From NCBI GenBank assembly GCA_002049455.2, contig KV919056.1, positions 34,268-98,267 on the forward strand: 64,000 nt of DNA, given 5' to 3'. The notes beneath the pieces are model-generated. The model was not told where the DNA came from. It did not search any database and was given only the letters and a program-made list of their open reading frames with translations. Each line of letters starts with the position of its first letter. Positions within the stretch are counted from its first letter, which is position 1. Source of the DNA: Porphyra umbilicalis. Taxonomy: Eukaryota > Rhodophyta > Bangiophyceae > Bangiales > Bangiaceae. Below are positions 1 to 64,000 of this stretch, in pieces. A program made the translations under genes and the position numbers.

Positions 1-3000
1 CTGCGCACCCGAGCCATCTGGTGCCCCAGAGAAAACGCAGGTGGGCTAGATCCAGTCACTGCTGTACCCTCCATCGATGAAAATTGGCCAAAAGAGCCAG
101 GCAGGTGAGCTCTGCAGGCTAAGACCGGCTGAGACAGTGACAGCGAGTTCAGGATGCGCGTGTTTCACTGGCTGCATGACATGTATTTAATTCAAATCAA
201 ATACGAACACGTGACCCACAGACGATCATTATCAGCGCGTGCTGGCATGACTTCGACGATTTTGCGACATTTGTGTCATTGTCGCGTGTTACTTATCGAC
301 CCACATCCCTGGCACAGCCGCCACCTGTTGAATCATGTAGACCCACCTGAAAGTCTTCTCTTCGCGACGAATTGCTGACGCCCTTTCGAGTTGCGGCGTT
401 AGGGGCGCACGACGTCCAAATGAGGCCCTGATGGCGCCCATATCGCCGCCCTCAACGAAGACACGGGCGTTCTGAGCGACCCTACCTAGTAATGCAATTG
501 CTATTGGGGCCGCTCTTCTGGTACAGTCATTGCGCATATATATTTGTCACGCTTCTCAGGTACCCTGCATTATTACTGAGCCCAGCTCGATCGCTCCAGT
601 GCGGGGCTCACCGCACTTGGTGGCACTTGAAGTGATGATCTACGGCAGGGGTCTTCAAGCGTGCTTTTCCTCAAGCGTATTCGCGTGTACATCTTTCGGG
701 TACAAACCCAAACGCTTGATTTTTGCATCACTCAAGGGCGTACGCTACCCACTGATTTCGCCCAATCGAAGGTGCGCTGAAGGTGAACTTGATCGGGTCG
801 TTTCTGACAAGCGCTAACCCGAATGTCGACAAGAAAAATATGCACGACTTCGACAGTCAAGCGCGTGTAAGCTGACACACAGTCCAAGAAAAGGCCGACT
901 CATCTGACAGCCAATCACAACAGGTAGCACTGTCCATTTAGGATTCGTGTGTAAATTTACAATAAAGTTTCATCCTATCGCTGACCTCCAAAAGACGGCG
1001 GTTGCAGAGTGGTTGCAATTATTCAACAGCGTACGTGGACCAATGGAAAGGCAAGGAATCATGTGAGTTCCTTACACAGTCTCCTCATGCAGCTCTGCGC
1101 ACTGGAAACGCACATCAGAATCTCAAGAAATCTAAAGAAGCTCGTTTATCTCATGAGAAATCACAGGTCAGGCCCTGAACCCTCCTTCTGCCCTCTTCCG
1201 GCCCAAGCAAGTTGCCCAAAAATCTCAGGAGGTCTCATTGTGCGTTGCAACGGCTCTGCGTGATTCCTGCGAGATACGTTGATTGGCTTGCAAGGATACT
1301 GGCGGAACGTCTCAGCCAATAGTTCGATCGCGGCTTGTCAAACAGCCAAACCGACTTCAATTTTATGCCGTGTCGTCGCCTCTGCCTCCCTTCTCTCTGC
1401 AATCACCATTTATTTGGAGGTTAGCAACACATTAGAAGTTTTGAAGTGGGGGGGGCGGGTCCGAAATAGTATTGTACATGCCGTTTCTTTCCGTCCTGGA
1501 GGCTGTCGGAGACCATTTGATCATTGTGGGTCCCGGCGCCACTACAGAAGATGATGCTTGCGTGCTTTCCACCAAGTATTGGGGGCCTCCATGGGCCGAC
1601 AATCCTGGGTGACAATGTCAAATACAAGGCCGATGGACTTGTGCGCCGTTCTGACCTACGGCCCTTCCCCGCCGCCACCACCGGCGGCGCTGGCACCGCT
1701 CCCGGGTAGCGCCCCAACAGAACGGACCGCTGTCACTGCCTGCCGGCTGGTGCCCTACCCCACGCGCAGCACAGTCTTTACGGCAATAGTCCTATTGGAA
1801 GAGAACTTGGATAAAAGCAGGATCGCCGTCGAGGGCACAGGCCCGCGTTAAAGTGACAGAACCAGCAAAAAACAAGAATCGGGCATCAAACACCCGCCAC
1901 AACGGCCTCCATCCTTTTTGTGGAAGCTGCAGACACGCTGACCACCTTGGTACTGCGTGGGGCCATTCAACGCCCCGCTGACTCAATGTGATGCGGCATC
2001 CGACTCAGGCTTACCCGGAGTAAGCACCCCGGATCCGATAGGAGTCGGTGTCACTGGTATAACCCGATAGGGACGCGACATCCCTGTCCGCGTCCCGTAC
2101 AATCTGTGACAACGACGTGGTGCTGGCAGGGCTGAATCGGTCATGCCCTGCTGTAGGGGCTGGCGAGCGCGGCGCTGTCGAATGCAAAGTGCCCACAGCC
2201 TGCGACATTCGTGTCCGAAGCCTGTTGGTTCTCCGCGTTTTCCTACCTGCGGTGTTGAGACATCTGGCAGCGCGCACTCGTTCACCCTTGTTTTCAGCCT
2301 GTCTCGTGGCGCGACTTGGTGACACACGCCCGTCTCGCCTCGATTTTGGCCCCTCTGGTGCCGCACTGTGTGGAATATGAGTGCCAGCATGTTCTGAGGC
2401 TTCTGCCGTGCCCCGAGGAGGGTATATCGTCGGACGAGAGAAGCTCCTTCGGCGGAATCGACCGGGAAAAACTCAGTACCGGAAGACAAAGTCTTCCCTC
2501 GTGAGCCCTGTCACCCACTCCGACCGTCGGTGCGACCGCTGCGTTCCTCGGACCCAGCCCCCGTCATGACCATCGTCTTCCCCGGCGCTTTCTTTGGCAG
2601 CTCCGATTTCCCAAAGTACGTACGACCCGCCACGTGGCATCGCGAGTCTTACAAAGCGCGCAAACGACGCTAAGGCTCAGGGGAGTCCCCTGTTGGCTGC
2701 CCAGGTAGAATGAGCCAGGTCGGCCAAGATGCGGGCAAAGCAGGTGGCTGCACGACGTGAGATGTGGGGGGGAATGAACGATTCACACTGCGCGTGAAGG
2801 AGCATCTAGAATCGAACCGGGCGACGGGGATGCTCGGCCTCTCCGCTTCAATGCTGCGGCGTCGTGCGGCGGTGGCCGGGGCACACGGTCCGTCTGCGGC
2901 CACACATCGACTTCCACTGCGCATTTGGAGGCGTGTGACTGCTCTGCAGGCCGCCGAGGCGGCCTCAGGTTGGTGGAGAAGCACTCGATTATCTCCACGA

Positions 3001-3370
3001 GCCCTTTCACTCAAACCCATCTCACTCTAACCCCTGCGTTTCCCGTTGCCACTCGTGGGAGGAGAAAGCGGTACAGTGAGAAACCGCACTTCCCGATTGT
3101 CGACACTAGGAGGGCGGCGTAGTAGAATGTCGTACAGGCGCCACCCCCCATGCCGAGATCGGTTTTCTAAGAGAGGGGCGTGGCGGGACATCAGCCAACT
3201 GCACCGGGACTTATTCAACTGCGCCAGTGCCATAATGGATCCATTGGACGGTGGGGCGCGCTTCGCGAGATGGAAAACCGAGACAATCGTGTTTGTGCTC
3301 CCACCCGGATTGCGAAACACTTGATAAGAGCGTAAGATTTAATACTATAACGTGCATTTTTAGTAGAGCT
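1..3370. other. No recognisable gene
   Basis: Mixed-composition DNA with only short open frames on both strands. None gave a protein family I recognise, and none keeps a protein-like composition over a useful length. A short Pro/Ala-coding patch near 1.67-1.71 kb and an open minus-strand frame at 1983-2489 were read and judged to be chance or very old repeat remains. I see no tandem repeat or terminal inverted repeat here. Confidence 0.5.
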
Positions 3371-3446
3371 CGTGAAGCGGACGGGGCAGAAAAGTCGGAC
3401 GTGGTTGCGGATCGTTTAAGACGGTCCGCTTCGTCCGCTTCGTCTC
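3371..3446 (-). repeat. Short GCGGAC repeat, second copy at 45161-45230
   Basis: Read on the minus strand, this stretch aligns with 45161-45230. Both start with GCGGACGAAGCGGACCGTCT and both end in GTCCGCTT. The 45-kb copy has perfect 10-bp inverted ends. This looks like a very small dispersed repeat or a pair of element ends. It lies just beside another dispersed repeat at 3470-3730, so the two may be parts of one larger element. Confidence 0.5.
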
Positions 3447-3469
3447 AATGGGTACATCTGAAAACCTCA

Positions 3470-3730
3470 TCGATGGTCCTTTGCCATCTGATCGGTCTCT
3501 GATCCGCCCTCCCCTAATGCGGTCGTTTCGCTGACACTTGTGCAATGGCTTGTGATCCGGCACAGCGCTGCTTTTGTCAGCCACCCCCGCCAACGAGGCT
3601 GACGAGCACTGCGCAATGTGACGGCCGCAGGGGGGTCTACGGTTTCTGCTCTACGGACCGTCCGGAATGCGTCGGATGGAGAACAGGCAGGCTCAGGATC
3701 AGAAGACAAAGTGGACGCGTCCGCTTTGCC
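3470..3730 (-). repeat. Dispersed repeat, inverted copy of 12468-12745
   Basis: The reverse complement of this stretch aligns over roughly 250 bases with 12468-12745. Shared blocks include GTAGACCCCCC, GACGGTCCGT, CGGCCGTCAC, GGGGGTGG and CGAAACGAC, interrupted by substitutions and small gaps. The two copies are diverged and lie in opposite orientation about 9 kb apart. No open frame is conserved between them, so this is probably a non-coding piece of an old transposon or an end of one. Confidence 0.6.
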
Positions 3731-4500
3731 CGTAGCGTGCGCATGACCAGCCCAAAAGGTGGGACTCACGCATCAAGACCTCTGGCGGCGACGCATGCTC
3801 AGGCCGACCAGAACGGGACGCATACGCGCCGTATGTCAAGTGTCCCACTATAGAAAGAACCACTCACTCGCAAACGTTAAGGCTACGCGCGCCGCTCCTG
3901 TGCAAGGACTGCATTTTACAGCTTAGTCGTACGAGCAAGAATGATGGGCTGCCGACATTCTGGCACATTTAGCGCCCTCGTTGACGTCGTGCTTCCACTC
4001 TGTGCCTGTGGAGTGTCATCGACCAGGGAAGGCCGTAAGCATGTTCATGACGAGCCTAAGAGCCAGTAAGAAGTCAAAAATGAGCTTTAGGGAGGCGCTT
4101 GCGGTCCGGACCAAGAGTGAAGCGCCGGCCGATGGACATGGCTGGATCATGACATTTCACTCGTCTGTCGTAAAGATTGTGAAGCGGGCAGCTTCCGTTA
4201 GATTGCAAGCGCCCGCCATTTTTTTTGTCTAATGCACGCCAGCTGGCTTGATCTGGGTCACTGACCCGCCCTCATGATCAGCTTGATCCGCCAAAATTGT
4301 GCACGACGATGCTGCAGCGGCCAGCTCTGCGCCCGTCTGCAGCCTCGCCCTCCCATTGCGGGTATACGCCTGTTTGTCGAGTGCTTGCGGTCTCCTGCTC
4401 ACGCCGTGCCCACAGTTTTTCTCCTCTTCTCCCCACCCCCTTCGGCCCTCCGCCTCCCTTTGCCTGCGGGCTGGCGGCGTGCCCGTACCGTGCGGTGTCA
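3731..4500. other. No gene recognised; leads into transposase relic
   Basis: No coding evidence was found up to the first methionine of the Tc1-type relic at 4503. The last 200 bases are open in several frames (pyrimidine-rich, proline and serine codons). They may be the 5' untranslated part or left arm of that element, but I could not identify a terminal inverted repeat. Confidence 0.35.
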
Positions 4501-4502
4501 GA

Positions 4503-5969
4503 ATGACACGCAAGCGTGCTCCCCGTGAGCGTGGTGCGGCTCCGCCTGCGGGCCGGAGTGCCAAGCGTACCCGTGCGCTCTGCGTTCTCCATACCGGTGC
4601 CGCCTCCACTGAACTGTGCGTTCGTGCTCTTTTTCAGCGTGAGTATTTCACTGGCCGTGCCATCAAGCGTCGCAAGGTGGCAGAGCGCACTGCAGAGGCT
4701 ACGGTCCTGAGTCTGTCTGTCATTACGCTCCTTACCGACAGCGGGTGTGATGAGCTGCCTGCTGGTGACGCTCCTGAGACCCACCACTCAAATAGGCGGG
4801 TCTCTTCCGAGGAGCTGGCGAGACTGCAGCCCGCGATCTACGAGCAATATCTAATTCCAACGTTGCCTACCTTTGATAGCACCCTGGTGCATTTCAACGC
4901 TCCGGAGGACGTGGCTCGTGGCCCGGGCTGTGCTGCGGAATGTTGTGCCGGTGGCCCCAAGGGTGCCTCGCCTGGGACTGGCGGTGGGGGGAAGGGGGGG
5001 GAAGGCGCGGCTGAATTGGCCAATGAGAGATGAGCTCCATATGTGGTCGCGTGCAACCCTGCATCGCGCGATGCAAGATAACGGCTTTCCCTTCAGTCCT
5101 GGACCCAACCAATATGTCATGGCTGGCGAAAAGACATTGGTGCGGAAGCAGCGGAGCAACTTCATCGACACGGTACGCAAGTATCGAGAGGCGGAGCGGA
5201 CTATCTTGTCCACGGACGAAACGAGGCTCAACAGAAACATGTCAACTTACCGCAACTGGAATCACGGAAGTACCGACGCTTCCGTTAAGGTGCTATCTGG
5301 TAAGAACGCACGAATCATCGTCGCGCACGTCGGACCGCGAAGCGTTCGACGGTCCGACGGCGCTTCATGGATCTTCATTGAAAGCAAGCAGTCGTCTGAC
5401 TACTCCGAAATGAACTCGACGACATAGCTGCAGGGGCTCGAAAATTCGGCACTACCAAAGATCGGAGGCCGTGATCGCGTCATCGATCGGGATTGGCTTG
5501 AGAAGTACAACCTCGTATTGCCCGAGTGGGGCCGAATTTGCGGACCACTTGTACGACGGCGGTGCTGAAACACCGAGCGCACCAGAACAGACCCACCCGG
5601 CGCTGCCTCCTCCAGGGCCTGCCCGCCCGGTTTGGGGTCACGATCCTGATTTCACTGGTGGCTCATCCAGAGCTCAACCCCATAGAGATGGTGTGGGAAA
5701 CGGTCAAAACGTCGCTGAAGCGGGCCGACATCACGATCTCCGTAGCGACGCATCTGAGCATGACGGAGGTTGAGTTTGTGAAAATCACCGTGGAGGTCTG
5801 GGCCTGGTATGAAGACCACGTGATCAAGGCCGAGACTAACTGTCGGGCCGTCGACGCTATGTGTGCTGAAGTAGAGGCCGCGCTTGCTGATGACCGGCGC
5901 GATGATGAAGTGGAGGGAAGTGATTTGGGGCGTGATAGCGATGGAGAGGGGACTGAAATGTCTGAGTAG
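4503..5969 (+). pseudogene. Tc1/IS630-type DDE transposase relic
   Basis: Remains of a transposase of the Tc1/mariner-IS630 superfamily (DDE_3-like), which would cut and rejoin DNA at the element ends. The N-terminal part (4503-5033, basic, MTRKRAPRERG) may hold the DNA-binding segment. The next frame (about 5020-5427) carries a helix-turn-helix-like stretch (SRATLHRAMQDNGF), then STDET, which fits the first catalytic Asp of the DDE triad, and DYSEMN, a conserved block of the family. A frame beginning near 5526 contains HPELNPIEMVWETVK, the signature around the catalytic Glu, followed by the usual W..Y..HVIKAE tail. The reading frame changes twice and a TAG lies at 5425-5427. The middle catalytic Asp is not clear. 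The copy is therefore inactive. The family call is firm; the exact start is not. Confidence 0.8.
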
Positions 5970-6844
5970 CATTGCACCCTGCACGTCATTTGGACGTTGT
6001 TTCCTTGTCGGCCTGGCTGAGGCGCGTTCTCAGTTCATCTTCCTGTGCTGTGACTGTTCGTGTAATGGCCAAATATCTCAGAAATGAACGCGCGTCTGTG
6101 CCTGGGTGTGACGCGGTATTGAGTAATTGGTGCGAGTACTTCTGGCACACTCGACTTCCGTCTTGTAATACCGACAGCGATCCACTCTGCTCGGCTGGTA
6201 CTCGCTTCGGCCACGGCTAGCCGACAAGCGCCCGCCGACGACCCCCTCTGTCGCGCGTGCCCCGCCACGCTGACTGTCAGTGCCGTACGCCCCCCCCCCC
6301 TCTTCCTTGTGGTGTCGCTATTCCCCCCTCCTATCTTCTGGTTGCATCAGGTAGCCGGATTGATGTTCTACTTTTTCTGGGGGCTGCCAACGCCTCTCGC
6401 TGTGCGATCGTGTCTTTTTTCCGGTGTCTACCACGCCCTACAATTTGGCTCTCCCTCTGAGCACCTCGGACTCCTCCTTGCACCCTCATTGGCCGCGCAT
6501 AGCACCCCTTTCCTGTCCTTCGTTGCTATCCTATGATGTAGTAGTGCCTCCCTTCCGCATCTCCTCCTCCCCACTCTGGCTTCTTGTAAACCGAGATGGC
6601 TGCACTGCTCCTCCTTTTATTGCCATTCTCCACATTGTCGTTCGTCTTTCACTGCTCCCCCGCGCTCCAGTTGTCAACGTCCTTCCTCGCTGCCGCCTTC
6701 GTTTACTGTATCACGGTGACGACTGTGGCCGTCACGACGCTGCTCCTTCCTGATGGTCACGCGCGGGTCCAACTCTTCCACGCCGTCGCGCCAACGTCCA
6801 TCGCGTGGCGAAGGAATGAGGGAAGGGGGTGTTCTTAGTCGAGC
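5970..6844. other. No gene recognised
   Basis: Between two transposase relics. Pyrimidine-rich from about 6285 to 6600 (runs of C and CT), with open frames rich in Ser, Leu and Pro but without family resemblance. It may contain the right arm of the Tc1-type element and the left arm of the Harbinger-type element. No inverted terminal repeat pair could be paired by eye. Confidence 0.35.
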
Positions 6845-7816
6845 ATGGGTAACCGTCTGGCAGAAGCGGCAGGCACAACCCTCACCGACTGGATAGTGGC
6901 TGCTTGTACCCTATGGCAAGGACTGTTTGAATCTCCGTGTACGTGGGACTCAAGCCCCCGGGTCGTGGCTTTCGCAGACGTGCAGGCACGGTACGGTGCA
7001 AACGTTCCACGCGCCATGCGTATGTCCGAGGATGCCTTTGACGTCCTTGTGAGCACGCTCCGCCCGCTACTACCGAGCGGCGGGTACTCCCAAGAGGTGA
7101 GGACCGCCATGGCGCTGCGATACCTCGGGGGGGGCAGCTTCATCGATATTTCCGCTGTGTTCGGAACTTCCATCTCTTCCTTCTACAGCAGCCTTTGGTG
7201 TGTCGTCGACGCCACCAAATCCACCACCGCGATGGATTTTCATCTTCCACTGGACGATTATTCCTGGCGATTACGGACGGCAGCGGGATTCCAGTCCAGA
7301 GGGGACGAACCCTTTGACACCATTTTGGGCGCCCTCGATGGAAATTTAGTCAAGCAAGAGCAGCCTGCCACGACAGACGTCGCGTGTTTTGCCAACCACT
7401 GATGCTGCAAAGGGTACTTTTCCCTCGACACGCAGTCCATTTGCGCCTCACCGTACGAGTATACGTGGATGAGCTGCACCAGCCCAGGGTCTGTCCACCA
7501 ATTGGCCGCGTTTGCGAGCACCCTGCTGGGCCGACGTCTCATGTACCCATCAGTGCAGGACCGCGCCGTCGCCGAGCTCATAGCTGACGAGTGCTGCATC
7601 GTGGCGGACGAGGCGTACGGCGTTTCGGAGCTCCTGGCGGTGCCGTGCCCAGGGGGGGGTGGAGAAAACAGGTGGAAGGACTCTGACAACTTTCATCAGT
7701 CTGCCTCCAGGATTCACACTGAGCAAGCTTTTGGCATGCTCGTGTGGCGGTGGGGTGTCTTTTGGCGCCCTCTGCGGGTGCCTAATAGAAAAAGGCCCAA
7801 CCTGATCCGTGCATGA
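6845..7816 (+). pseudogene. PIF/Harbinger-type transposase (HARBI1-like), one stop
   Basis: A 324-codon reading frame starting MGNRLAEAAG, broken only by a TGA at 7400-7402. The frame continues unchanged afterwards with CCKGYFSLDTQSIC. It matches the Harbinger/DDE_4 nuclease family: an N-terminal region, a helix-turn-helix-like block (FGTSISSFYSSLWCVVDA), GALDGN carrying the first catalytic Asp, VADEAYG at the position of the second (the family usually has GD.AY), and HTEQAFGMLVWRW carrying the Glu. Length and order are those of a near-complete catalytic domain. One nonsense change and no frameshift suggests fairly recent loss, or a copy that still works if the TGA is read through. Harbinger elements normally need a second Myb-like protein; none was recognised beside it. 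Confidence 0.85.
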
Positions 7817-8850
7817 TTAAACTGCAAAACTGTTGCCAGCGCTGGGACGCCAACGGGGATGTCCCACTGGCTTCGTACGACCGAGATGGCGAGGCTGCGC
7901 GGATCTACTTTGATGACGCACCCAATCACGGTGTGAGGGGGCATCGTCGGGCAAGCGAGAGCTCGCGTTTGCGTTACCGGATGAACAATTCCGTTGAGGA
8001 TCTTGGCAGGCTTCGCCCATACACCCCTTCGCTGTCTTGAAAATGCGTTCATTTTTCCATATGTCATGTTTTTTTTCGTGGAAACGCATGCAAGCTGACG
8101 CACGGTCCTGGCGCAGGCCAGTTGCAAATGTCGCCAGGATGACCAGTGCCCGGACGAGCAGGCAAAATCATTTTGCATGGTGTTTCTTCCACAATACGAA
8201 GCACTTTGTCCATGATGTTCACCGATGAGTAAAAATGCGCTGTGTACTGTCAGGAATGCGGCGTCATATGCCCCGGGAAGATCCACCCTCTTCATTGATC
8301 TCGCAAACGCGCGACAGATGTGGTTACACACACTTTACCGGGAACCATGGTAGCCATCGCTGGAAGCATTCTTTGAATGCCTCTTTACTGTCCCATTCTC
8401 AGCGCAGGCGAGGTGTGGTACTATCCCAGCGCTGACTTGTGGTGCCTCGTGCAAGAAAAGTGTTCTTAACAAGCCCAAACGTTTCACGCTGCCGACCACC
8501 TCTGTTCACTTCGTTTACTGCCAGCTCGCGCTCCGCGCACGAAAGAAAAGCGCGAAGCTGCGCTCGCGCGCAGAACGCGCGAGCACCATCCATCACGTCC
8601 TTCCCTCCGCCGTGGGTCTCGTGCGCTGGCTCGCGGCTCTACACACACTTCGTCAAACTCTACGTCCTGTTTCGGTACACCCTTTTGAGGTCCTTGCAGT
8701 GGTCGTCCCGAGTTGTGCATGGCCTTTAAAAGCAGAAACGCCGGATTTGCTTTCGACAAGAATCATATACCAGGGTATCAAAAGGACGCGGGGTTTCGCG
8801 GCGATACCCTTCCTCTACGTCAGTCCGCATCAAACAAAATGCGATTAGTC
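7817..8850. other. No gene recognised
   Basis: About 1 kb between the Harbinger-type frame and the minus-strand gene at 8851. Short open frames only, none conserved in composition. A minus-strand frame at 7714-8331 overlaps the end of the transposase and reads as a shadow of it. Possible right arm of the Harbinger-type element. Confidence 0.4.
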
Positions 8851-9841
8851 TCATACCTTAGAGTCGGAGATGGACTTGCTTGAGCGAAGCTGGGGCGTAC
8901 CAGGCGCCAAGCGCACACTGTCCGACGCCGAACCCCCTTTGCGGCCCTTCTTCGAGCGCAGGACAGCCCACATCTGGGACTGCACCTCCTCGATCATGGC
9001 CGCAGGGGCCCCCGCATCTTCCAGAATTTTGAGGGTCAGCGAGAAGGCGGCGAGGGTGAACGAGTCGGCCTGCGCATCGAACGACTTGTACACAGCCGCG
9101 GAGGTGCCGACGATGGCCTGCAACAGCCCGTCGTCCTCGATTCCACGCTTGGCCGCCCGGAGCTTGCGCTCTTTCGTGGGACACCTCTGGGCGGCGTCTT
9201 CTTCAACACCCTCATCGCGGAGCTCGCGGCTGACGAAATCCATCGATGCCTTTGTCGCGGAAGAGGATGAACATGTAGCGGACGATCAGCTCTTTGCCGA
9301 TGAAGCGCCAGAAGGTCTCCGGGTCGTTGTTCCCCGATGCTTCGAGGCGCCGCAGGACCGTCACCAACTTGGCGGAATACTGCAGAAGTCCAAGAGAAAA
9401 TAGAGGAAACACACACATCAAAAATAAATCAAATCCGACCAGGTCATGGGAGAATGATGAAGCAACCAATCAGATGCCGTCTTAGCAGCAGATCTTAAAA
9501 ATTGTAGATCGGGCCAACCGGAGTGTTTCACGCGGCCCTTCGCACAGATAGCCCCACCTACACGCGTCCCAACGAGCAAGAACACCACGATAATACGCGG
9601 CCACACGTACCTCTAACCACTCGGATTGGAGTCTCTGCCCCGATCACTGGTGCGGGTGCAAGCAGGGACCGAAGAACTGATCAGCCGCCGCTTGAGGAAT
9701 GACAAACATTGAGTCACCGTTGCAGACTGTGTCGACCGCGCCGGTCCCAACAGCAGCCCGCTTCTTGCGGGCGTCTTGCTGCTTGCGTGACGTTGGCCCG
9801 CAAGGAAGCACAACGCCCGCAGCTACCTCGGGCTTGGACAT
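8851..9841 (-). pseudogene. Unrecognised two-exon gene, damaged
   Basis: A spliced gene that I do not recognise. Exon 1 runs 9841 to 9611 (starts MSKPEVAAGVV, then a basic patch RKQQDARKKRA and a hydrophobic-polar stretch). A GTACGT donor follows at 9610, and the intron ends in a pyrimidine-rich CTTCTGCAG acceptor at 9380 (231 bp, phase 0). Exon 2 continues YSAKLVTVLRRLEASG, NDPETFWRFIGKEL and a mostly helical C-terminal part ending at 8851. Two lesions are visible: a TGA at 9646-9644 in exon 1, and a one-base frame change near 9240 in exon 2. The helical, charged make-up and the surroundings suggest a transposon accessory protein, but that is a guess. The splice sites support a real gene origin. 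Confidence 0.5.
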
Positions 9842-10557
9842 CACGTGCGTCTGGCGATCTCGTGTATAGTAATTATAGGGCTACGGCCATCCACCGGGCC
9901 AGCGCCAAGGGCTTCGTCCGACGGGGTGGTGCCAGCCGCGGCACTGACGGCGGGTGCCGATGCCAGCCCGTCCACATGATGGCTGCTCGCCGCGGGCACA
10001 TGCGTTACGACGGAAGGCCCCATGACCAGCAGCGAAACACCGCCAATGTGGTAAGGGGGCGCCAAGGTAGCCGCCATAGCAGAGCCAGCAAGCGCCCTTG
10101 ATGTCGGACCCGCCGTGGACGCGAGCGCCAGAAGAGAAGCGGCCGCGCCAAGCCCGCGCGTCACGCCCTGCGCCCACGTGCGGGGCCCTACCGTCACCGG
10201 CCCAATTGTGAGCTGCACAGGAAAATGCGGCGCCAACGACGTACGGGCCTCGGTCGGCGGTACCGAGAGGTGGAGCCACCACGAAGCGGTATAGCGACGA
10301 CGTTCGCGTGGCAGCGTGCAATCAGTTCCTTCTTATTTGCCGGGGGAGGTGAGCCGGCGGGCCTTGAGGGCCATTTGCAGGTCCAAGACAGTCACGCGGG
10401 AGCTGATCATGACTCGGGGGCTGGGGAATCTTGTGAGGAGGAGGTGGAGAAAAGACGGCATGGGCTGCAGTGTAGGTGCCGACGTGGGGGGAGACGGCGA
10501 CAGCGACCTGTGTGAGCTGATTTTGAGGCTGTTCCGACAGACCACGTAGCTTTTCAT
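9842..10557 (-). other. Open minus-strand stretch upstream of the 8.9-kb gene
   Basis: One minus-strand frame stays open from 10557 to 9841 apart from a stop at 10333. It encodes Ala-, Ser- and Thr-rich sequence (for example LAGSAMAATLAPPYHIGG) in the same direction as the gene that starts at 9841. It could be an upstream exon or an untranslated leader. I see no family resemblance and no clear splice signal joining it, so no product is proposed. Confidence 0.25.
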
Positions 10558-10559
10558 CG

Positions 10560-12460
10560 CGCCCTATGCCCCAGAAACTCGCTCACAGAGGATGTTTGCT
10601 GCTTGCAGCCGGCGCAAAGGGTCCTTCGGGTGCGGTGACTGCGCATGGCCCGTTGGATGGGGTCGGGCGGGGGGAGGCTCCCACGTCGAAACCAAATGTG
10701 ATCGACTGGCAGTCGATGTCAGGACGTATTTCTTTTCGCCCTTCACTGTCGCAGCAGTGGACTTGTATTGTGATCACTGTAACGAACGTATGCGGCCCGT
10801 TCGCGTACGTTCGTCACAGTAATCACACTGTCACAGAGGTTAGCCGATCGGATGCCCCGCAGCGCTCGTCACTTCACACGAACCTCCACCCAAGAAAGGC
10901 CCTAAGATGTGAGGTGAACAATGAATGTGTCAGGTCCTTCGATGCGGCTCCCAAAATCAAGCCCCGATCGCGAAGTAGCCATTCGATTTGCGTGGTCTGT
11001 AAATATCAGCTGGATCATTGTTGCAACGGCTATTGCTGAGCTGGAAACAGGACACTGCGCTTTATCACAGTCGCGTGACCAACGTGCATTGATGCGCTCT
11101 TCGCATTCACTGAGTTACCCGGTGGCAAGCCCCTGCTGACGCCCGCGGTAATCTTGGTGAAAAAATGCCAGAACATGCTTGCTGACTTCCAAATCAGGAC
11201 AATACTTCGTAAGTTCCCGTCCACAGCGGTGTCTTCAGGAGCATCCCCGATAACCGGCCCTTCATGTTTTCGCGCAGAAGCTGAATCGCCCTCCGAAAGT
11301 GCATGACGCTTGGGGATTTCTCGAACTCTATTCTGTCCGTTCGAGACGTTCTTTAGCTCTCCGAACACGGGAGCCGCGTGACCAGTAGACGGCCCCTGGT
11401 AATTGACGTCGAGACGTGTCTCTAACATTCTGCTGGCAAATCAACCTCCATGAACTGTGTACTTCGGCAAACGCGCCCTCGCAGGAACTGAAAGGCTCTT
11501 CGGGGACCTCGGCTATCTCCCTGAACCGGCCTGGGGGCCATGTGCGACTGCCAATACGAAAGAAAGGGCAGGTGTCCAGTACTGCATCGGATGGATGAGG
11601 GAGCGATCCCCATCCGCGGCATCGCTGATTGCAAAAGACTTCAGAGAACAGTGTGAGCGAGATAATGTTTCTGGCTGCAGGCTCTTTCCTTCTGTATTGC
11701 TGATCTCCGAATTTTGTCCTGGGGGACAGAGACAGAGACTGACGACTAAGAGCACTCTATTGGTTTAAAACGACAGTAAGAAGGCATCGAAGCCAATAGA
11801 AAGCCCGCATTCTGTGCCAGGACCTTGCATCGAGCAGAACTCACTGTTTGTTGCCGCTTGGTCCGCTTTTCTTGGCATTGAGCAAGCTGCCCACGCGAGA
11901 TCTTGAGAATTTCTACTGTCTCCTCGCCAGAAGTGCAGATGAGAGGAGGAGCTGATGTCGTTTTCCAGGCTGCATGGGCACATGTAAGAAATCAGGAGCA
12001 CCAAGTCAGTCCCAGGGGCGCATCTGATTGGTGGAGAGAGTCGGTCCGCAAGTCAGTCTCTGTCCACCAGGACAAAATTCGGGGATCAGCAATATTGTGC
12101 ACAGGACTGACAGTTGTCAGACCTGGCGTACTGGATCCGTTCTGAAACATAGCTCCTGACGCATTCTTCTTTCGCATTATACTTGAGAGATCAGCATTCT
12201 TTACTTTTCGTACATTAGTGGGTGCTACACACTGAATTTGTGCGGGGACATTAAGCGCTTTTAGGGCGCTTTTTGGTGAGTTTCGGGCGCTTTCAGGGTA
12301 TTATTGGATCAGGATGACACCACGTCCTCAAACTTGGGGCGCGTTTAGAAATCCCATAGTTCGTGTCACAAAACTGACCGCTGCGCACCTCTCCTTACTC
12401 AAATTTGGCGTCAGCGGAGATGCTCCACGATAATCCGAACCCTGGGCATACTCTAATTAG
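10560..12460. other. No gene recognised
   Basis: About 1.9 kb with short open frames only. It holds one clear hairpin (10770-10826, listed separately). Around 12250-12300 the motif GGGCGCTTT occurs more than once with small changes, suggesting a short degenerate repeat. No protein family was recognised on either strand. Confidence 0.4.
10770..10826. repeat. Hairpin with 21-bp arms
   Basis: The arms at 10770-10790 and 10806-10826 are inverted copies of each other (core AACGAACGTA against TACGTTCGT) with two mismatches, separated by a 15-base loop. No gene adjoins it. It could be a cruciform-forming site, a transposon end pair or an unrecognised structured RNA. Confidence 0.6.
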
Positions 12461-12467
12461 GCCTGTT

Positions 12468-12745
12468 AAAGCGGACGTTACGGACAGAGTGTGCGCTTTC
12501 TTCTTGTCTTCTGGTCCCATGCCTGTTTGTTTCCTTCTGACACATTATGGACGGTCCGTCATGCTCAAACAGTAGACCCCCCGCCGGCCGTCACGTTACA
12601 TAGCGCTCGGCAGCCCCGTGAGTGGGGGTGGTTGACGGAAACTGCACTGTCTCGGATCTTATACTCTCACGGCAAGTGTCCGCGAAACGACAGCATCGGC
12701 TCATTGCGGATGAGGGACCAATATGCCCGAGAATGACTATCGTCC
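12468..12745 (+). repeat. Dispersed repeat, inverted partner of 3470-3730
   Basis: Aligns with the reverse complement of 3470-3730 over about 250 bases. It begins near AAAGCGGACG, the same GCGGAC motif found at 3371-3446 and 45161-45230. Diverged and non-coding. The three occurrences point to one repeat family whose ends carry GCGGAC. Confidence 0.6.
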
Positions 12746-13049
12746 AGGACCTCAGGTGCACACAATGAGCACTTCTAGTCGACAAATGATATTGAGATCA
12801 GGGTACGCTTCGACATACGGTGGACACGTTAACGCTGGAGCCTTTTCATGGACTTGCTGCGCCGTCGTCGCCTCGCTGGTGAACGCTGTCTATGAACCCC
12901 GCCCCTCCTGCTAGCCCCATCCACTTGCCTTGACCTGGATGCCTGCGCAGGGTCCGTGGGAGTAAAGAAGAGTGACGTCCCCGCCGTCGTCGTGTGAGGC
13001 TCCATCAGCAGGCGGAGCGCCGTCCGCATGAAGGGCCTCCGAGGCACTA

Positions 13050-13337
13050 GTGTCCATTCTACTGACCGCCTCATTTGAGCCTCTCAGGCTCATTTGAGCC
13101 TATTTTTGATGCCTCTCTGTGACCACGTTCCGGCCTCGGCTGCTCTTTCTGAGAATAGATCTGGACTCAGCGCAGTCCACTTACCTATGGGCCAACTCGT
13201 CGGCTGTGTACGATGAAAACTCGGAGGGGGTGCCCCAGACACCCCAAAAAGGCCGCGTTTCCAGGCCATATGAGAGGGAGCCTCATTTGAGCCTCATCTG
13301 AGGCTCATTTGAGCCTCGGGAGCAGTAGAATGGACAC
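13050..13337. mobile_element. 288-bp MITE, TA target site
   Basis: A 288-bp non-coding element. Both ends start with the same 15-base inverted sequence GTGTCCATTCTACTG and both are flanked by TA (13048-13049 and 13338-13339), as expected for Tc1/mariner-type insertions. Inside each end lie palindromes built from GAGGCTCAAATGAGCC, repeated two or three times, so a single strand could fold into several hairpins. No transposase is encoded, so it would need one supplied from elsewhere. Whether the Tc1-type relic at 4.5 kb is related is not shown by the sequence. Confidence 0.75.
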
Positions 13338-13339
13338 TA

Positions 13340-13930
13340 GGCGGCTTCTACGGCGATATTTACATATGCTCTCTTGTCTGAGTAGGGGTTGTGGGGTCTA
13401 CGCGCCCCACAGTCGTGGCGTCGTCATCTAAGCTGCGTCGCCCACTGCCGTGCTCACTTCAGTACGTGTCTACATGGCGAATGAGCGGCATAAAAGAATG
13501 ATCTGCTCTTTTTTTTTTTACGGCATGAGACGCACAGGGTGTATTTGGATGTGGAAAGATAAGCGTCGTTGACACCTTGTATTTTCGGTGTCATTGCTGG
13601 GGATTTCTTTTTGCATTACGTGCTGTGTTTGTGTCTGGCTTTGCGCAGTGATTAGGCGTCCGTGACTCTGGGCTCCCTACTCCCGCAGGTGGACCATGTA
13701 TACGTCAGCGACTGGTGACATCAAGCCTGTTTGCGTCAGGACGGGGCAGCAGAGGCGTGCGCGAGGCGAAGACAGTACCGGCTGCGAAGTGGCCCTCAAT
13801 TTCGTGTGTGCGTCCTGCGACTGACGAGTGTAGATTTCTCAACACATCATCCCGATCGTCGATCGAGGACCCATTTTTGGCTGAAAGTGGGGATTTGAGT
13901 GCCACACCACCGCTGATCGCTCTCTTTCAA
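13340..13930. other. No gene recognised
   Basis: Short open frames only. A T-run near 13508-13520 and ordinary mixed sequence. A plus-strand frame starting at 13715 runs into the 85-bp tandem repeat that follows and is not supported as a gene. Confidence 0.4.
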
Positions 13931-14275
13931 GGCCAACCGCGCACCCCACCCCCCCATGTCAGTGGCTCATCTGGCAGCCCGCGACGACTGGCACCTCTCC
14001 GAGTGCACACAATCGAGGCCAACCGCGCGCCCCCCCCCCATTTCAGTGGCCCATATGGCTGCCCGCCACCACTGGCACCTCGCCGAGTGCACCCAATCGA
14101 GGACAACCGCGCACCCCCCCTCCCATGTCAGCGGCTCATCTGGCAGCCTCCAACCACGCGCGCCCCGCAGATTGCACACAACCGAAGCCAACCGCGCACC
14201 CCCCCCCCGCCCCACGTCAGTGTCTCATCTGGAAGCCCGCCATCAGTGGCACCTCGTCGAAGGCGCACAACCGAG
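13931..14275 (+). repeat. 85-bp tandem repeat, four units
   Basis: Units begin at about 13931, 14017, 14101 and 14186, each with (G/A)GCCAACCGCGC or a close variant, then a C-run, CATGTCAGTGGCTCATCTGG or a variant, and GGCACCTC..CGA. The spacing (84-86 bp) is not a multiple of three, so the frame rotates from unit to unit and the open frames across it are not a protein repeat. Units differ by substitutions and C-run length. Confidence 0.7.
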
Positions 14276-14279
14276 ACCC

Positions 14280-15320
14280 ACCACACACTTCCTTTCCTCT
14301 TTATGGCTTATCTGGCTGTGTGCGCGTTCTCCTGCTGCACTGGAGCATGTTGGCGTGGCCGGGAGTATTTCAGGGTATGGACTGGAGTGCCGTGTGGACA
14401 TTCAACGGCACGTGAGATGCGTGGAGCGCTGGACGGGCCCGGAAACACCATGCCCCACTTCTTCGTCCCACCAGGTGCATCATGTTGACCTCATCTCGGC
14501 GCTCATTACTGACTCATTGTGTCGCTCACTCCCTGTTCGGTCTGTGACTGTGTCTGGAAAGGACCCACACCTCCGTTCATGTGACGATGTCACCACGCGT
14601 AGCGCGCCGCACCACGCGTGCAATGCGTCGCTCGTAGCCACAGAGATGATGAGGGTGTGTATGTCCAACGCCGTATTATGCTCTCAAGCCCGGAGGTGTT
14701 GCAATTCTTTTGCTTTGTGCTGTTGTTGTGCCACCATCGCCGCGGCAAGAAGTGTGCATAGTGTCCATACCAATAGTCTATTCACTCTGTGCTTTTGTTG
14801 CACCGTACCTGTTCCACTTTCTTGTCCACGTCCGGTCCATTGATGTTCTGGTTTTTTGTCGCCCGGTGTTCTTTTGTACTGCTTGGAACGTTCCTGTGCG
14901 CACTCTGTGATCGTGTTGCAACCTGCCTCCTCTGTTGTCTTGGCCACATATGCTCAACCGATGCTCTGGTTTTCGTTGCCCCATGTTCATCTTCACTGCA
15001 TTGATTGTTCCTGTGCTCGAAGCAGGTGTTGGATGGTTGTCACTTTGGGGAGGGTGCGCGTCGGCACGGGACTACGTTGAGCCCACTAAGTGTATCTTTT
15101 GGGGTGTGACTTAGGTACTGGGGCATCGTCTCGTTCGTCGTTCCACTTTGTGTGTGTGTACCTTAGGCATCTTTGTTTCTTCATGCCATCGCGCTCTGGT
15201 CCCACATTCTTTGCTTGCTCACATCTCCTTGCCACGTTGTATCTCCTGTCCTCTGTACACTAGTTGAGACTGCCTCTAGCGATTGCTTCCACTTCATCAT
15301 GCGCGGACAATTTAGTTCTG
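14280..15320. other. No gene; diverged 118-bp tandem duplication
   Basis: Two diverged units, each including GATG(T/C)TCTGGTTTT and CGTTCCTGTG or ATTGTTCCTGTG, begin near 14842 and 14960 (about 118 bp apart). The rest is T-rich on the plus strand with no recognised protein. It may include the 3' arm of the pogo-type element whose frame ends at 15324 on the minus strand. Confidence 0.4.
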
Positions 15321-15323
15321 TTC

Positions 15324-17876
15324 CTAGTCTTGGCCGGATGCGCGTTCCGTGCCACATTCTACGGCCAAGGTGTCTTCAACGGCATGCAAGTCGTCCTCCA
15401 ATCCCAACCAGCCGTCCACCACCAACTTCGTGTCAGCCGCATCTCCCTCACCAAAGCACTTTTGAGCAATGTCACAGGTCCCCATCATACCAATGACTAC
15501 TTTAACGTCATCGGCTATGCAGCGACACGACGCGCGGTACTCACCGTGGTCCGCGAGCAAGCAGGCTTCCATTGCCAACGGAAAAATGCATGCCTTCGCC
15601 CTACAGTGAGCAATAATTATCGGAGACATAGCCTCCCACTCCTCTAAAACCCGCTGCGCGAAATCCCCGAGATGTGCGGTGGCGCCGTGCCTCACGCTCA
15701 AGACTGGGCGCGGAAGCGCTGCTCGGCGGCGGCTGCGCCGAGGGTTTGGCCGTGCCGCCCCGTTAGGAGTTGTGGGAGGGGCGGCTGGGCGCTCAACCCA
15801 CACGTTGGGTCTGGCCGCCAGCGCCAAGTCCCTCAATCTTGGGACTTTCAGACTATCGACAATGGGTGGAGCATACGAAGACGCGGCTGCACCCCATGTT
15901 GACGACAGGGGCGTCGGTGGCAGACTGCTCGGCATAGCGGTGGTTGTCACAAGAGGGGGTGTCGGGAAAGGGGGGGCGACCGCTTCCATAGCGGATGCAG
16001 GGGTATGGGAAGCGTGACATTTACCAGCCAATGGCGGCGCCCCAGGTTGCGCCACCAGTAAGGAGATCGCACCTGGCCGGTCGGCCAATGAAGCGTCAAT
16101 CCAGGTGCCGCTGGAGCCAACATCAGTGTCCAATGAGCTTAAGGGCGCCCAAACCATCCCAGCGCCAACCCCCAGCACAGTCCCTGGCGCAGTACCCGTA
16201 GCCACGGGCATTGCGGATCTAGAAGCGCAGGTAGATGTACCGCAGGGAGCTTGTGCGCTGGCTTCCGCCGCTGCTGCATGTGAATTCGCCGCCGCGGTGG
16301 ATGCTGCGGGCGCCACGGCCGCTGCCGCCTCTTGTAGACGCCGCTTTTAAGGTGACGCGCCCAACACCAGCAAAGTCAGCCGCCCCTCGTATCTGCGTTA
16401 GAGATACGCGATGATGCCAGCGTCCAGTGGTTGGTGCACCGGCCTCACGTGTGAGGGTAGCGGGTAGATTGCGACGCCATCACTCTCGAATTTGGTGTGT
16501 GCCCCAAAGTTGTCGACCACAAGGATGACGGCAGAGCAAGTTCTGAATGGCACGTTCGGCACGAAAACCGTCTTGCACAACTTCTCGTAGACAGTGCCGT
16601 CCATCCATGCCGACTGTTGCGAGAAGTATGGCAGTGGGCAACCCTCTCGAGGCGGCTTGAAAAACTGTGGGACAGCCGCACACCCGATGATGGCGACGGG
16701 GATCTTGTGTGAGCCAGTAGCGTTGCACGCCAAGACAAGAGTCACGTGGTCTTTCACCTTTATGGCCTTAGATCCGCGCACACGCCGTTGGCGTCCTGCA
16801 GTGATGTAGGTGCGACTGGGAAGACACCGTTACTGCAAACCGGTCTCATCTATGTTGTAGAGGTTTTCTGGGTCACAATCTGCGAGATTCGACCAAATTT
16901 CCGCTATACACCGCTCTCCCTTGCGCACGGCCTCGGCCGCTGAGCCCGCCTGGCCCCACGGCTTCACGCTGTTGAGACGGGGACGGGACGCCCAACGTTG
17001 GATGAACCCTGGAGAGCCCACGAACCCCTCGATGCCGAGATTTGTGGAAATCTTTCTTGCCCTTGCTTCCAGGACCGCAATCGTCATTGGCAGCTCTGCC
17101 CCGCCCATGGACTCGATGCCATCAAGCCAGGTCTTTAGAGAAGCGTCTATCTCTTCAAACTTGTACCGCCGTGTACGCGTAGTGTCCAATGGCTCGCCGT
17201 CACGAGCTCGTGTCAGAATCCGAGCGCGCTCTCGCTGCTGATATGTGCGGCGGGCAACCTAGCGCGAAGTCTCCGTGGGGAACGCCTCTTAGAGGGACCG
17301 CCACGTATGCACACCGCTGTCATATATGCGTATGAGCTCAGTCTTGTCGCTAAAAGTCGAAGTCGCCTTGGTCTTGCGTGGCCTCTGGGGGGGTCGGGAA
17401 GATGGGCGTAAATCTGGCTCGGTCGGCTCGTTTCGAGACGCAGTTGATCGTCCAGCCAGTTGATCAGTTGATCGGCACGGCCTCGACGGTGACAATGTGG
17501 ATGGCTCGTGGGCACACGCGCGAGCAGCCGAACCATAGTGAACTGCAGATTCCGCGGCAGCAGCAGCGGACGCCAAGCGAACGGCGTGCAGCGTCTCGTG
17601 AGATGGATCTACGACAACCTCCTGCACCGCAGCTTCGGCGGCCGCGGCCGCAAGGGCAGGTGCTGCACCTGGAATCACAGGGTTCATTTGTGGAGCACTG
17701 CCGCGCTGCTGGCACGGAGCCCGTGGCGGTTGCGGTGGGGCTTTGGGGGAGCCGGGAAAGTGAAAGGAAGAGGGAAAGGGGTGGTAGGTGAGCGGTGACA
17801 ACTGTGGTTGCGACAGCCGTGGTCGACAGCAGTGGTCATGACGACGGTGGTTACGACGGCGGGTGCACCCGAACAT
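15324..17876 (-). pseudogene. Pogo/Tigger-type (CENP-B/DDE_1) transposase relic
   Basis: One minus-strand frame of about 850 codons with only nonsense lesions: TAA at 17291-17289, TAG at 17261-17259, TAA at 16832-16830, TAA at 16400-16398 and one more near 16348. In order it shows a psq-type helix-turn-helix (TFSDKTELIRIYDSG), a CENP-B-like DNA-binding region (RYKFEEIDASLKTWLDG, then GSPGFIQRWASR), and a DDE_1 nuclease with YNIDETGLQ (first Asp), ILVVDNFGAH (second Asp) and PVHQPLDAGIIAYL (third acidic position). The last third (16316-15324) is Ala/Pro-rich, then turns helical. Such enzymes cut at TA sites. Intact order with five stops and no frameshift implies decay by base substitution. Confidence 0.85.
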
Positions 17877-18614
17877 TACCGGCAGGGAGCAGCGATAGTG
17901 AGTTGCTGTCCGATCGTCAAATAATGATCGCTTCGTAACATTGTCTTACTCGAATCAGCAACGGTCGATCTCATTCACTTATTGAGCATCCTACTCTCCA
18001 AGTGAATGGCACATAAGTGCATATTGACTGTTTTACGCACCCGGCACCAGAAATTTTACCATTCCTGTGGCTGGGGTCCGAGGCGGCGGAGCAAGCCGGG
18101 CTTTCCAGGCTGTGCCGCAAGGAGGCGTGTCCAGCATGCCGCACGCTCGCTGAGAAGCGCAACCATACAGCGGCACTCAGTGCCACGCGGCCTGGGCTGT
18201 CGGCAGCGGAATGCAAATCGAAAGCAGGTGCGCGTGCTCAACCCGCCGCACCCGCAGCCAGGGCCCTTGTGAGACCAGTGACATGCACCGTGACGCATTG
18301 CTCAGAGGGAGTGAAGGCACACCACGCAGCAGCACAGGCGGGCACGTCGGCCGATGGCGAGCCAGTTACGGCGACGGAATGCGCTCCCGCCCCAGCTGTG
18401 GAATTTGCGCCTGCCATGATGGCGGATGGGGCTCCCATTGTGGCGGCGGATGGTGCTCTAGCTCTGGCGTTGGATTTCGCACGTGTGGTGATTGGGGTAT
18501 CCCTTCCCGCCCAGCCCATCGTCGATTCTGCCATCGCCACTGCGGCAACAGCATATGGCACCATGAACGCAAAGTCAATGGCAGTCAGTCGGAACCATCC
18601 TCCGCGCTCACCTG
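17877..18614. other. No gene firmly recognised
   Basis: A plus-strand frame at 18017-18622 contains a CxxC pair (KEACPACRTLAEKR) followed by an Ala-rich stretch. It lies directly upstream of the transposon-like frame starting at 18615 in the same direction, so it may be that element's N-terminal, zinc-binding part in another frame. It is not similar enough to the N-terminus of the second copy to be sure. Confidence 0.3.
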
Positions 18615-20646
18615 GTGGCTAAACAGCCGAGTGCGCTGCGGACCAGGGCCAGAAACGGAAGGTATCCACTTTACACCCATGAAACTGTGCCTCACAAGGC
18701 GGTCGTCGGCCGTAGGCATGCTCGCCGCCGGTCCCTCGAGGCGTCGGAGACAGTCGCCCGATGGTGCCGGGCTGACGAGGCTGCTGTAAAGGCAATTCTC
18801 AAGAGCGTCTGCCGCAAAGAACTAAACCTTGGGATTTTTGCAGTTGTTCCATCGACAGCCATCGCGGCGCTTCCCATGCGGCTGCAAGCCCAGTTCCACG
18901 TGGCTAACAGTGATAGCTACGAGACGTGGAGGCTGATTCAGCGCCTGGTGGGCGGGTCGCTGACCGGGCTGGCAAGTGCCCCCGCCATGCGTGCGGAAGG
19001 CAAGGCGGCGTTCTCAGAGCCACTCAACCGCGTGACCTCGACGCCTGTGAGCGCCACGATGGTCAGCCTAGAAGCAGCCTTGGAAGCCCTGATGGAGGAT
19101 CTTGGGGCGCGGAACCAGTTCATCGAGTGGCGTGTCGCTGCACGGCAAGCTGGTGAGAGTCTTCTCGATTTTTTGCTGGAATAAGGGTGGACGTCAGAGC
19201 TCCTGCAAGGCCATCCTCGTGTGCATCAACAATCCACATCCTTGCAGCAGAGAAATTACCATCCTTTTTGGTTCATTTCAGTGCCAAAAGTACGACTACA
19301 GAACCCTGGCGGCGATGGCGGATCTTGATGTTTCGGACCTAAAGGACCTGCGGGCGGATGGGACCATGTTCTTGGGGGGCACGCGACTGGTCCACCTGAC
19401 GCTGCTCGGCGACCACTTCGTCACGACGTCAACTGACAGACATGCGGGTGCTAGCTACCGTTTACCCTGTGGCTACTGTTGCGCTCTGGCTTGGCCGTCT
19501 GCCAAAGCCATCAAGCTTATCTGCAAGTGCGTCGACTACGGCATAATACAGGACGGCAGCCGCGACGCGCGCAATTAATGCACTCTCGCCCAGAAGGCGG
19601 CAGTTGCGGCGCTGTACACCGACGGGCCGCTGACTACCCTTTCGGACCTTTTTGCCGTACCGGTCACCCTCTGGATTATGACGCGGCCGCTGATGCTTTT
19701 CGATCCAGAGCATATTTTGACCATGCCGCTTCACGTTACGCTAGGTGTCAGCCTGCTTTCGTTGACGCTGGGAGTAGACGCGGTTGTGTTTGATGCGGGG
19801 CCGGCGCGGGCGCACAGGTGCGCATTGGAGCTGACAGCTACTCTGCGCCTGTACTTGGGCGTGTCGCCTGCCCCTTACTTGGGTGGAAATTTTAAGGGAA
19901 GGGCCTGAGACAAGATTGAGCCGCGCCTTGCGGCCGTTTGCGATGTGCTGGACCGATATCTTCCATCCACACGTGCGGCAGCCTTCCGCTGGGCAAGCGA
20001 GCTGTGGGCAGATTTGCTCCCGGTTCTGAAGCGGGCGGCAATGTTTGCTGCCCGGCAGCGGCACTTCTCCCGGCGGCAAGCGGCTGACTTCGTGGATCTC
20101 CTACAGTCCAGCTGTGGGTGGCTAAGCATCACACCTAAGCTGCATATCCTTGCTTGCCACGCAGCTGACTGGCTGGACTACTTTCGGTGGCTGGGTCTGT
20201 TTGCTGAGTTGAGTAGCGACGCATGGCGCGGCTACCGGAACCAGAACGCCGCGGTGTTTGCGGCGGGCTTCTTCTTGCAAAGGTGCGTGCGAAAGGTGCA
20301 GCGGGCGGCAGTAAGCCGTGGCCCCGGCCACGCGTCACTCACCCAGGGGAAACGCCGGGCATGGGCTACCCCGATTGGGCGGTGTGCCGAGCGCGTCCGA
20401 AATTTGCGAATCGACTGGACCCACTTGCAAGCTGGTCTAAGGATCCGGCAGCCACCGCAGACACCAACGCGGACAAATAGGCCAACACTTTCTACCGAGC
20501 GGCGGTTTGCAAGATTTCGACCGACCATGCTAGTCCCAAATCCGTGCGTGGGCCAGCGCACTGCGAGTCGGATTTTCAACGCCGGGATAGTTCTAAATTT
20601 GCCGGCTTCTAAATGTATAACGAGTAGACGCGAAAGACTGTTTTGA
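18615..20646 (+). pseudogene. Uncharacterised transposon-like protein, copy 1
   Basis: Plus-strand copy of a family I know only as an uncharacterised, transposon-associated large protein. The first part (18615-19184) aligns with the other copy through SATMVSLEAALEALMEDLG. The frame then shifts by one near 19160 and continues with NKGGRQSSCKAILV, GDHFVTTSTDRHAGASY with a Cys pair, MPLHVTLGVSLLSLTLGV, and a C-terminal block PKLHILACHAADWLDYF followed by RWLGLF. Stops at 19576-19578 (TAA) and 19906-19908 (TGA) interrupt it. The C-terminal block is missing from the copy at 22.0-24.5 kb, so this copy shows more of the original protein. A DNA-transposition role is inferred from its company and damage, not from an identified nuclease motif. 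Confidence 0.6.
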
Positions 20647-20649
20647 GAT

Positions 20650-21669
20650 TGCCATGCTAAGCTCCTGTGAGATGGCCGCAGCTTGATTTGGAGGATGATG
20701 TACACAACAGTTACGTGGATCAGCCAAAATCCTACGTTTCAGATTACCTGTATCTCGAGTCACCTCTGTGATTCGGCAGTTAATCACTACAGTTTCTGGA
20801 CTGGTTCAACAGACCATCTTTGGGACAGATTCTGGGATCGTTCCAGCAGCACTGTCATCCTGACCCACAGATCATCTCGGGGACTGTCATTCAAAAAAAA
20901 AAAACTGAATGGCGAGGACTAGTTCAACAAATAGTCTGACTGCCTTTTCCGAAAACAAAATGTCTGCCAATTCCGTCAGCAGCGTGAACAAAAACATTTT
21001 GACACTCCGAGCGACGCCCCATGGGCAGGTCTTGCTTTCTGATCGGTTTCGGCAGACCCTCCTCACGACGTCACTCGAAGAAGTCCAGGCTATCATCTAC
21101 GATCGAGTCCTTGAGGCAGGAATCTAGATGAGTCTTGCGCGCTCGTTCACTTAAGGTATGACTACGATCCCCAGGATGATTGTAATCCGACGCCAGGACC
21201 GTCCTGCGCACGATTCCCAAGATGATCTTACTCGCACTTCAGGACAGTTCTCAGAACGATACGCAGAACGATCAGAACCAGCAAATCGGAATGATCCTTC
21301 ATGAGCATGTGGCAGCAACTTCGCCGGACAATTGCCGAATCTGCAGGTGCTGGTGTTAGGATCATTTCCACTGAATATCGGTGCAGATGGTCTCTGAGCA
21401 CTTCTGAAATCCACTGCGGGCTCTGTCTCCAAGATCAATAAAAAGTGGGCCTATTTTGATCACATGATCAATGTGCGACAGTTCTGCGAACCGTCGGTCG
21501 GCGTGTTCGAATCTGGCAGTTCTCAATGTTAAGGAATCGGGGACAAAACGCTGTGTGGCCGCCGCCGAAGCCCTTGATGTCGTTGTAACGACTGAGAACG
21601 AGGCGCATCTTCATCAGGCCGAGGATATTGGCGTGAAAGCGCTGCTTGAGGACTGGCGCAGTTCGATGG
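20650..21669. other. No gene; short related GGGATCGTTC/GGACAG motifs
   Basis: Short open frames only. Several short motifs resembling GGACTGTC or CTGGGATCGT recur in both orientations between 20820 and 21230, suggesting an old inverted repeat or an element with degenerate ends. No coding evidence. Confidence 0.35.
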
Positions 21670-21788
21670 ATAGCTTTTTCGGACGAAAATTTGAACGAAG
21701 AGAATCTCAACGCCGCCGCAGCTGCGGGTCTGCTTTTTGTTGCGGCCGACGACAGAATCACCGAGGCACGAGTGAACCGAATGCAGGC
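21670..21788 (+). other. Coding-like exon fragment with GTGAGT donor
   Basis: About 40 codons with protein-like composition (ENLNEENLNAAAAAG, then LLFVAADDRITEARVNRMQ), followed at 21789 by a consensus GTGAGT splice donor. No start or neighbouring exon could be placed. The style resembles the exons of the gene at 8.9-9.8 kb, so it may be a fragment of a similar transposon-borne gene. Function unknown. Confidence 0.3.
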
Positions 21789-22017
21789 GTGAGTAACACC
21801 GGGTGCGTTCTCACTGGCTGGAGCGTGGGTCCTGCGCAGGCGGATCACGCTGTGTTGACCCGATGGATTGTGCGGGCTCGTCGACGCGCGCAACACGCAC
21901 ACGCCCAGTTAAGACGGGGCTTCCTGTCCTATCTGGGCTTCACAGCATATTATCGCATCCAGTTGGCCCCCTGGAACAGTTCTGAACGGCGATCGGCTCC
22001 AGCCCTCCATGTCAGAA

Positions 22018-24465
22018 TCATTGCAAAATCTTGGAGTCATTCTTCGCCAAGGCTTGAAGAACGCGAGAACCCGGCCCCAGGTAGCAGCGAAGGGGGTGAT
22101 CATTGAGACGTGACAGCGAGGAACATGGAAACAAGCTTTGAAAACATAAATGGCGGATTCTGTTCTCGTGAACGCGAGGTGGATGACGCCTAGCTGCGAA
22201 GAGATGAGTCCCAGACTGAAGTTCGAATGGAAGGGATGAAGGACACATTAGGTACAGTCGGCATGGTCTTGAGAGCAAAGCTTTCTTTGTCATTACCCCC
22301 CCCTCTATGAACACCCCCCCGTGATAAGGCCCAGGAGAGACGCGCACGGACGTTCGTAGCGTCTCAGCAAGCTCATACGCGTACAGTAGCCCCACAGCGC
22401 GCCCACGACAGGATATTATCAGCTCCACGGCCAACCGCAGAAGGCGGGTCGTCACTCCCATTGTGATGTGAAGAGGAATCGGAACGACTTGCCGAGGATC
22501 TAAGGAAAGTAGCGGCGCCCTAGCGATAGACCGGTGAGCGTGCTGAAAGAGCCTTGCGGTAGTCGCGTGAGGCAGAGTCGCGGGAGCGAAGGTGTCAGCC
22601 ATGGTGCACAAGTGCCCAGCCGTTCGTAGATTGGTAGCGGCTGGCAACTCCAGGTCTTGCACGGTCCCAAACCGCTCGTCTAAGTCCGCGTGCGACGCTC
22701 AGGCAGTATTAGGACTGTAGCACATAAGGCATGGCATTGTGGCACTTCCGCCTTTGTGCCCATGAAAAGACCACAGGGCCTCGTAGTCACCCGAAGAAAA
22801 CAATCGCACAGAGCGCCGCTCGCCATTCACGACGACACCGTCGCGCACAAGGTCCCGTACGTGCTGCAGATGCTCCTTCAGCATCTTGGATACCTCATCG
22901 TAGGAATCCTTCTCCGCCGCGCAGACAGCGACGAGGATGGTATTACTGAGCCAGTGGGGGTGCTTCTGGTTTGCCAGCACCATAACGACTTTCACCGAGC
23001 CAGGAGAGCCCCCCTTATCCAAGCCCAACGCGAGGTGAACATCCTTCAAGGTAGGCGGGGGTGACGCCGCCAGAGGGCAGCTGCCACTACCCACTGACGG
23101 TGGTGAGTAGGCATCCGTTTGAAGAATTAGCACGCAGTCGGCGCCACGAATGAGACGCTCCACGAATCCATTGGAAGCGCTCAGAGCAATCAGCTTCTCA
23201 GCGACCGCCTCCTTAAGGTTGACCAGATGAGCCCCTGTACTTGCCACGGTGACGCGTTTTTCCGGTAGATCAGCAAATCGGGAACGTGCAGCTCTCAAAA
23301 CCGGCTGGCTCGCGAGAGCCGCACGCGACCCGCCCATCCCCCGCCCGATGCTATAAAAGGCAGTCAGGCTCACTCCGTTGGTCTCGATAAGTCCGAGCTG
23401 CTGCTCTGGGGTCAGCGGGAGTGGTTGAGCGGCCTTGCTGCGTCGCCTCTGAGCCACGGTCGCCCGACCGCTCGCGACCGCTCCCAGCGCTACGGATTGC
23501 ACATGAGAAGCCACGTCAGCATCCTCCTGGGACACGACCACCTTCGCCAATAGGCTCGAGCCAATCGCACTTCGATGATAGCGCTGACTGCGCTTCACAC
23601 GTGCCTTAAGTGGCGACATCCGCTTAACGTACACGCTCTCGTGACCGTTCGCCCGCTTAACGCGAAACTCAGGGGGACAGTCGTGTAGCTACATGGCCGC
23701 CTCAATCTGCTGTAGTGTAGGACCATCGCGGTCGTTCCGAAACGCGCCACTGCGGAGAAGCGCCAAAATTTCCGAGCAGCTAGGCGAATGAGGTGGAGGG
23801 GCGCGGGCTGATGCAATCGCTGATTGGGCCGCCTTCAGCTGCTCGTTCAGGCGGACGACACACCGCCTCTCAAAATTAGCTTGGTTCAGCGCCTTTGCAC
23901 GCTCGCGTGTCAATGTGCACACGCGTGCAGCAAGGTGGGAGAGGCTTGGACCTGCCGAAACGTGAGTGGTCGCCAATGAGCTGGCCAGTGACGAGCCACC
24001 GACGGGAGCACTGCCAGACGCCGCGCTAGAGTGACCACGCCAATTCTCACACGACATTGGGGCCACCAAAGACGGCGCGGCCGAAGGTGCTACAGGGCCA
24101 TCGACGAAATTCGTCTCTGCGGGAGCCTTGCGTAGCCGTGCCCGCTTACTCCGACAGTAACAGCGGTCGCAAGTATCGTGCGGACTACCAAAATCTTCGG
24201 TGGCATGTAGGGACAAGCAAGGGATGGCAGGCAGCGCACGCACGCATGCAAGCAGCACGTCGTCGAGCTCGGGGAAAGCTCGGTTTTGCCAGGCTCGCAG
24301 TCCATGACTGGGCCGTAGAAAGGCGTCTGAGCATCCCGTGCAGCGATACGCCCAGACAGCTCCAGGGAACGCGCTCCTGGTATCAGGATCAGACAGACTG
24401 CAGGTGGAATGCAAAATATATGAGAGAAAGAAGAGCAACAGAGCGATTTGTGATAGTGTGAGCAT
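22018..24465 (-). pseudogene. Uncharacterised transposon-like protein, copy 2
   Basis: One minus-strand frame of 816 codons with two stops only: TAG at 23691-23689 and TGA at 22701-22699. The N-terminal third has Cys pairs (YRCTGCSDAF; DTCDRCYC), which may bind zinc, and a helical segment (LTRERAKALNQANFERRC). The middle holds the blocks shared with the copy at 18.6-20.6 kb: HLVNLKEAVAEKLIALSASN, ALGLDKGGSPGSVKVV, SGDYEALWSFHGHKGG plus a Cys pair, then PIPLHITMGVTTRLLRLAV and GPYHGG. Likeness to the other copy ends near 22300, so the C-terminal block is lost and the remaining codons to 22018 are probably unrelated. Frame preserved, stops few: a fairly young corpse. The role is inferred as transposition. 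Confidence 0.65.
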
Positions 24466-24469
24466 ACGG

Positions 24470-25940
24470 ACAGCGTATGTGGATTGACACCTGTCTCTCG
24501 CAAAATCTGTGGCGCGTCTGCAACAGGTAGGCCCTGCCGATGTCCTTTCTCACGCCATACGTTTTGCGTCCTCGCTTGCCTGCCATGTTTTCCGGCGAAG
24601 AACTCCGTGTGTTCTCAGGAGTTATTTCCTGCTGCACCATATTACACTGAAGTAGAGACGTTGAGGAATACCATTCAGTCGTTAAGCGGAAGAAAAGATG
24701 CCCGTGCACGGAAAATGTCAGTAAGGCCATCACGCGATTGCCATTAGCGACATCGTTTGAGTTTACAATCTGCCTTCGTTTGGGTGTCAGCGGCGCACTT
24801 ACTCTCGTACGGTCCTAGAAGACGGAGCGGTCGGACGCAAATCGAGAAGGGGGAGGAGGGGGGGGGAGAAAGAGGCACGGATGGTGCGTGGCACATGGAT
24901 CTGCTGTGTCCCATGCCTGGACACATGAGACGGACTGGACGCGGTCGTCACCACGCTGCTCCAGTGGTCGGTCAAATTGACCCTCTGCGTTGGGTCAACA
25001 GGGGTGGGGTCGCACCCCTCTGACGAGCCGTGAGACGGTCCGATTCTTGGGTCGCAGGTCGCGACCCTTCGCTCCATTCACATTTCTCCACCTAGTGAAA
25101 TCATTTTCATACACGTCTGTAAGCTTGAAAGCCAGATCGGACACCTTAACTGGGCGTGCGCACCTGTCACTCTAAAGTGGGACCCAGGTTTTAGGCTTTC
25201 CTCTCGCACTTTCTGGCACTTACTCTTGTGGGATGACACTTTCCTGTACTTTGCAAGATGCTCTTGCATGAGACAGCTGTCCATAGTTGAGCAACGGCTG
25301 GTGAAAGTCGGATTTCCCGTTAACATGTATCCCCTGGCCTTGAGGACAGGGCACTATCCAACATGCGATTAAGGGCCCCCGTTTTAATTTTTTTCCGAGC
25401 TAGGGCGCGTTGCGGGAGTACTTGCGAAGTAGCGGGATGCACGTGGAGGGACCTCGTACGGCTCGGGCGGACGCCGCCGTACGTTGAGTCCGACATGGTC
25501 AGAAGCGCCAACTTGCACACTATCCGTACATGTGTTTTTGCACGATGGCTGTGCGCTGGGCGTTTGTGAGGTCCAACCACGTAGAAAGAAGGTGTTTTTC
25601 TCGTTCAGATGGCTTGAAACGGGGGGTCCGTGCTTCAAAAGAGCTGGAAGCGGAAATATGTGCTGCATTCAACAGCATCGGGAGAGGAATGACAGCGTTC
25701 TTCGTGGAACCTTCCCCTGGGATGCTCTGGACGGTTTCTTTTTTTCAAATTTGAACTCGAAAAAGGGGGCCCATATTGTGGCCAGTCGGAACGCGTCAAA
25801 TGCGGTGTGTCCGTGGCACGCTGTGACTAAAGCGGGCACGGCACGCGTGGCGCCACACAGCTGCCCGCACGAGGCTGTGGTCGGGCCTGTGACTGGCAGC
25901 GGGCGGTGCGGTGTGTGGTCAGTTTTAAGGGGGTGGTGAA
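24470..25940. other. No gene recognised
   Basis: Mixed sequence with short frames. Purine-rich run at 24843-24872. A plus-strand frame (25484-25939) and its neighbours have no family resemblance. GC content rises after 25.9 kb. Confidence 0.4.
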
Positions 25941-26019
25941 GTCTTGGCGGTGACACTGGCCGGGCGGGATGGGGCGCAGCTGTCTGCCCGGTATCTCGGA
26001 GGGGCAGGAGTCTGGCCAG

Positions 26020-26330
26020 GGGGGTTCGTGCGCCGGTGTTTGGAGGGTTTGGGGGGCCGTGGGGCGGGAGGAGGGGCGCGACGACGCCGTTGGCTTGTCG
26101 GTGGCAGCCCCTGCGACGGCGGCGGGGGCTCGGGCGCCCCCCCTGCTGCTAGCTGCTGGCACCAACGCAAACCCAGCCATCATCGGGGGTCAAGCGTGGG
26201 GTGGCGCCTGGCGTGGGGGGTGGACGGTCCGTGCGGTAGCAGCGGTGAGGGTGACGGTAGGTGTGCAGCCGGAGGGCTGGGAGGGGGGGGAGCTTGGCTG
26301 TCGGTGAGCCGTGCGCCACTTGAGACTGCC
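26020..26330 (+). repeat. GC-rich repeat, related copy at 27850-28150
   Basis: Shares ordered blocks with 27850-28150: GGGGCCGTGG, CGCCG(T/C)TGG, GGTAGCAGCCC or its variant, TGCGGTAGC followed by GTAGGTGTG and GCCGGAGGGCTGGG. On the plus strand each encodes an Ala-rich hydrophobic patch. These look like two diverged copies of part of a gene or element. A third, weaker likeness is the Ala-rich hydrophobic stretch near 27270-27340. Confidence 0.5.
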
Positions 26331-26854
26331 GTAAGTACACTCAGTCCATTCAGGAAACAAATATTTTGCAAGATCCACACTCGGTCAAGTCATCGCGCAT
26401 CGCGTTGAAGGATGTCCTGTCGCCCGTGGTATGAGAGGTCACGTCCCCTCCAACCCCCCCACGACCGTGGGCATGCCCTTCCGTCAAGGTGTGCCCGTCG
26501 AAGGTATGAAAATACGGTGCGTTCCGCTGCTACCACAAGGACGCTTGGGGCAAATGCGCGGCGTGAGGAACGTTGTCGTGCCATATTTGGAGGGACTGTT
26601 TCGCACGGCGCTATCGAATGACGAGCAACGAGGGGAGAGAGGAGTAGCTTAGGATTTTGCGGCGCTGCCACCCCACTGGTAGTTCGTTGACTCTCATTTG
26701 ACGCTTACTGCGCTCTCCCTTCCCGTGGCACACTGTGGCGTCGCTGATACAGGTGTGCGATGTTACGCTTGGCGCTTGACGGTGCCGGGCCAGCGGTTGG
26801 CGCCCTTTTCGCCATCAGCGGCGCACTAGGTTGTCAGTTGTGCGCCTTTTTGAC

Positions 26855-27692
26855 ATGGCAGTGCGCGTACGTGCCACGCGGGCTTTGCAGGGGGGAGATA
26901 TTGTCGTGTACGTTGCATTGGCTGCCAGGTGCGTGGGGGACTTGCCCGGTTTGTTGCCGATACTTGGGGCGCTGGGTATGTGATCCACGCACTCTCCGAG
27001 ACCTCCATGGTGGACGGCTCGACGACAGTCGATGTCATCCAGACTCGCCGCGGCACCGTGGCTCGCTCCAACTTCCTTTTCGTGACGATGCCAACCTCCC
27101 GTCCTCCGCCCGTCATGCAAGGGACGGCTTTGACCTTCAACGCGTGTTTGATGGTACGGGCGGCATCCGGGTAGTGCATCTTCCACTTCGAGGCCATTCG
27201 GGCCGGGACGGCGGACGTGTTTCGCAGCTCCTCCCCGCGCCTAGAGCAACTTCAAGTAAGCGCTCGGGCCGCGGCGGCGGCCTTCGCAGCGGCCACGGTG
27301 GCGATGGCGGTGGTCGGGCTTGTGCTGGCACCGGCAGAGGCGGGACCGGGCGTAGCAGTGGTGAGGTAGGCGGGGGGGAGGAGGGAGGGGCGGCCTTGGC
27401 CGCGGCTGGTGGGGTATGGGTGCCAACGGGGCCCGCGCGCGGCGTTCGTCATTGGGTGGGACCGAACTCCAATCCATTTGAGCGGCATGTGCTGTTGGGA
27501 GACGTGCATCGCATCTCCCAGATGGTGGACGGGACGGACCCTGTGGCGGCTGTGCGGCCTTTCGCTGTCTGGACGCCTTCGGCTGTGTGGGAATCGCAGC
27601 AGGAGGTTCTCGCGGTTGTCATTGTGTCTGCCGCTGCCCAGTTGGACACGCGTGTGGTCAATGTGTGGCCGGAGGTAGGCGTTTCTCGGTAG
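26855..27692 (+). pseudogene. Decayed gene of unknown function with a hydrophobic segment
   Basis: Protein-like sequence can be followed through several frames on the plus strand. It starts at an ATG at 26855 (MAVRVRATRALQGGDIVVYV), then moves to the frame from 26929 (ARFVADTWGAGYVIHALSE, VARSNFLFVTMP). An in-frame TAG at 27172-27174 is followed without shift by CIFHFEAIRAGTADVF and an Ala/Val-rich membrane-like segment near 27290-27350. A different frame, 27408-27692, gives VLLGDVHRISQMVDG and DPVAAVRPFAVWTPSAVWES, ending at a stop. I do not recognise the family. At least two frame changes and one stop mark it as broken. Fragments of related sequence nearby (26.0 and 27.9 kb) suggest a small multicopy family. 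Confidence 0.4.
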
Positions 27693-27849
27693 GGGGAGCT
27701 TGAGCTTGACTTGGGCAGTGTCCAGCCGAGGCACTTGGCTGAACTCGGCAGTATGGCCAAAACCACCTGTCCGTGCCGCATCTGCGCGTGTCCTTTCATC
27801 TTTTTAAGAGCACGCACGAAGATTCCCCTGGCCTTTAGGAAACGTTGTG

Positions 27850-28150
27850 GAGGGGTTGAGGGGCCGTGGTGCTGCGGAGGGGGGGGGTACAGACGCCGCT
27901 GGTTGCCGGTAGCAGCCCTTACGGCGGCGGCGGCGGCCCCTGCGCCCGCGCCCCCTGCTGTGATAGGCTTGCTGTTGGCAACACACATAGCTACCATGGA
28001 CGAGGGGGCGGGAGTGGCGTGGCGTTTGCCCCGTGAGGCGGGTGGGCTGTGCGGTAGCGGCGGCGAAGTCGGACGTAGGTGTGAGGCCGGAGGGCTGGGG
28101 GGGGTGAGGCTGTCGGCGTGCCGTGCGTGACTCAGGTCTGTCGCAAGCAC
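27850..28150 (+). repeat. GC-rich repeat, related copy at 26020-26330
   Basis: Second diverged copy of the block described at 26020-26330, in the same orientation about 1.8 kb away. It encodes LPVAALTAAAAAPAPAP and an Ile/Leu-rich continuation in one frame. No start or stop structure indicates a working gene. Confidence 0.5.
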
Positions 28151-30460
28151 GGCGTCCCCTGGGTAGGGGGACGGCGCGCTACAGAGCGGACGGCTCGGGC
28201 GCGCGCGCCTGAACGTGGACGCCCGCAGGGACATGAAAATGAAAATCAATGCAGGGCATGAAAAATATAGCCACGTGCCAAGTGAAGCGCGACTCGGCAT
28301 GTTTCAAGTCTAAAAAGTGCTTCGGAACTTACACAACTAGATGGCCTTCGATCACAGCTCAACTCCAGGCCAGGGTGATTTCGCGTACGCGCTTTCAGTA
28401 CATCTCAATCGTCTACGACTGATTTTGAGCCTGCTAGCCAATGTATGTCCGAGAATCCGAATGACCGCCTCCTTGGGATCTTAACTGGGCGTGTGAGACA
28501 AAGCGGGATCCGAGAAAAATCCAGCCATCGTGTTAAGGGGATTGAGAGCAAGGCGAGCGGTGCGCCGCAAACGCCTGCTACACCATTTTCGAACAGAAAC
28601 GTGGACGACTCCGAGTGGACTGCCATATTCGTTAGTATAGATGGCGTTTGCAGAAACCCAGCTATGCGGGACGCATACAGAAGGATCCGAGTGCCCAGGT
28701 TTAGAATTTCAGTCCGAAATGCTCGCCTCCTTCGCTGGCTTGACTCAGCTTTCACAGTTCCGTCCGGCCAGCCCGCGCCACCGGCCAGACGCAGCTATCC
28801 GTCCGCACGAGCCGCCATCGCTCGCCAGCTCGACTACAGCCCCCGTGCGCGCTGTGACGATGGCAGTAGCCATTGACACTACTGTGCAGGAAGGGGGGGG
28901 GGCGGGTGCCGGTGGGGGGGGAGGGGGGGCGGCCCCAGCCCCAGCTGAGTCCCGCCTTGCGGAAGGGACCGCGCGAGGCGCTGCGCTTGGGTGTAGAGGA
29001 ATTGGGCGACGGCGATGCGAGTGGCGGCCCCCGCCAAGCCGTCGGGGCCATCGTTGGGGGGGGTGACACGGCGCGCACGCGGGGGTGTCCGCGTCGAAAA
29101 ATGAGGTGGGGAGGTCGCAGCTTGGAGAGATTCGGGAGCGTGTCGTCGGTCGTGGGAGGGGGAGGGGAGGGAGGCCTCGAAGGTGAGGTTTGGTCTGCTT
29201 GCGATCATCCTGGAGCCACAGAGAGCTACATGGTACCACCATGTTGCGTCGAAGAGAAAACACCTTTCTTGTGTGTGCCTCACCTGGCACAGACGATAGG
29301 GGTGGTGCTCTTCGTCGTGGCAAGCATCAACCGAAAGCAGTGACCTCTCGCTGCCTTCATTTGATCAATATACGCGCTTTAGAAGTGCAAATGGTCGCAA
29401 AAGACGGACACAGAGCACAGTATCGGCCACATCCGATCGCAATAGGCCTGGTTATATGGCAGGATCTGACGCATACCAGCTTTCAGGGGCGGTCCCCAGT
29501 GCGAGGGATCCACCGCCGGGAAAGTGCCATTCCCCTCAAACTAGCGTTTGCGATCGATTGCGTCGCAAACTCCGCACCGCTGAGCTTGCTCTCAGAATCG
29601 AAGGCTTTGGTTTGGGGGGGCTTGGAACCGAAGGAAGAAGCCGGGCAAAGACAGCCGCGTGCTCGATTCACGGGTGGCCCGCCAAGAATCCAGGCGATCG
29701 TCGGCAGCCGCGCCCACCGCATCTCAGCCGCATCTCACTGCACTTCGGCTACATTTCGTAGACCATCGCATTTTCGAAAGCTTCGCACGACAGGCCTGCA
29801 GATGTCGTCATACGTGAGTCCAGATGCATGGATTCTTTGCAAAGCAATGTCATCCGTTTAACCGGCTGCGGCGGGGGGATGTGTAAATTGATTGATTTTT
29901 TTCCTACTTCCTTCAACCTTTAACGGCTCGCTGATTCTTGTTCAGGCATCCGCCGGTTATCCCGTCACGGATGGAGCTTGCCGCCACTTGCCGTCACTTG
30001 CATGAAGTTGTCGCCACTTGACTTGAGCTGCCTTCCAGGCAGGCCACTTGACGGCCTGACATCAGCGGCCTGCTGTGTCTGGCACCCGTGTCGGGTGGTC
30101 AGACACACTGTCGCAGACACCGGGCTCACCGCCCTGACACTGTCGTGTCCGGAAGCACAGCCGTGGCTGCTTCTCAACTGCGGTGCTGGGGCCCCGGGCG
30201 AGTCGAGGCTGTGCAACAGGCCAAGTCGAATTGATCAGGTTGCATTTATACTGCACCTGCACTGCATCTCCGTTCATGTCAACCTCAGCACAGGTGCGTG
30301 CCTTCAACGTATCTCCTGGCCAACTCACCCGCCACAGGCGCGGGCGTCATGTCCGCAGCGCGTGAACGAAAAAAATGGGCCCATCACAGGCAACCAAGAG
30401 TAGCACAGGACGAGAAAAGGGCGCAGGGGAGGCGTCAGTTCGTGCGTCCATGAAAAGCAC
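28151..30460. other. No gene recognised
   Basis: Mixed sequence. From 28880 to 29150 there are G-runs up to about nine and Gly/Arg/Pro-coding patches on both strands. From 29980 to 30060 the word CACTTG recurs (CCGTCACTTG, CCGCCACTTG and GGCCACTTG type). Open frames at 28405-28755 (minus) and 29190-29861 (plus) do not resemble known proteins. Confidence 0.4.
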
Positions 30461-30469
30461 AAGGTGGCG

Positions 30470-31620
30470 CCTCCCCCCCCACCCACACCCCCACCCCCCC
30501 CCCGCGCCCACCCCAACTTACGCCCACACCCGTGCCGCTGCCGCCACCGCCGTGGCCACCCGTCCCAGGAGAGCGGCGGCGCCCAGGGCGGCCTCCCCCC
30601 GCCCTCCCCCCCCAACTACGCCCAAACCCGCAGCAGGCCGTGGCTTAACGCCCCCAACCCCCTCCCCCCCAAACACACACCTACACCGGCGGGCGGCCTC
30701 TTGCCGCCCTCCCCCGCATCCACGCCCAAACTCGCGGGCTGCGCTGCAACCCCAGTGGTCTTACACCCCCCCCCCCACCCCCCCCTTCAAACCGGGGTAA
30801 CCATCGCCGCCGCCACCGCCGTTGCCGCCGCCGTCAGAATCGTCGCCGTCGCCGCCGCGACCACCCTTGCCGCCGACATCGGCGCCGTCGGCGCCGTCGC
30901 TGCCACCACCGCCGTTGCCGCCACCTTTGGGGACGTTGCCGCTGCCGCCGCAACTTCCATTGCCGCCGCCGTTGGGAGCGTCGCCGTTGCCGCCGCCACC
31001 ACTTTTACCGCCACCGCCGTTGCCGCCGCCGTCGGGGGCGTCGCCGTTGACGCCGCGACCGCCCGTGCCGCCGACATCGGCGCCGTCGGCGCCGTCGCTG
31101 CCGCCACCGGCGTTGCCGCCGCCGTTGGATGCGTTGCCGTTGCCGCCGCCACTGCCATTGCCGCCGCCGTTGGGGACGTCGCCGTTGCCGCGGCCACTGC
31201 CCTTGCCGCCGCCGTCGGCGCCGTCGGTGCCGTCGCTGCCGCCACCGTTGCCGCCATTGCCGCGGCCGCTGCCGCCGCCGTCGTCGTCGTTGCCGCCGTC
31301 GGCGCCTTTGCCGCAATTGCCGCCGTCACCGCCGTCGCCGCCGCCCCTGCCGCCGCCGCCGCCGCCGCCGTCGCCGCCGTCGCCGCCGCCGTCGCCTCTC
31401 TCGCCACCGCCGTCGCCGCCGTCGCCGCCGCCGTTACCGCCGTTGCCCCGCCGCCCCGCGGCGGCTGCACAACCGCCGCATGCCCGTGGCCGGGCAGCCT
31501 TGGCGGGCGTCGGGAGGCGGCGGCGGACGCGGCGGCGGCGGCGGCGGCCGCGGTGGCGGCGGTCGCGGCGGGCGCGCCGACCACCCCGCCGCCGACGGCG
31601 GGCGGTACGTCCGCCACGCC
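30470..31620. repeat. GC-rich trinucleotide-type repeat island, 198-bp unit
   Basis: A long imperfect (GCC/GCCGTC/GTTGCC)n tract. A 198-bp direct repeat is visible: the block CGCCGACATCGGCGCCGTCG starts at about 30871 and again at about 31069. Read on the plus strand it gives Pro/Ser-rich or Ala/Val-rich sequence, and on the minus strand Gly/Asp/Asn-rich sequence (GGNGGG, DGADGADVGG). All look protein-like because the DNA is simple. 198 is a multiple of three, so a repeat protein (for example a Pro-rich wall protein or a Gly-rich one) is possible, but the sequence alone does not tell which strand, if any, is used. C-runs flank it at 30470-30500 and 30760-30786. Confidence 0.55.
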
Positions 31621-31970
31621 GACGGCGGCCGTGACGGCGGTGGCGAGGAGGGCGGTGAGGAGGAGGACGCGGCACGAGGCCAGGGCCGTCCACGTGTGGT
31701 GGCGGGGCCGCGCGGGGACGCCGCCACCGTTGCCGTCGTCGCCGCCGCCGCCGTTGTGGCAGAGGGCGGGTGGGTGGCACAGAGGAGGGAGAGGGCGGTG
31801 CCGGTGCTGGTGGTGGCCGCCGCCGCAAAGTCGGCCGTCGACGGCCGTCGCGTCACGGACGGCGCGGCGCGGCGCGTGGCCGCCCCGCCGCCGCCGCCGC
31901 CGCTGCCGGCCGCCCCGGCGCGCGGGGCGTCACGGCGAGCCGCGTGCGCGGCGGCGGGGTGGGGCGGTGC

Positions 31971-32005
<35 letters not shown>

Positions 32006-32040
32006 CGCCAACCACCATTTCCTCGCCGTGGTACAGGGGA
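31621..32040. other. GC-rich stretch open on both strands
   Basis: Continues the island with less regular repeats. Both strands are open. The plus strand gives Ala/Val/Arg-rich sequence, the minus strand Ser/Thr/Pro/Ala-rich sequence. (CGG)n near 31970-32005. No product is proposed. Confidence 0.4.
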
Positions 32041-32271
32041 AGATCCCGCGAGCTCCCTCAAGACATACAGAACTATCCCGATCTCCAGATCGCCACGGAG
32101 TTGACAGAACTATTTAGAAAACAACATCGAGCACTGATGTACAAACGACGAACCATTTCCATTCAAGAACAAGAAATCGGAATTAGAAAACGAGAAATAG
32201 CCGCCGAAGATGTGAACAAACACTATGGTAGTGCAATTGTGGGATTCTACGGCCAATCACAGCGCGCATAG
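32041..32271 (+). other. Coding-like charged tail, possible last exon
   Basis: Immediately after the (CGG)n tract the composition drops and a plus-strand frame reads RELPQDIQNYPDLQIATEL, TELFRKQHRALMYKRRTI, QEQEIGIRKREIAAEDVN and ends QSQRA with a stop at 32269-32271. Even use of charged and aromatic residues over about 75 codons looks like a helical protein end rather than chance. It is in frame with upstream GC-rich sequence, but I could not show that they form one gene. No family recognised. Confidence 0.3.
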
Positions 32272-32399
32272 AAGACAGTTACACGAAGAAGTACATACTG
32301 ATAAACGACTTGTTCAAGGATGCTTAAGAATTGAAATATTCTCAAGAAAGTTTTTGAGCACCTGACTATTCTTGAGATCAGTTCTATGAATGCTCTTTG

Positions 32400-33170
32400 G
32401 TAATTCTTTGTGGCCTGCTCTTGCTTGACAGCTGCGGCGGCGGCCGTCCAGACTGTGGCGGCGGCAGCGGACGCGGTTGCAAACAGCTCGTCAGGCACGG
32501 CGACTCCTGTGGGCGAGACGACACACGTGTGGCTGTGACGGTCGCGACAGTCGACCCCACTCTCCGCCATGCCCCCGCCCGACTGTCCGCCATCGATTCG
32601 CCCCACTTTCCGCCTCGCCCCACCCCGCCGCGCCTCCCCGCCCCCGCATAACCCCCCTCCTAACCCGCCGCTGCCCCACAGGTGCCGCCGCTCTGGCCGG
32701 CCCCCTCTCCCACATCGCCTGTTTTCCTCCCTCCGCCTCCCTCCGGTTTTTGCGGCGCGCAACCCGCCAAGCTCCCTCACCCCCGGCACCCCAACCCACC
32801 ATGGGCGGCGGCGGCGGCACCGTCGGCGGCGCCACCCCCCCCCCCCGCCGCCCCCCTTGTCAGGAGGGGGCGGCTGGACGTTGCCGCCGCCGACGCGGAC
32901 CTGGTGCCGCGCGTCGCCACCGTGCGCGTGGGCGACATTGCGGACGAAGTTGACCTGGGGGGGTGAGCGGGTGGGGGGAAGGGGCGGGGGGGGGGGGTGC
33001 TGCGGTTGGTGCACCCTACAGACGCGGACCTCCACGTTCACACGTACGTGCTGGAGGGGGGTTCCAGGTGGAGGGGGGTTCCACCGCCGCCGGCGGGGGG
33101 GGCGGCGCAGCCGACGGCGACGCGGGCCTCGACGGCGTCGCCCTTGACAACGCCGAAGTCAGAGCCTGAA
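32400..33170 (+). other. Possible GC-rich spliced gene, unresolved
   Basis: Hints of a plus-strand gene. A stretch near 32430-32525 encodes AAAAVQTVAAAADAVAN. A strong 3' splice site (TAAC, C-rich tract, CACAG) precedes about 32684. A later frame reads RGRLDVAAADADLVPR and VRVGDIADEVDL up to a GTGAGC donor at 32963. After a CTACAG at about 33021 the sequence DADLHVHTYVLEGG continues. The joins need a one-base change in a G-run at the 32963 donor to stay in frame. No start, stop or family could be fixed, so this is only a candidate locus. Confidence 0.3.
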
Positions 33171-33507
33171 TCACTGCCAGACGTGTGATAGAGATGCTCT
33201 CAGACGGCCTCGAAGGCCCTTTTTCTGAGGCTCGCGCACAGCCCAAGTCATTCGGGAGGGTCTTGGCCGTGAGACCTCCGTTAGCATGTACATGTTTTTG
33301 CTGACATTGTACTGCACTGTATGACATTGGATGACATCTCACCCGTCACACCTCTTCCACGAGTGGAAGCTCTTCGAGTCCTCGCCACACCAAAGTCCTG
33401 AATCACTGCCAAGCGTGTGATGGAAATGCCCTCAGACGGCCTCAAAGGCCCTTTTCCCGAGGCTCGCGCACAAGCTAAGTCATTCGGAAGTGTCTTGGCC
33501 GTGAGAG
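33163..33507 (+). repeat. Direct repeat of about 110-118 bp, two copies
   Basis: Copies at about 33163-33281 and 33399-33507, starting 236 bp apart, share CCTGAATCACTGCCA, CAGACGGCCTC, GAGGCTCGCGCACA, AAGTCATTCGG and GTCTTGGCCGTGAGA with scattered substitutions. Non-coding as far as I can see. The first copy begins at the very edge of the GC-rich island. Confidence 0.65.
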
Positions 33508-33509
33508 CT

Positions 33510-35590
33510 GTTCAACCCAGAATCGTGGTCGCATTAGAGACGCCCGTCGTCGCTGTGGGTCTCTCTGGTGGCCTCGAGAAGGCACACCTGCGTGATTGGC
33601 GATTGCTAGACCATAGGTCCAACGAATCATCTGCAATCAGTCCTGCACGGACTCGGTTTACTTCCTGTAGCCCCCCAGCACGTCGTCTAAAAACGTTCCG
33701 CGTGCTTGTTTACAGGCACGGCGACGCTCACTTGGGCCACTGGGCGCACCGGGGTGGATTGAAGACCCACCCTAACGCTTGAGATGCAGTTGAAATGATG
33801 TCCTAACCGGATCGGAGAACTCCAGCCGACACAGTTGTTGCGGATGGCCGGATGGTTGCACGCATTTGCCTGCCTTTGGTATCATTATGGACTGACCTAA
33901 GGTCAGGTTGGCGGTCAAGTCCTCACTCTCCCAGTCTTATAATCGACCGGTCGCGGCCGAGGACATTGCAGCAGAGAAATGACATATACGGACTAGAAAA
34001 TGACGACAAGATGCAAACAAGTATTTCTTGGAGCACGTCGAGAGCCGTCCCGATGTCATGTACAGCGCTCGAGATGCGGTGCGATGCAGAAAATGACATC
34101 CAGATGCAGGTGGGCACGGCTGCCGACGATGTCAAGGCGTGCGCACCTCCAACCTCCGCAACGCGCTCACAGCCGCCACAGCGGGCGTTGCGCGCGTGAT
34201 ATAGCGCACCTCTTTTAAGCACCCCGCACGCTCTGTGGCGGCGCCTGTGCAGTGTTTCCCGTGTCAAAGTATAAAGGCAGCCACGCCCCGCTCTGCGCAA
34301 AATACAGTGTGATCCAGGCCTCACCATGAGTATTTCGGTAAGGGTATCACCTGAGTACAATTCTCGGGTATATACTCGTACTCGCGGGATATTTCGGCGC
34401 GTCGCCCATACTCATACTCGGCGAGTGGGACGTCTCCAGATACTCGCGACATCGGCTCACGAAGAACATATATGAGTACTACCCATGTTCTTGAGTCTGG
34501 CGAAGCCGCGCTTCACAGCATCCTCCAGTGCGGCACAGTGAGCACATGAGTAGTCAGACAACTAAATACGTCCCGAAAACTCAGGGTAACTGCACGATTC
34601 GGATGGTGATTCCAGTAAAAAGGAATACGCGTGCCGCCCGGAGAAACATGGCCCAGTATTTCAAGGGTATATTCCCTTGATACCCGCTCCGTCAGGCTTG
34701 GCAGATACTCATATTCGGGCGTCTGAAGGTCCGTCGCACTGTCAGCCAATACCCAGTGGCTGCGTCCGAGCCGAATACCGTACTCATTGCCAGAACTGAT
34801 ATCCTTCGTGAGGCCTTGTGTCATCTCGGCATCCTCGGGGCCCGGCTCCGGCGCTCCGCACCTACGCTCGGGCTCCGAGGTTGCCTCGCTGACACTGCGT
34901 CTTCCACCGCAGTCCTCGCTGCGAGATGTATATAGATACACGTCTGGCACCAGTGTTTCCCAACTGCACCGGTTTTTCACAATATCGGGTTTCCTGGGAA
35001 ATCAACAGCGTACACGCAGGAAATCAGCTTTGACAGCTTCCGAAAGCATAGCTCTCTCGAGCTATGATTGCAGGTTGAAAAAAACCGACCCACAAGAAAA
35101 ATTGGAGTAGTGAGGCAAACACGGGGAGGCGCCATGTTGAGGGCTTCCTGTAGGTGCATCGAGTGGCTGAAAGGGCGCCATGCGCAAGCCCAAGGTGTGC
35201 CCTGCGAGAAATAAAGGGCGCGCTCTCGTGAAAAACTCACGTCTAACTACGGCCGTAGATGGCCCGTCTGGCGGGGTTCTCGCCCTCACCACACACTTCG
35301 CCGGTTGTTGTGCCCACCAGGTCCGCCCCTTTGAAACCCCGTGTCCCCGATGTGCACGGGCCCTTCCCCTCCTCTGATTAAGCGTCACTTCCACGCCTCT
35401 GTGGGACGACGCTGGCGGCACACCTGTCTCATTGGTACCCACAAACAACATCCTCACCTTCCTGCTGCCCCCCCCCCGCCCCCTTGTCTAGGGTTTAGGG
35501 GCGCGCCGCGATGCCCGGACGAGCCGGTTTCGGTCCGCCTGCCATGCCGGCGACTGCCACACGACCCACGACAAGACGAGGCAGGCTGCG
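33510..35590. other. No gene recognised
   Basis: Short frames only. Between 34340 and 34720 the words GAGTATT, GTATACTCGTACTCG and GATACTC recur in both orientations. A small perfect hairpin with TCAAGGG and CCCTTGA arms lies at 34658-34677. Nothing indicates a protein until the transposase relic at 35591. Confidence 0.4.
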
Positions 35591-36614
35591 ATGCAGACGG
35601 TCAAGGAGGGAGGGATGACAGTCAAATCATTTGCGGCTCTTTTCAACCTGTCCTAGGACCGCACCCGCTTTTACATCCTCACCGGAGGGGTAGCCAAGAG
35701 ACGTGGGCTCGCGCCCTTTTTCAATGCCGCTGCGGAGGCATTGCTGGCCAAATTCGTCATCACCACCGCGACCATCGGATGGGAGCTGTAGCAGAAGGCT
35801 GTGTGCCGCGCCTGTGATTATTATCTTGCCGACCTGTCGGCGGAGCGGCAGGCGACGACTCGGCAGCCGTTTGCGGGCACACTGCAGCCCGGCCGCAGCT
35901 GGGTGAGAGATTATCTCCCGCGCCACCCCGAGCTACCGAGATACCGCCTTGGCACATTGGAGGAAGGACGTGCGAGGAATGGCCACCCAGATGTGGTTGC
36001 CAACTGGTTCTCACTTGTCACCCTGCTGTACCGCAATTCTCGCGTGACTTCCTCCCGGCAGGTGTGGAACGAGCACGAGACCCACGTCCACGCGCGGATG
36101 TCCGCCATAGATGGGCGTGGGGGAATTTTGGGGGGGGTGGGTATGCGCAAACCCGATATTATGCTGCCTACCTTCGCTTTGGTCGGTCGCGTGCACGGCA
36201 GCCTTCTGCGTGTCTGCGGCGGGCGTCGTGGTACCGCATTTCGTTTTCGTCGAGGGTCAGGCCGCGGGTCACGCTTTTGTGACGGGGACCGCGGCGGACG
36301 GGTCAAGGACCGAGCGAGTATTGTTATCCTTTCTCAATGACGGGGCTGTAGTTTGGCGGCGGTCCCCCCCAGGCTTCGACAAGGCCGTGTTTGACGTTTG
36401 GGCATCTACCTTCGCACAGTACGCACGCTTCAACTTCCCTGATGAGAACAACACTTTATCTCTTGACGGCGCCAAGGTGCACCTATCAACGGCCGGGTTA
36501 CTCACGCTGTCGCGGGCACGTGTACACGTGGTGGCGGAACCATCCAAGGCGTCCCACTTTTTGCAGACGCTGGACAACCGCAGCGCCTTGAGAATCGTAC
36601 ACAAGCTAATATAG
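35591..36614 (+). pseudogene. Second CENP-B/DDE_1-type transposase relic
   Basis: Starts MQTVKEGGMTVKSFAALFN and has the layout of a CENP-B-domain transposase. An N-terminal helix-turn-helix region is broken by TAG at 35654-35656 (LFNLS, stop, DRTRFYIL) and by TAG at 35789-35791. A second DNA-binding block follows (SWVRDYLPRHPELPRYRLG, then HPDVVANWF). After a frame change in the G-runs near 36120-36140, part of a DDE_1 nuclease follows (SAAGVVVPHFVFVEG; SLDGAKVHLSTAGLL, covering the second Asp region; EPSKASHFLQTLDNR near the third). It ends at 36614. The first catalytic region is not clear. It differs from the element at 15.3-17.9 kb, so two pogo-like lineages are present. Inactive. Confidence 0.7.
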
Positions 36615-38280
36615 GTTTCGAGTGTTCTATTCTAGTTTTTGTACGCCACTTTTATTCATAATAAGCTAAATCAGCAGGGTCTTTTAACGAGAACGCACTG
36701 TCATTGATTGGGCGGTGTGCTTTGATTGGATGCCCTGGAGCTCTGCGTTCAGGCCAGTGTGAGGGGGGTTCAATCCTGAGAGTTCGGACCTGTCTGCTGG
36801 ATCCGAAGGCTGCACCGGGGGGCTTAGACCGTGTACCTTACAAATCTGCGAATCCTCTGCAATGGCGTGTTGCAGACTGCTTGCAGATCTGGGAAAGTGG
36901 CCGCGTGAGCGACGAGCAGCATGATTTCTTGAAGCACAGCTCTGCGGAGCATCTCATTGTCGTGCATTTATGCAAGAAACACGGAGGACCAGTGTTTTTC
37001 TTGTATGGAAAGCACCGTCGCGGTGCGAGGATCTTGCGCCAAAAAGGTCCAGCGTGATCCCCCCCCCGTTTGTTTCTGCCTACGACAAGCCTTTATTGTT
37101 TTTGACCTGCAGGAACTCTGCTGGAAAAATGTTCTAGGTCGGTGCTGAACCCCTGTTGCAGTGCACATCTTCTGCGCCGGATCTGTGGAAACCTACCACT
37201 GGGCTGCAGTGGCAGCGCCTGTCTTTGGCATCAAGTCTGCTGCACAATGACGATAACTGCTTCCTATGAGTCAAAATGAGATAACTTCGCGCCTCCTAGG
37301 AATTAGAACAGCGTGCAGCAGAAGAGCAGCACGAGCTGAGCATCGTCTCAGCATTTGGATGACCCAGACAAGCTGCGAATGAGCATAAAAACATGCGTGA
37401 CTATCTGCCAGATATCTGTCAAACCAGCAGGCTGCCAGCACACAATAGCCCGACAAGCAGCCATTTGGCAGACTGTGGAGATTTTGCAACAGCCTGCGAC
37501 ACGGAATCAGCAGATCTGTAAGGTACCAGGGATGAGCGTCTTCGGAGAAACCATCCATGAATAGCATGATTGCGGTATATCATCAATAATTCGCCTCGAA
37601 TATGATCAAAACCATTGTACGCCACGTGGCGCCACACCAAGAGGGTCCGCTGGTGCGCTCTGCAGGTCAGAGGCACTGCCGACGTGCTGACCACAGCCGA
37701 CGGCGACCTCTCCGTGCAAAAAAGGCCATCAAGGGCGAGGCTGTCATCTTGCCTGAGATGACAGCAAGGTGTGCCTCCACCAGGTGCACTCGGGGACAGA
37801 ACCGAGGAACCCATCCTGTGCCACTTGTGCCCCCTTGTCCTCTGCCTGAATGTGCGATGTTGCCTGCAGGCGGTTCATTTGCGGCCGACTACGGCGGCCG
37901 GATTGGTCGCACGCGTAGACTGATCATGCACTGTGCTCTGCAGCTGCTGTCCCTTGCCGCTGTCATCCTCGCGCCACCGTGGATCGGCGTGATCGCGACC
38001 GTGCCGTATGGGGAGGAGGCCCGGGGGGCAAGGGAGGTGCGCATCTGTCCACCCCCTACAGTAGTGGATCGGCCAACCTCGTGGGCGTGAGGGAGCCACG
38101 TGATTATGATATCATCCCACAGACCTGACGATTAGGATGATTCTTCCACATTTATCGTCGAAACCATGACATGATAATTATTCCTTCTCATCTTTGTAAG
38201 GTACACGGTTTCAGCCCCACTGCGCTGTAGGCGTGTACTTCACGCCCTTTCCGTGATTGGAAAGTCACGTTTTACGTGAT
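36615..38280. other. No firm gene; possible membrane-protein exon at 37871-38090
   Basis: Mostly mixed sequence with short frames. One stretch after a CCTGCAG acceptor-like site at 37870 reads GGSFAADYGGRIGRTRRL then a hydrophobic segment (CALQLLSLAAVILAPPW), which loosely recalls the loop and next helix of a major-facilitator transporter. It is too short and isolated to call. Confidence 0.3.
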
Positions 38281-38628
38281 TATGGTGCGTGTCCCAAAAA
38301 TTCGACATGCGCGTTTTCTGGAAGACTGACACATCACTGCACGGGGGCAGGCGGGGTGGGGTACGAGAAAATTCTCAACTGGCCTCCATGGAAAGAGCCT
38401 CTCCCGAGACGTTCTTGCCTGACAACTCCTTATTACCTGACTGTGGGCCCTGTTCTGTGGACCTCTCAGCTAACTCCGATCTTGGAGCCAGTCTTTTTCA
38501 GGATCTTGGGGTTACAGGTTTGCATCGCCAAAGCTCATGTGCTAACTGGAGCTTCGATGAGGGATGTCCCAAATCGTGTTTTCCTCACAGGGGGCTACAT
38601 GGCGGTCTTTTTCACGTTTTTATTGGTA

Positions 38629-39256
38629 TGGTGCGTGTCCCAAAAATGAGACATCGCGGTTTTTTCTTTTTTTCTCGGCCCACCGGCCTTATGCAACGGT
38701 CCGATAATGTAATGTGACCCACTCGGTCCCACTGTGGTTCCAGAATGGCCCCTGACAGTGTTAGTGGAGGCGGCACCTCCTGACGTGTCATGGGGTATAG
38801 TGTCATTCATTGCAGCTTCCACAGGTGCCGACCACGCGCCCCAATCAAATGCACGAATACTAGAGCAGGCATGTGCTGACAGTTCGTGCACGAAGAAAAG
38901 GGCACGACCTTACCAATAAAAACGTGAAAAAGACCCCCATGTAGCCCCCTGTGAAGAAAACACGATTTGGGACACCCCTCATCGAAGCTCCAGTTAGCAC
39001 ATGAGCTTAGGCGTTGCAAACCTGTAACCCCAAGAACCTGAAAAAGACTGGCTCCAAGATCGGGGCTATCTGAGAGGTCCACAGAACAGGGCCCACAGGC
39101 GGGTACTAAGGAGTTGTCAGCCAAGAACGCGTCGGGAGAGGCTCTTTCCATGGAGGCCAGTCGAGAATTTTCTCGTACCCCACCCCACCTGCCCCCGTGC
39201 AGTGATGTGTCAGTCCTTCAGAAAACGCGCATGTCTTATTTTTGGGACACGCACCA
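38629..39256 (+). mobile_element. 628-bp element copy 2, nested in copy 1
   Basis: A complete 628-bp copy with TGGTGCGTGTCCCAAAAAT at the left and its inverted partner at the right, flanked by a duplicated TA (38627-38628, 39257-39258). It inserted into a TA of copy 1 in the inverted orientation. It is nearly identical to copy 3: I counted roughly ten differences over the length. A minus-strand frame of 114 codons (39151-38807, starting MERASPDAFLADNS) is open here and in copy 3; whether it is ever translated is unknown. The TA site suggests mobilisation by a Tc1/mariner- or pogo-type transposase. Confidence 0.92.
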
Positions 39257-39296
39257 TAAGGTGGTGCCCTTTTCTTCGTGCACAAGTTGTCTGCAC

Positions 39297-40429
39297 TAGG
39301 GTTGCCCAACTGGTTTATCGTAATTGGTTAAAACTGGTTTACATTGGGTAAAAATCGGACATCGCTTGCAAACTAGTTTGGGATGCAAAATATTGGTTAA
39401 ACTGGTTTTTTAAAATACGGAACAGTTGTGGTCACGTGACCGGAATTGTCCCAGTTCTTTGGCGTTAAGTGCGTGACGAGTCCAAACTTGATGACGCGTG
39501 CACGACCAGATCCGACGACTCGTGTCTTTGTCTCTCACACCGGCCCCGTCGCCGGCGCTTCCCGTGCTGCGAGCCCACCATGGCTCCCGCACACAAGTCG
39601 GGCAACCACACCCCACACGCCCGCACAGGAAAAGGACCGCCACGCACGCATCACGCCGCCGTGCGGGAAGAGTGAAGGTGCATGTACTTAGCAGCCTCGC
39701 GTAGATCTGGGAAAGAAAAGAAACAAGGAGGACCAATGCGCATGCCAAGAACACATCATGCACACAGAAGCAAAAGAGAAGGGAGCGCCGCGCAGAGGAG
39801 ACAGATGCTCGTGTCAGACGCGCTGCACACAGACAGCATCACATGTACTGGCAGCTCGAGCGAGGTCCACATATCACCTACAAACGTATCACCCACAAAC
39901 ACACGCGAGCACAATTCCATGTATCATACCATGCGGCTGGACGTGATGATGAGGGATGATGCCACAACCCTATGCGGTGCAGTAGACGGATGCCTACAAC
40001 AAGTCAAAGACCAGCGTGGGTACAGCACATGGCACCAATGACCAACCGACGACAGAGCGTTGGGCGGGGGCGCGAGGAGGGAGGTAGACTTGCAACGGGC
40101 TCGTTAGGCGTGGCACCGAGAGCAACAGAGACAACGGAACAGGATAGGGTGGGGGGGGGACGAGTGTGGCGCTTGGGTCGGCGTGGCCTCGGAGAGTGGA
40201 TTGCCCATGCCCGGGATGGGCCAACACGGCTGAAATTGCCGTGCGGGCTGTCCGTGCACCTGTCACCTCTTGGGTGGCTGCGACCCACTCGCTGCGGAGC
40301 CACAGACACCCAGTCTCATTTGTGGCTGGTGCTCGCCCTTGTCCAACTAACTAGTTTAAAAACTGGTTATTGGCTACCGAACACATCGGATGAACTGGTT
40401 CGGCCGCGCGAACCAATTGGGCAACCCTA
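39297..40429. mobile_element. 1133-bp non-autonomous hAT-type element
   Basis: The ends are inverted copies starting TAGGGTTGCCCAA, followed by TGGTT. The 8-base sequence GTCTGCAC is duplicated on both sides (39289-39296 and 40430-40437). An 8-bp target duplication with a (C/T)AGGG terminus is typical of the hAT superfamily. The words AACTGGTT, AATTGGTT and AACTAGTT are repeated many times in the first 130 and last 100 bases, like the subterminal transposase-binding repeats of hAT elements. The interior shows no hAT transposase. It sits inside copy 1 of the 628-bp element. Confidence 0.9.
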
Positions 40430-40973
40430 GTCTGCACATGCCTGCTCTAGTATCTGTGCATTTGATTGGGCCGCGTGATCGTCACCTGTCGAAGTTGCAA
40501 TGAATGACACTTTACCCCATGACACGTCAGGATGTGCCGCCTCTGCTAACACTGTCAGGGGCTGTTCTGGAAGCACAGTGGGACCGAGTGGGTCACATTA
40601 CATCATCGGACCGTTGCAGAAGGCCAGTGGGCCGAGAAAAAAAGAAAAAACCACGATGTCTCATTTTTGGGACACGCACCATACATGTACGTTTTTTCAC
40701 GTGATCACTCATCACGCCCAAGCTGTTAAGGGCGTGAAATGGGGCGTAACGTCATCGAATAATTACGCGGCCGACGAACTTGAGGTTGTGCAATCTAATG
40801 CACTGGAGATGTGGACGGGGGCGCCCTGCAGCAGCCCAAGATGACCACCTCACAGGCCCTCGCACGCCGCTTCGAACGCCACGGGTTTGGCCCCCTCCCA
40901 TACGGGTGCTTTTTCTGCGTCAGTGGCTGCGGCTGCGATGGCAGCTTCTGCTTCTGCAGCTGCCGTAGTGGTA

Positions 40974-41601
40974 TGGTGCGTGTCCCAAAAATGAGACATC
41001 GCGGTTTTTTCTTTTTTTCTCGGCCCACTGGCCTTCTGCAACGGTCCGATAATGTAATGTGACCCACTCGGTCCCACTGTGGTTCCAGAACGGCCCCTGA
41101 CAGTGTTAGCGGAGGCGGCACCTCCTGACGTGTCATGGGGTATAGTGTCATTCATTGCAGCTTCGACAGGTGCCGACCACGCGCCCCAATCAAATGCACG
41201 GATACTAGAGCAGGCATGTGCTGACAGTTCGTGCACGAAAAAAAGGGCACGACCTTACCAATAAAAACGTGAAAAAGACCCCCATGTAGCCCCCTGTGAA
41301 GAAAACACGATTTGGGACACCCCTCATCGAAGCTCCAGTTAGCACATGAGCTTAGGCGTTGCAAACCTGTAACCCCAAGAACCTGAAAAAGACTGGCTCC
41401 AAGATCGGGGCTATCTGAGAGGTCCACAGAACAGGGCCCACAGGCGGGTACTAAGGAGTTGTCAGCCAAGAACGCGTCGGGAGAGGCTCTTTCCATGGAG
41501 GCCAGTCGAGAATTTTCTCGTACCCCACCCCACCTGCCCCCGTGCAGTGATGTGTCAGTCCTTCAGAAAACGCGCATGTCTCATTCTTGGGACACGCACC
41601 A
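40974..41601 (+). mobile_element. 628-bp element copy 3, intact
   Basis: Complete 628-bp copy flanked by TA (40972-40973 and 41602-41603), same orientation as copy 2 and almost identical to it. The same 114-codon minus-strand frame is open (41496-41152). The inverted ends match over about 25 bases apart from a few mismatches. It lies 292 bases to the right of the nest in otherwise unrecognised DNA, so it is an independent local insertion. Confidence 0.92.
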
Positions 41602-41603
41602 TA

Positions 41604-43415
41604 CAGCGGTGATCGTCCTGATTTAGTCCGAGTGCATCTATTTGCGATTTTCGATGTTGGCACCGATGTGGCATACAGTGCATCGAAGATCGATTCCGCT
41701 ACACTTGAGATCGACGATGCGATGCACATCGGGGAGATGCGGGCCGATTCGGACATCACATAAGTCCAGGCCACCGATACGATTGCGCTAAACGCAGGTA
41801 GTGGGATTTAATCATGACGAGCCAGTTGAGACACGTGCCCTTCGAGATTTTATTGATTGAATGCGGCACGCGATCCGGTTCCGGACGCTGTACGGCAAGT
41901 GGAGAAGGTGCATGGAACAGAACAGAAGGGATGAAGAGGGCAAACCAATACAGCCAGCAAGAGAGAGGAACACAACATAGAGCGCACAGTCGACTTGAAC
42001 TGACGTCAGTACAGAGCAAGCAGAGCGCGTGTGACGAGTCTAGAGCCCACTTGCCGCCACTGATCTCACCACCCCCAACGACGCCCACGTCTCCCACGCC
42101 ACCGATCCGCTGGCACTCCTCCCCCCCAACCTCCTCGGAGAACATACGGATGCGCCTGTGTGGCAGCGAGATAAACAGAACAGAGTACAGAAGATCGTCA
42201 GCCACCACTTCATAAGGAAGGAAAACCCAAGAGCAAGAGCAAACACAGTATGATACAGCGATTGTAATGGTGCGTGTTCCAAGCCCAAGCACATCGTGCG
42301 CCCAGGCAAATAGCGATTGAAAACGCCGTCATCAAAAAAGGAAATGCCCCGGCGGATCCATCACGTCCGAGGGACACTCAATCACCGGAACATGCAGAGC
42401 ACTCACCAGGCAGGCACAGTCACGTACCGAGCACACATGCACGACAAGGTGTACGATAACGACCATCTGGAAGGAGGCGGGGCGCAACGTCACGGACCCC
42501 ACACGGTGCACCGTGCCCACCGGTGGGGAGCGAGCCCACGGTCAAGTCAACCGCGGGCCACGCACGCCGAAGGGAGCCTCGTCGGGTGAGTGAGCCACGA
42601 GCGGCCCGCCGGAGGCAACGTGGCCTCCTGAAGACGCAGAATCAAGGCACCGTCGGTGTGGGGTTTTCTAACTCCTTGTTTTTGCAATAAACTTACACAA
42701 GAAGGCCTTCATTGAGCCCTCAAGCCCCCCCCACGTCCTCCAAGTTCAGGCGAGGCCTCCGATTTCCGCATCGCCGGTCGCCTGTCAAGTCGCATCGCAA
42801 CGATGGCCAGGATTAGACATACGATGCGCGTCCGAGACTGCATCGAAATCGGGTAAGGATCGGTTGATGTGCATCGGGCGAGAAAGATCGGCTGTAGATG
42901 CAGAAAACACAAAGGAGGACGATCGTCTGCAAAGTGGGGCATATCGTCTGCAAAGTGGGGCATATGCTGATTTGCTGTACTGGCGCCGGTACCCACCATT
43001 TTCAAATTGCCTCCGAACGCCTCCAGTACAGGCTGAAATGGCATGTACTAGGCCATATTCGACCCCCCTCCACACTGCAAAACTTCCGATATAGTATAGA
43101 AACGATATTCGCGTTTTAGACCGCGGCGCTCCTCTGCACTCTCGCAGTATAGACAAGAACTGCGTCCCAGACATGAAACGTAGACCTCTGTGACAGCCAG
43201 ATTGCGGTTATTTCTGAGCGACGAGCGTGTCCTACGTGACGTTGCCTGGATCAATTACGTTGCTGGGAAAGTGATGGTGTATATTGCGCTTCCGGGGGCT
43301 TCCAGGGGCTGCCCCCCACGACTCCGACGCTGCCGCCCCCCAACCGTCCCTACCTCCCCCCCCCCGCCTCCCCCCCAGCCCCCGACCAACCCACCCACCG
43401 GCTCCTATCACCGGT
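41604..43415. other. No gene recognised
   Basis: Short frames only. A lone TGGTGCGTGT at about 42269 resembles the end of the 628-bp element, but the rest does not follow. AATAAA occurs at about 42687. A 21-bp tandem duplication (TCGTCTGCAAAGTGGGGCAT unit) lies at about 42925-42966. TGCATCGA/CGATGCGA-type words recur near 41640-41740 and 42810-42900. Confidence 0.4.
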
Positions 43416-43419
43416 CCGC

Positions 43420-44200
43420 CCGCCCGCCACTTGGTCGCCTCCTGCTTGCCGCCAGCCCCCCATTTGCCTGCCACTTGCGCGTCACTTGGACGCCACTTGC
43501 CCTCCTCTTGCCCCGCACTCGCTTGCTTCCCACTCGCCCGCCACCAACCAGCCGCCCGCCCCCGACGTAACCGCCACCAGAACACCGACTTTTCACCACC
43601 GACACCCTGTCTCGCCGCCGCCAGCCCGCCACCTCTTGCCCGCCGCCGACCCCGCGCCCGCCTGCCGTCGGCCCCCCGCAAGTTCCCTTCCGCTGATCCA
43701 CCACCTGCCTGCCGCCAGCCCGCCACCTCTTGCCCGCCGCCGACCCCTCGCCTGGCTGCCGCCAGCCCGCCGCCCCTTGCGCGCCACCGATCCGCCGCCT
43801 TGCCGCCGCCAGCCCGTCCCCTCTTGCACGCCGCGGACGCCCCGCCTTGCCGCCGCCAGCCTGCCGCCTCGTGCGCACCGCGATCCACCGCCTTGGCGCC
43901 GCCAGCCTGCTCCCACTTGCCGTCCGCGGACGCCCCGCCTTGCCGCCGCCAGCCCGGCGCCACTTGCGCACTACCGATCCACCGCCTTGCCGCCGCGAAC
44001 CCGCCGCCACTTCCCCGCCAACGACCCAATGCCTGCCTGCGACCAGCGCACAGCCTACCCCCACCACCCCACCGCCCGCCGCCCACTTTCCTATCGCCAG
44101 CCCACCGCCAACCAACCGCCTGCCCGCCACCAGGCCACCGCCTTGCAACCGCCTGGCCACCCCCTGCGCGCCGTCCGCGCGCTGCCACCAGCCCACCTCC
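43420..44200. repeat. 47-bp GC-rich minisatellite with alternating units
   Basis: The phrase CTTGCCGCCGCCAGCC(C/T)G starts at about 43799, 43846, 43892, 43939 and 43986, a 46-47 bp period. Neighbouring units alternate between a GCGGACGCCCCGC type and a CGATCCACCGC type, so the higher-order unit is about 94 bp. Flanking sequence from 43420 and up to 44200 is a more degenerate version. A 47-bp period is not a multiple of three, so the long open frames on both strands (Pro/Arg-rich plus, Gly/Arg-rich minus) are by-products of composition. Confidence 0.75.
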
Positions 44201-44290
44201 TGACAGATACCCGCCCACCACTACGTAGCACGCCCACGAACAGTCAGCCCATCGCCAAGCCACCCACCATCAGCAAAGAAATTGAGGTAT

Positions 44291-44460
44291 GACCCCCAGA
44301 GCTTCTGCGTCTACGTGCTGAACGCTGGTGGCTTCTGGCTGGCCAGGGGCGCCCCACACAGATTGATGTGTGACCCCATGAGCTTTGGCATCTACGTGCT
44401 GAACGCTGGTGGCTTCTGGCAGTCAAGGGACGCCCGACACAGATTGATGTGTGACAAACC
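44291..44460. repeat. 81-bp tandem repeat, two units
   Basis: Two units starting at 44291 and 44372, and the beginning of a third at 44453, share TACGTGCTGAACGCTGGTGG, CTTCTGGC and ACACAGATTGATGTGTGAC. 81 is a multiple of three. The minus strand keeps a frame across it with a 27-residue repeat (GHTSICVGRP, ARSHQRSARR), and the plus strand also stays open. No family recognised. Confidence 0.65.
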
Positions 44461-45900
44461 GTCCTGACTGGCCCTGGCACGCGGCGAAACGACGAAGACA
44501 CACCCGATTTCCTTGTGTGCGCGTCACTTGTAGCCTGCTTCAGCAGGGGCTACAAGGCCACGAATCTGGCCCGATTTACCTGGTACACCCCACGGGGCCA
44601 GCACGTGGGACTTGTAGCCCACGTTCTGGACCCCCCCCCCCCCCAGATGACGTGCGTTCGGCCCCCCCCCCACGGCCGCCGCTCCGAATTGATGCCAGTA
44701 AGGCAATCGGGCCTGCAGTACATGAAATTTAGCCTAGTACGCGTCTTAGTACACGTCTAGTATGCGCCCCACTTTCCCGACGATGTTGCCGAGACTGCCT
44801 GGACGCCGTCCGTTTTCTTACTCCTCTCCCCTCCCGCGAAGCCATGCGTCTTCCTCTTCAACATGTTTGACATTGAGCCGTACTTATAGGATGCCGAGGC
44901 AGCCTTCGGTCTGTGATTGATTGGTTTTGTATCATATGTAGAGCCCCGAAGCAGGTCACAATGATCGCCGTTCGTGTGAAAGGTGTGCTCTATAATCACG
45001 AAATAAGTAGATTCGTTGACAATGGGTGCTACCCTTGCTTGTTAACGCCCCCATCAGGGCGTGACTATGGCGTGATCGGGCGTGATCGGGCGTGACACGT
45101 GCACCCGCCCCGGGTTTGAGGGCGTGAAATACAAGCCTACTGCGCTGGTCTTTTCCCTCCGAAAGCGGACGAAGCGGACCGTCTCGTACGGTCCGCGTCC
45201 GCATCCGGCTTTCTTGTCCTGTCCGCTTTCACAGCCCTGCCGCTGATGCAATGGGGGCCACTGCCACTCTGCAAACGGTGTCATGATTGGACAGTGCCTG
45301 CTCTGACGTAACCGTACTGTCCCCAGTCGCGTCCACGCTGATCCCGCAGGCGCGACCCACGCGAACACACCGCTCCACGTTGCGTCAGGCCGTGGCAGGC
45401 CGCCTGCCCCGCGCCACGACGCCCGTCTGGGTGGGCGGCACTTGACACACAACTGGCTCGGGCGGGCGAGGCAAGCGGCGGTCGGCAGCCGTTTATTGCC
45501 CCACATGATGGGAGACACCAGGGAGTCACACCCAATGGGTGAAAGGGCAACGGTCGAGCAGTCGTCTGTCGCGGGATTCAGCCGGTCGGCGTGTTTCGTG
45601 GTTGCCTTGCGATCGTTCGCCACCCCGCCTCGCTCCCGGCTTCGCCTCGGTCTCACCGGCCGTGCCCGCGCAGTCGCACGCACCGGGGGCTGCAAACGTG
45701 GGGCGCGGCGCGCCCGACTTTGTGACCGGTTCGCGGCTCAAAGTTGTCCATGGGAACGTTCAAGACGCGGATGATTTCGGTAAATCGTGGTTTTCAAGCC
45801 CCTTCAGATTCATCAGTGCTCCCCCAGCCAGTAGGATGCACCTCCATGAATCTGCCGGAACTGGCTGATGTCAAAAAATAGGAAGACGCGGTTGCGTCCT
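44461..45900. other. No gene; small repeats
   Basis: Contains a C-run near 44630-44645, a tandem GGCGTGATC near 45070-45090, and the 70-bp GCGGAC repeat listed at 45161-45230. A 213-codon minus-strand open frame (45054-45695) has no family resemblance. GC content rises steadily to the right. Confidence 0.4.
45161..45230 (+). repeat. 70-bp repeat with perfect 10-bp inverted ends
   Basis: Starts GAAAGCGGAC and ends GTCCGCTTTC, a perfect inverted pair, with CGGACCG..CGGTCCG as an inner palindrome. A related copy lies at 3371-3446 in the opposite orientation, and AAAGCGGAC also begins the repeat at 12468. This is either a tiny MITE or the conserved end of a larger family. Confidence 0.55.
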
Positions 45901-46793
45901 CCATTTCCATGACGCCGCAAGATTGCCGCGCCTCGTCCCTCGCCGCCCGCGCCGCTCGCGCGGCCCGTCCCCGCCACGTTCAAGGAGGTTCACCCACCGA
46001 GCCTGCCGCGGGCTGCCGCCACGTCAACTGCCACCCCTCGGCGCGCGCCACGCGCCGATCGCGGGGGGCTCGGGGAGCCCAAACGACCTTCCGGGCTGAC
46101 AAGCGCGGCAGCAGCGCACGGTGCGCGGCGCTGCTGCGGCCGCAGGCGGCACCGAGGCACGGGCGACGACGTGTGGCTGGCCCAGGGGCCCAGACGTTGC
46201 CCATCGACAGACGGGCCGCTCGGCTGGACCCGCGCGCTGCGCCAGCAGTCAGTTGGGCGTGCCGATGCGATGGCCGATGCAACGAATGGCACCCCTCCCC
46301 CCCCCCGACCCGCCGCCGCCGACAACGCGCGGGGCTGCCACGACCGGCGGCGGGTGCGCGCGCGCCGCTGCGCGCCCGAAACACCGACACCCCGCGCTGG
46401 CGCTCGCGCTACGCGTGGCCCGCGCTCCCCGCGTGCCCCCCCGTGTCGCGCCCCGTGGGTGGTGGCGACCGCCTGCTCGGCCCCGCGTCCCCGTCGAAGG
46501 CGCCGCCCACAACAGTCGACGTGCCCGCTGCCGTTCGACGTCCTCGTCAGGCGCCCCTCCCCCGTGACGCAGCGTCGTGGCGGTGCGGCCGCAGCGCGCG
46601 CGTCGTGGCGCGTCAGCGCGGAGCTGTGTGCCCCCCCGCTGGTGCGCCGGGCGGTCTCGGCGGCGGGACGGTGCCGTGACTCGCGGTCGGGATCGGCGGC
46701 GGCTACCACCCCCATTTCTCTGCCGTTTCTTTTGCTGTTGTTTGCCGCTGTTCTCTCGCTGGTGCAGCACCGCCGCGGCGTGCGGGGCGGGGC
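45901..46793. other. GC-rich stretch open on both strands
   Basis: Very few stop codons in any frame. Predicted products are Arg/Ala/Pro-rich on both strands with no recognisable fold. (CCG)n-like patches. I do not propose a gene. Confidence 0.35.
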
Positions 46794-47660
46794 GTGCGGC
46801 GGCGCGGTGACGCGGCGGGCGGGCGGCTACCAGCCGTCGTTTCGTCTCGTGCCCTCTGTGCTGCACAGTCGAAGGGCGACTTGGGGTTTCTCGTGGCGGC
46901 CCCGTACGGCGCGGCGGCGCCCACGTCGGCGGCGGGCGGCACGGCTCTACAGACGCGGCGGTTGAGGTGGCGGCTCCCACTTCTGCTGCGCGCGGCGCGG
47001 CTCCAGAGACGCGGCGGTTTGGGTCGCCTCGGCAGCCTGCTGGTCGCTCGGCCCACTGGGCACAAGCGCCTCTTTCTCGCCGCCTCCCCGACCATGGCGC
47101 CGGCAGACGGCCGCTCCATCCGCCGCCCCCGCCCCGTCGCGGCCGGCCTTTCCGGCCACCCCGTCGGTGCCAGCACCCGCCGCCGCCCCCTCCCCCCACT
47201 GGACGTGCCACCTCCGTCCGCCCTGCCCACGGCTGCCGCGGCCGCCACAGCCATGATCGGGTCGAGTCGGCTGCCGACGCGCCGACGTGCGCCGCCCGCC
47301 CGCCGTGGCGCCGCCCACGAAAGCGGCGGTGGCAAGGCGCGCGCGGCACCACCGCCTCCCGTCGGCAGCCCTGTCACGCCGCCGCCCGAGGACCATGACG
47401 CAGCGCCGTCGGTGCGGCGGCTGCCCGCACGCGGCGGCGGCGCCGCCGCCGCCGCGTCGACGGCCACGACCGGCATGGTCGGGCGGCATGGCGGTTGGCC
47501 AACGCAGCCGCCCCCCTGCCGCACCGTCCCCGGCCCAGTGGCGCCGCTGCTGTCGCGCGCCGCGTCGGCGGTGCCGCAGGTGCCCCAGCCGTCGGGCACC
47601 CCCCCCTCCCCCCCCCCTGCCGCCGCCTCTGGCCTCGGCGGTGACGGTGATAGTGGCGAC

Positions 47661-47691
<31 letters not shown>

Positions 47692-48745
47692 GCGGCGGCG
47701 GCGGCGGCGACTCGCCGCTCACGGGGGTCCTCTGGTCGGGTGGCGGCGCCGCTGGCGCCGCCGGCGTCCCCCCCCCGCTCGACTTGTGTTGGGCGGACCG
47801 GCGGTGCGCAGACGGCGACGCGCTCCTCTCCAACGTTACGATTGAGGCGGGGGGGGCGGCCGACTCGCCATTGGCCGTGGGAAGGGCAGCCGCCCCGCCG
47901 CCGGCGGGGGAGCGGGCGGCGTCCCTGCCGGCGGGGTGCCTCCCGCCGTTTGAGGACGCGTGGGAAGAGACGCCTCTGCCGACGTCGTCAGCGAGCTTGG
48001 TGTCCTCGGCGCCGTCGACGCCCCGCTCACTGTCGGTGGTGCCGTGTGCGGTGCCGTCGGCGGTGCCGTGTGCGGTGCCGTCGGCGGTGCCGTGTGCGGT
48101 GCCGTCGGCGGTGCCGTGTGCGGTGCCGTCGGCGGTGCCGTCGGCGGTGCCGTCGGCGGGGTCGTCGGCGGCGCCCTTGACGGTCCCGTCGGTGGCGCCA
48201 TTGATGCCTCGCACGCCCCGGGCGTCGACGGCGGCGCGCGTCGACGCCTTTTCGCCGCCCCGCCGGCAGCGGCATCGCGCCGGCCGCTTCCCGGCCGACC
48301 CCCCCCCCCCCCGCGTCGACATAGCCACGTCGACGGCCTCCTCCTCCTCCCTTCCCCACACCGACTGCGCCTCCACGGACGGCACCTCGACCGATGGCGA
48401 CGGGGACACAGACGCAGATGTCGGTTGCGCGATCCCCCTCCCCCCCACCACCCCTCCCGCCGCCCGTCACGACGCACCGCCGCCGCCGCGCGGCGCACCC
48501 TCGCGGCGGTCGCGACGCTCGCCGTCGACGACGACTGCTGGCACGCCGTCACCCTGTCGGCAGCGGCGGCGGCGGTGGCGGCGGCGGCAGAAGCCGAGGC
48601 GGCCGCCGATGCGCGCGCCGCGGCGGCGGCGGTCGGCGTCGCCGACGCGGTCGCCGCCGCGCGGCGGGGGCGCCGGTCGGCGGCGGCGGCAGAGGCGCGA
48701 GCGGCCGAGTTGGGGCGGCGCCTGGGGGGGGGGTGGTGCTGTTGA
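46794..48745 (+). CDS. Hypothetical low-complexity protein (uncertain)
   Basis: A long GC-rich plus-strand frame with some protein-like parts. After an Ala/Arg/Pro-rich N-terminal half and Gly/Asp tract it reads SPLTGVLWSGGG, PPPLDLCWADRRCADGD, ALLSNVTIEAGG, and LPPFEDAWEETPLPTSS. A 12-bp repeat then encodes CAVPSAVP units, followed by an acidic patch (STDGTSTDGDGDTDADVG). The best C-terminal sequence (AVATLAVDDDCWHAVTLSAAAA, then an Ala/Glu/Arg helix ending LGRRLGGGWCC, stop at 48743-48745) lies in another frame, so one frame change is needed in the C-runs near 48430-48460. The opposite strand is open too. I do not recognise a family. Strand and start are uncertain. Confidence 0.3.
48039..48158. 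repeat. 12-bp minisatellite, ten units
   Basis: Ten contiguous 12-base units in two forms, GTGCCGTGTGCG and GTGCCGTCGGCG, alternating strictly for the first eight and then three in a row of the second form. Codes for CAVPSAVP-type repeats in one plus frame and for DGTAHGTA-type repeats on the minus strand. Unit length is a multiple of three, so copy-number changes would not break a frame. Confidence 0.85.
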
Positions 48746-48749
48746 CGGT

Positions 48750-49229
48750 ACTTTTGGACGGCGGTTTTGATGGGGGGGGGGGGGGGGAGGGGGTGGGGGG
48801 GTCCGTGCACGGGCGTCTGGGTGCCGCGTGCGGGCCCCTACATCCACAGGTGCTTTGGTTGTTTTCCAACGACACCACCGCTTTTCGTTTTTTGCACGGA
48901 GCCGCCCGCCCGTGGCGCCGCCGCACTCAGGCGGCGTTGCGGGCGGGCGCCCGCCACGGCGCGCGCGTCGACCGTGGGGGTGGGGAGCCCCCGTTGGCCC
49001 ACAACGCTCAGAGACGGAACAGCAGCCTGTCCGTTCAGGGCGGTCGAGCGGGAAAATGAACACGTTGACCACCCCTACCCTGTACGGCGGGCGCGCCGCC
49101 GCCGCGCGCGCCACCGCCACGGACCGTGGGGGCGGGGCGGCCCCATCGACCCCGGCTCGCTCCGCCGCCACGGGCCGGCGGCGGCAACGCGTCCGTTAGT
49201 CATTAGTCACTCGATGCACTTTTCCGGAT
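48750..49229. other. No firm gene; G16 run
   Basis: A 16-base G run lies at 48772-48787. A short frame from an ATG at 49056 (MNTLTTPTLYGGR) runs to 49199 with Arg/Ala-rich continuation. It could be a small gene or the end of a spliced one but has no support beyond an adequate start context. Confidence 0.3.
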
Positions 49230-49360
49230 CTACAGCCGTTCTCCCGAAAATCCCGCACTCCAACTGTTGCAACAGAGTTCCAAATCGGCCTCTACGACCC
49301 CGCAGAGGCCGATTTGGAACTATTTTGCAACGTGCGGGATTTTTGGGAGAACGGCTGCAG
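49230..49360. repeat. 131-bp fold-back inverted repeat
   Basis: The left arm (49230-49293) and right arm (49304-49360) are inverted copies. They match through CCGTTCTCCC, AAATCCCGCAC, GTTGCAA and AGTTCCAAATCGGCCTCT with few mismatches and one 7-base gap, around a 10-base loop. No flanking target duplication was evident. A fold-back element or a strong RNA hairpin between transcription units are both possible. Confidence 0.8.
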
Positions 49361-49778
49361 GTGCGCGCATGGTATGGGGGCCCTCCCCTGCCCGCCCTCT
49401 GGACCAGAGGCTCTGGTTCCCCTAGCCACAGCCACACACTGTCCGGGCCATCTCTTCGCGTCAGGAGTTCTGGACAGAGTCGGGTGTGGAGCGCGTCGTG
49501 AGGACGCGAGGCCGCACACATGGCCTGCGCATGGTGGCGAGGCCACTGAGATGCCGCAAAGCGCACAGGTGCTGTGCCAGCAGAAACTCACTGGGGCCGA
49601 GAGCAACACAGAAAAGAGTGCTCCGGCCTCCTTCACGAGGGACACCCCGCACCCTCACACATACAACTGGCGCGATCTTCTCAACAGGCATCGCTGTCGT
49701 AGCTCAACGACGATCCTCTGGTGTTCCTGCTGCGTGTTGCCGGAAGGTCCTCGCCCGCGCGTTCCTGCCAGCCTCATC
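49361..49778. other. Upstream region of the small Cys-rich gene
   Basis: Mixed-composition sequence leading to the ATG at 49779. The same frame is open from 49314 but the upstream residues look random, so the start at 49779 was preferred. I see no clear TATA box. Confidence 0.4.
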
Positions 49779-50090
49779 ATGGCGTGTACTTGTCAAACCG
49801 TCTGTGTCAGACACCAGTACTGCGGGCATGACTCCGTGGACAGGACCTATTGCGATGCTGCCCGGGCCCGGGCGGATGCAGGTTTTGCCCTGGTCATGTG
49901 CGGCACGCGGCTGACACCGAACAATACGACCCAGGTTGACCTATGCGAGAAGACGGGTTGCCTCCTGTCGGAGCGGAATGGCACGTGGACGTGCTGCGCA
50001 TGCAATGCACAGCAAACGAATGTCGACACGTGCCAGAACGTCGTGGACGGCACCCACTGCTACCACGTGTTGTGCCGCAATTGCCCTTGA
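49779..50090 (+). CDS. Small cysteine-rich protein (WTCC..C type)
   Basis: A 103-residue protein with 15 cysteines, starting MACTCQTVCVRHQYCGHDSV and ending CYHVLCRNCP. It resembles small cysteine-rich proteins common in filamentous fungi: an N-terminal CGH block, then CxxTGCxLSxRNGTWTCCxC near residue 70, and a C-terminal C..V.GT.CxH..CxxC block. The Cys/His spacing suggests two zinc-binding clusters. The molecular role of that fungal family is not known to me. The start is the ATG directly before the cysteine-rich part (ATCATGG context). It is tail-to-tail with the kinase gene at 50271-51431, 180 bases apart. No signal peptide. The gene appears intact and unspliced. Confidence 0.7.
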   Translation: MACTCQTVCVRHQYCGHDSVDRTYCDAARARADAGFALVMCGTRLTPNNTTQVDLCEKTGCLLSERNGTWTCCACNAQQTNVDTCQNVVDGTHCYHVLCRNCP

Positions 50091-50270
50091 TGTGGCTTGC
50101 TCAAGAAGCTACAGGCGGCATCTACAAGGTACCATCCATGGCTGGTTTGCATTGGTTGAGAGCGGTAAGCGCAGTGTGGTGTTACGGTGAAGTAGCTCTT
50201 ACGGACAGGTTGATTGTTGATCATTGTGCTAAAAAAGAGATGGGCACCAATCAACGGGCACCTGTCATCA

Positions 50271-51431
50271 CTACTCGCCTGTCCTCATGTTCTGCACACT
50301 CTCTCTTATCTTCATCATACCGATATGGTCACCTGCAGTCGTTTCCACATTCTTCCGTGGGACCCAGCCGGCTGTAAAGCCACCGCCAAAGTCGATAAGG
50401 TGCGCATCGCCACGCTTATCGATCAACACGTTCGACGGCTTGACGTCTCCCCACACTTGACCTCTGCTGTGCACATAATTGAGGCCCGCTTGAATCTGCT
50501 CCAGCCAGCGGTCCTTCAAGCATTGGTCGACTTGTTGACCGTCGGGTGGTTGCCAGGCCTCTAGGGTCACGCCGTCAATCAGCTCGAGCAGCATCCCGTC
50601 CACAGCCCCGTCGGGCAGGACGACCAGGCCCATCAAGGTGACCACGTGCGGATGCGGTGCAAGCTGAGAGAGCACGGTCGCCTCGCGGATGAAGCTGCCC
50701 TGCGTCGAGGCCCCGTACACTTGCTTGAGGAACCGCCGCTCGCCGTCCACACAGACGATGGCCATGCCGCTGCCCAGCTCCTTCTCAACATGCACCTTAC
50801 TTCCGGCGACCTTTGGTACACCAGGCGCTGGGTCGGTCACCGGCCCTGGCGGTTCGCGGCGCTTGTAAGAGTCCTCGTCGTGGTGCACTGGGACGAGAGC
50901 ACCATCGACTGTCTTCAGCTGTACGCGGTACGCCCCGTCTTTCTGGCTTGGCACAATGCCATCCACCTCCGCGGGCACGGAAGGGCCCTCCATCGCCTGC
51001 ACTAGCTGCGCAATGAAGGGGTAGAAGAGCTTGCGGCAAGCGTTCATCGCATTTTCTAGCTCCTCCATATCCAGGGGTAAGTCCGGATCGGAATGCAATG
51101 CTTGTTTCCGAGGCAACGTACGGTTCTCGACGCAGTTCTCCACGTCTTTGTTGAAAGCCAAACGCGCATGAAGAGGCACGCCGCACACATGCCAAAGAGC
51201 ACTGTAACCGTCCAGGTCAAGAGTTTCGCCCTTGTGAACGCTCTTGCGGAAGTTGATGGTGACGGGTGCCGGCGCGCTGGCGCCGGCAGCATCTCCGCTT
51301 GTGGGAGCACCAGCATCCATAGCGAGCACGGGCCGCGGTCGCACAGCAGCCGACGCAGGTGCAGCAGTGCACGCGGGACGGAGCCAGCTCGTACTGGGAC
51401 AAGCCCCCGCCGCCGCAACGCGCGTTGGCAA
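50271..51431 (-). CDS. Protein kinase-like protein
   Basis: A 386-residue protein. The N-terminal about 210 residues are not recognised (start MPTRVAAAGACP; a second Met at 51320 is an alternative). The kinase domain follows: a glycine-loop region (KELGSGMAIVCVDGERRF), the ATP-binding Lys in FLKQVY (about residue 232), a C-helix Glu in FIREATVLSQL, a hinge MLLELIDG, a catalytic loop VWGDVKPSNVLI (about residue 328), and LIDFGGGFTAGWVP (DFG about residue 345). The usual HRD is replaced by WGD with the Asp and Asn kept, so activity is plausible. The C-lobe is short and ends soon after TTAGDHIGMMKI, as in a group of fungal kinase-like proteins with DFGGG and (E/A)GD motifs. No intron is needed. 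It looks intact. Substrate unknown. Confidence 0.75.
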   Translation of the reverse strand: MPTRVAAAGACPSTSWLRPACTAAPASAAVRPRPVLAMDAGAPTSGDAAGASAPAPVTINFRKSVHKGETLDLDGYSALWHVCGVPLHARLAFNKDVENCVENRTLPRKQALHSDPDLPLDMEELENAMNACRKLFYPFIAQLVQAMEGPSVPAEVDGIVPSQKDGAYRVQLKTVDGALVPVHHDEDSYKRREPPGPVTDPAPGVPKVAGSKVHVEKELGSGMAIVCVDGERRFLKQVYGASTQGSFIREATVLSQLAPHPHVVTLMGLVVLPDGAVDGMLLELIDGVTLEAWQPPDGQQVDQCLKDRWLEQIQAGLNYVHSRGQVWGDVKPSNVLIDKRGDAHLIDFGGGFTAGWVPRKNVETTAGDHIGMMKIRESVQNMRTGE

Positions 51432-52500
51432 AAACAGGCGACGACAACGGGCCGCGACCGACCCCGCGTAGGGACGATCAGGGTCGACAAAGGCCGCGCC
51501 CGCACGGAGTCGCCACGGTCACGGCCGACACCGCGGAGAAGGCGCGGGGCGGGAGAATCCGTGAGGTGGGTGTGGAGAGCAAGCAGAATGGAAACGGAGT
51601 GGGGTGGGGTGGGGGCTGAGTTCGGAGAGAACGAGGCCGGTGCCAACGGGGTGGCACCGGATGGAGTTGCACGAAGTGGGCGCGTGCTGAAACAAGAGCC
51701 GACCTCTTTCCAATGGGAATCAGCGACGTGTCACGATGATCGTCGTGGCCCGCCGACTGCCCATCCAAACGCGTTATGGATGGGCTTGGGATGGGGTCCG
51801 CTGGGCTGTGCGATAGGGATAGATGAGGCCCCAAAGCCCCATCGAAACGCGTTGTGGATGGGACGGATGGGCTTTCTTGTTTTTTGGATGGACGTTTCCA
51901 GGCAACGGCATGGTCCCGATTCCGCCCGTGAGAGTGCTAGGTAACTCGCGATGCCCTCCGGATAGACAGCGTGTGATCCTCGGCAGGCTCGGCCGTGTCA
52001 TATTCAGAAACCTCGTAGTGAAAACATGCGACCATACCATTGGGTCTCGCACATGGGTGTTCGCGCACGAGCAGCAGTGTCCGTTCTGGCCAATTCTTCA
52101 GCCTCTGGTGTAAGGACCACCTCAAACTCCATGCTAGCGATTACATTCCAAGCCACCGTCGTCGATGATGGGAGACTTCGCTCGACGTCGAGTCGTCTCA
52201 ACGGCCGAGGTCGGCCCAGATCATGAGAGGGCCTGCACTGGGCTACGGAGCGAGCCGTCGAGTACGGTTACAAGACTGACCACCAACTGAAGCACTATGC
52301 TTTTGGCGGATTTTCAGCGATATCGAAGTGATTTGCTCATTGCTACGAGGAGCACGGCGTTTTGCTACCTCGCTGACTGGCCGGGTTCTTGACGACCAAG
52401 TCGGATCGTGTCGGCGCCGATTAGCGCGAAGAAGACGGTCGCCGCACCGATCGCGACGCGCGCCAAGCAGCGGCACCGCGATCAACCGCGTACTCACCAG
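51432..52500. other. Upstream of kinase gene; paired palindromic repeats
   Basis: Includes the probable promoter of the kinase gene, with no obvious motif. At 51760-51784 and 51838-51862 a 25-base palindrome-like sequence (CCCATCCAAACGCGTT, then TGGATGGG, and a variant) occurs twice. The rest has short frames only. Confidence 0.4.
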
Positions 52501-55500
52501 CTCCAATTCTCTCTCCACTTCGCTCCCCCTTCACGCGCTTCCCCCCTCTTATGCACAGGCTCCCTCAATTTTCTCCTGTGGTCTCGGGCTCTGCCCCGCG
52601 GGTGCGTGCCCCACCCCCCCCCCAAGAGACATGACGCGCGCGACATCCACGCACCCCCAGCCATGCAAGGCAGACGGTGTCAACTTGTGTCACCACCCAA
52701 ATGGTGGCCAGCACGTGCGCGGCGGGCACGGCGGGCAGCCGCCGCCGCCACCACGAGCGCGAGCTCAGACACGTTCCCGTCCCCCGCCGCCGCCGCACTC
52801 GTCAGCGGCACTGCGGCGCGGCGACAGCACACCCGGCGCGGCTCTCGGTTGCGCCATCGCTGGCGGCAGCTCTGCTTGCGCGGGTGGGAAACACGGCCGG
52901 ACGGCGGGCGCCACACAACGCCCCCGCCGCCCCCAGCCACTCACCGGGGAAAGCGGCGTGAGACCACCCCGTGCAAGCGTCGGAGCCGCCGCGGGCCATT
53001 GTGCTACGGCGGCCGACACTGCCGATACGCCCGTTTGAACGCCGAGGCGGCCCCACCGCCGCACGCGGGGCGCCGCGCCGCTGCGGCGGGCGCGGTAGGG
53101 AGGCAGCCGCGTGGGGATGCGTGCCACTTGGGGCCCGCTGCGGGCGGGCGGGCGGCGTGGGTGGCACCTGGCGGGTCGGCGGCGCCGCCCCGACCCGGCC
53201 GGCGCCCGAGACAGCAGCGACGCACCGCGGCGCGTCAGAGCGGCCGGGACGGTGGGCGGCCGCCGCCGCAGCGCCACCGCTCAAGGCCAACGGCGGTGCG
53301 TGGACGGCCTCCTACCACGTCGGCGGGCGGGTGGTCCGCCAGCAACAGCGGGGCGGTGGCCGGCCGTCGGGGGAACACGGGGCAACTCGTCTGAAGAAAC
53401 TCTGGGCGGTAGTCGCGGCTGCAGTGGCGGCGGGGCGGAGAAAGCCCCAGCCGTGGACGTCTTGAGCAGCCCCAGACGCAAAGGCAGAGCACACGCGGCA
53501 GCGGCTGCACGTCGCACGGCGGCCGTCGACACGCCGGGCGCCTGACGGTGGCAACGACTTAGGTGATGCCACGGCCAGCGGCGACCACGCACCGCACAGG
53601 GGCAGCCTGGGTGCCCCACTGTGAAGAAACCTAAAAAAACAATCAGCTGGACATCCCAGGCGACGACCACGGCGGCCCGCCGCCGTCTGGAGCCACGCCG
53701 GTCTGCAGCAGCGTCGCGGCGCGGGAGGCGGTGCGGGGGAGTCAGCAAGCCGCGTCCCGCCGTCGCGCCGGCAGGCGCGTACCGCGCCGGGCGCTCGGTC
53801 CACGTAAGAGCCTGCCTGTCGGTGCGCCCAGCGGCATCCACAGATCGCCTTTGCTCATGGGGATGCTCGCGCCCAAAAGTGGCGGCCGACCCGCAGCGGT
53901 GCCGTTTGGTGCGTGCGGGTGAAGCCGCCGCGGCCGCCGTCGCCGCCACCACGGGCCCGCGTGCGCGGCAGTTGGTTGGGGGGAGTCGCGCGGTGACCAC
54001 GGGCAGCGGCGGCCGCTTGGGTGGTGGCAGCGGCACCCCACGTGGCGGCGTCGGCCGCCGCGCCGACAGACGGCGGGCGCGGTTCACCGCAGCGGCCGTC
54101 CATGGCGGCCGCGTCAGTCGGCCCCCCACCCGCGGCAGGCGGCCGGCTGCGGCAGCGGCGGCGGCGGTGGCAGGTCGGCGTCGACGCCATTGCCGGCTGC
54201 GGCGCGCCGGCACGGGCCGTGGGAGCGCGCCGTCGACGGCGTCGGGGCGGCTCTGCTGCCGCAGCGTGGGGCAGTGGCGGGCAGAGACCGGCCCTGCTGT
54301 GCCACCGCCGCCGCTGTCGCTGCCGCCGCCGCTGTCGCTGCCGCCGTTGTCGCTGCCGCCGCCGCCGCCGCCGCGGCGGCGGTGCGTCGGCGGCCGCGCG
54401 GCGGCGCCAGACCCGTGTCTGGCGGCGCCGCCTGTCAACGTGTGAAAGCAGTTTTGGGTGTTTGCAAATCCGGGTTGTTTTCGTAAACGCGCGCGGTCAG
54501 CCCACAGTTTGGAAACCCAGCGGTCGGATCTCATGCGCGCCCACCTGTAATGAGATTCAAGCGGCTCGCCCGCCATCATGGCGGGCAACAGATGATCTCG
54601 GGATCCCGCACCCCCGCCTCTGCCCACCCCACCCCCGCGCGCCTCCCCGCCCGCGGCGCGCCGGGGTCGATGGGGAGCGCGCCCGTGGGTCCGCCCCCCC
54701 CCCCCCCCCCCCCCACCGGCGCCCCGCCGCCGCCTCCCCCGCCGCCCCCCGCCTCCCCGTCGACCATGGGTGGCGCCCCCGCCGCGGTCGCGGCGCGCGC
54801 GGCGGCGGGTGAGCCCCGCTCGGCGTCGGCGGCCGGCACAAGCCGCTGCGGCGGGCGGCGCGGCCGTGGCCCCTCCCCCGGCCGCGCCGGCGGGCGGCTC
54901 GGCCCGCGGGTCGCGGCGGCGCGCCCGGCCTGGGCGGCCGCCTCGGGCGCGCGCACCCCCACCCACCGCCGCCGCGCGCCGGCGGCTGTGGTCCCGTGCA
55001 GACGCCCGTTCAAGTGCACACTTTTTCTGACGGTTGCATGGGGGACCCGCGGCCGCCGCCCGTGTGGACCGCGCGGCGGGCGGGCGCCGCGGCGCGCCGC
55101 CGCCCCGGCCGCGCGCGGCCGCGTCGCCGCCCCGCGCGGCGGCGGCGGCGTCGCCGGGGGGGGGGGGGGGGGGGGGGGGGGGGACCCCCACCCCCGCCCA
55201 TGAGCGGCGGGGGTGCTCGGCCGCGGCGCGGGGTGGGCCCCCCCGCGTCAGTGTCAAGTCTGTAGACGCGCGGTGCTCCCTTCCCCCCTCCCCCTTCCCG
55301 TCTCCTCCTCCTGCCCGCCCCCCCCCCCTCGCCCCGACGCGTGCGACGGGGGCCGGGCCCCGCGGCGGTCGTAGCCTCCATGCACCGTTGGCCGCCGCGG
55401 CGGCGCGCGGCGGTGCGCGGCGGCGCGCGGCGGCGCGCGGCGGCGGCGGTGCCGGGATGCGGCGGCGGCGGCGCGGCGGGGGCCGGCCGGCCGGCCGGCG

Positions 55501-55726
55501 GCCGCGCCGCTGATGCGGCCTGCCCGCCGCTCTTCTTAAGCCGGTGGGCGGGGCGCCTCGGTCGGCGTTTGGTGGCATCGGCGCATCGGTGACCGCACGA
55601 GCACCGACCGTTTGCGACGGGGGCCGACGAGCTGTGCGCCGCCGGGTCTTGCTCTCCCTCTCCCTGCGCGTCGCCCCCCCGCTGTCGGTGAGCCGCGTCG
55701 TCCCCCCCCCCCCCCGGCGGCGCACC
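52501..55726. other. GC-rich stretch, no supported gene
   Basis: Three kilobases where nearly all frames on both strands stay open (the longest is 867 codons on the minus strand, 55884-53281). Predicted products are Arg/Ala/Pro/Gly-rich with no fold or family. (GCC)n and (CCG)n patches are frequent. A C21 run lies at 54694-54714 and a G28 run at 55156-55183. A region of lower GC at 54420-54620 separates two halves. A C14 run (55702-55715) stands 11 bases before the ATG of the next gene. Confidence 0.45.
55156..55183. repeat. G28 homopolymer
   Basis: Twenty-eight consecutive G. Such a run can form a G-quadruplex and is a likely place for length error in the assembly. Confidence 0.9.
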
Positions 55727-58700
55727 ATGGGGCGGCACGCGCTGTGGGCGGCCGCCGCCGCGGCGGCGACGGCGACGGCGGTGGTGGTGGCGGTGGCGGG
55801 CCCCGCCCCCGCCGCGGCGACGGCCGAGCTGCTGACGGCTGACGGCACGGCCGCGATGACGCCCGTGTCGGTTGCCGCCCTCAACGCGGCGGCGGCGGCG
55901 GCGCACGCGGCGGCGTCGCCCGCCCTGGCGCTGGCCCCCGGCGCGGTGCGGCAGGAGGTGCGGACGGCGGCGGGCCTGCCGTGTGACTCGGACGATGATT
56001 GCGGCGGCTATGCGGTGCAGCCCTACCTGTGGTGCCGCTCGGGCTTTGGGTCGCCCGTCAAAACGTGCCGCTCGTACGTGGAGATGGGCGACAAGTGCGA
56101 CACGCGCGCGCTCGTGTGCCCGCGCCACCCGTACGACACGTCAGAGGACGCGTCGGAGATTGTCGAGTGCCGCTCGGGGACGTGCCGCCGAAAGCAGCAG
56201 CCGACCGAGCTCGGCGCCGACTGCTACAATGAGATTGGCTGCGCAGGCAACCTGTCGTGCGACGAGCTCAACAACGGCTCCCGCAAGTGCGTGCGCATCT
56301 TCTTGGACGTCGGCGACACGTGCGGCTCGGAGCTGCTCAACTGTGGGTACGCATCCAAGTGCGCCACGCCGGCGGGCGTGTGCACGTCTGCGAGCGAGTG
56401 CCCCGGCGACGGGGCGCCGACGTGCCAGCCGATTGTCGCCGGGGACCCGTGCGGGGCGGACGTGCTTGTTACCTACTGCCCCGGCTCCCTCTACTGCATC
56501 AACAGTAAGTGCGCGGAGCTCGTGGTCAATGGCATCGGTGGGGACTGTGGGTCGTTTGGCCGCCGGTGCGAGGACGGCTTGACGTGCGCCACCACCAATG
56601 GCACGGTGTGTGGGTTTAGCGACTGTGCCCCGGGCGAGTCGGGCACGTGCCGCCTGCCGCGCCTCGGCGACGACTGTGGGCGGTCCAACGGGTGCGCGTT
56701 TGGGGACAGCGGCCTCTCGTGCGCGCCCGTGGAGGTTGTCACCAACGAAGACCGGACGTACGCGCGCTCCGCGTGCATCCGCTCCAAGCCGCCGGGTGCC
56801 GGCTGCGACCTGGTCGGCGCCAACAACATTTGCGGCACGGACGACAATGGGGATTGGCAGCTGTGCCTCGGCGGCGCGTGCAGGGCGTCGCCCAATGGGG
56901 CGGTGGTCGGCGACCAGTGCACCCGCGCCCAGTGCGCAGACGGCAGCGCGTGTGTGTACAATTTGGCGCTGACGGGCCTCCCCGTCGCCGTGTGCGCCAA
57001 TGCCACCCGCGTGGCGGGCGACTCGTGCGTGCAGCCCGGCACGCGGGGCACCAACTATTGCGACCCGGGCGCGCTCCTCACGTGCGTCAATGGCACGTGC
57101 GTGGCGCCCGACGCCCTGCCCGCCGAGCGGGAGGCGTGCGACTCGACCAAGCGGCAGCCGTGCGCCGACACCAGGGAGGCGGACGGCTCCAAGCTCGTCT
57201 GCCGGTGGGTGCCCCCCGTGGGCAACGCGTCTATCGGGCGGAGCGAGTGCCGCTTCCAGCGTGGCGAGGCGGCCGCGTGCCGCGATGTGTTTGACTGCTT
57301 TGGCGGCTTTGCCTTTCAGTGCGTCGACGGCATGTGCACCGAGTTTGCCGAGCCGCCCAAGGCGGCCAAGAATGAGACGTGCCGCGGCGACGAAAAGTGC
57401 GGTCCGGGGCTCGCGTGCCTCGCGCCCAACTCGCGCGCGCGCTGGGACCGGGTGTGTGTGACCAACGTGACGGTCGGCGGCGCGTGCAACTATGAGTATG
57501 AGCAGTGCGCCGGCGGCCTGTGCAACGAGGGGGTGTGTGAGCCCAAGGTCGCCCCGGGTGGGGCGTGCACCATTGACTACCAGTGCGGGCCCGACCACTC
57601 TTGCTGGCGCGGCTTTGGCGCGACGGGGCAGACGTGCCGCAAGTGGGTCGGCTTCAACCAGGTACGTTTTCTGTCGCTGCCACCACCACCGCCGCCGCCG
57701 CACGCCCCTGTCGGCGTTTGCCGTGTCGTGTGGGGCCACTGCGCCCTCCCCCATTGCCGGCGCTTTGCGTCGTCTTGGCATTGGAGGCCCCGGTCCCGTG
57801 ACTAACCCACCGTTTGTTGTTTTGGTGTGTCTGTCTTTTGTCGCGCCCTGCAACGCCCGTTGCCTGCCCTGAACGACCTCTACCCGTCGTGGCGCTCTCA
57901 TTTGGCATGCGGCGGCGCGTAGGAGTGCAAAAACACGTACAACAAGTGCTGGCGGCAGCTGGCGTGCACGGACGAGGGCCTGTGCAAGAACCCGACGGCG
58001 GGCAACGTGGCCGGGTCGGTGTGTGAGGCGGATGGCGATTGCGCGGGCGACAACTTTGTGTGCCGCATTGAGAGTGCCTTCTCGTCGCTCCGCATTTGCA
58101 AGAAGCTCGTCAACCCCGACGAGCAGTGCCGCGGGCGGTTTGAAATTTGCCAAGACGGTACGTCGCCCGCCGCTCGCTTGCTTTGTTGACGGCCCCGCCA
58201 CGCGTCGGGGGCCCCTTGCGAGTGTCGTCCCCCCCCTTGCTCCACCCCGTTTGCGACGGCCCCGCTGCCCCCATTGCGCTACCGGCCCACTAACGACCGT
58301 CCCTGTGACTGCACCTGTGTGCCTTGTGCCTACCCCCACCGTCACTGGTTTGGTGGTGTCTGTCGTGCTCGCACTTGGAAACGCAACACACTGCTCGCGC
58401 GCATGTAGGCTTTGAGTGCACCTACCGCGGGTTTGAGGACCAGCGGTGCCTCAAGTGGGTGCCCCGCAAGGCGCCCTGCGGTGCCCCAGGCGTGCGGTGC
58501 TGGGTCGACCTCAAGTGCAGCTCGGCCGGCATTTGCGAAAACGCGGTGCAGCGGCCGGGCAACCGCGGTGGCCAGTGTGACGACGACACTGAGTGCGGGG
58601 ACGGCCTCACGTGCGTCCCGCAAGAGGGGCAGACCATCAGCCGCTGCCAAGAGGTGGCGGGCCCGACAGAGAATTGCGAGTCGCGGGACAACAACAAGGT

Positions 58701-58869
58701 GTGCGGGACGGGCTTCAAATGCATCTGGCGCCGGGGGTCGACCGAGTCGGTGTGCCTCAAGTTTGTTCCGCCGGGCGGCGACTGCTCGGGCGGCCTCGGC
58801 GTGTCGTGCTGGAACGGCTCGACGTGCGAGGACAAGGACGGCGCCAAGATTTGCTCAAAGGTGCTCTAA
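55727..58869 (+). CDS. Secreted cysteine-rich repeat protein, three exons
   Basis: A predicted 876-residue extracellular protein. Exons are 55727-57661, 57923-58157 and 58409-58869. Both introns begin GTACGT and end TAG (261 and 251 bp; phases 0 and 1), and the Cys-rich frame continues exactly across both joins. The start is the ATG in CACCATGG at 55727. Residues 1-31 are a signal peptide (MGRHALWAAAAAAATATAVV, cleavage after an Ala-rich tail), 32-83 an Ala-rich linker, and 85-876 a chain of modules with repeated CxxDxDC, GxxC and C-terminal CR.W/CRxG motifs, like Dickkopf-N or EGF-type knots. Several NxT/NxS glycosylation sites (NGT, NAT, NVT). No transmembrane segment or GPI signal at the end (CSKVL), so it is probably secreted. 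The partner is unknown. It looks intact. Confidence 0.8.
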
Positions 58870-59914
58870 ACGTGGGGGCCGGTGTGTTGACATGGGGGGG
58901 GGCGTCCCCGTGTGTGCGTTTCTTGCAAGCATCACGCGCTCCCGTAGCGCGTGCGTCGCATCTGTTGCTAGTTGATGTCAGTGCGCGCGCTCGGGGGGTA
59001 GCGTGCGTGACCGAGGGTACTCTTCTTGTTTATGCCTAGCCTTTTTCTGGAACTGGCTCGCGCGCGCTAGTGTCAAGTGACCCGGCACAGTGGTGTCGAG
59101 TGACCTGGCAGTGGCGTTTGGGTGTGGCCGTGTCGGCTCGATCACGGTCCACGAGTCAACCAAAATAGAGCGGTTGCCCTGCTACGCCTCAGCCGCAGCC
59201 CGCTGCCTCCGCCGCTTGTCGGCCCCTCCCTCGTACTCGCAGCAGAGTTCTGTGGGGTGTCATCACCCGCGCCGGCACCGTCCACCCCCCGAGCCGCTGC
59301 GGCGGTGGACACCCCGCCGCCCCGCCCCGTGCGACGACGAGGCCGCCCGCTCACCGCGCCGAGTCCGCGCGTGTGTGTCTCCAACTTGTTCTTCTACGCA
59401 CCCCGCCCGCGCCGCCAACAGCGGCGGACCCCCTCCACGCCCCCGCGCTCGTCAGGCTCCCCACGCCCCGCCCACGAGCGGGCCCTTCCCCCCCGCGCGC
59501 CCCCGTTCATGGCATCTGCCGCCACGCCGCGCCGCCTACAGGGAAAATCAAGAAAGAAGACAAGAAGCCCCCACCGACAAAGCCGCAGGCAGAGAGCCAA
59601 ACAAAAAACGAAACAAAAACAGCTCGCAATCCCCCTCAACGGTGCTCACCCCCATCGCCCCATGTGCCTCCACGCCCGTGCCCAAAGTGCCCAGCCACCC
59701 CCCGGCGTGCGTTGCCCCTAACGCCGAACGGGGACGGTGTGTCACGGCGGCGGGGTACCCCCTCCCGCCGCCGCACACGCCATCACAGGGGCAGGGCGCC
59801 CCGTCCGCCGCGTCAACCCTACGTCCAGTCCGCCAGTCCGGCAAGCCACACGGCAGCACGGCCGCCGGTCCCCCCCCCCGCCCCCCCCCCCAGCACCACG
59901 GCGCCACCGCCTCC
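58870..59914. other. Space between converging genes
   Basis: Holds the 3' regions of the Cys-rich gene (plus) and the PUR-alpha gene (minus). Open frames on the plus strand (for example 59090-60034) are Pro/Arg-rich and read as composition artefacts. Near 59535-59620 the sequence is A-rich and encodes Lys/Gln-rich residues on the plus strand. No clear AATAAA signal on either strand in a convincing place. Confidence 0.4.
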
Positions 59915-61167
59915 CTACTCGACCAGTCCCTGCCGCTCCGCGTGACGAATGTACACGTCGAGGATGTCGCGCATCGGCTTCCACGTCGAGACGGGGAGGA
60001 CGAGCTTGGAGCGCCCGTGACGGGTCACCTCTGACACGCGAAGGAAGGTGTCGCCGGCGGCAGAGCGGGCCTCCACGTCAAAGAAGAAGCGCTTAAACTC
60101 GAGGCGGAGCTCGCGGCTGTTAAAGTCGCCGTCGCCGTCACCGCCGTCGCCGCCGCCGCCGCCACCGCCGTCCGCCCCGTCCCCATGCTCGCCGTCCGCG
60201 GCGTCACCGGGACCGCCGCCACCGCCACCGCCACCGCCGTCCGCTCCACCGCCAACGCCGCCGCCGCGGACGGCGACCGACTGGGCGCCGCCGCCCGAAC
60301 CGCGCGGGGCGTAGCCGTTGCCGCGCCCGCCTCCACCCCCCGCCACCGGGCGGACGCCGCCGTAGCCGCCCTGCCCACCCCCGCCCCCGACGCGTAGCTG
60401 CCGGCGCTGCCACTCGGCGCCCCCACCCCCGCCTCGTGGGCGGCCACTTCGGGCGCCGCCGCGCTGAGCGCCCCCCCAGGGCGTCGACAAACGCGCCAAT
60501 GCCCGACGCGGGCACGTACACGCTGACGCGCACCGGGACGGCTTCGGTCAGTTTGACGTAGCGGCCCTTGGCGTTGGACATGTGGTCGACGTACCACCAG
60601 CGGCGGCCGTCGTCGGCGCGAAGCGTTTCGGTAGAGAGCGTCGACGGCGGCGGCGGGCGGCCATAACCGTGCGACGGGACGGGGGGCGGGCTGGCCACAG
60701 CCGCCGCAGGCGGGGGGCCTGCAGCGCCAACGGCGCTGCCGGTCGCGCCCGGCGCGGCAGCCGCCGCCGCCCCGCCATTGCCCGCCCCATCCGCGGGTGC
60801 AGCCGTGCCGTCACCCGCCGCCGCTGCCGGCGCCCCGCCGCCGCCGCTGGCCGCGTCGGCGCCGCCCGCCGCCACCGCCGGCGCGTCGGCCGTCGGCGCC
60901 GCGGCGGGCGCGCCCGCGCCCGCACCCGCCGCCGCCGACCCGGCCGTCCCTTCGGGCGGCAGCGCCGCCTCGCGCTCTGCCACGCGGCGGAGGCACGCGA
61001 CGAGCGGCGTCCACATGGGCGACGGGAAGACGACCTTGGTGCGGTGACCCGACGAGTGGTCGGCTTCGGCGATTTTGACAAATGGGCCCCGGTGGTTGAT
61101 CCGCACGTCGATGAAGAGGCGCTTGGTGCCGAGCGCGAGCGTGCGCGTCGCGAGCTCCCGCCACACC

Positions 61168-61217
<50 letters not shown>

Positions 61218-61882
61218 ACCGCCGACGCCACCACCGCCGCCGCCAACCATACCACCGCCGACGCCGCTGCCGCCGCCACCACCATATCCGCCGCCACCGC
61301 CGCCGCCGCCGCCACCGCCATAGCCTCCCCCGTTACCACCATACCCGCCGCCGCCGCCAACACCACCCCCGCCGCCGCCGCCGCCGACGCCACCACCAGG
61401 CGGCGCCAGCCCACCTCCCCCCCCGGCCATCCCCCCCAAGCCATTGAGCATTCCCGCTCCCACGCCTGCCCCCCCCCCTCCCCCGTATCCCGCCCCCAGT
61501 CCCGCCGAGCCGACAGCGCCGACCCCCCCCCCCATGTACCCCCCACCCACGGCGCCCATGCCGCCCCATAACCGCCTGCGCTGCTCACCGGCAGGCCACC
61601 GCCGTAACCGTCGACGCCCCCGCCGCCGCCGCCCATACCCGGGGCGCCCCCATAGCCGCCGCCGAGGGCGCCGCCGCCGCCATTGCCGCCGCCCGGCGGG
61701 CCGCCCAGCCCGCCCGGACCGGCGCCATAGCCGCCGGCGCCGGCGCCGGCACCGGCACCACCAAAACCGCCTGGCGGTCCGTAGCCACCCCCGGCGCCGC
61801 CGCCGGCACCGCCCAAGCCGCCACCGACGCCACCATAGCCGACGCCATAGCCGCCGCCAGAGCGGCCATAGGGGCCCGACAT
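59915..61882 (-). CDS. PUR-alpha-like single-stranded nucleic-acid-binding protein
   Basis: About 655 residues starting MSGPYGRSGGGYG. A very long Gly-rich N-terminal tail is followed by three PUR repeats: I near 61165-60970 (ALGTKRLFIDVRINHRGPFV, KIAEADHSSG), II near 60650-60490 (GRRWWYVDHMSNAKGRYVKL), III near 60125-59930 (LRLEFKRFFFDVEARSAAG, FLRVSEV), ending QGLVE. PUR proteins bind purine-rich (GGN)n single-stranded DNA and RNA and act in transcription, replication and mRNA transport. Repeats I and II form the binding module; III dimerises. The frame changes twice, each time inside a G-run (61564-61567 and 60471-60477) and back to the original frame, so these are probably assembly length errors rather than damage. 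The linkers are much longer than in animal or plant members. The family call is firm, the exact length is not. Confidence 0.8.
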
Positions 61883-62569
61883 GGTTGCTTACCGCGGTTT
61901 GGGGCGGGGGAGAGGATCAGGCCGGTCCGCAACACAAGCAAACGGGTCCGCCGTGGAGGCAAGGCGGCAGCGTTGCGGGCGCGGCGAATCGGCGTGTCGT
62001 TGCGGCGCCCTACACCGACCCCCCCCCCCCCCCCCCCCGCCTCTGCCGCGAGTTCCCTACACCTTTTGGCAATGAACGGCAGCGGCGTTGACGAGTTCCA
62101 CCAAGGAGCCAGATGCGCGGGACACCGCCCGCGGCGCGTGGGAGGCTGGCGGCGGGCGAGGCGGTCGGCGAGCGGAGCCGGTCACGATGGGACGGAGCGC
62201 TGCGACGCCGCCGCGCTGGCAGAGCCGTCGAGGGGCACCAGCCAGCGTCCACTTTGCACGGTCAAGTGCTGTTCGGAACCCAATTCGTTTCCGATGAAGT
62301 CACAAGTACAGACAGCCTACATGTTCGCACATATCAGTTCAGTGTCAGTTTGAAAAAACACCCAGTGCAGGCAGCTCCCCCAGCGACTGAATTAGGGAAG
62401 CTCTGGAAGCGGCTCCGTCAAGGCATCCATCGCCACCGCGCCCCCCCTGCACCGTGCGACGCACGCACTCTGTTGGTTAGGGCGGCCCCCCATCCCCTCC
62501 GCTATTGGCCACCTCCGCCGCCGCCCCTCTCCCCATCGACGGCGCCGCGGGCGAACGCCCGCAACGCCT
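61883..62569. other. Divergent promoter region with C20 run
   Basis: Lies between the divergent PUR-alpha (minus) and F-box (plus) genes, so it should hold both promoters. It contains a C20 run at 62019-62038 (G20 on the PUR-alpha sense strand, about 140 bases before its ATG). A plus-strand frame at 62113-62610 looks partly protein-like (VSDEVTSTDSLHVRTYQFS) but is probably untranslated leader. Confidence 0.4.
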
Positions 62570-62572
62570 CCC

Positions 62573-64000
62573 CCCTTGCCGCCCGCCACCCTCCCCTCCC
62601 TCCCGTCTGACCTCCTTTGGCTCATCGCCGACGCGGTCGCCAAGGCCGACGATGGCCACAACCGCACCTGCGACCCCACAGCCGCAGGTATGGGGGGGTG
62701 GATGGCCCTCGCCCCCACCTGGCGTGCGCTGCGTGCCGAGTGCCTCGCCGGCGTGTGGACCATCCGCGTACCGCTGCCGGGGCCGTCGATGCTGCGCACG
62801 GCGCTCATCGTGGAGGCCACGGGGCAGCGCGGTCGGTGGCACCCGCAGACGGTGGACGATTTGGGGGAGGACGGGCAGCCGTCGCCGTCGCCGTCACCAC
62901 CGCCGCAGCTGCCACCACCGACAGACCCGCGCCTACCTCACGCCCCGCCGATGTGCGGCCATAGCCACAGCGATCCCGTCACTTGGGCGGTGGGTCTGCC
63001 GCCTCGAGGCCGGCGCCCCCGTCACGTCCTTGTGCCTCGAGTGGCCAACCGACGTCTTCGACGTGGCCGGCCTCGGGGCCGTCGTGTGGGCGCAGCTGAT
63101 GCCGGCGTTTGGGCGGCTGCCGCTCACGCCGCTGACGCTCTTACATGCGGCGGTCGGCGCGACGCTGTACCGCCCCTCCTCCGCCGCGCGGCTGACGTGC
63201 CTCAGGGCGGAGGTCCCGCTCAGTGACCTGACCGCCTTCCCCGCCGTGCGGCACCTGCTGCGCACCCACAGGCGGTCGTTGCGGGAGGTGGGGACCTCCC
63301 TCCTCACCGACATGATCGGGGAGGCGGTGGCGGGCGAGCTCGCCGAGTGGCTTGCGACCGCATCGGCGGCGCCCGCCGGGACGGCGGCGCCACCTCTGCT
63401 GCTGCCGGCGCTGCGGAAGCTCAGCTGGTCGGGGCCCGTCGGCGCGGCCGACATGCGTGCGGTCGTTGCGGCGCGCCCTGCCCTCGATCACCTCGATCTG
63501 GGTAGGGCGACCGTGCCCGGATGCTTTGACGCGGCACGAGCGGCGGCGGGCGCGCTGCCGGCGCTGGCCACCGTCCAATTGGCCATCGAGCTGAACACCC
63601 ACAGCATGCTGGATGCGGACCTGCAGTGCCTGCTCGGCGGTCGCTCGCTGGCCAGACTGGTCCTTCTGGCGCCGAATGAGGAGCCTGTCGCCCAGTTCTG
63701 AATGACGACTGGGTGGTCGACACGCTCCTTTCCGGCGCGGCTTTGCCAGCGTACCGCTGGTTCTCCATACCGGGGGACGCGTCGCTTGAGGGCTCGTACG
63801 TCTTTGGTGACGCGGGCGCGGTGATGTGGGAAGAGGGTATCGGCGGCGACGGTGTCGACGGCGACGGCGGCAACGGCGGCGGTACGGCTGCGGGGCACGG
63901 GGCGGCCGACGACACGGCCGACGCAGCCACCCCCGTGTCGCCCGCCGTGGTGCGGGCATGGTGGGCGGTCGCGGCGCCCGCCGTGGCCGCTGCGTGTCGG
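62573..64000 (+). CDS. F-box protein with LRR-like C-terminal part, partial
   Basis: Encodes an N-terminal F-box (LPSLPSDLLWLIADAVAKAD, then WMALAPTWRALRAECLAGVW), which would bind a SKP1-type adaptor in an SCF ubiquitin ligase. After an acid/Pro-rich linker a leucine-rich region follows (CLEWPTDVFDVAGLGAVVW, PALRKLSWSGPVGAADMRAV, PALDHLDLGRATVPGCF) that resembles irregular LRRs for substrate binding. The frame changes near 62930-62990 and again near 63700, where a TGA follows VAQF. The next frame reads NDDWVVDTLLSGAALPAYRW and LEGSYVFGDAGAVMW and stays open to the window end. So the stop at 63699-63701 is probably not the true end, and the gene continues beyond 64000. The first change could be an intron. 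No ATG precedes the F-box in its frame; the start is unresolved. Confidence 0.6.

Follow-up and report, generated by a model that had tools for sequence, protein, structure and literature searches.

One internal dinucleotide of a short transposon family, the TA at position 285 of the element (TA285, in a numbering that counts both flanking TAs), is a self-insertion hotspot, struck by the element's own family at least several hundred-fold more often than random target choice would give if there are about 378 copies. The site came to attention through a transposon nest in a window of 64,000 nucleotides (contig C296, 34268-98267), and the genome searched comprised 83,822,817 bases on 665 contigs. 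Our reading of the nest, to which we assign a probability of about 0.85 as a whole, is that a TA-inserting MITE of Tc1/mariner type lies nested in an older repeat, D, was hit by its own family at the TA285 hotspot, also received a hAT-type insert, and reinserts with a local bias. The original prediction placed the second copy of the element at this TA and missed that the target is a recurrently struck site.

The nest itself stands at the level of single bases. Its oldest copy had been described as cut into pieces of 346, 38 and 244 bp; these do sum to 628, and when joined and reverse-complemented they align without gaps, as predicted, to copy 3 (40 of 628 positions mismatched) and to copy 2 (44 of 628). 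Copies 2 and 3 differ from each other at 9 of 628 positions. Copies 1 and 3 are flanked by TA (38281-38282 and 40682-40683 for copy 1), copy 2 sits at a duplicated TA, and the hAT-type insert lies between two copies of the 8-bp target duplication GTCTGCAC, the latter two as originally placed (Table 1).

A fourth repeat, D, which hosts both copy 1 and copy 3, had gone unnoticed. The joined flanks of copy 1 have 42 matches in the genome, two of them the window itself, and 34 of the other 40 (counted from the match table) run across the insertion point; 31 of these 34 begin at query positions 119-131, corresponding to window positions 38218-38230. Three D paralogues were aligned, over 233 bp through the copy 1 site, at 84-85% identity and with at most one gap, and the uninterrupted paralogues give independent proof of the outer boundaries of copy 1. 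D reaches copy 3 and continues shortly past it, so that copy 3 sits in D as well. The nest had been called three-layered: the span first noted holds two levels, since copy 1 contains copy 2 as well as the hAT-type element, neither of which lies within the other, and the third level exists as the older repeat around copies 1 and 3. D predates copies 1 and 3, and copy 1 predates copy 2 and the hAT-type element, which upholds that part of the proposed order of events; the sequence leaves copy 2 and the hAT-type element undated against each other, and gives no order for copy 3 relative to copies 1 and 2. Another host repeat with an empty site is seen by eye at three further loci: L006 (C68) and L007 (C52) carry a MITE copy at the same sequence in opposite orientations, and at L168 (C55:134169-134229) this sequence is uninterrupted, with another copy 12 bp further.

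Table 1. Features of the nest and its surroundings, in window positions
Feature	Position	Strand	Remark
Host repeat D, left part, through the TA at which copy 1 inserted	38227..38282	+	matching stretches elsewhere cross the site
Copy 1, first of three pieces (346 bp, from the element's right side, with the target TA 38627-38628)	38283..38628	-	
Copy 2, full 628-bp MITE, at internal TA285 of copy 1	38629..39256	+	TA duplicated at 39257-39258
Copy 1, second piece, 38 bp, ending in GTCTGCAC (39289-39296)	39259..39296	-	alignment
Putative hAT-type non-autonomous element, 1133 bp	39297..40429	.	8-bp target duplication, inverted ends
GTCTGCAC, 8-bp target duplication, second copy	40430..40437	.	
Copy 1, last of three pieces (244 bp, with the element's left end)	40438..40681	-	alignment
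Further part of D, between copies 1 and 3, including the duplicated TA (40682-40683) and the TA preceding copy 3	40682..40973	+	
Copy 3, full 628-bp MITE, within D	40974..41601	+	TA at 40972-40973 and 41602-41603
TA285 hotspot dinucleotide, as in the uninterrupted copy 3	41256..41257	.	
D after copy 3, short, then divergence	41602..41621	+	inferred from alignment

Elsewhere in the window, a 47-bp tandem array (43554-44103) and an 81-bp tandem pair (44274-44435) lie a few kb from the nest, very GC-rich CCG/GGC triplet tracts at 31325-31415 and 47621-47711 are mutually inverted, and a reading frame of 306 amino acids at 22699-23619 (minus strand) matches DUF1280 (E 6.3e-06). The stretch 38200-41700 has no match among known phages, and Rfam returns nothing at the gathering threshold in the window.

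Genome-wide, searching for the family's terminal 28-base pattern with at most three mismatches gives 756 ends, and a control with the end pattern reversed has 0 matches. Half of this number gives a copy number of about 378, which may be an underestimate, and a share of roughly 0.3% of the genome (378 x 632 bp). Of 55 solitary full copies, 50 have the predicted TA at either end; these 50 are the solitary targets compared below, the other 5 being excluded. The terminal inverted repeats are identical at 25 of the first 26 positions between the two ends of copy 3, and the longest stop-to-stop stretch in the element is 136 codons. From its TA duplication and inverted ends, the element is probably a non-coding MITE of Tc1/mariner type. 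It shares with such MITEs the TA duplication, short inverted ends, lack of a gene and many near-identical copies, and differs in that its ends start TGGTGCGTGTCCC and in its marked self-insertion at one internal TA. Folded as single-stranded DNA, copy 3 has a z of -4.1 against 20 shuffles. Stretches of DDE_3 transposase are abundant in the genome (at least 150 matches, from the best 150 of 359 candidates scored), and comparing by eye the DDE_3 matches listed with the element ends listed gave no plausible autonomous partner. Locus L075, with two ends 1811 bp apart, was considered as an autonomous element and rejected, since it consists of two copies in inverted orientation, separated by about 594 bp of unrelated sequence. 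On C11, 35555-36126 and 40600-41171 form a 572-bp direct repeat, 99.65% identical, with a spacing of about 5 kb; it may represent the LTR pair of a young retrotransposon.

The 1133-bp insert appears to be of hAT type, judging by the length of its duplication and its inverted ends, TAGGGTTGCCCAA. An 8-bp target duplication is present at three of the four copies checked, the window copy included, and the genome holds at least 54 matching stretches, from 40 of 147 candidates scored. In its 8-bp duplication and inverted ends the insert resembles hAT non-autonomous elements, and it differs from them in that larger variants, about 1.4 kb long, have both of its end parts in common with it (positions 1-291 and 490-1133, from the spacing of matches). 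At one hAT-type copy, L118 (C34:147194-151327), the flanking 8-mers do not form a direct repeat; CTAGACAT, close to the left end of this copy, is the reverse complement of ATGTCTAG at the right end.

The hotspot shows first in junction counts. The right-hand junction of a family member at TA285 occurs 15 times exactly in the genome, and the left-hand junction 19 times with at most two mismatches, by a pattern that carried two degenerate letters and with 2 of the 19 lying within one nest. Roughly comparable left-hand searches, also at up to two mismatches, found 7 junctions at TA399, 5 at TA441 (one doubtful) and 1 at TA235, and end-to-end tandem junctions were found at 6 places with at most three mismatches; the genome-wide junction searches covered these four internal TAs and the end TAs. 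In the loci examined there are 44 junctions at TA285, allowing up to 7 of 24 flank letters to differ, and by our grouping they fall into 29 places (28 loci, of which C27 has two nests). Random choice among TAs would predict 0.05-0.08 such hits for 378 insertions. If many decayed copies had escaped the count, this expectation, which is quadratic in copy number, would still be near or below one at a thousand copies.

A sample not picked by flank points the same way. Among the first 100 exact ends listed (contigs C1-C28), 17 adjoin DNA of the element's own family, as do 18 of all 115 ends in the sampled regions. Twelve of these 18 are at TA285, two at TA316, two at TA441, and the remaining two are both sides of one tandem junction; the counts are of ends and not of events, and they represent 8 places, 6 of them with TA285.

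Nests at TA285 are complete, with both halves of the outer copy, in 10 cases (C430 included), and one-sided with proper ends in C101, C14, C17, C174, C398, C63 and the left nest of C27. A hand tally, which left out nests whose inner copy has no second end, gives 7 one-sided and 6 complete nests (C283 included) in the same orientation, and 5 complete and 1-2 one-sided nests in the inverted orientation. The tally is not read as proof that recombination shaped these nests. Multi-level nests were seen at L094 (C18:362980-365250), L107 (C27:322860-325600), L124 (C192:43000-44900) and L052 (C153:144446-147470), and in some of them the left and right halves occur in unequal tandem numbers, as if arrays of half-elements grow and shrink. 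Between the two nests of L107 (positions 1395-1408 of the locus), a TA-flanked 12-bp relic, TGGTGCGCACCG, reads like the two end stubs of an element minus its middle.

As to why TA285 is struck, a short target motif was tried and rejected: the motif is weak in 97 non-self flanks, and a PWM built from flanks ranks TA285 only at the 57th percentile. Of the remaining causes, DNA shape survives best, though we consider it less probable than not by a clear distance. On this account, A/T tracts flanking TA285 bend the DNA and attract TA-inserting transposases. TA285 does stand at the 99.9th percentile of window TAs by tract letters within 30 nt, the struck sites 316, 399 and 441 have tracts as well, and 11 of the 17 internal TAs are without them. 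Tracts are also more frequent near solitary targets than in the window as a whole (p 5.5e-6), but a locally matched comparison leaves a weak excess (permutation p 0.04, Wilcoxon p 0.34). Similarly, 24 of 97 flanks in the first set have a tract at -7 to -20 versus 13.6% expected (p 0.003), but a fresh set, drawn from a source list biased to a TATTGG-like 6-mer and so read with positions -1 to -6 excluded, has 6 of 40 and no excess. Nearer to the hotspot, TA291 lies six bases off with an equal tract score and has 0 of the 18 own-family junctions in the sample not picked by flank, and the tractless TA235 was struck once.

Recognition of the element by its own transposase is the more doubtful alternative. 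The sequence TAAGGTSGTGCCC beside TA285 resembles the element's own end TATGGTGCGTGTCCC, and it may be a relic end that attracts the transposase; no other of the 17 internal TAs is as end-like as TA285, and the TAs at real ends are struck too, as the 6 tandem junctions show. However, the end-likeness of TA285 reaches only the 94th percentile of window TAs, and the likeness is not clear at solitary targets (4 of 50 versus a background of 6%; means 4.26 versus 3.97, p 0.06). Moreover, by eye, other TA families have used the same site at least twice: C283 has a AGAGCATCTCC-ended element at TA285, and C20 a TGGCACTTCC-ended element, which favors a property of the DNA over recognition by the MITE family alone. 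More generally, several other TA-inserting families occur inside copies of the MITE, often at TA232/235, with TTGCTG-ended elements in L020, L033/L094, L038, L102 and L106, CAGTC-ended elements in L041 and L123, TGGCACTTCC-ended elements in L048 and L124, and others in L037 and L055.

The hotspot would be illusory if nests with an insert at TA285 had arisen in just one or two events and had later multiplied as a composite element or by gene conversion into other copies. One-sided nests with proper ends do resemble composites, and mutual conversion of copies is plausible in a repeat family. Yet of the 10 complete nests, 5 have the inner copy in the same and 5 in the inverted orientation, and inner copies are scattered on a tree of 76 full copies, which were not a random choice (those closest to copy 3, those at junction loci, and those from the C1-C28 list). 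The 14 inner copies at TA285 require 12 changes on this tree, against a mean of 13.1 for shuffled labels, and are thus about as scattered as random labels; support for the tree is modest, with 34 of 70 nodes above 0.8. Outside the family, the 28 nest loci yield 13 alignments, and by eye none of the 13 shows a nest end with matching unique DNA next to it at two loci. A third mobile family, TGGCACTTCC-ended, borders on both C20 and C192, in each case at a different TA of the MITE. Taken with these observations, an origin in few events seems quite improbable. Nesting of transposons is common and several other TA families also lie inside copies of the element, but that TE-rich regions tolerate insertions and produced the nest without further cause is more improbable still, because tolerance cannot favor one of 17 internal TAs at 29 places where 0.05-0.08 are expected.

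The local hopping that had been suggested for copies 2 and 3 gains support from the wider family, in a pattern that gene conversion could mimic. In four of nine pairs of full copies less than 20 kb apart, some of them from loci picked for their junctions, the two are nearest relatives in at least one direction; the permutation mean is 0.35, and none of 5000 permutations is as high. The same four pairs have a private base in common, which among the other 2841 pairs is true of 91 (Fisher p 0.0001). One of these close-kin pairs is copies 2 and 3, with one private base in common: the nearest relative of copy 2 is copy 3, and the nearest relatives of copy 3 are on other contigs. As for the other five near pairs, the members of the C4 pair rank 4th and 10th of 75, and the remaining four pairs show no close kinship. 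Gene conversion between neighbors or local duplication would look alike.

The history that we propose begins with copy 1, which inserted into the old dispersed repeat D. Copy 2 later landed in copy 1 at TA285, the hAT-type element landed elsewhere in copy 1, and copy 3 landed in D about 0.3 kb from the copy 1 site. Movement was probably by cut-and-paste, with transposase supplied in trans and with a local bias in reinsertion, and an intrinsic property of the DNA around TA285 may make this site a preferred target. Hits at TA285 in the same orientation would leave halves of the element in direct tandem, and these could then be shortened by later recombination or by use of alternative ends, yielding one-sided nests. 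Such a sequence of steps would be a concrete first stage on the way from a dispersed MITE to direct tandem repeats.

It is conceivable, if rather unlikely, that TA285 functions as an internal landing site, capturing members of the element's own family and at times those of other TA-inserting families; the family would then repeatedly trap itself, spare genes, and build tandem arrays of half-elements that could seed satellites. In that case, insertions drawn into the element itself would limit the harm that it does. The hotspot also has a practical side. One dinucleotide struck at 29 dispersed places, apparently mostly independently, is a sharp natural record of target choice, and target selection by TA-inserting transposases becomes testable on a defined stretch of about 60 bp.

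Self-insertion as a kind of event is known, and what is new to us is the sharpness of the TA285 hotspot; in the open-licence literature, which may lack older papers on nested MITEs, we found no single-dinucleotide self-insertion hotspot in a MITE. As far as the available parts of these sources go, double insertion and nesting have been reviewed as an origin of satellite DNA (PMC12628747), self-insertion or double insertion has been put forward as a satellite source (McGurk and Barbash 2018, cited in PMC12628747 and PMC12368964), self-insertions and multimers of transposons have been described (PMC4744444), and tandem MITE insertions are reported in cod (PMC12368964); the available part of PMC2997013 holds nothing on self-nesting. 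In that work, a family member likewise lands in or beside another copy and gives rise to tandem or nested arrays, whereas in the present family one internal dinucleotide is used at 29 dispersed places, and hits in the same orientation give tandem half-elements. The autoinsertions of plant LTR retrotransposons, as reported in PMC6911290, also have preferred targets; those are regions in a retrotransposon, in contrast to the single TA step in the DNA transposon described here.
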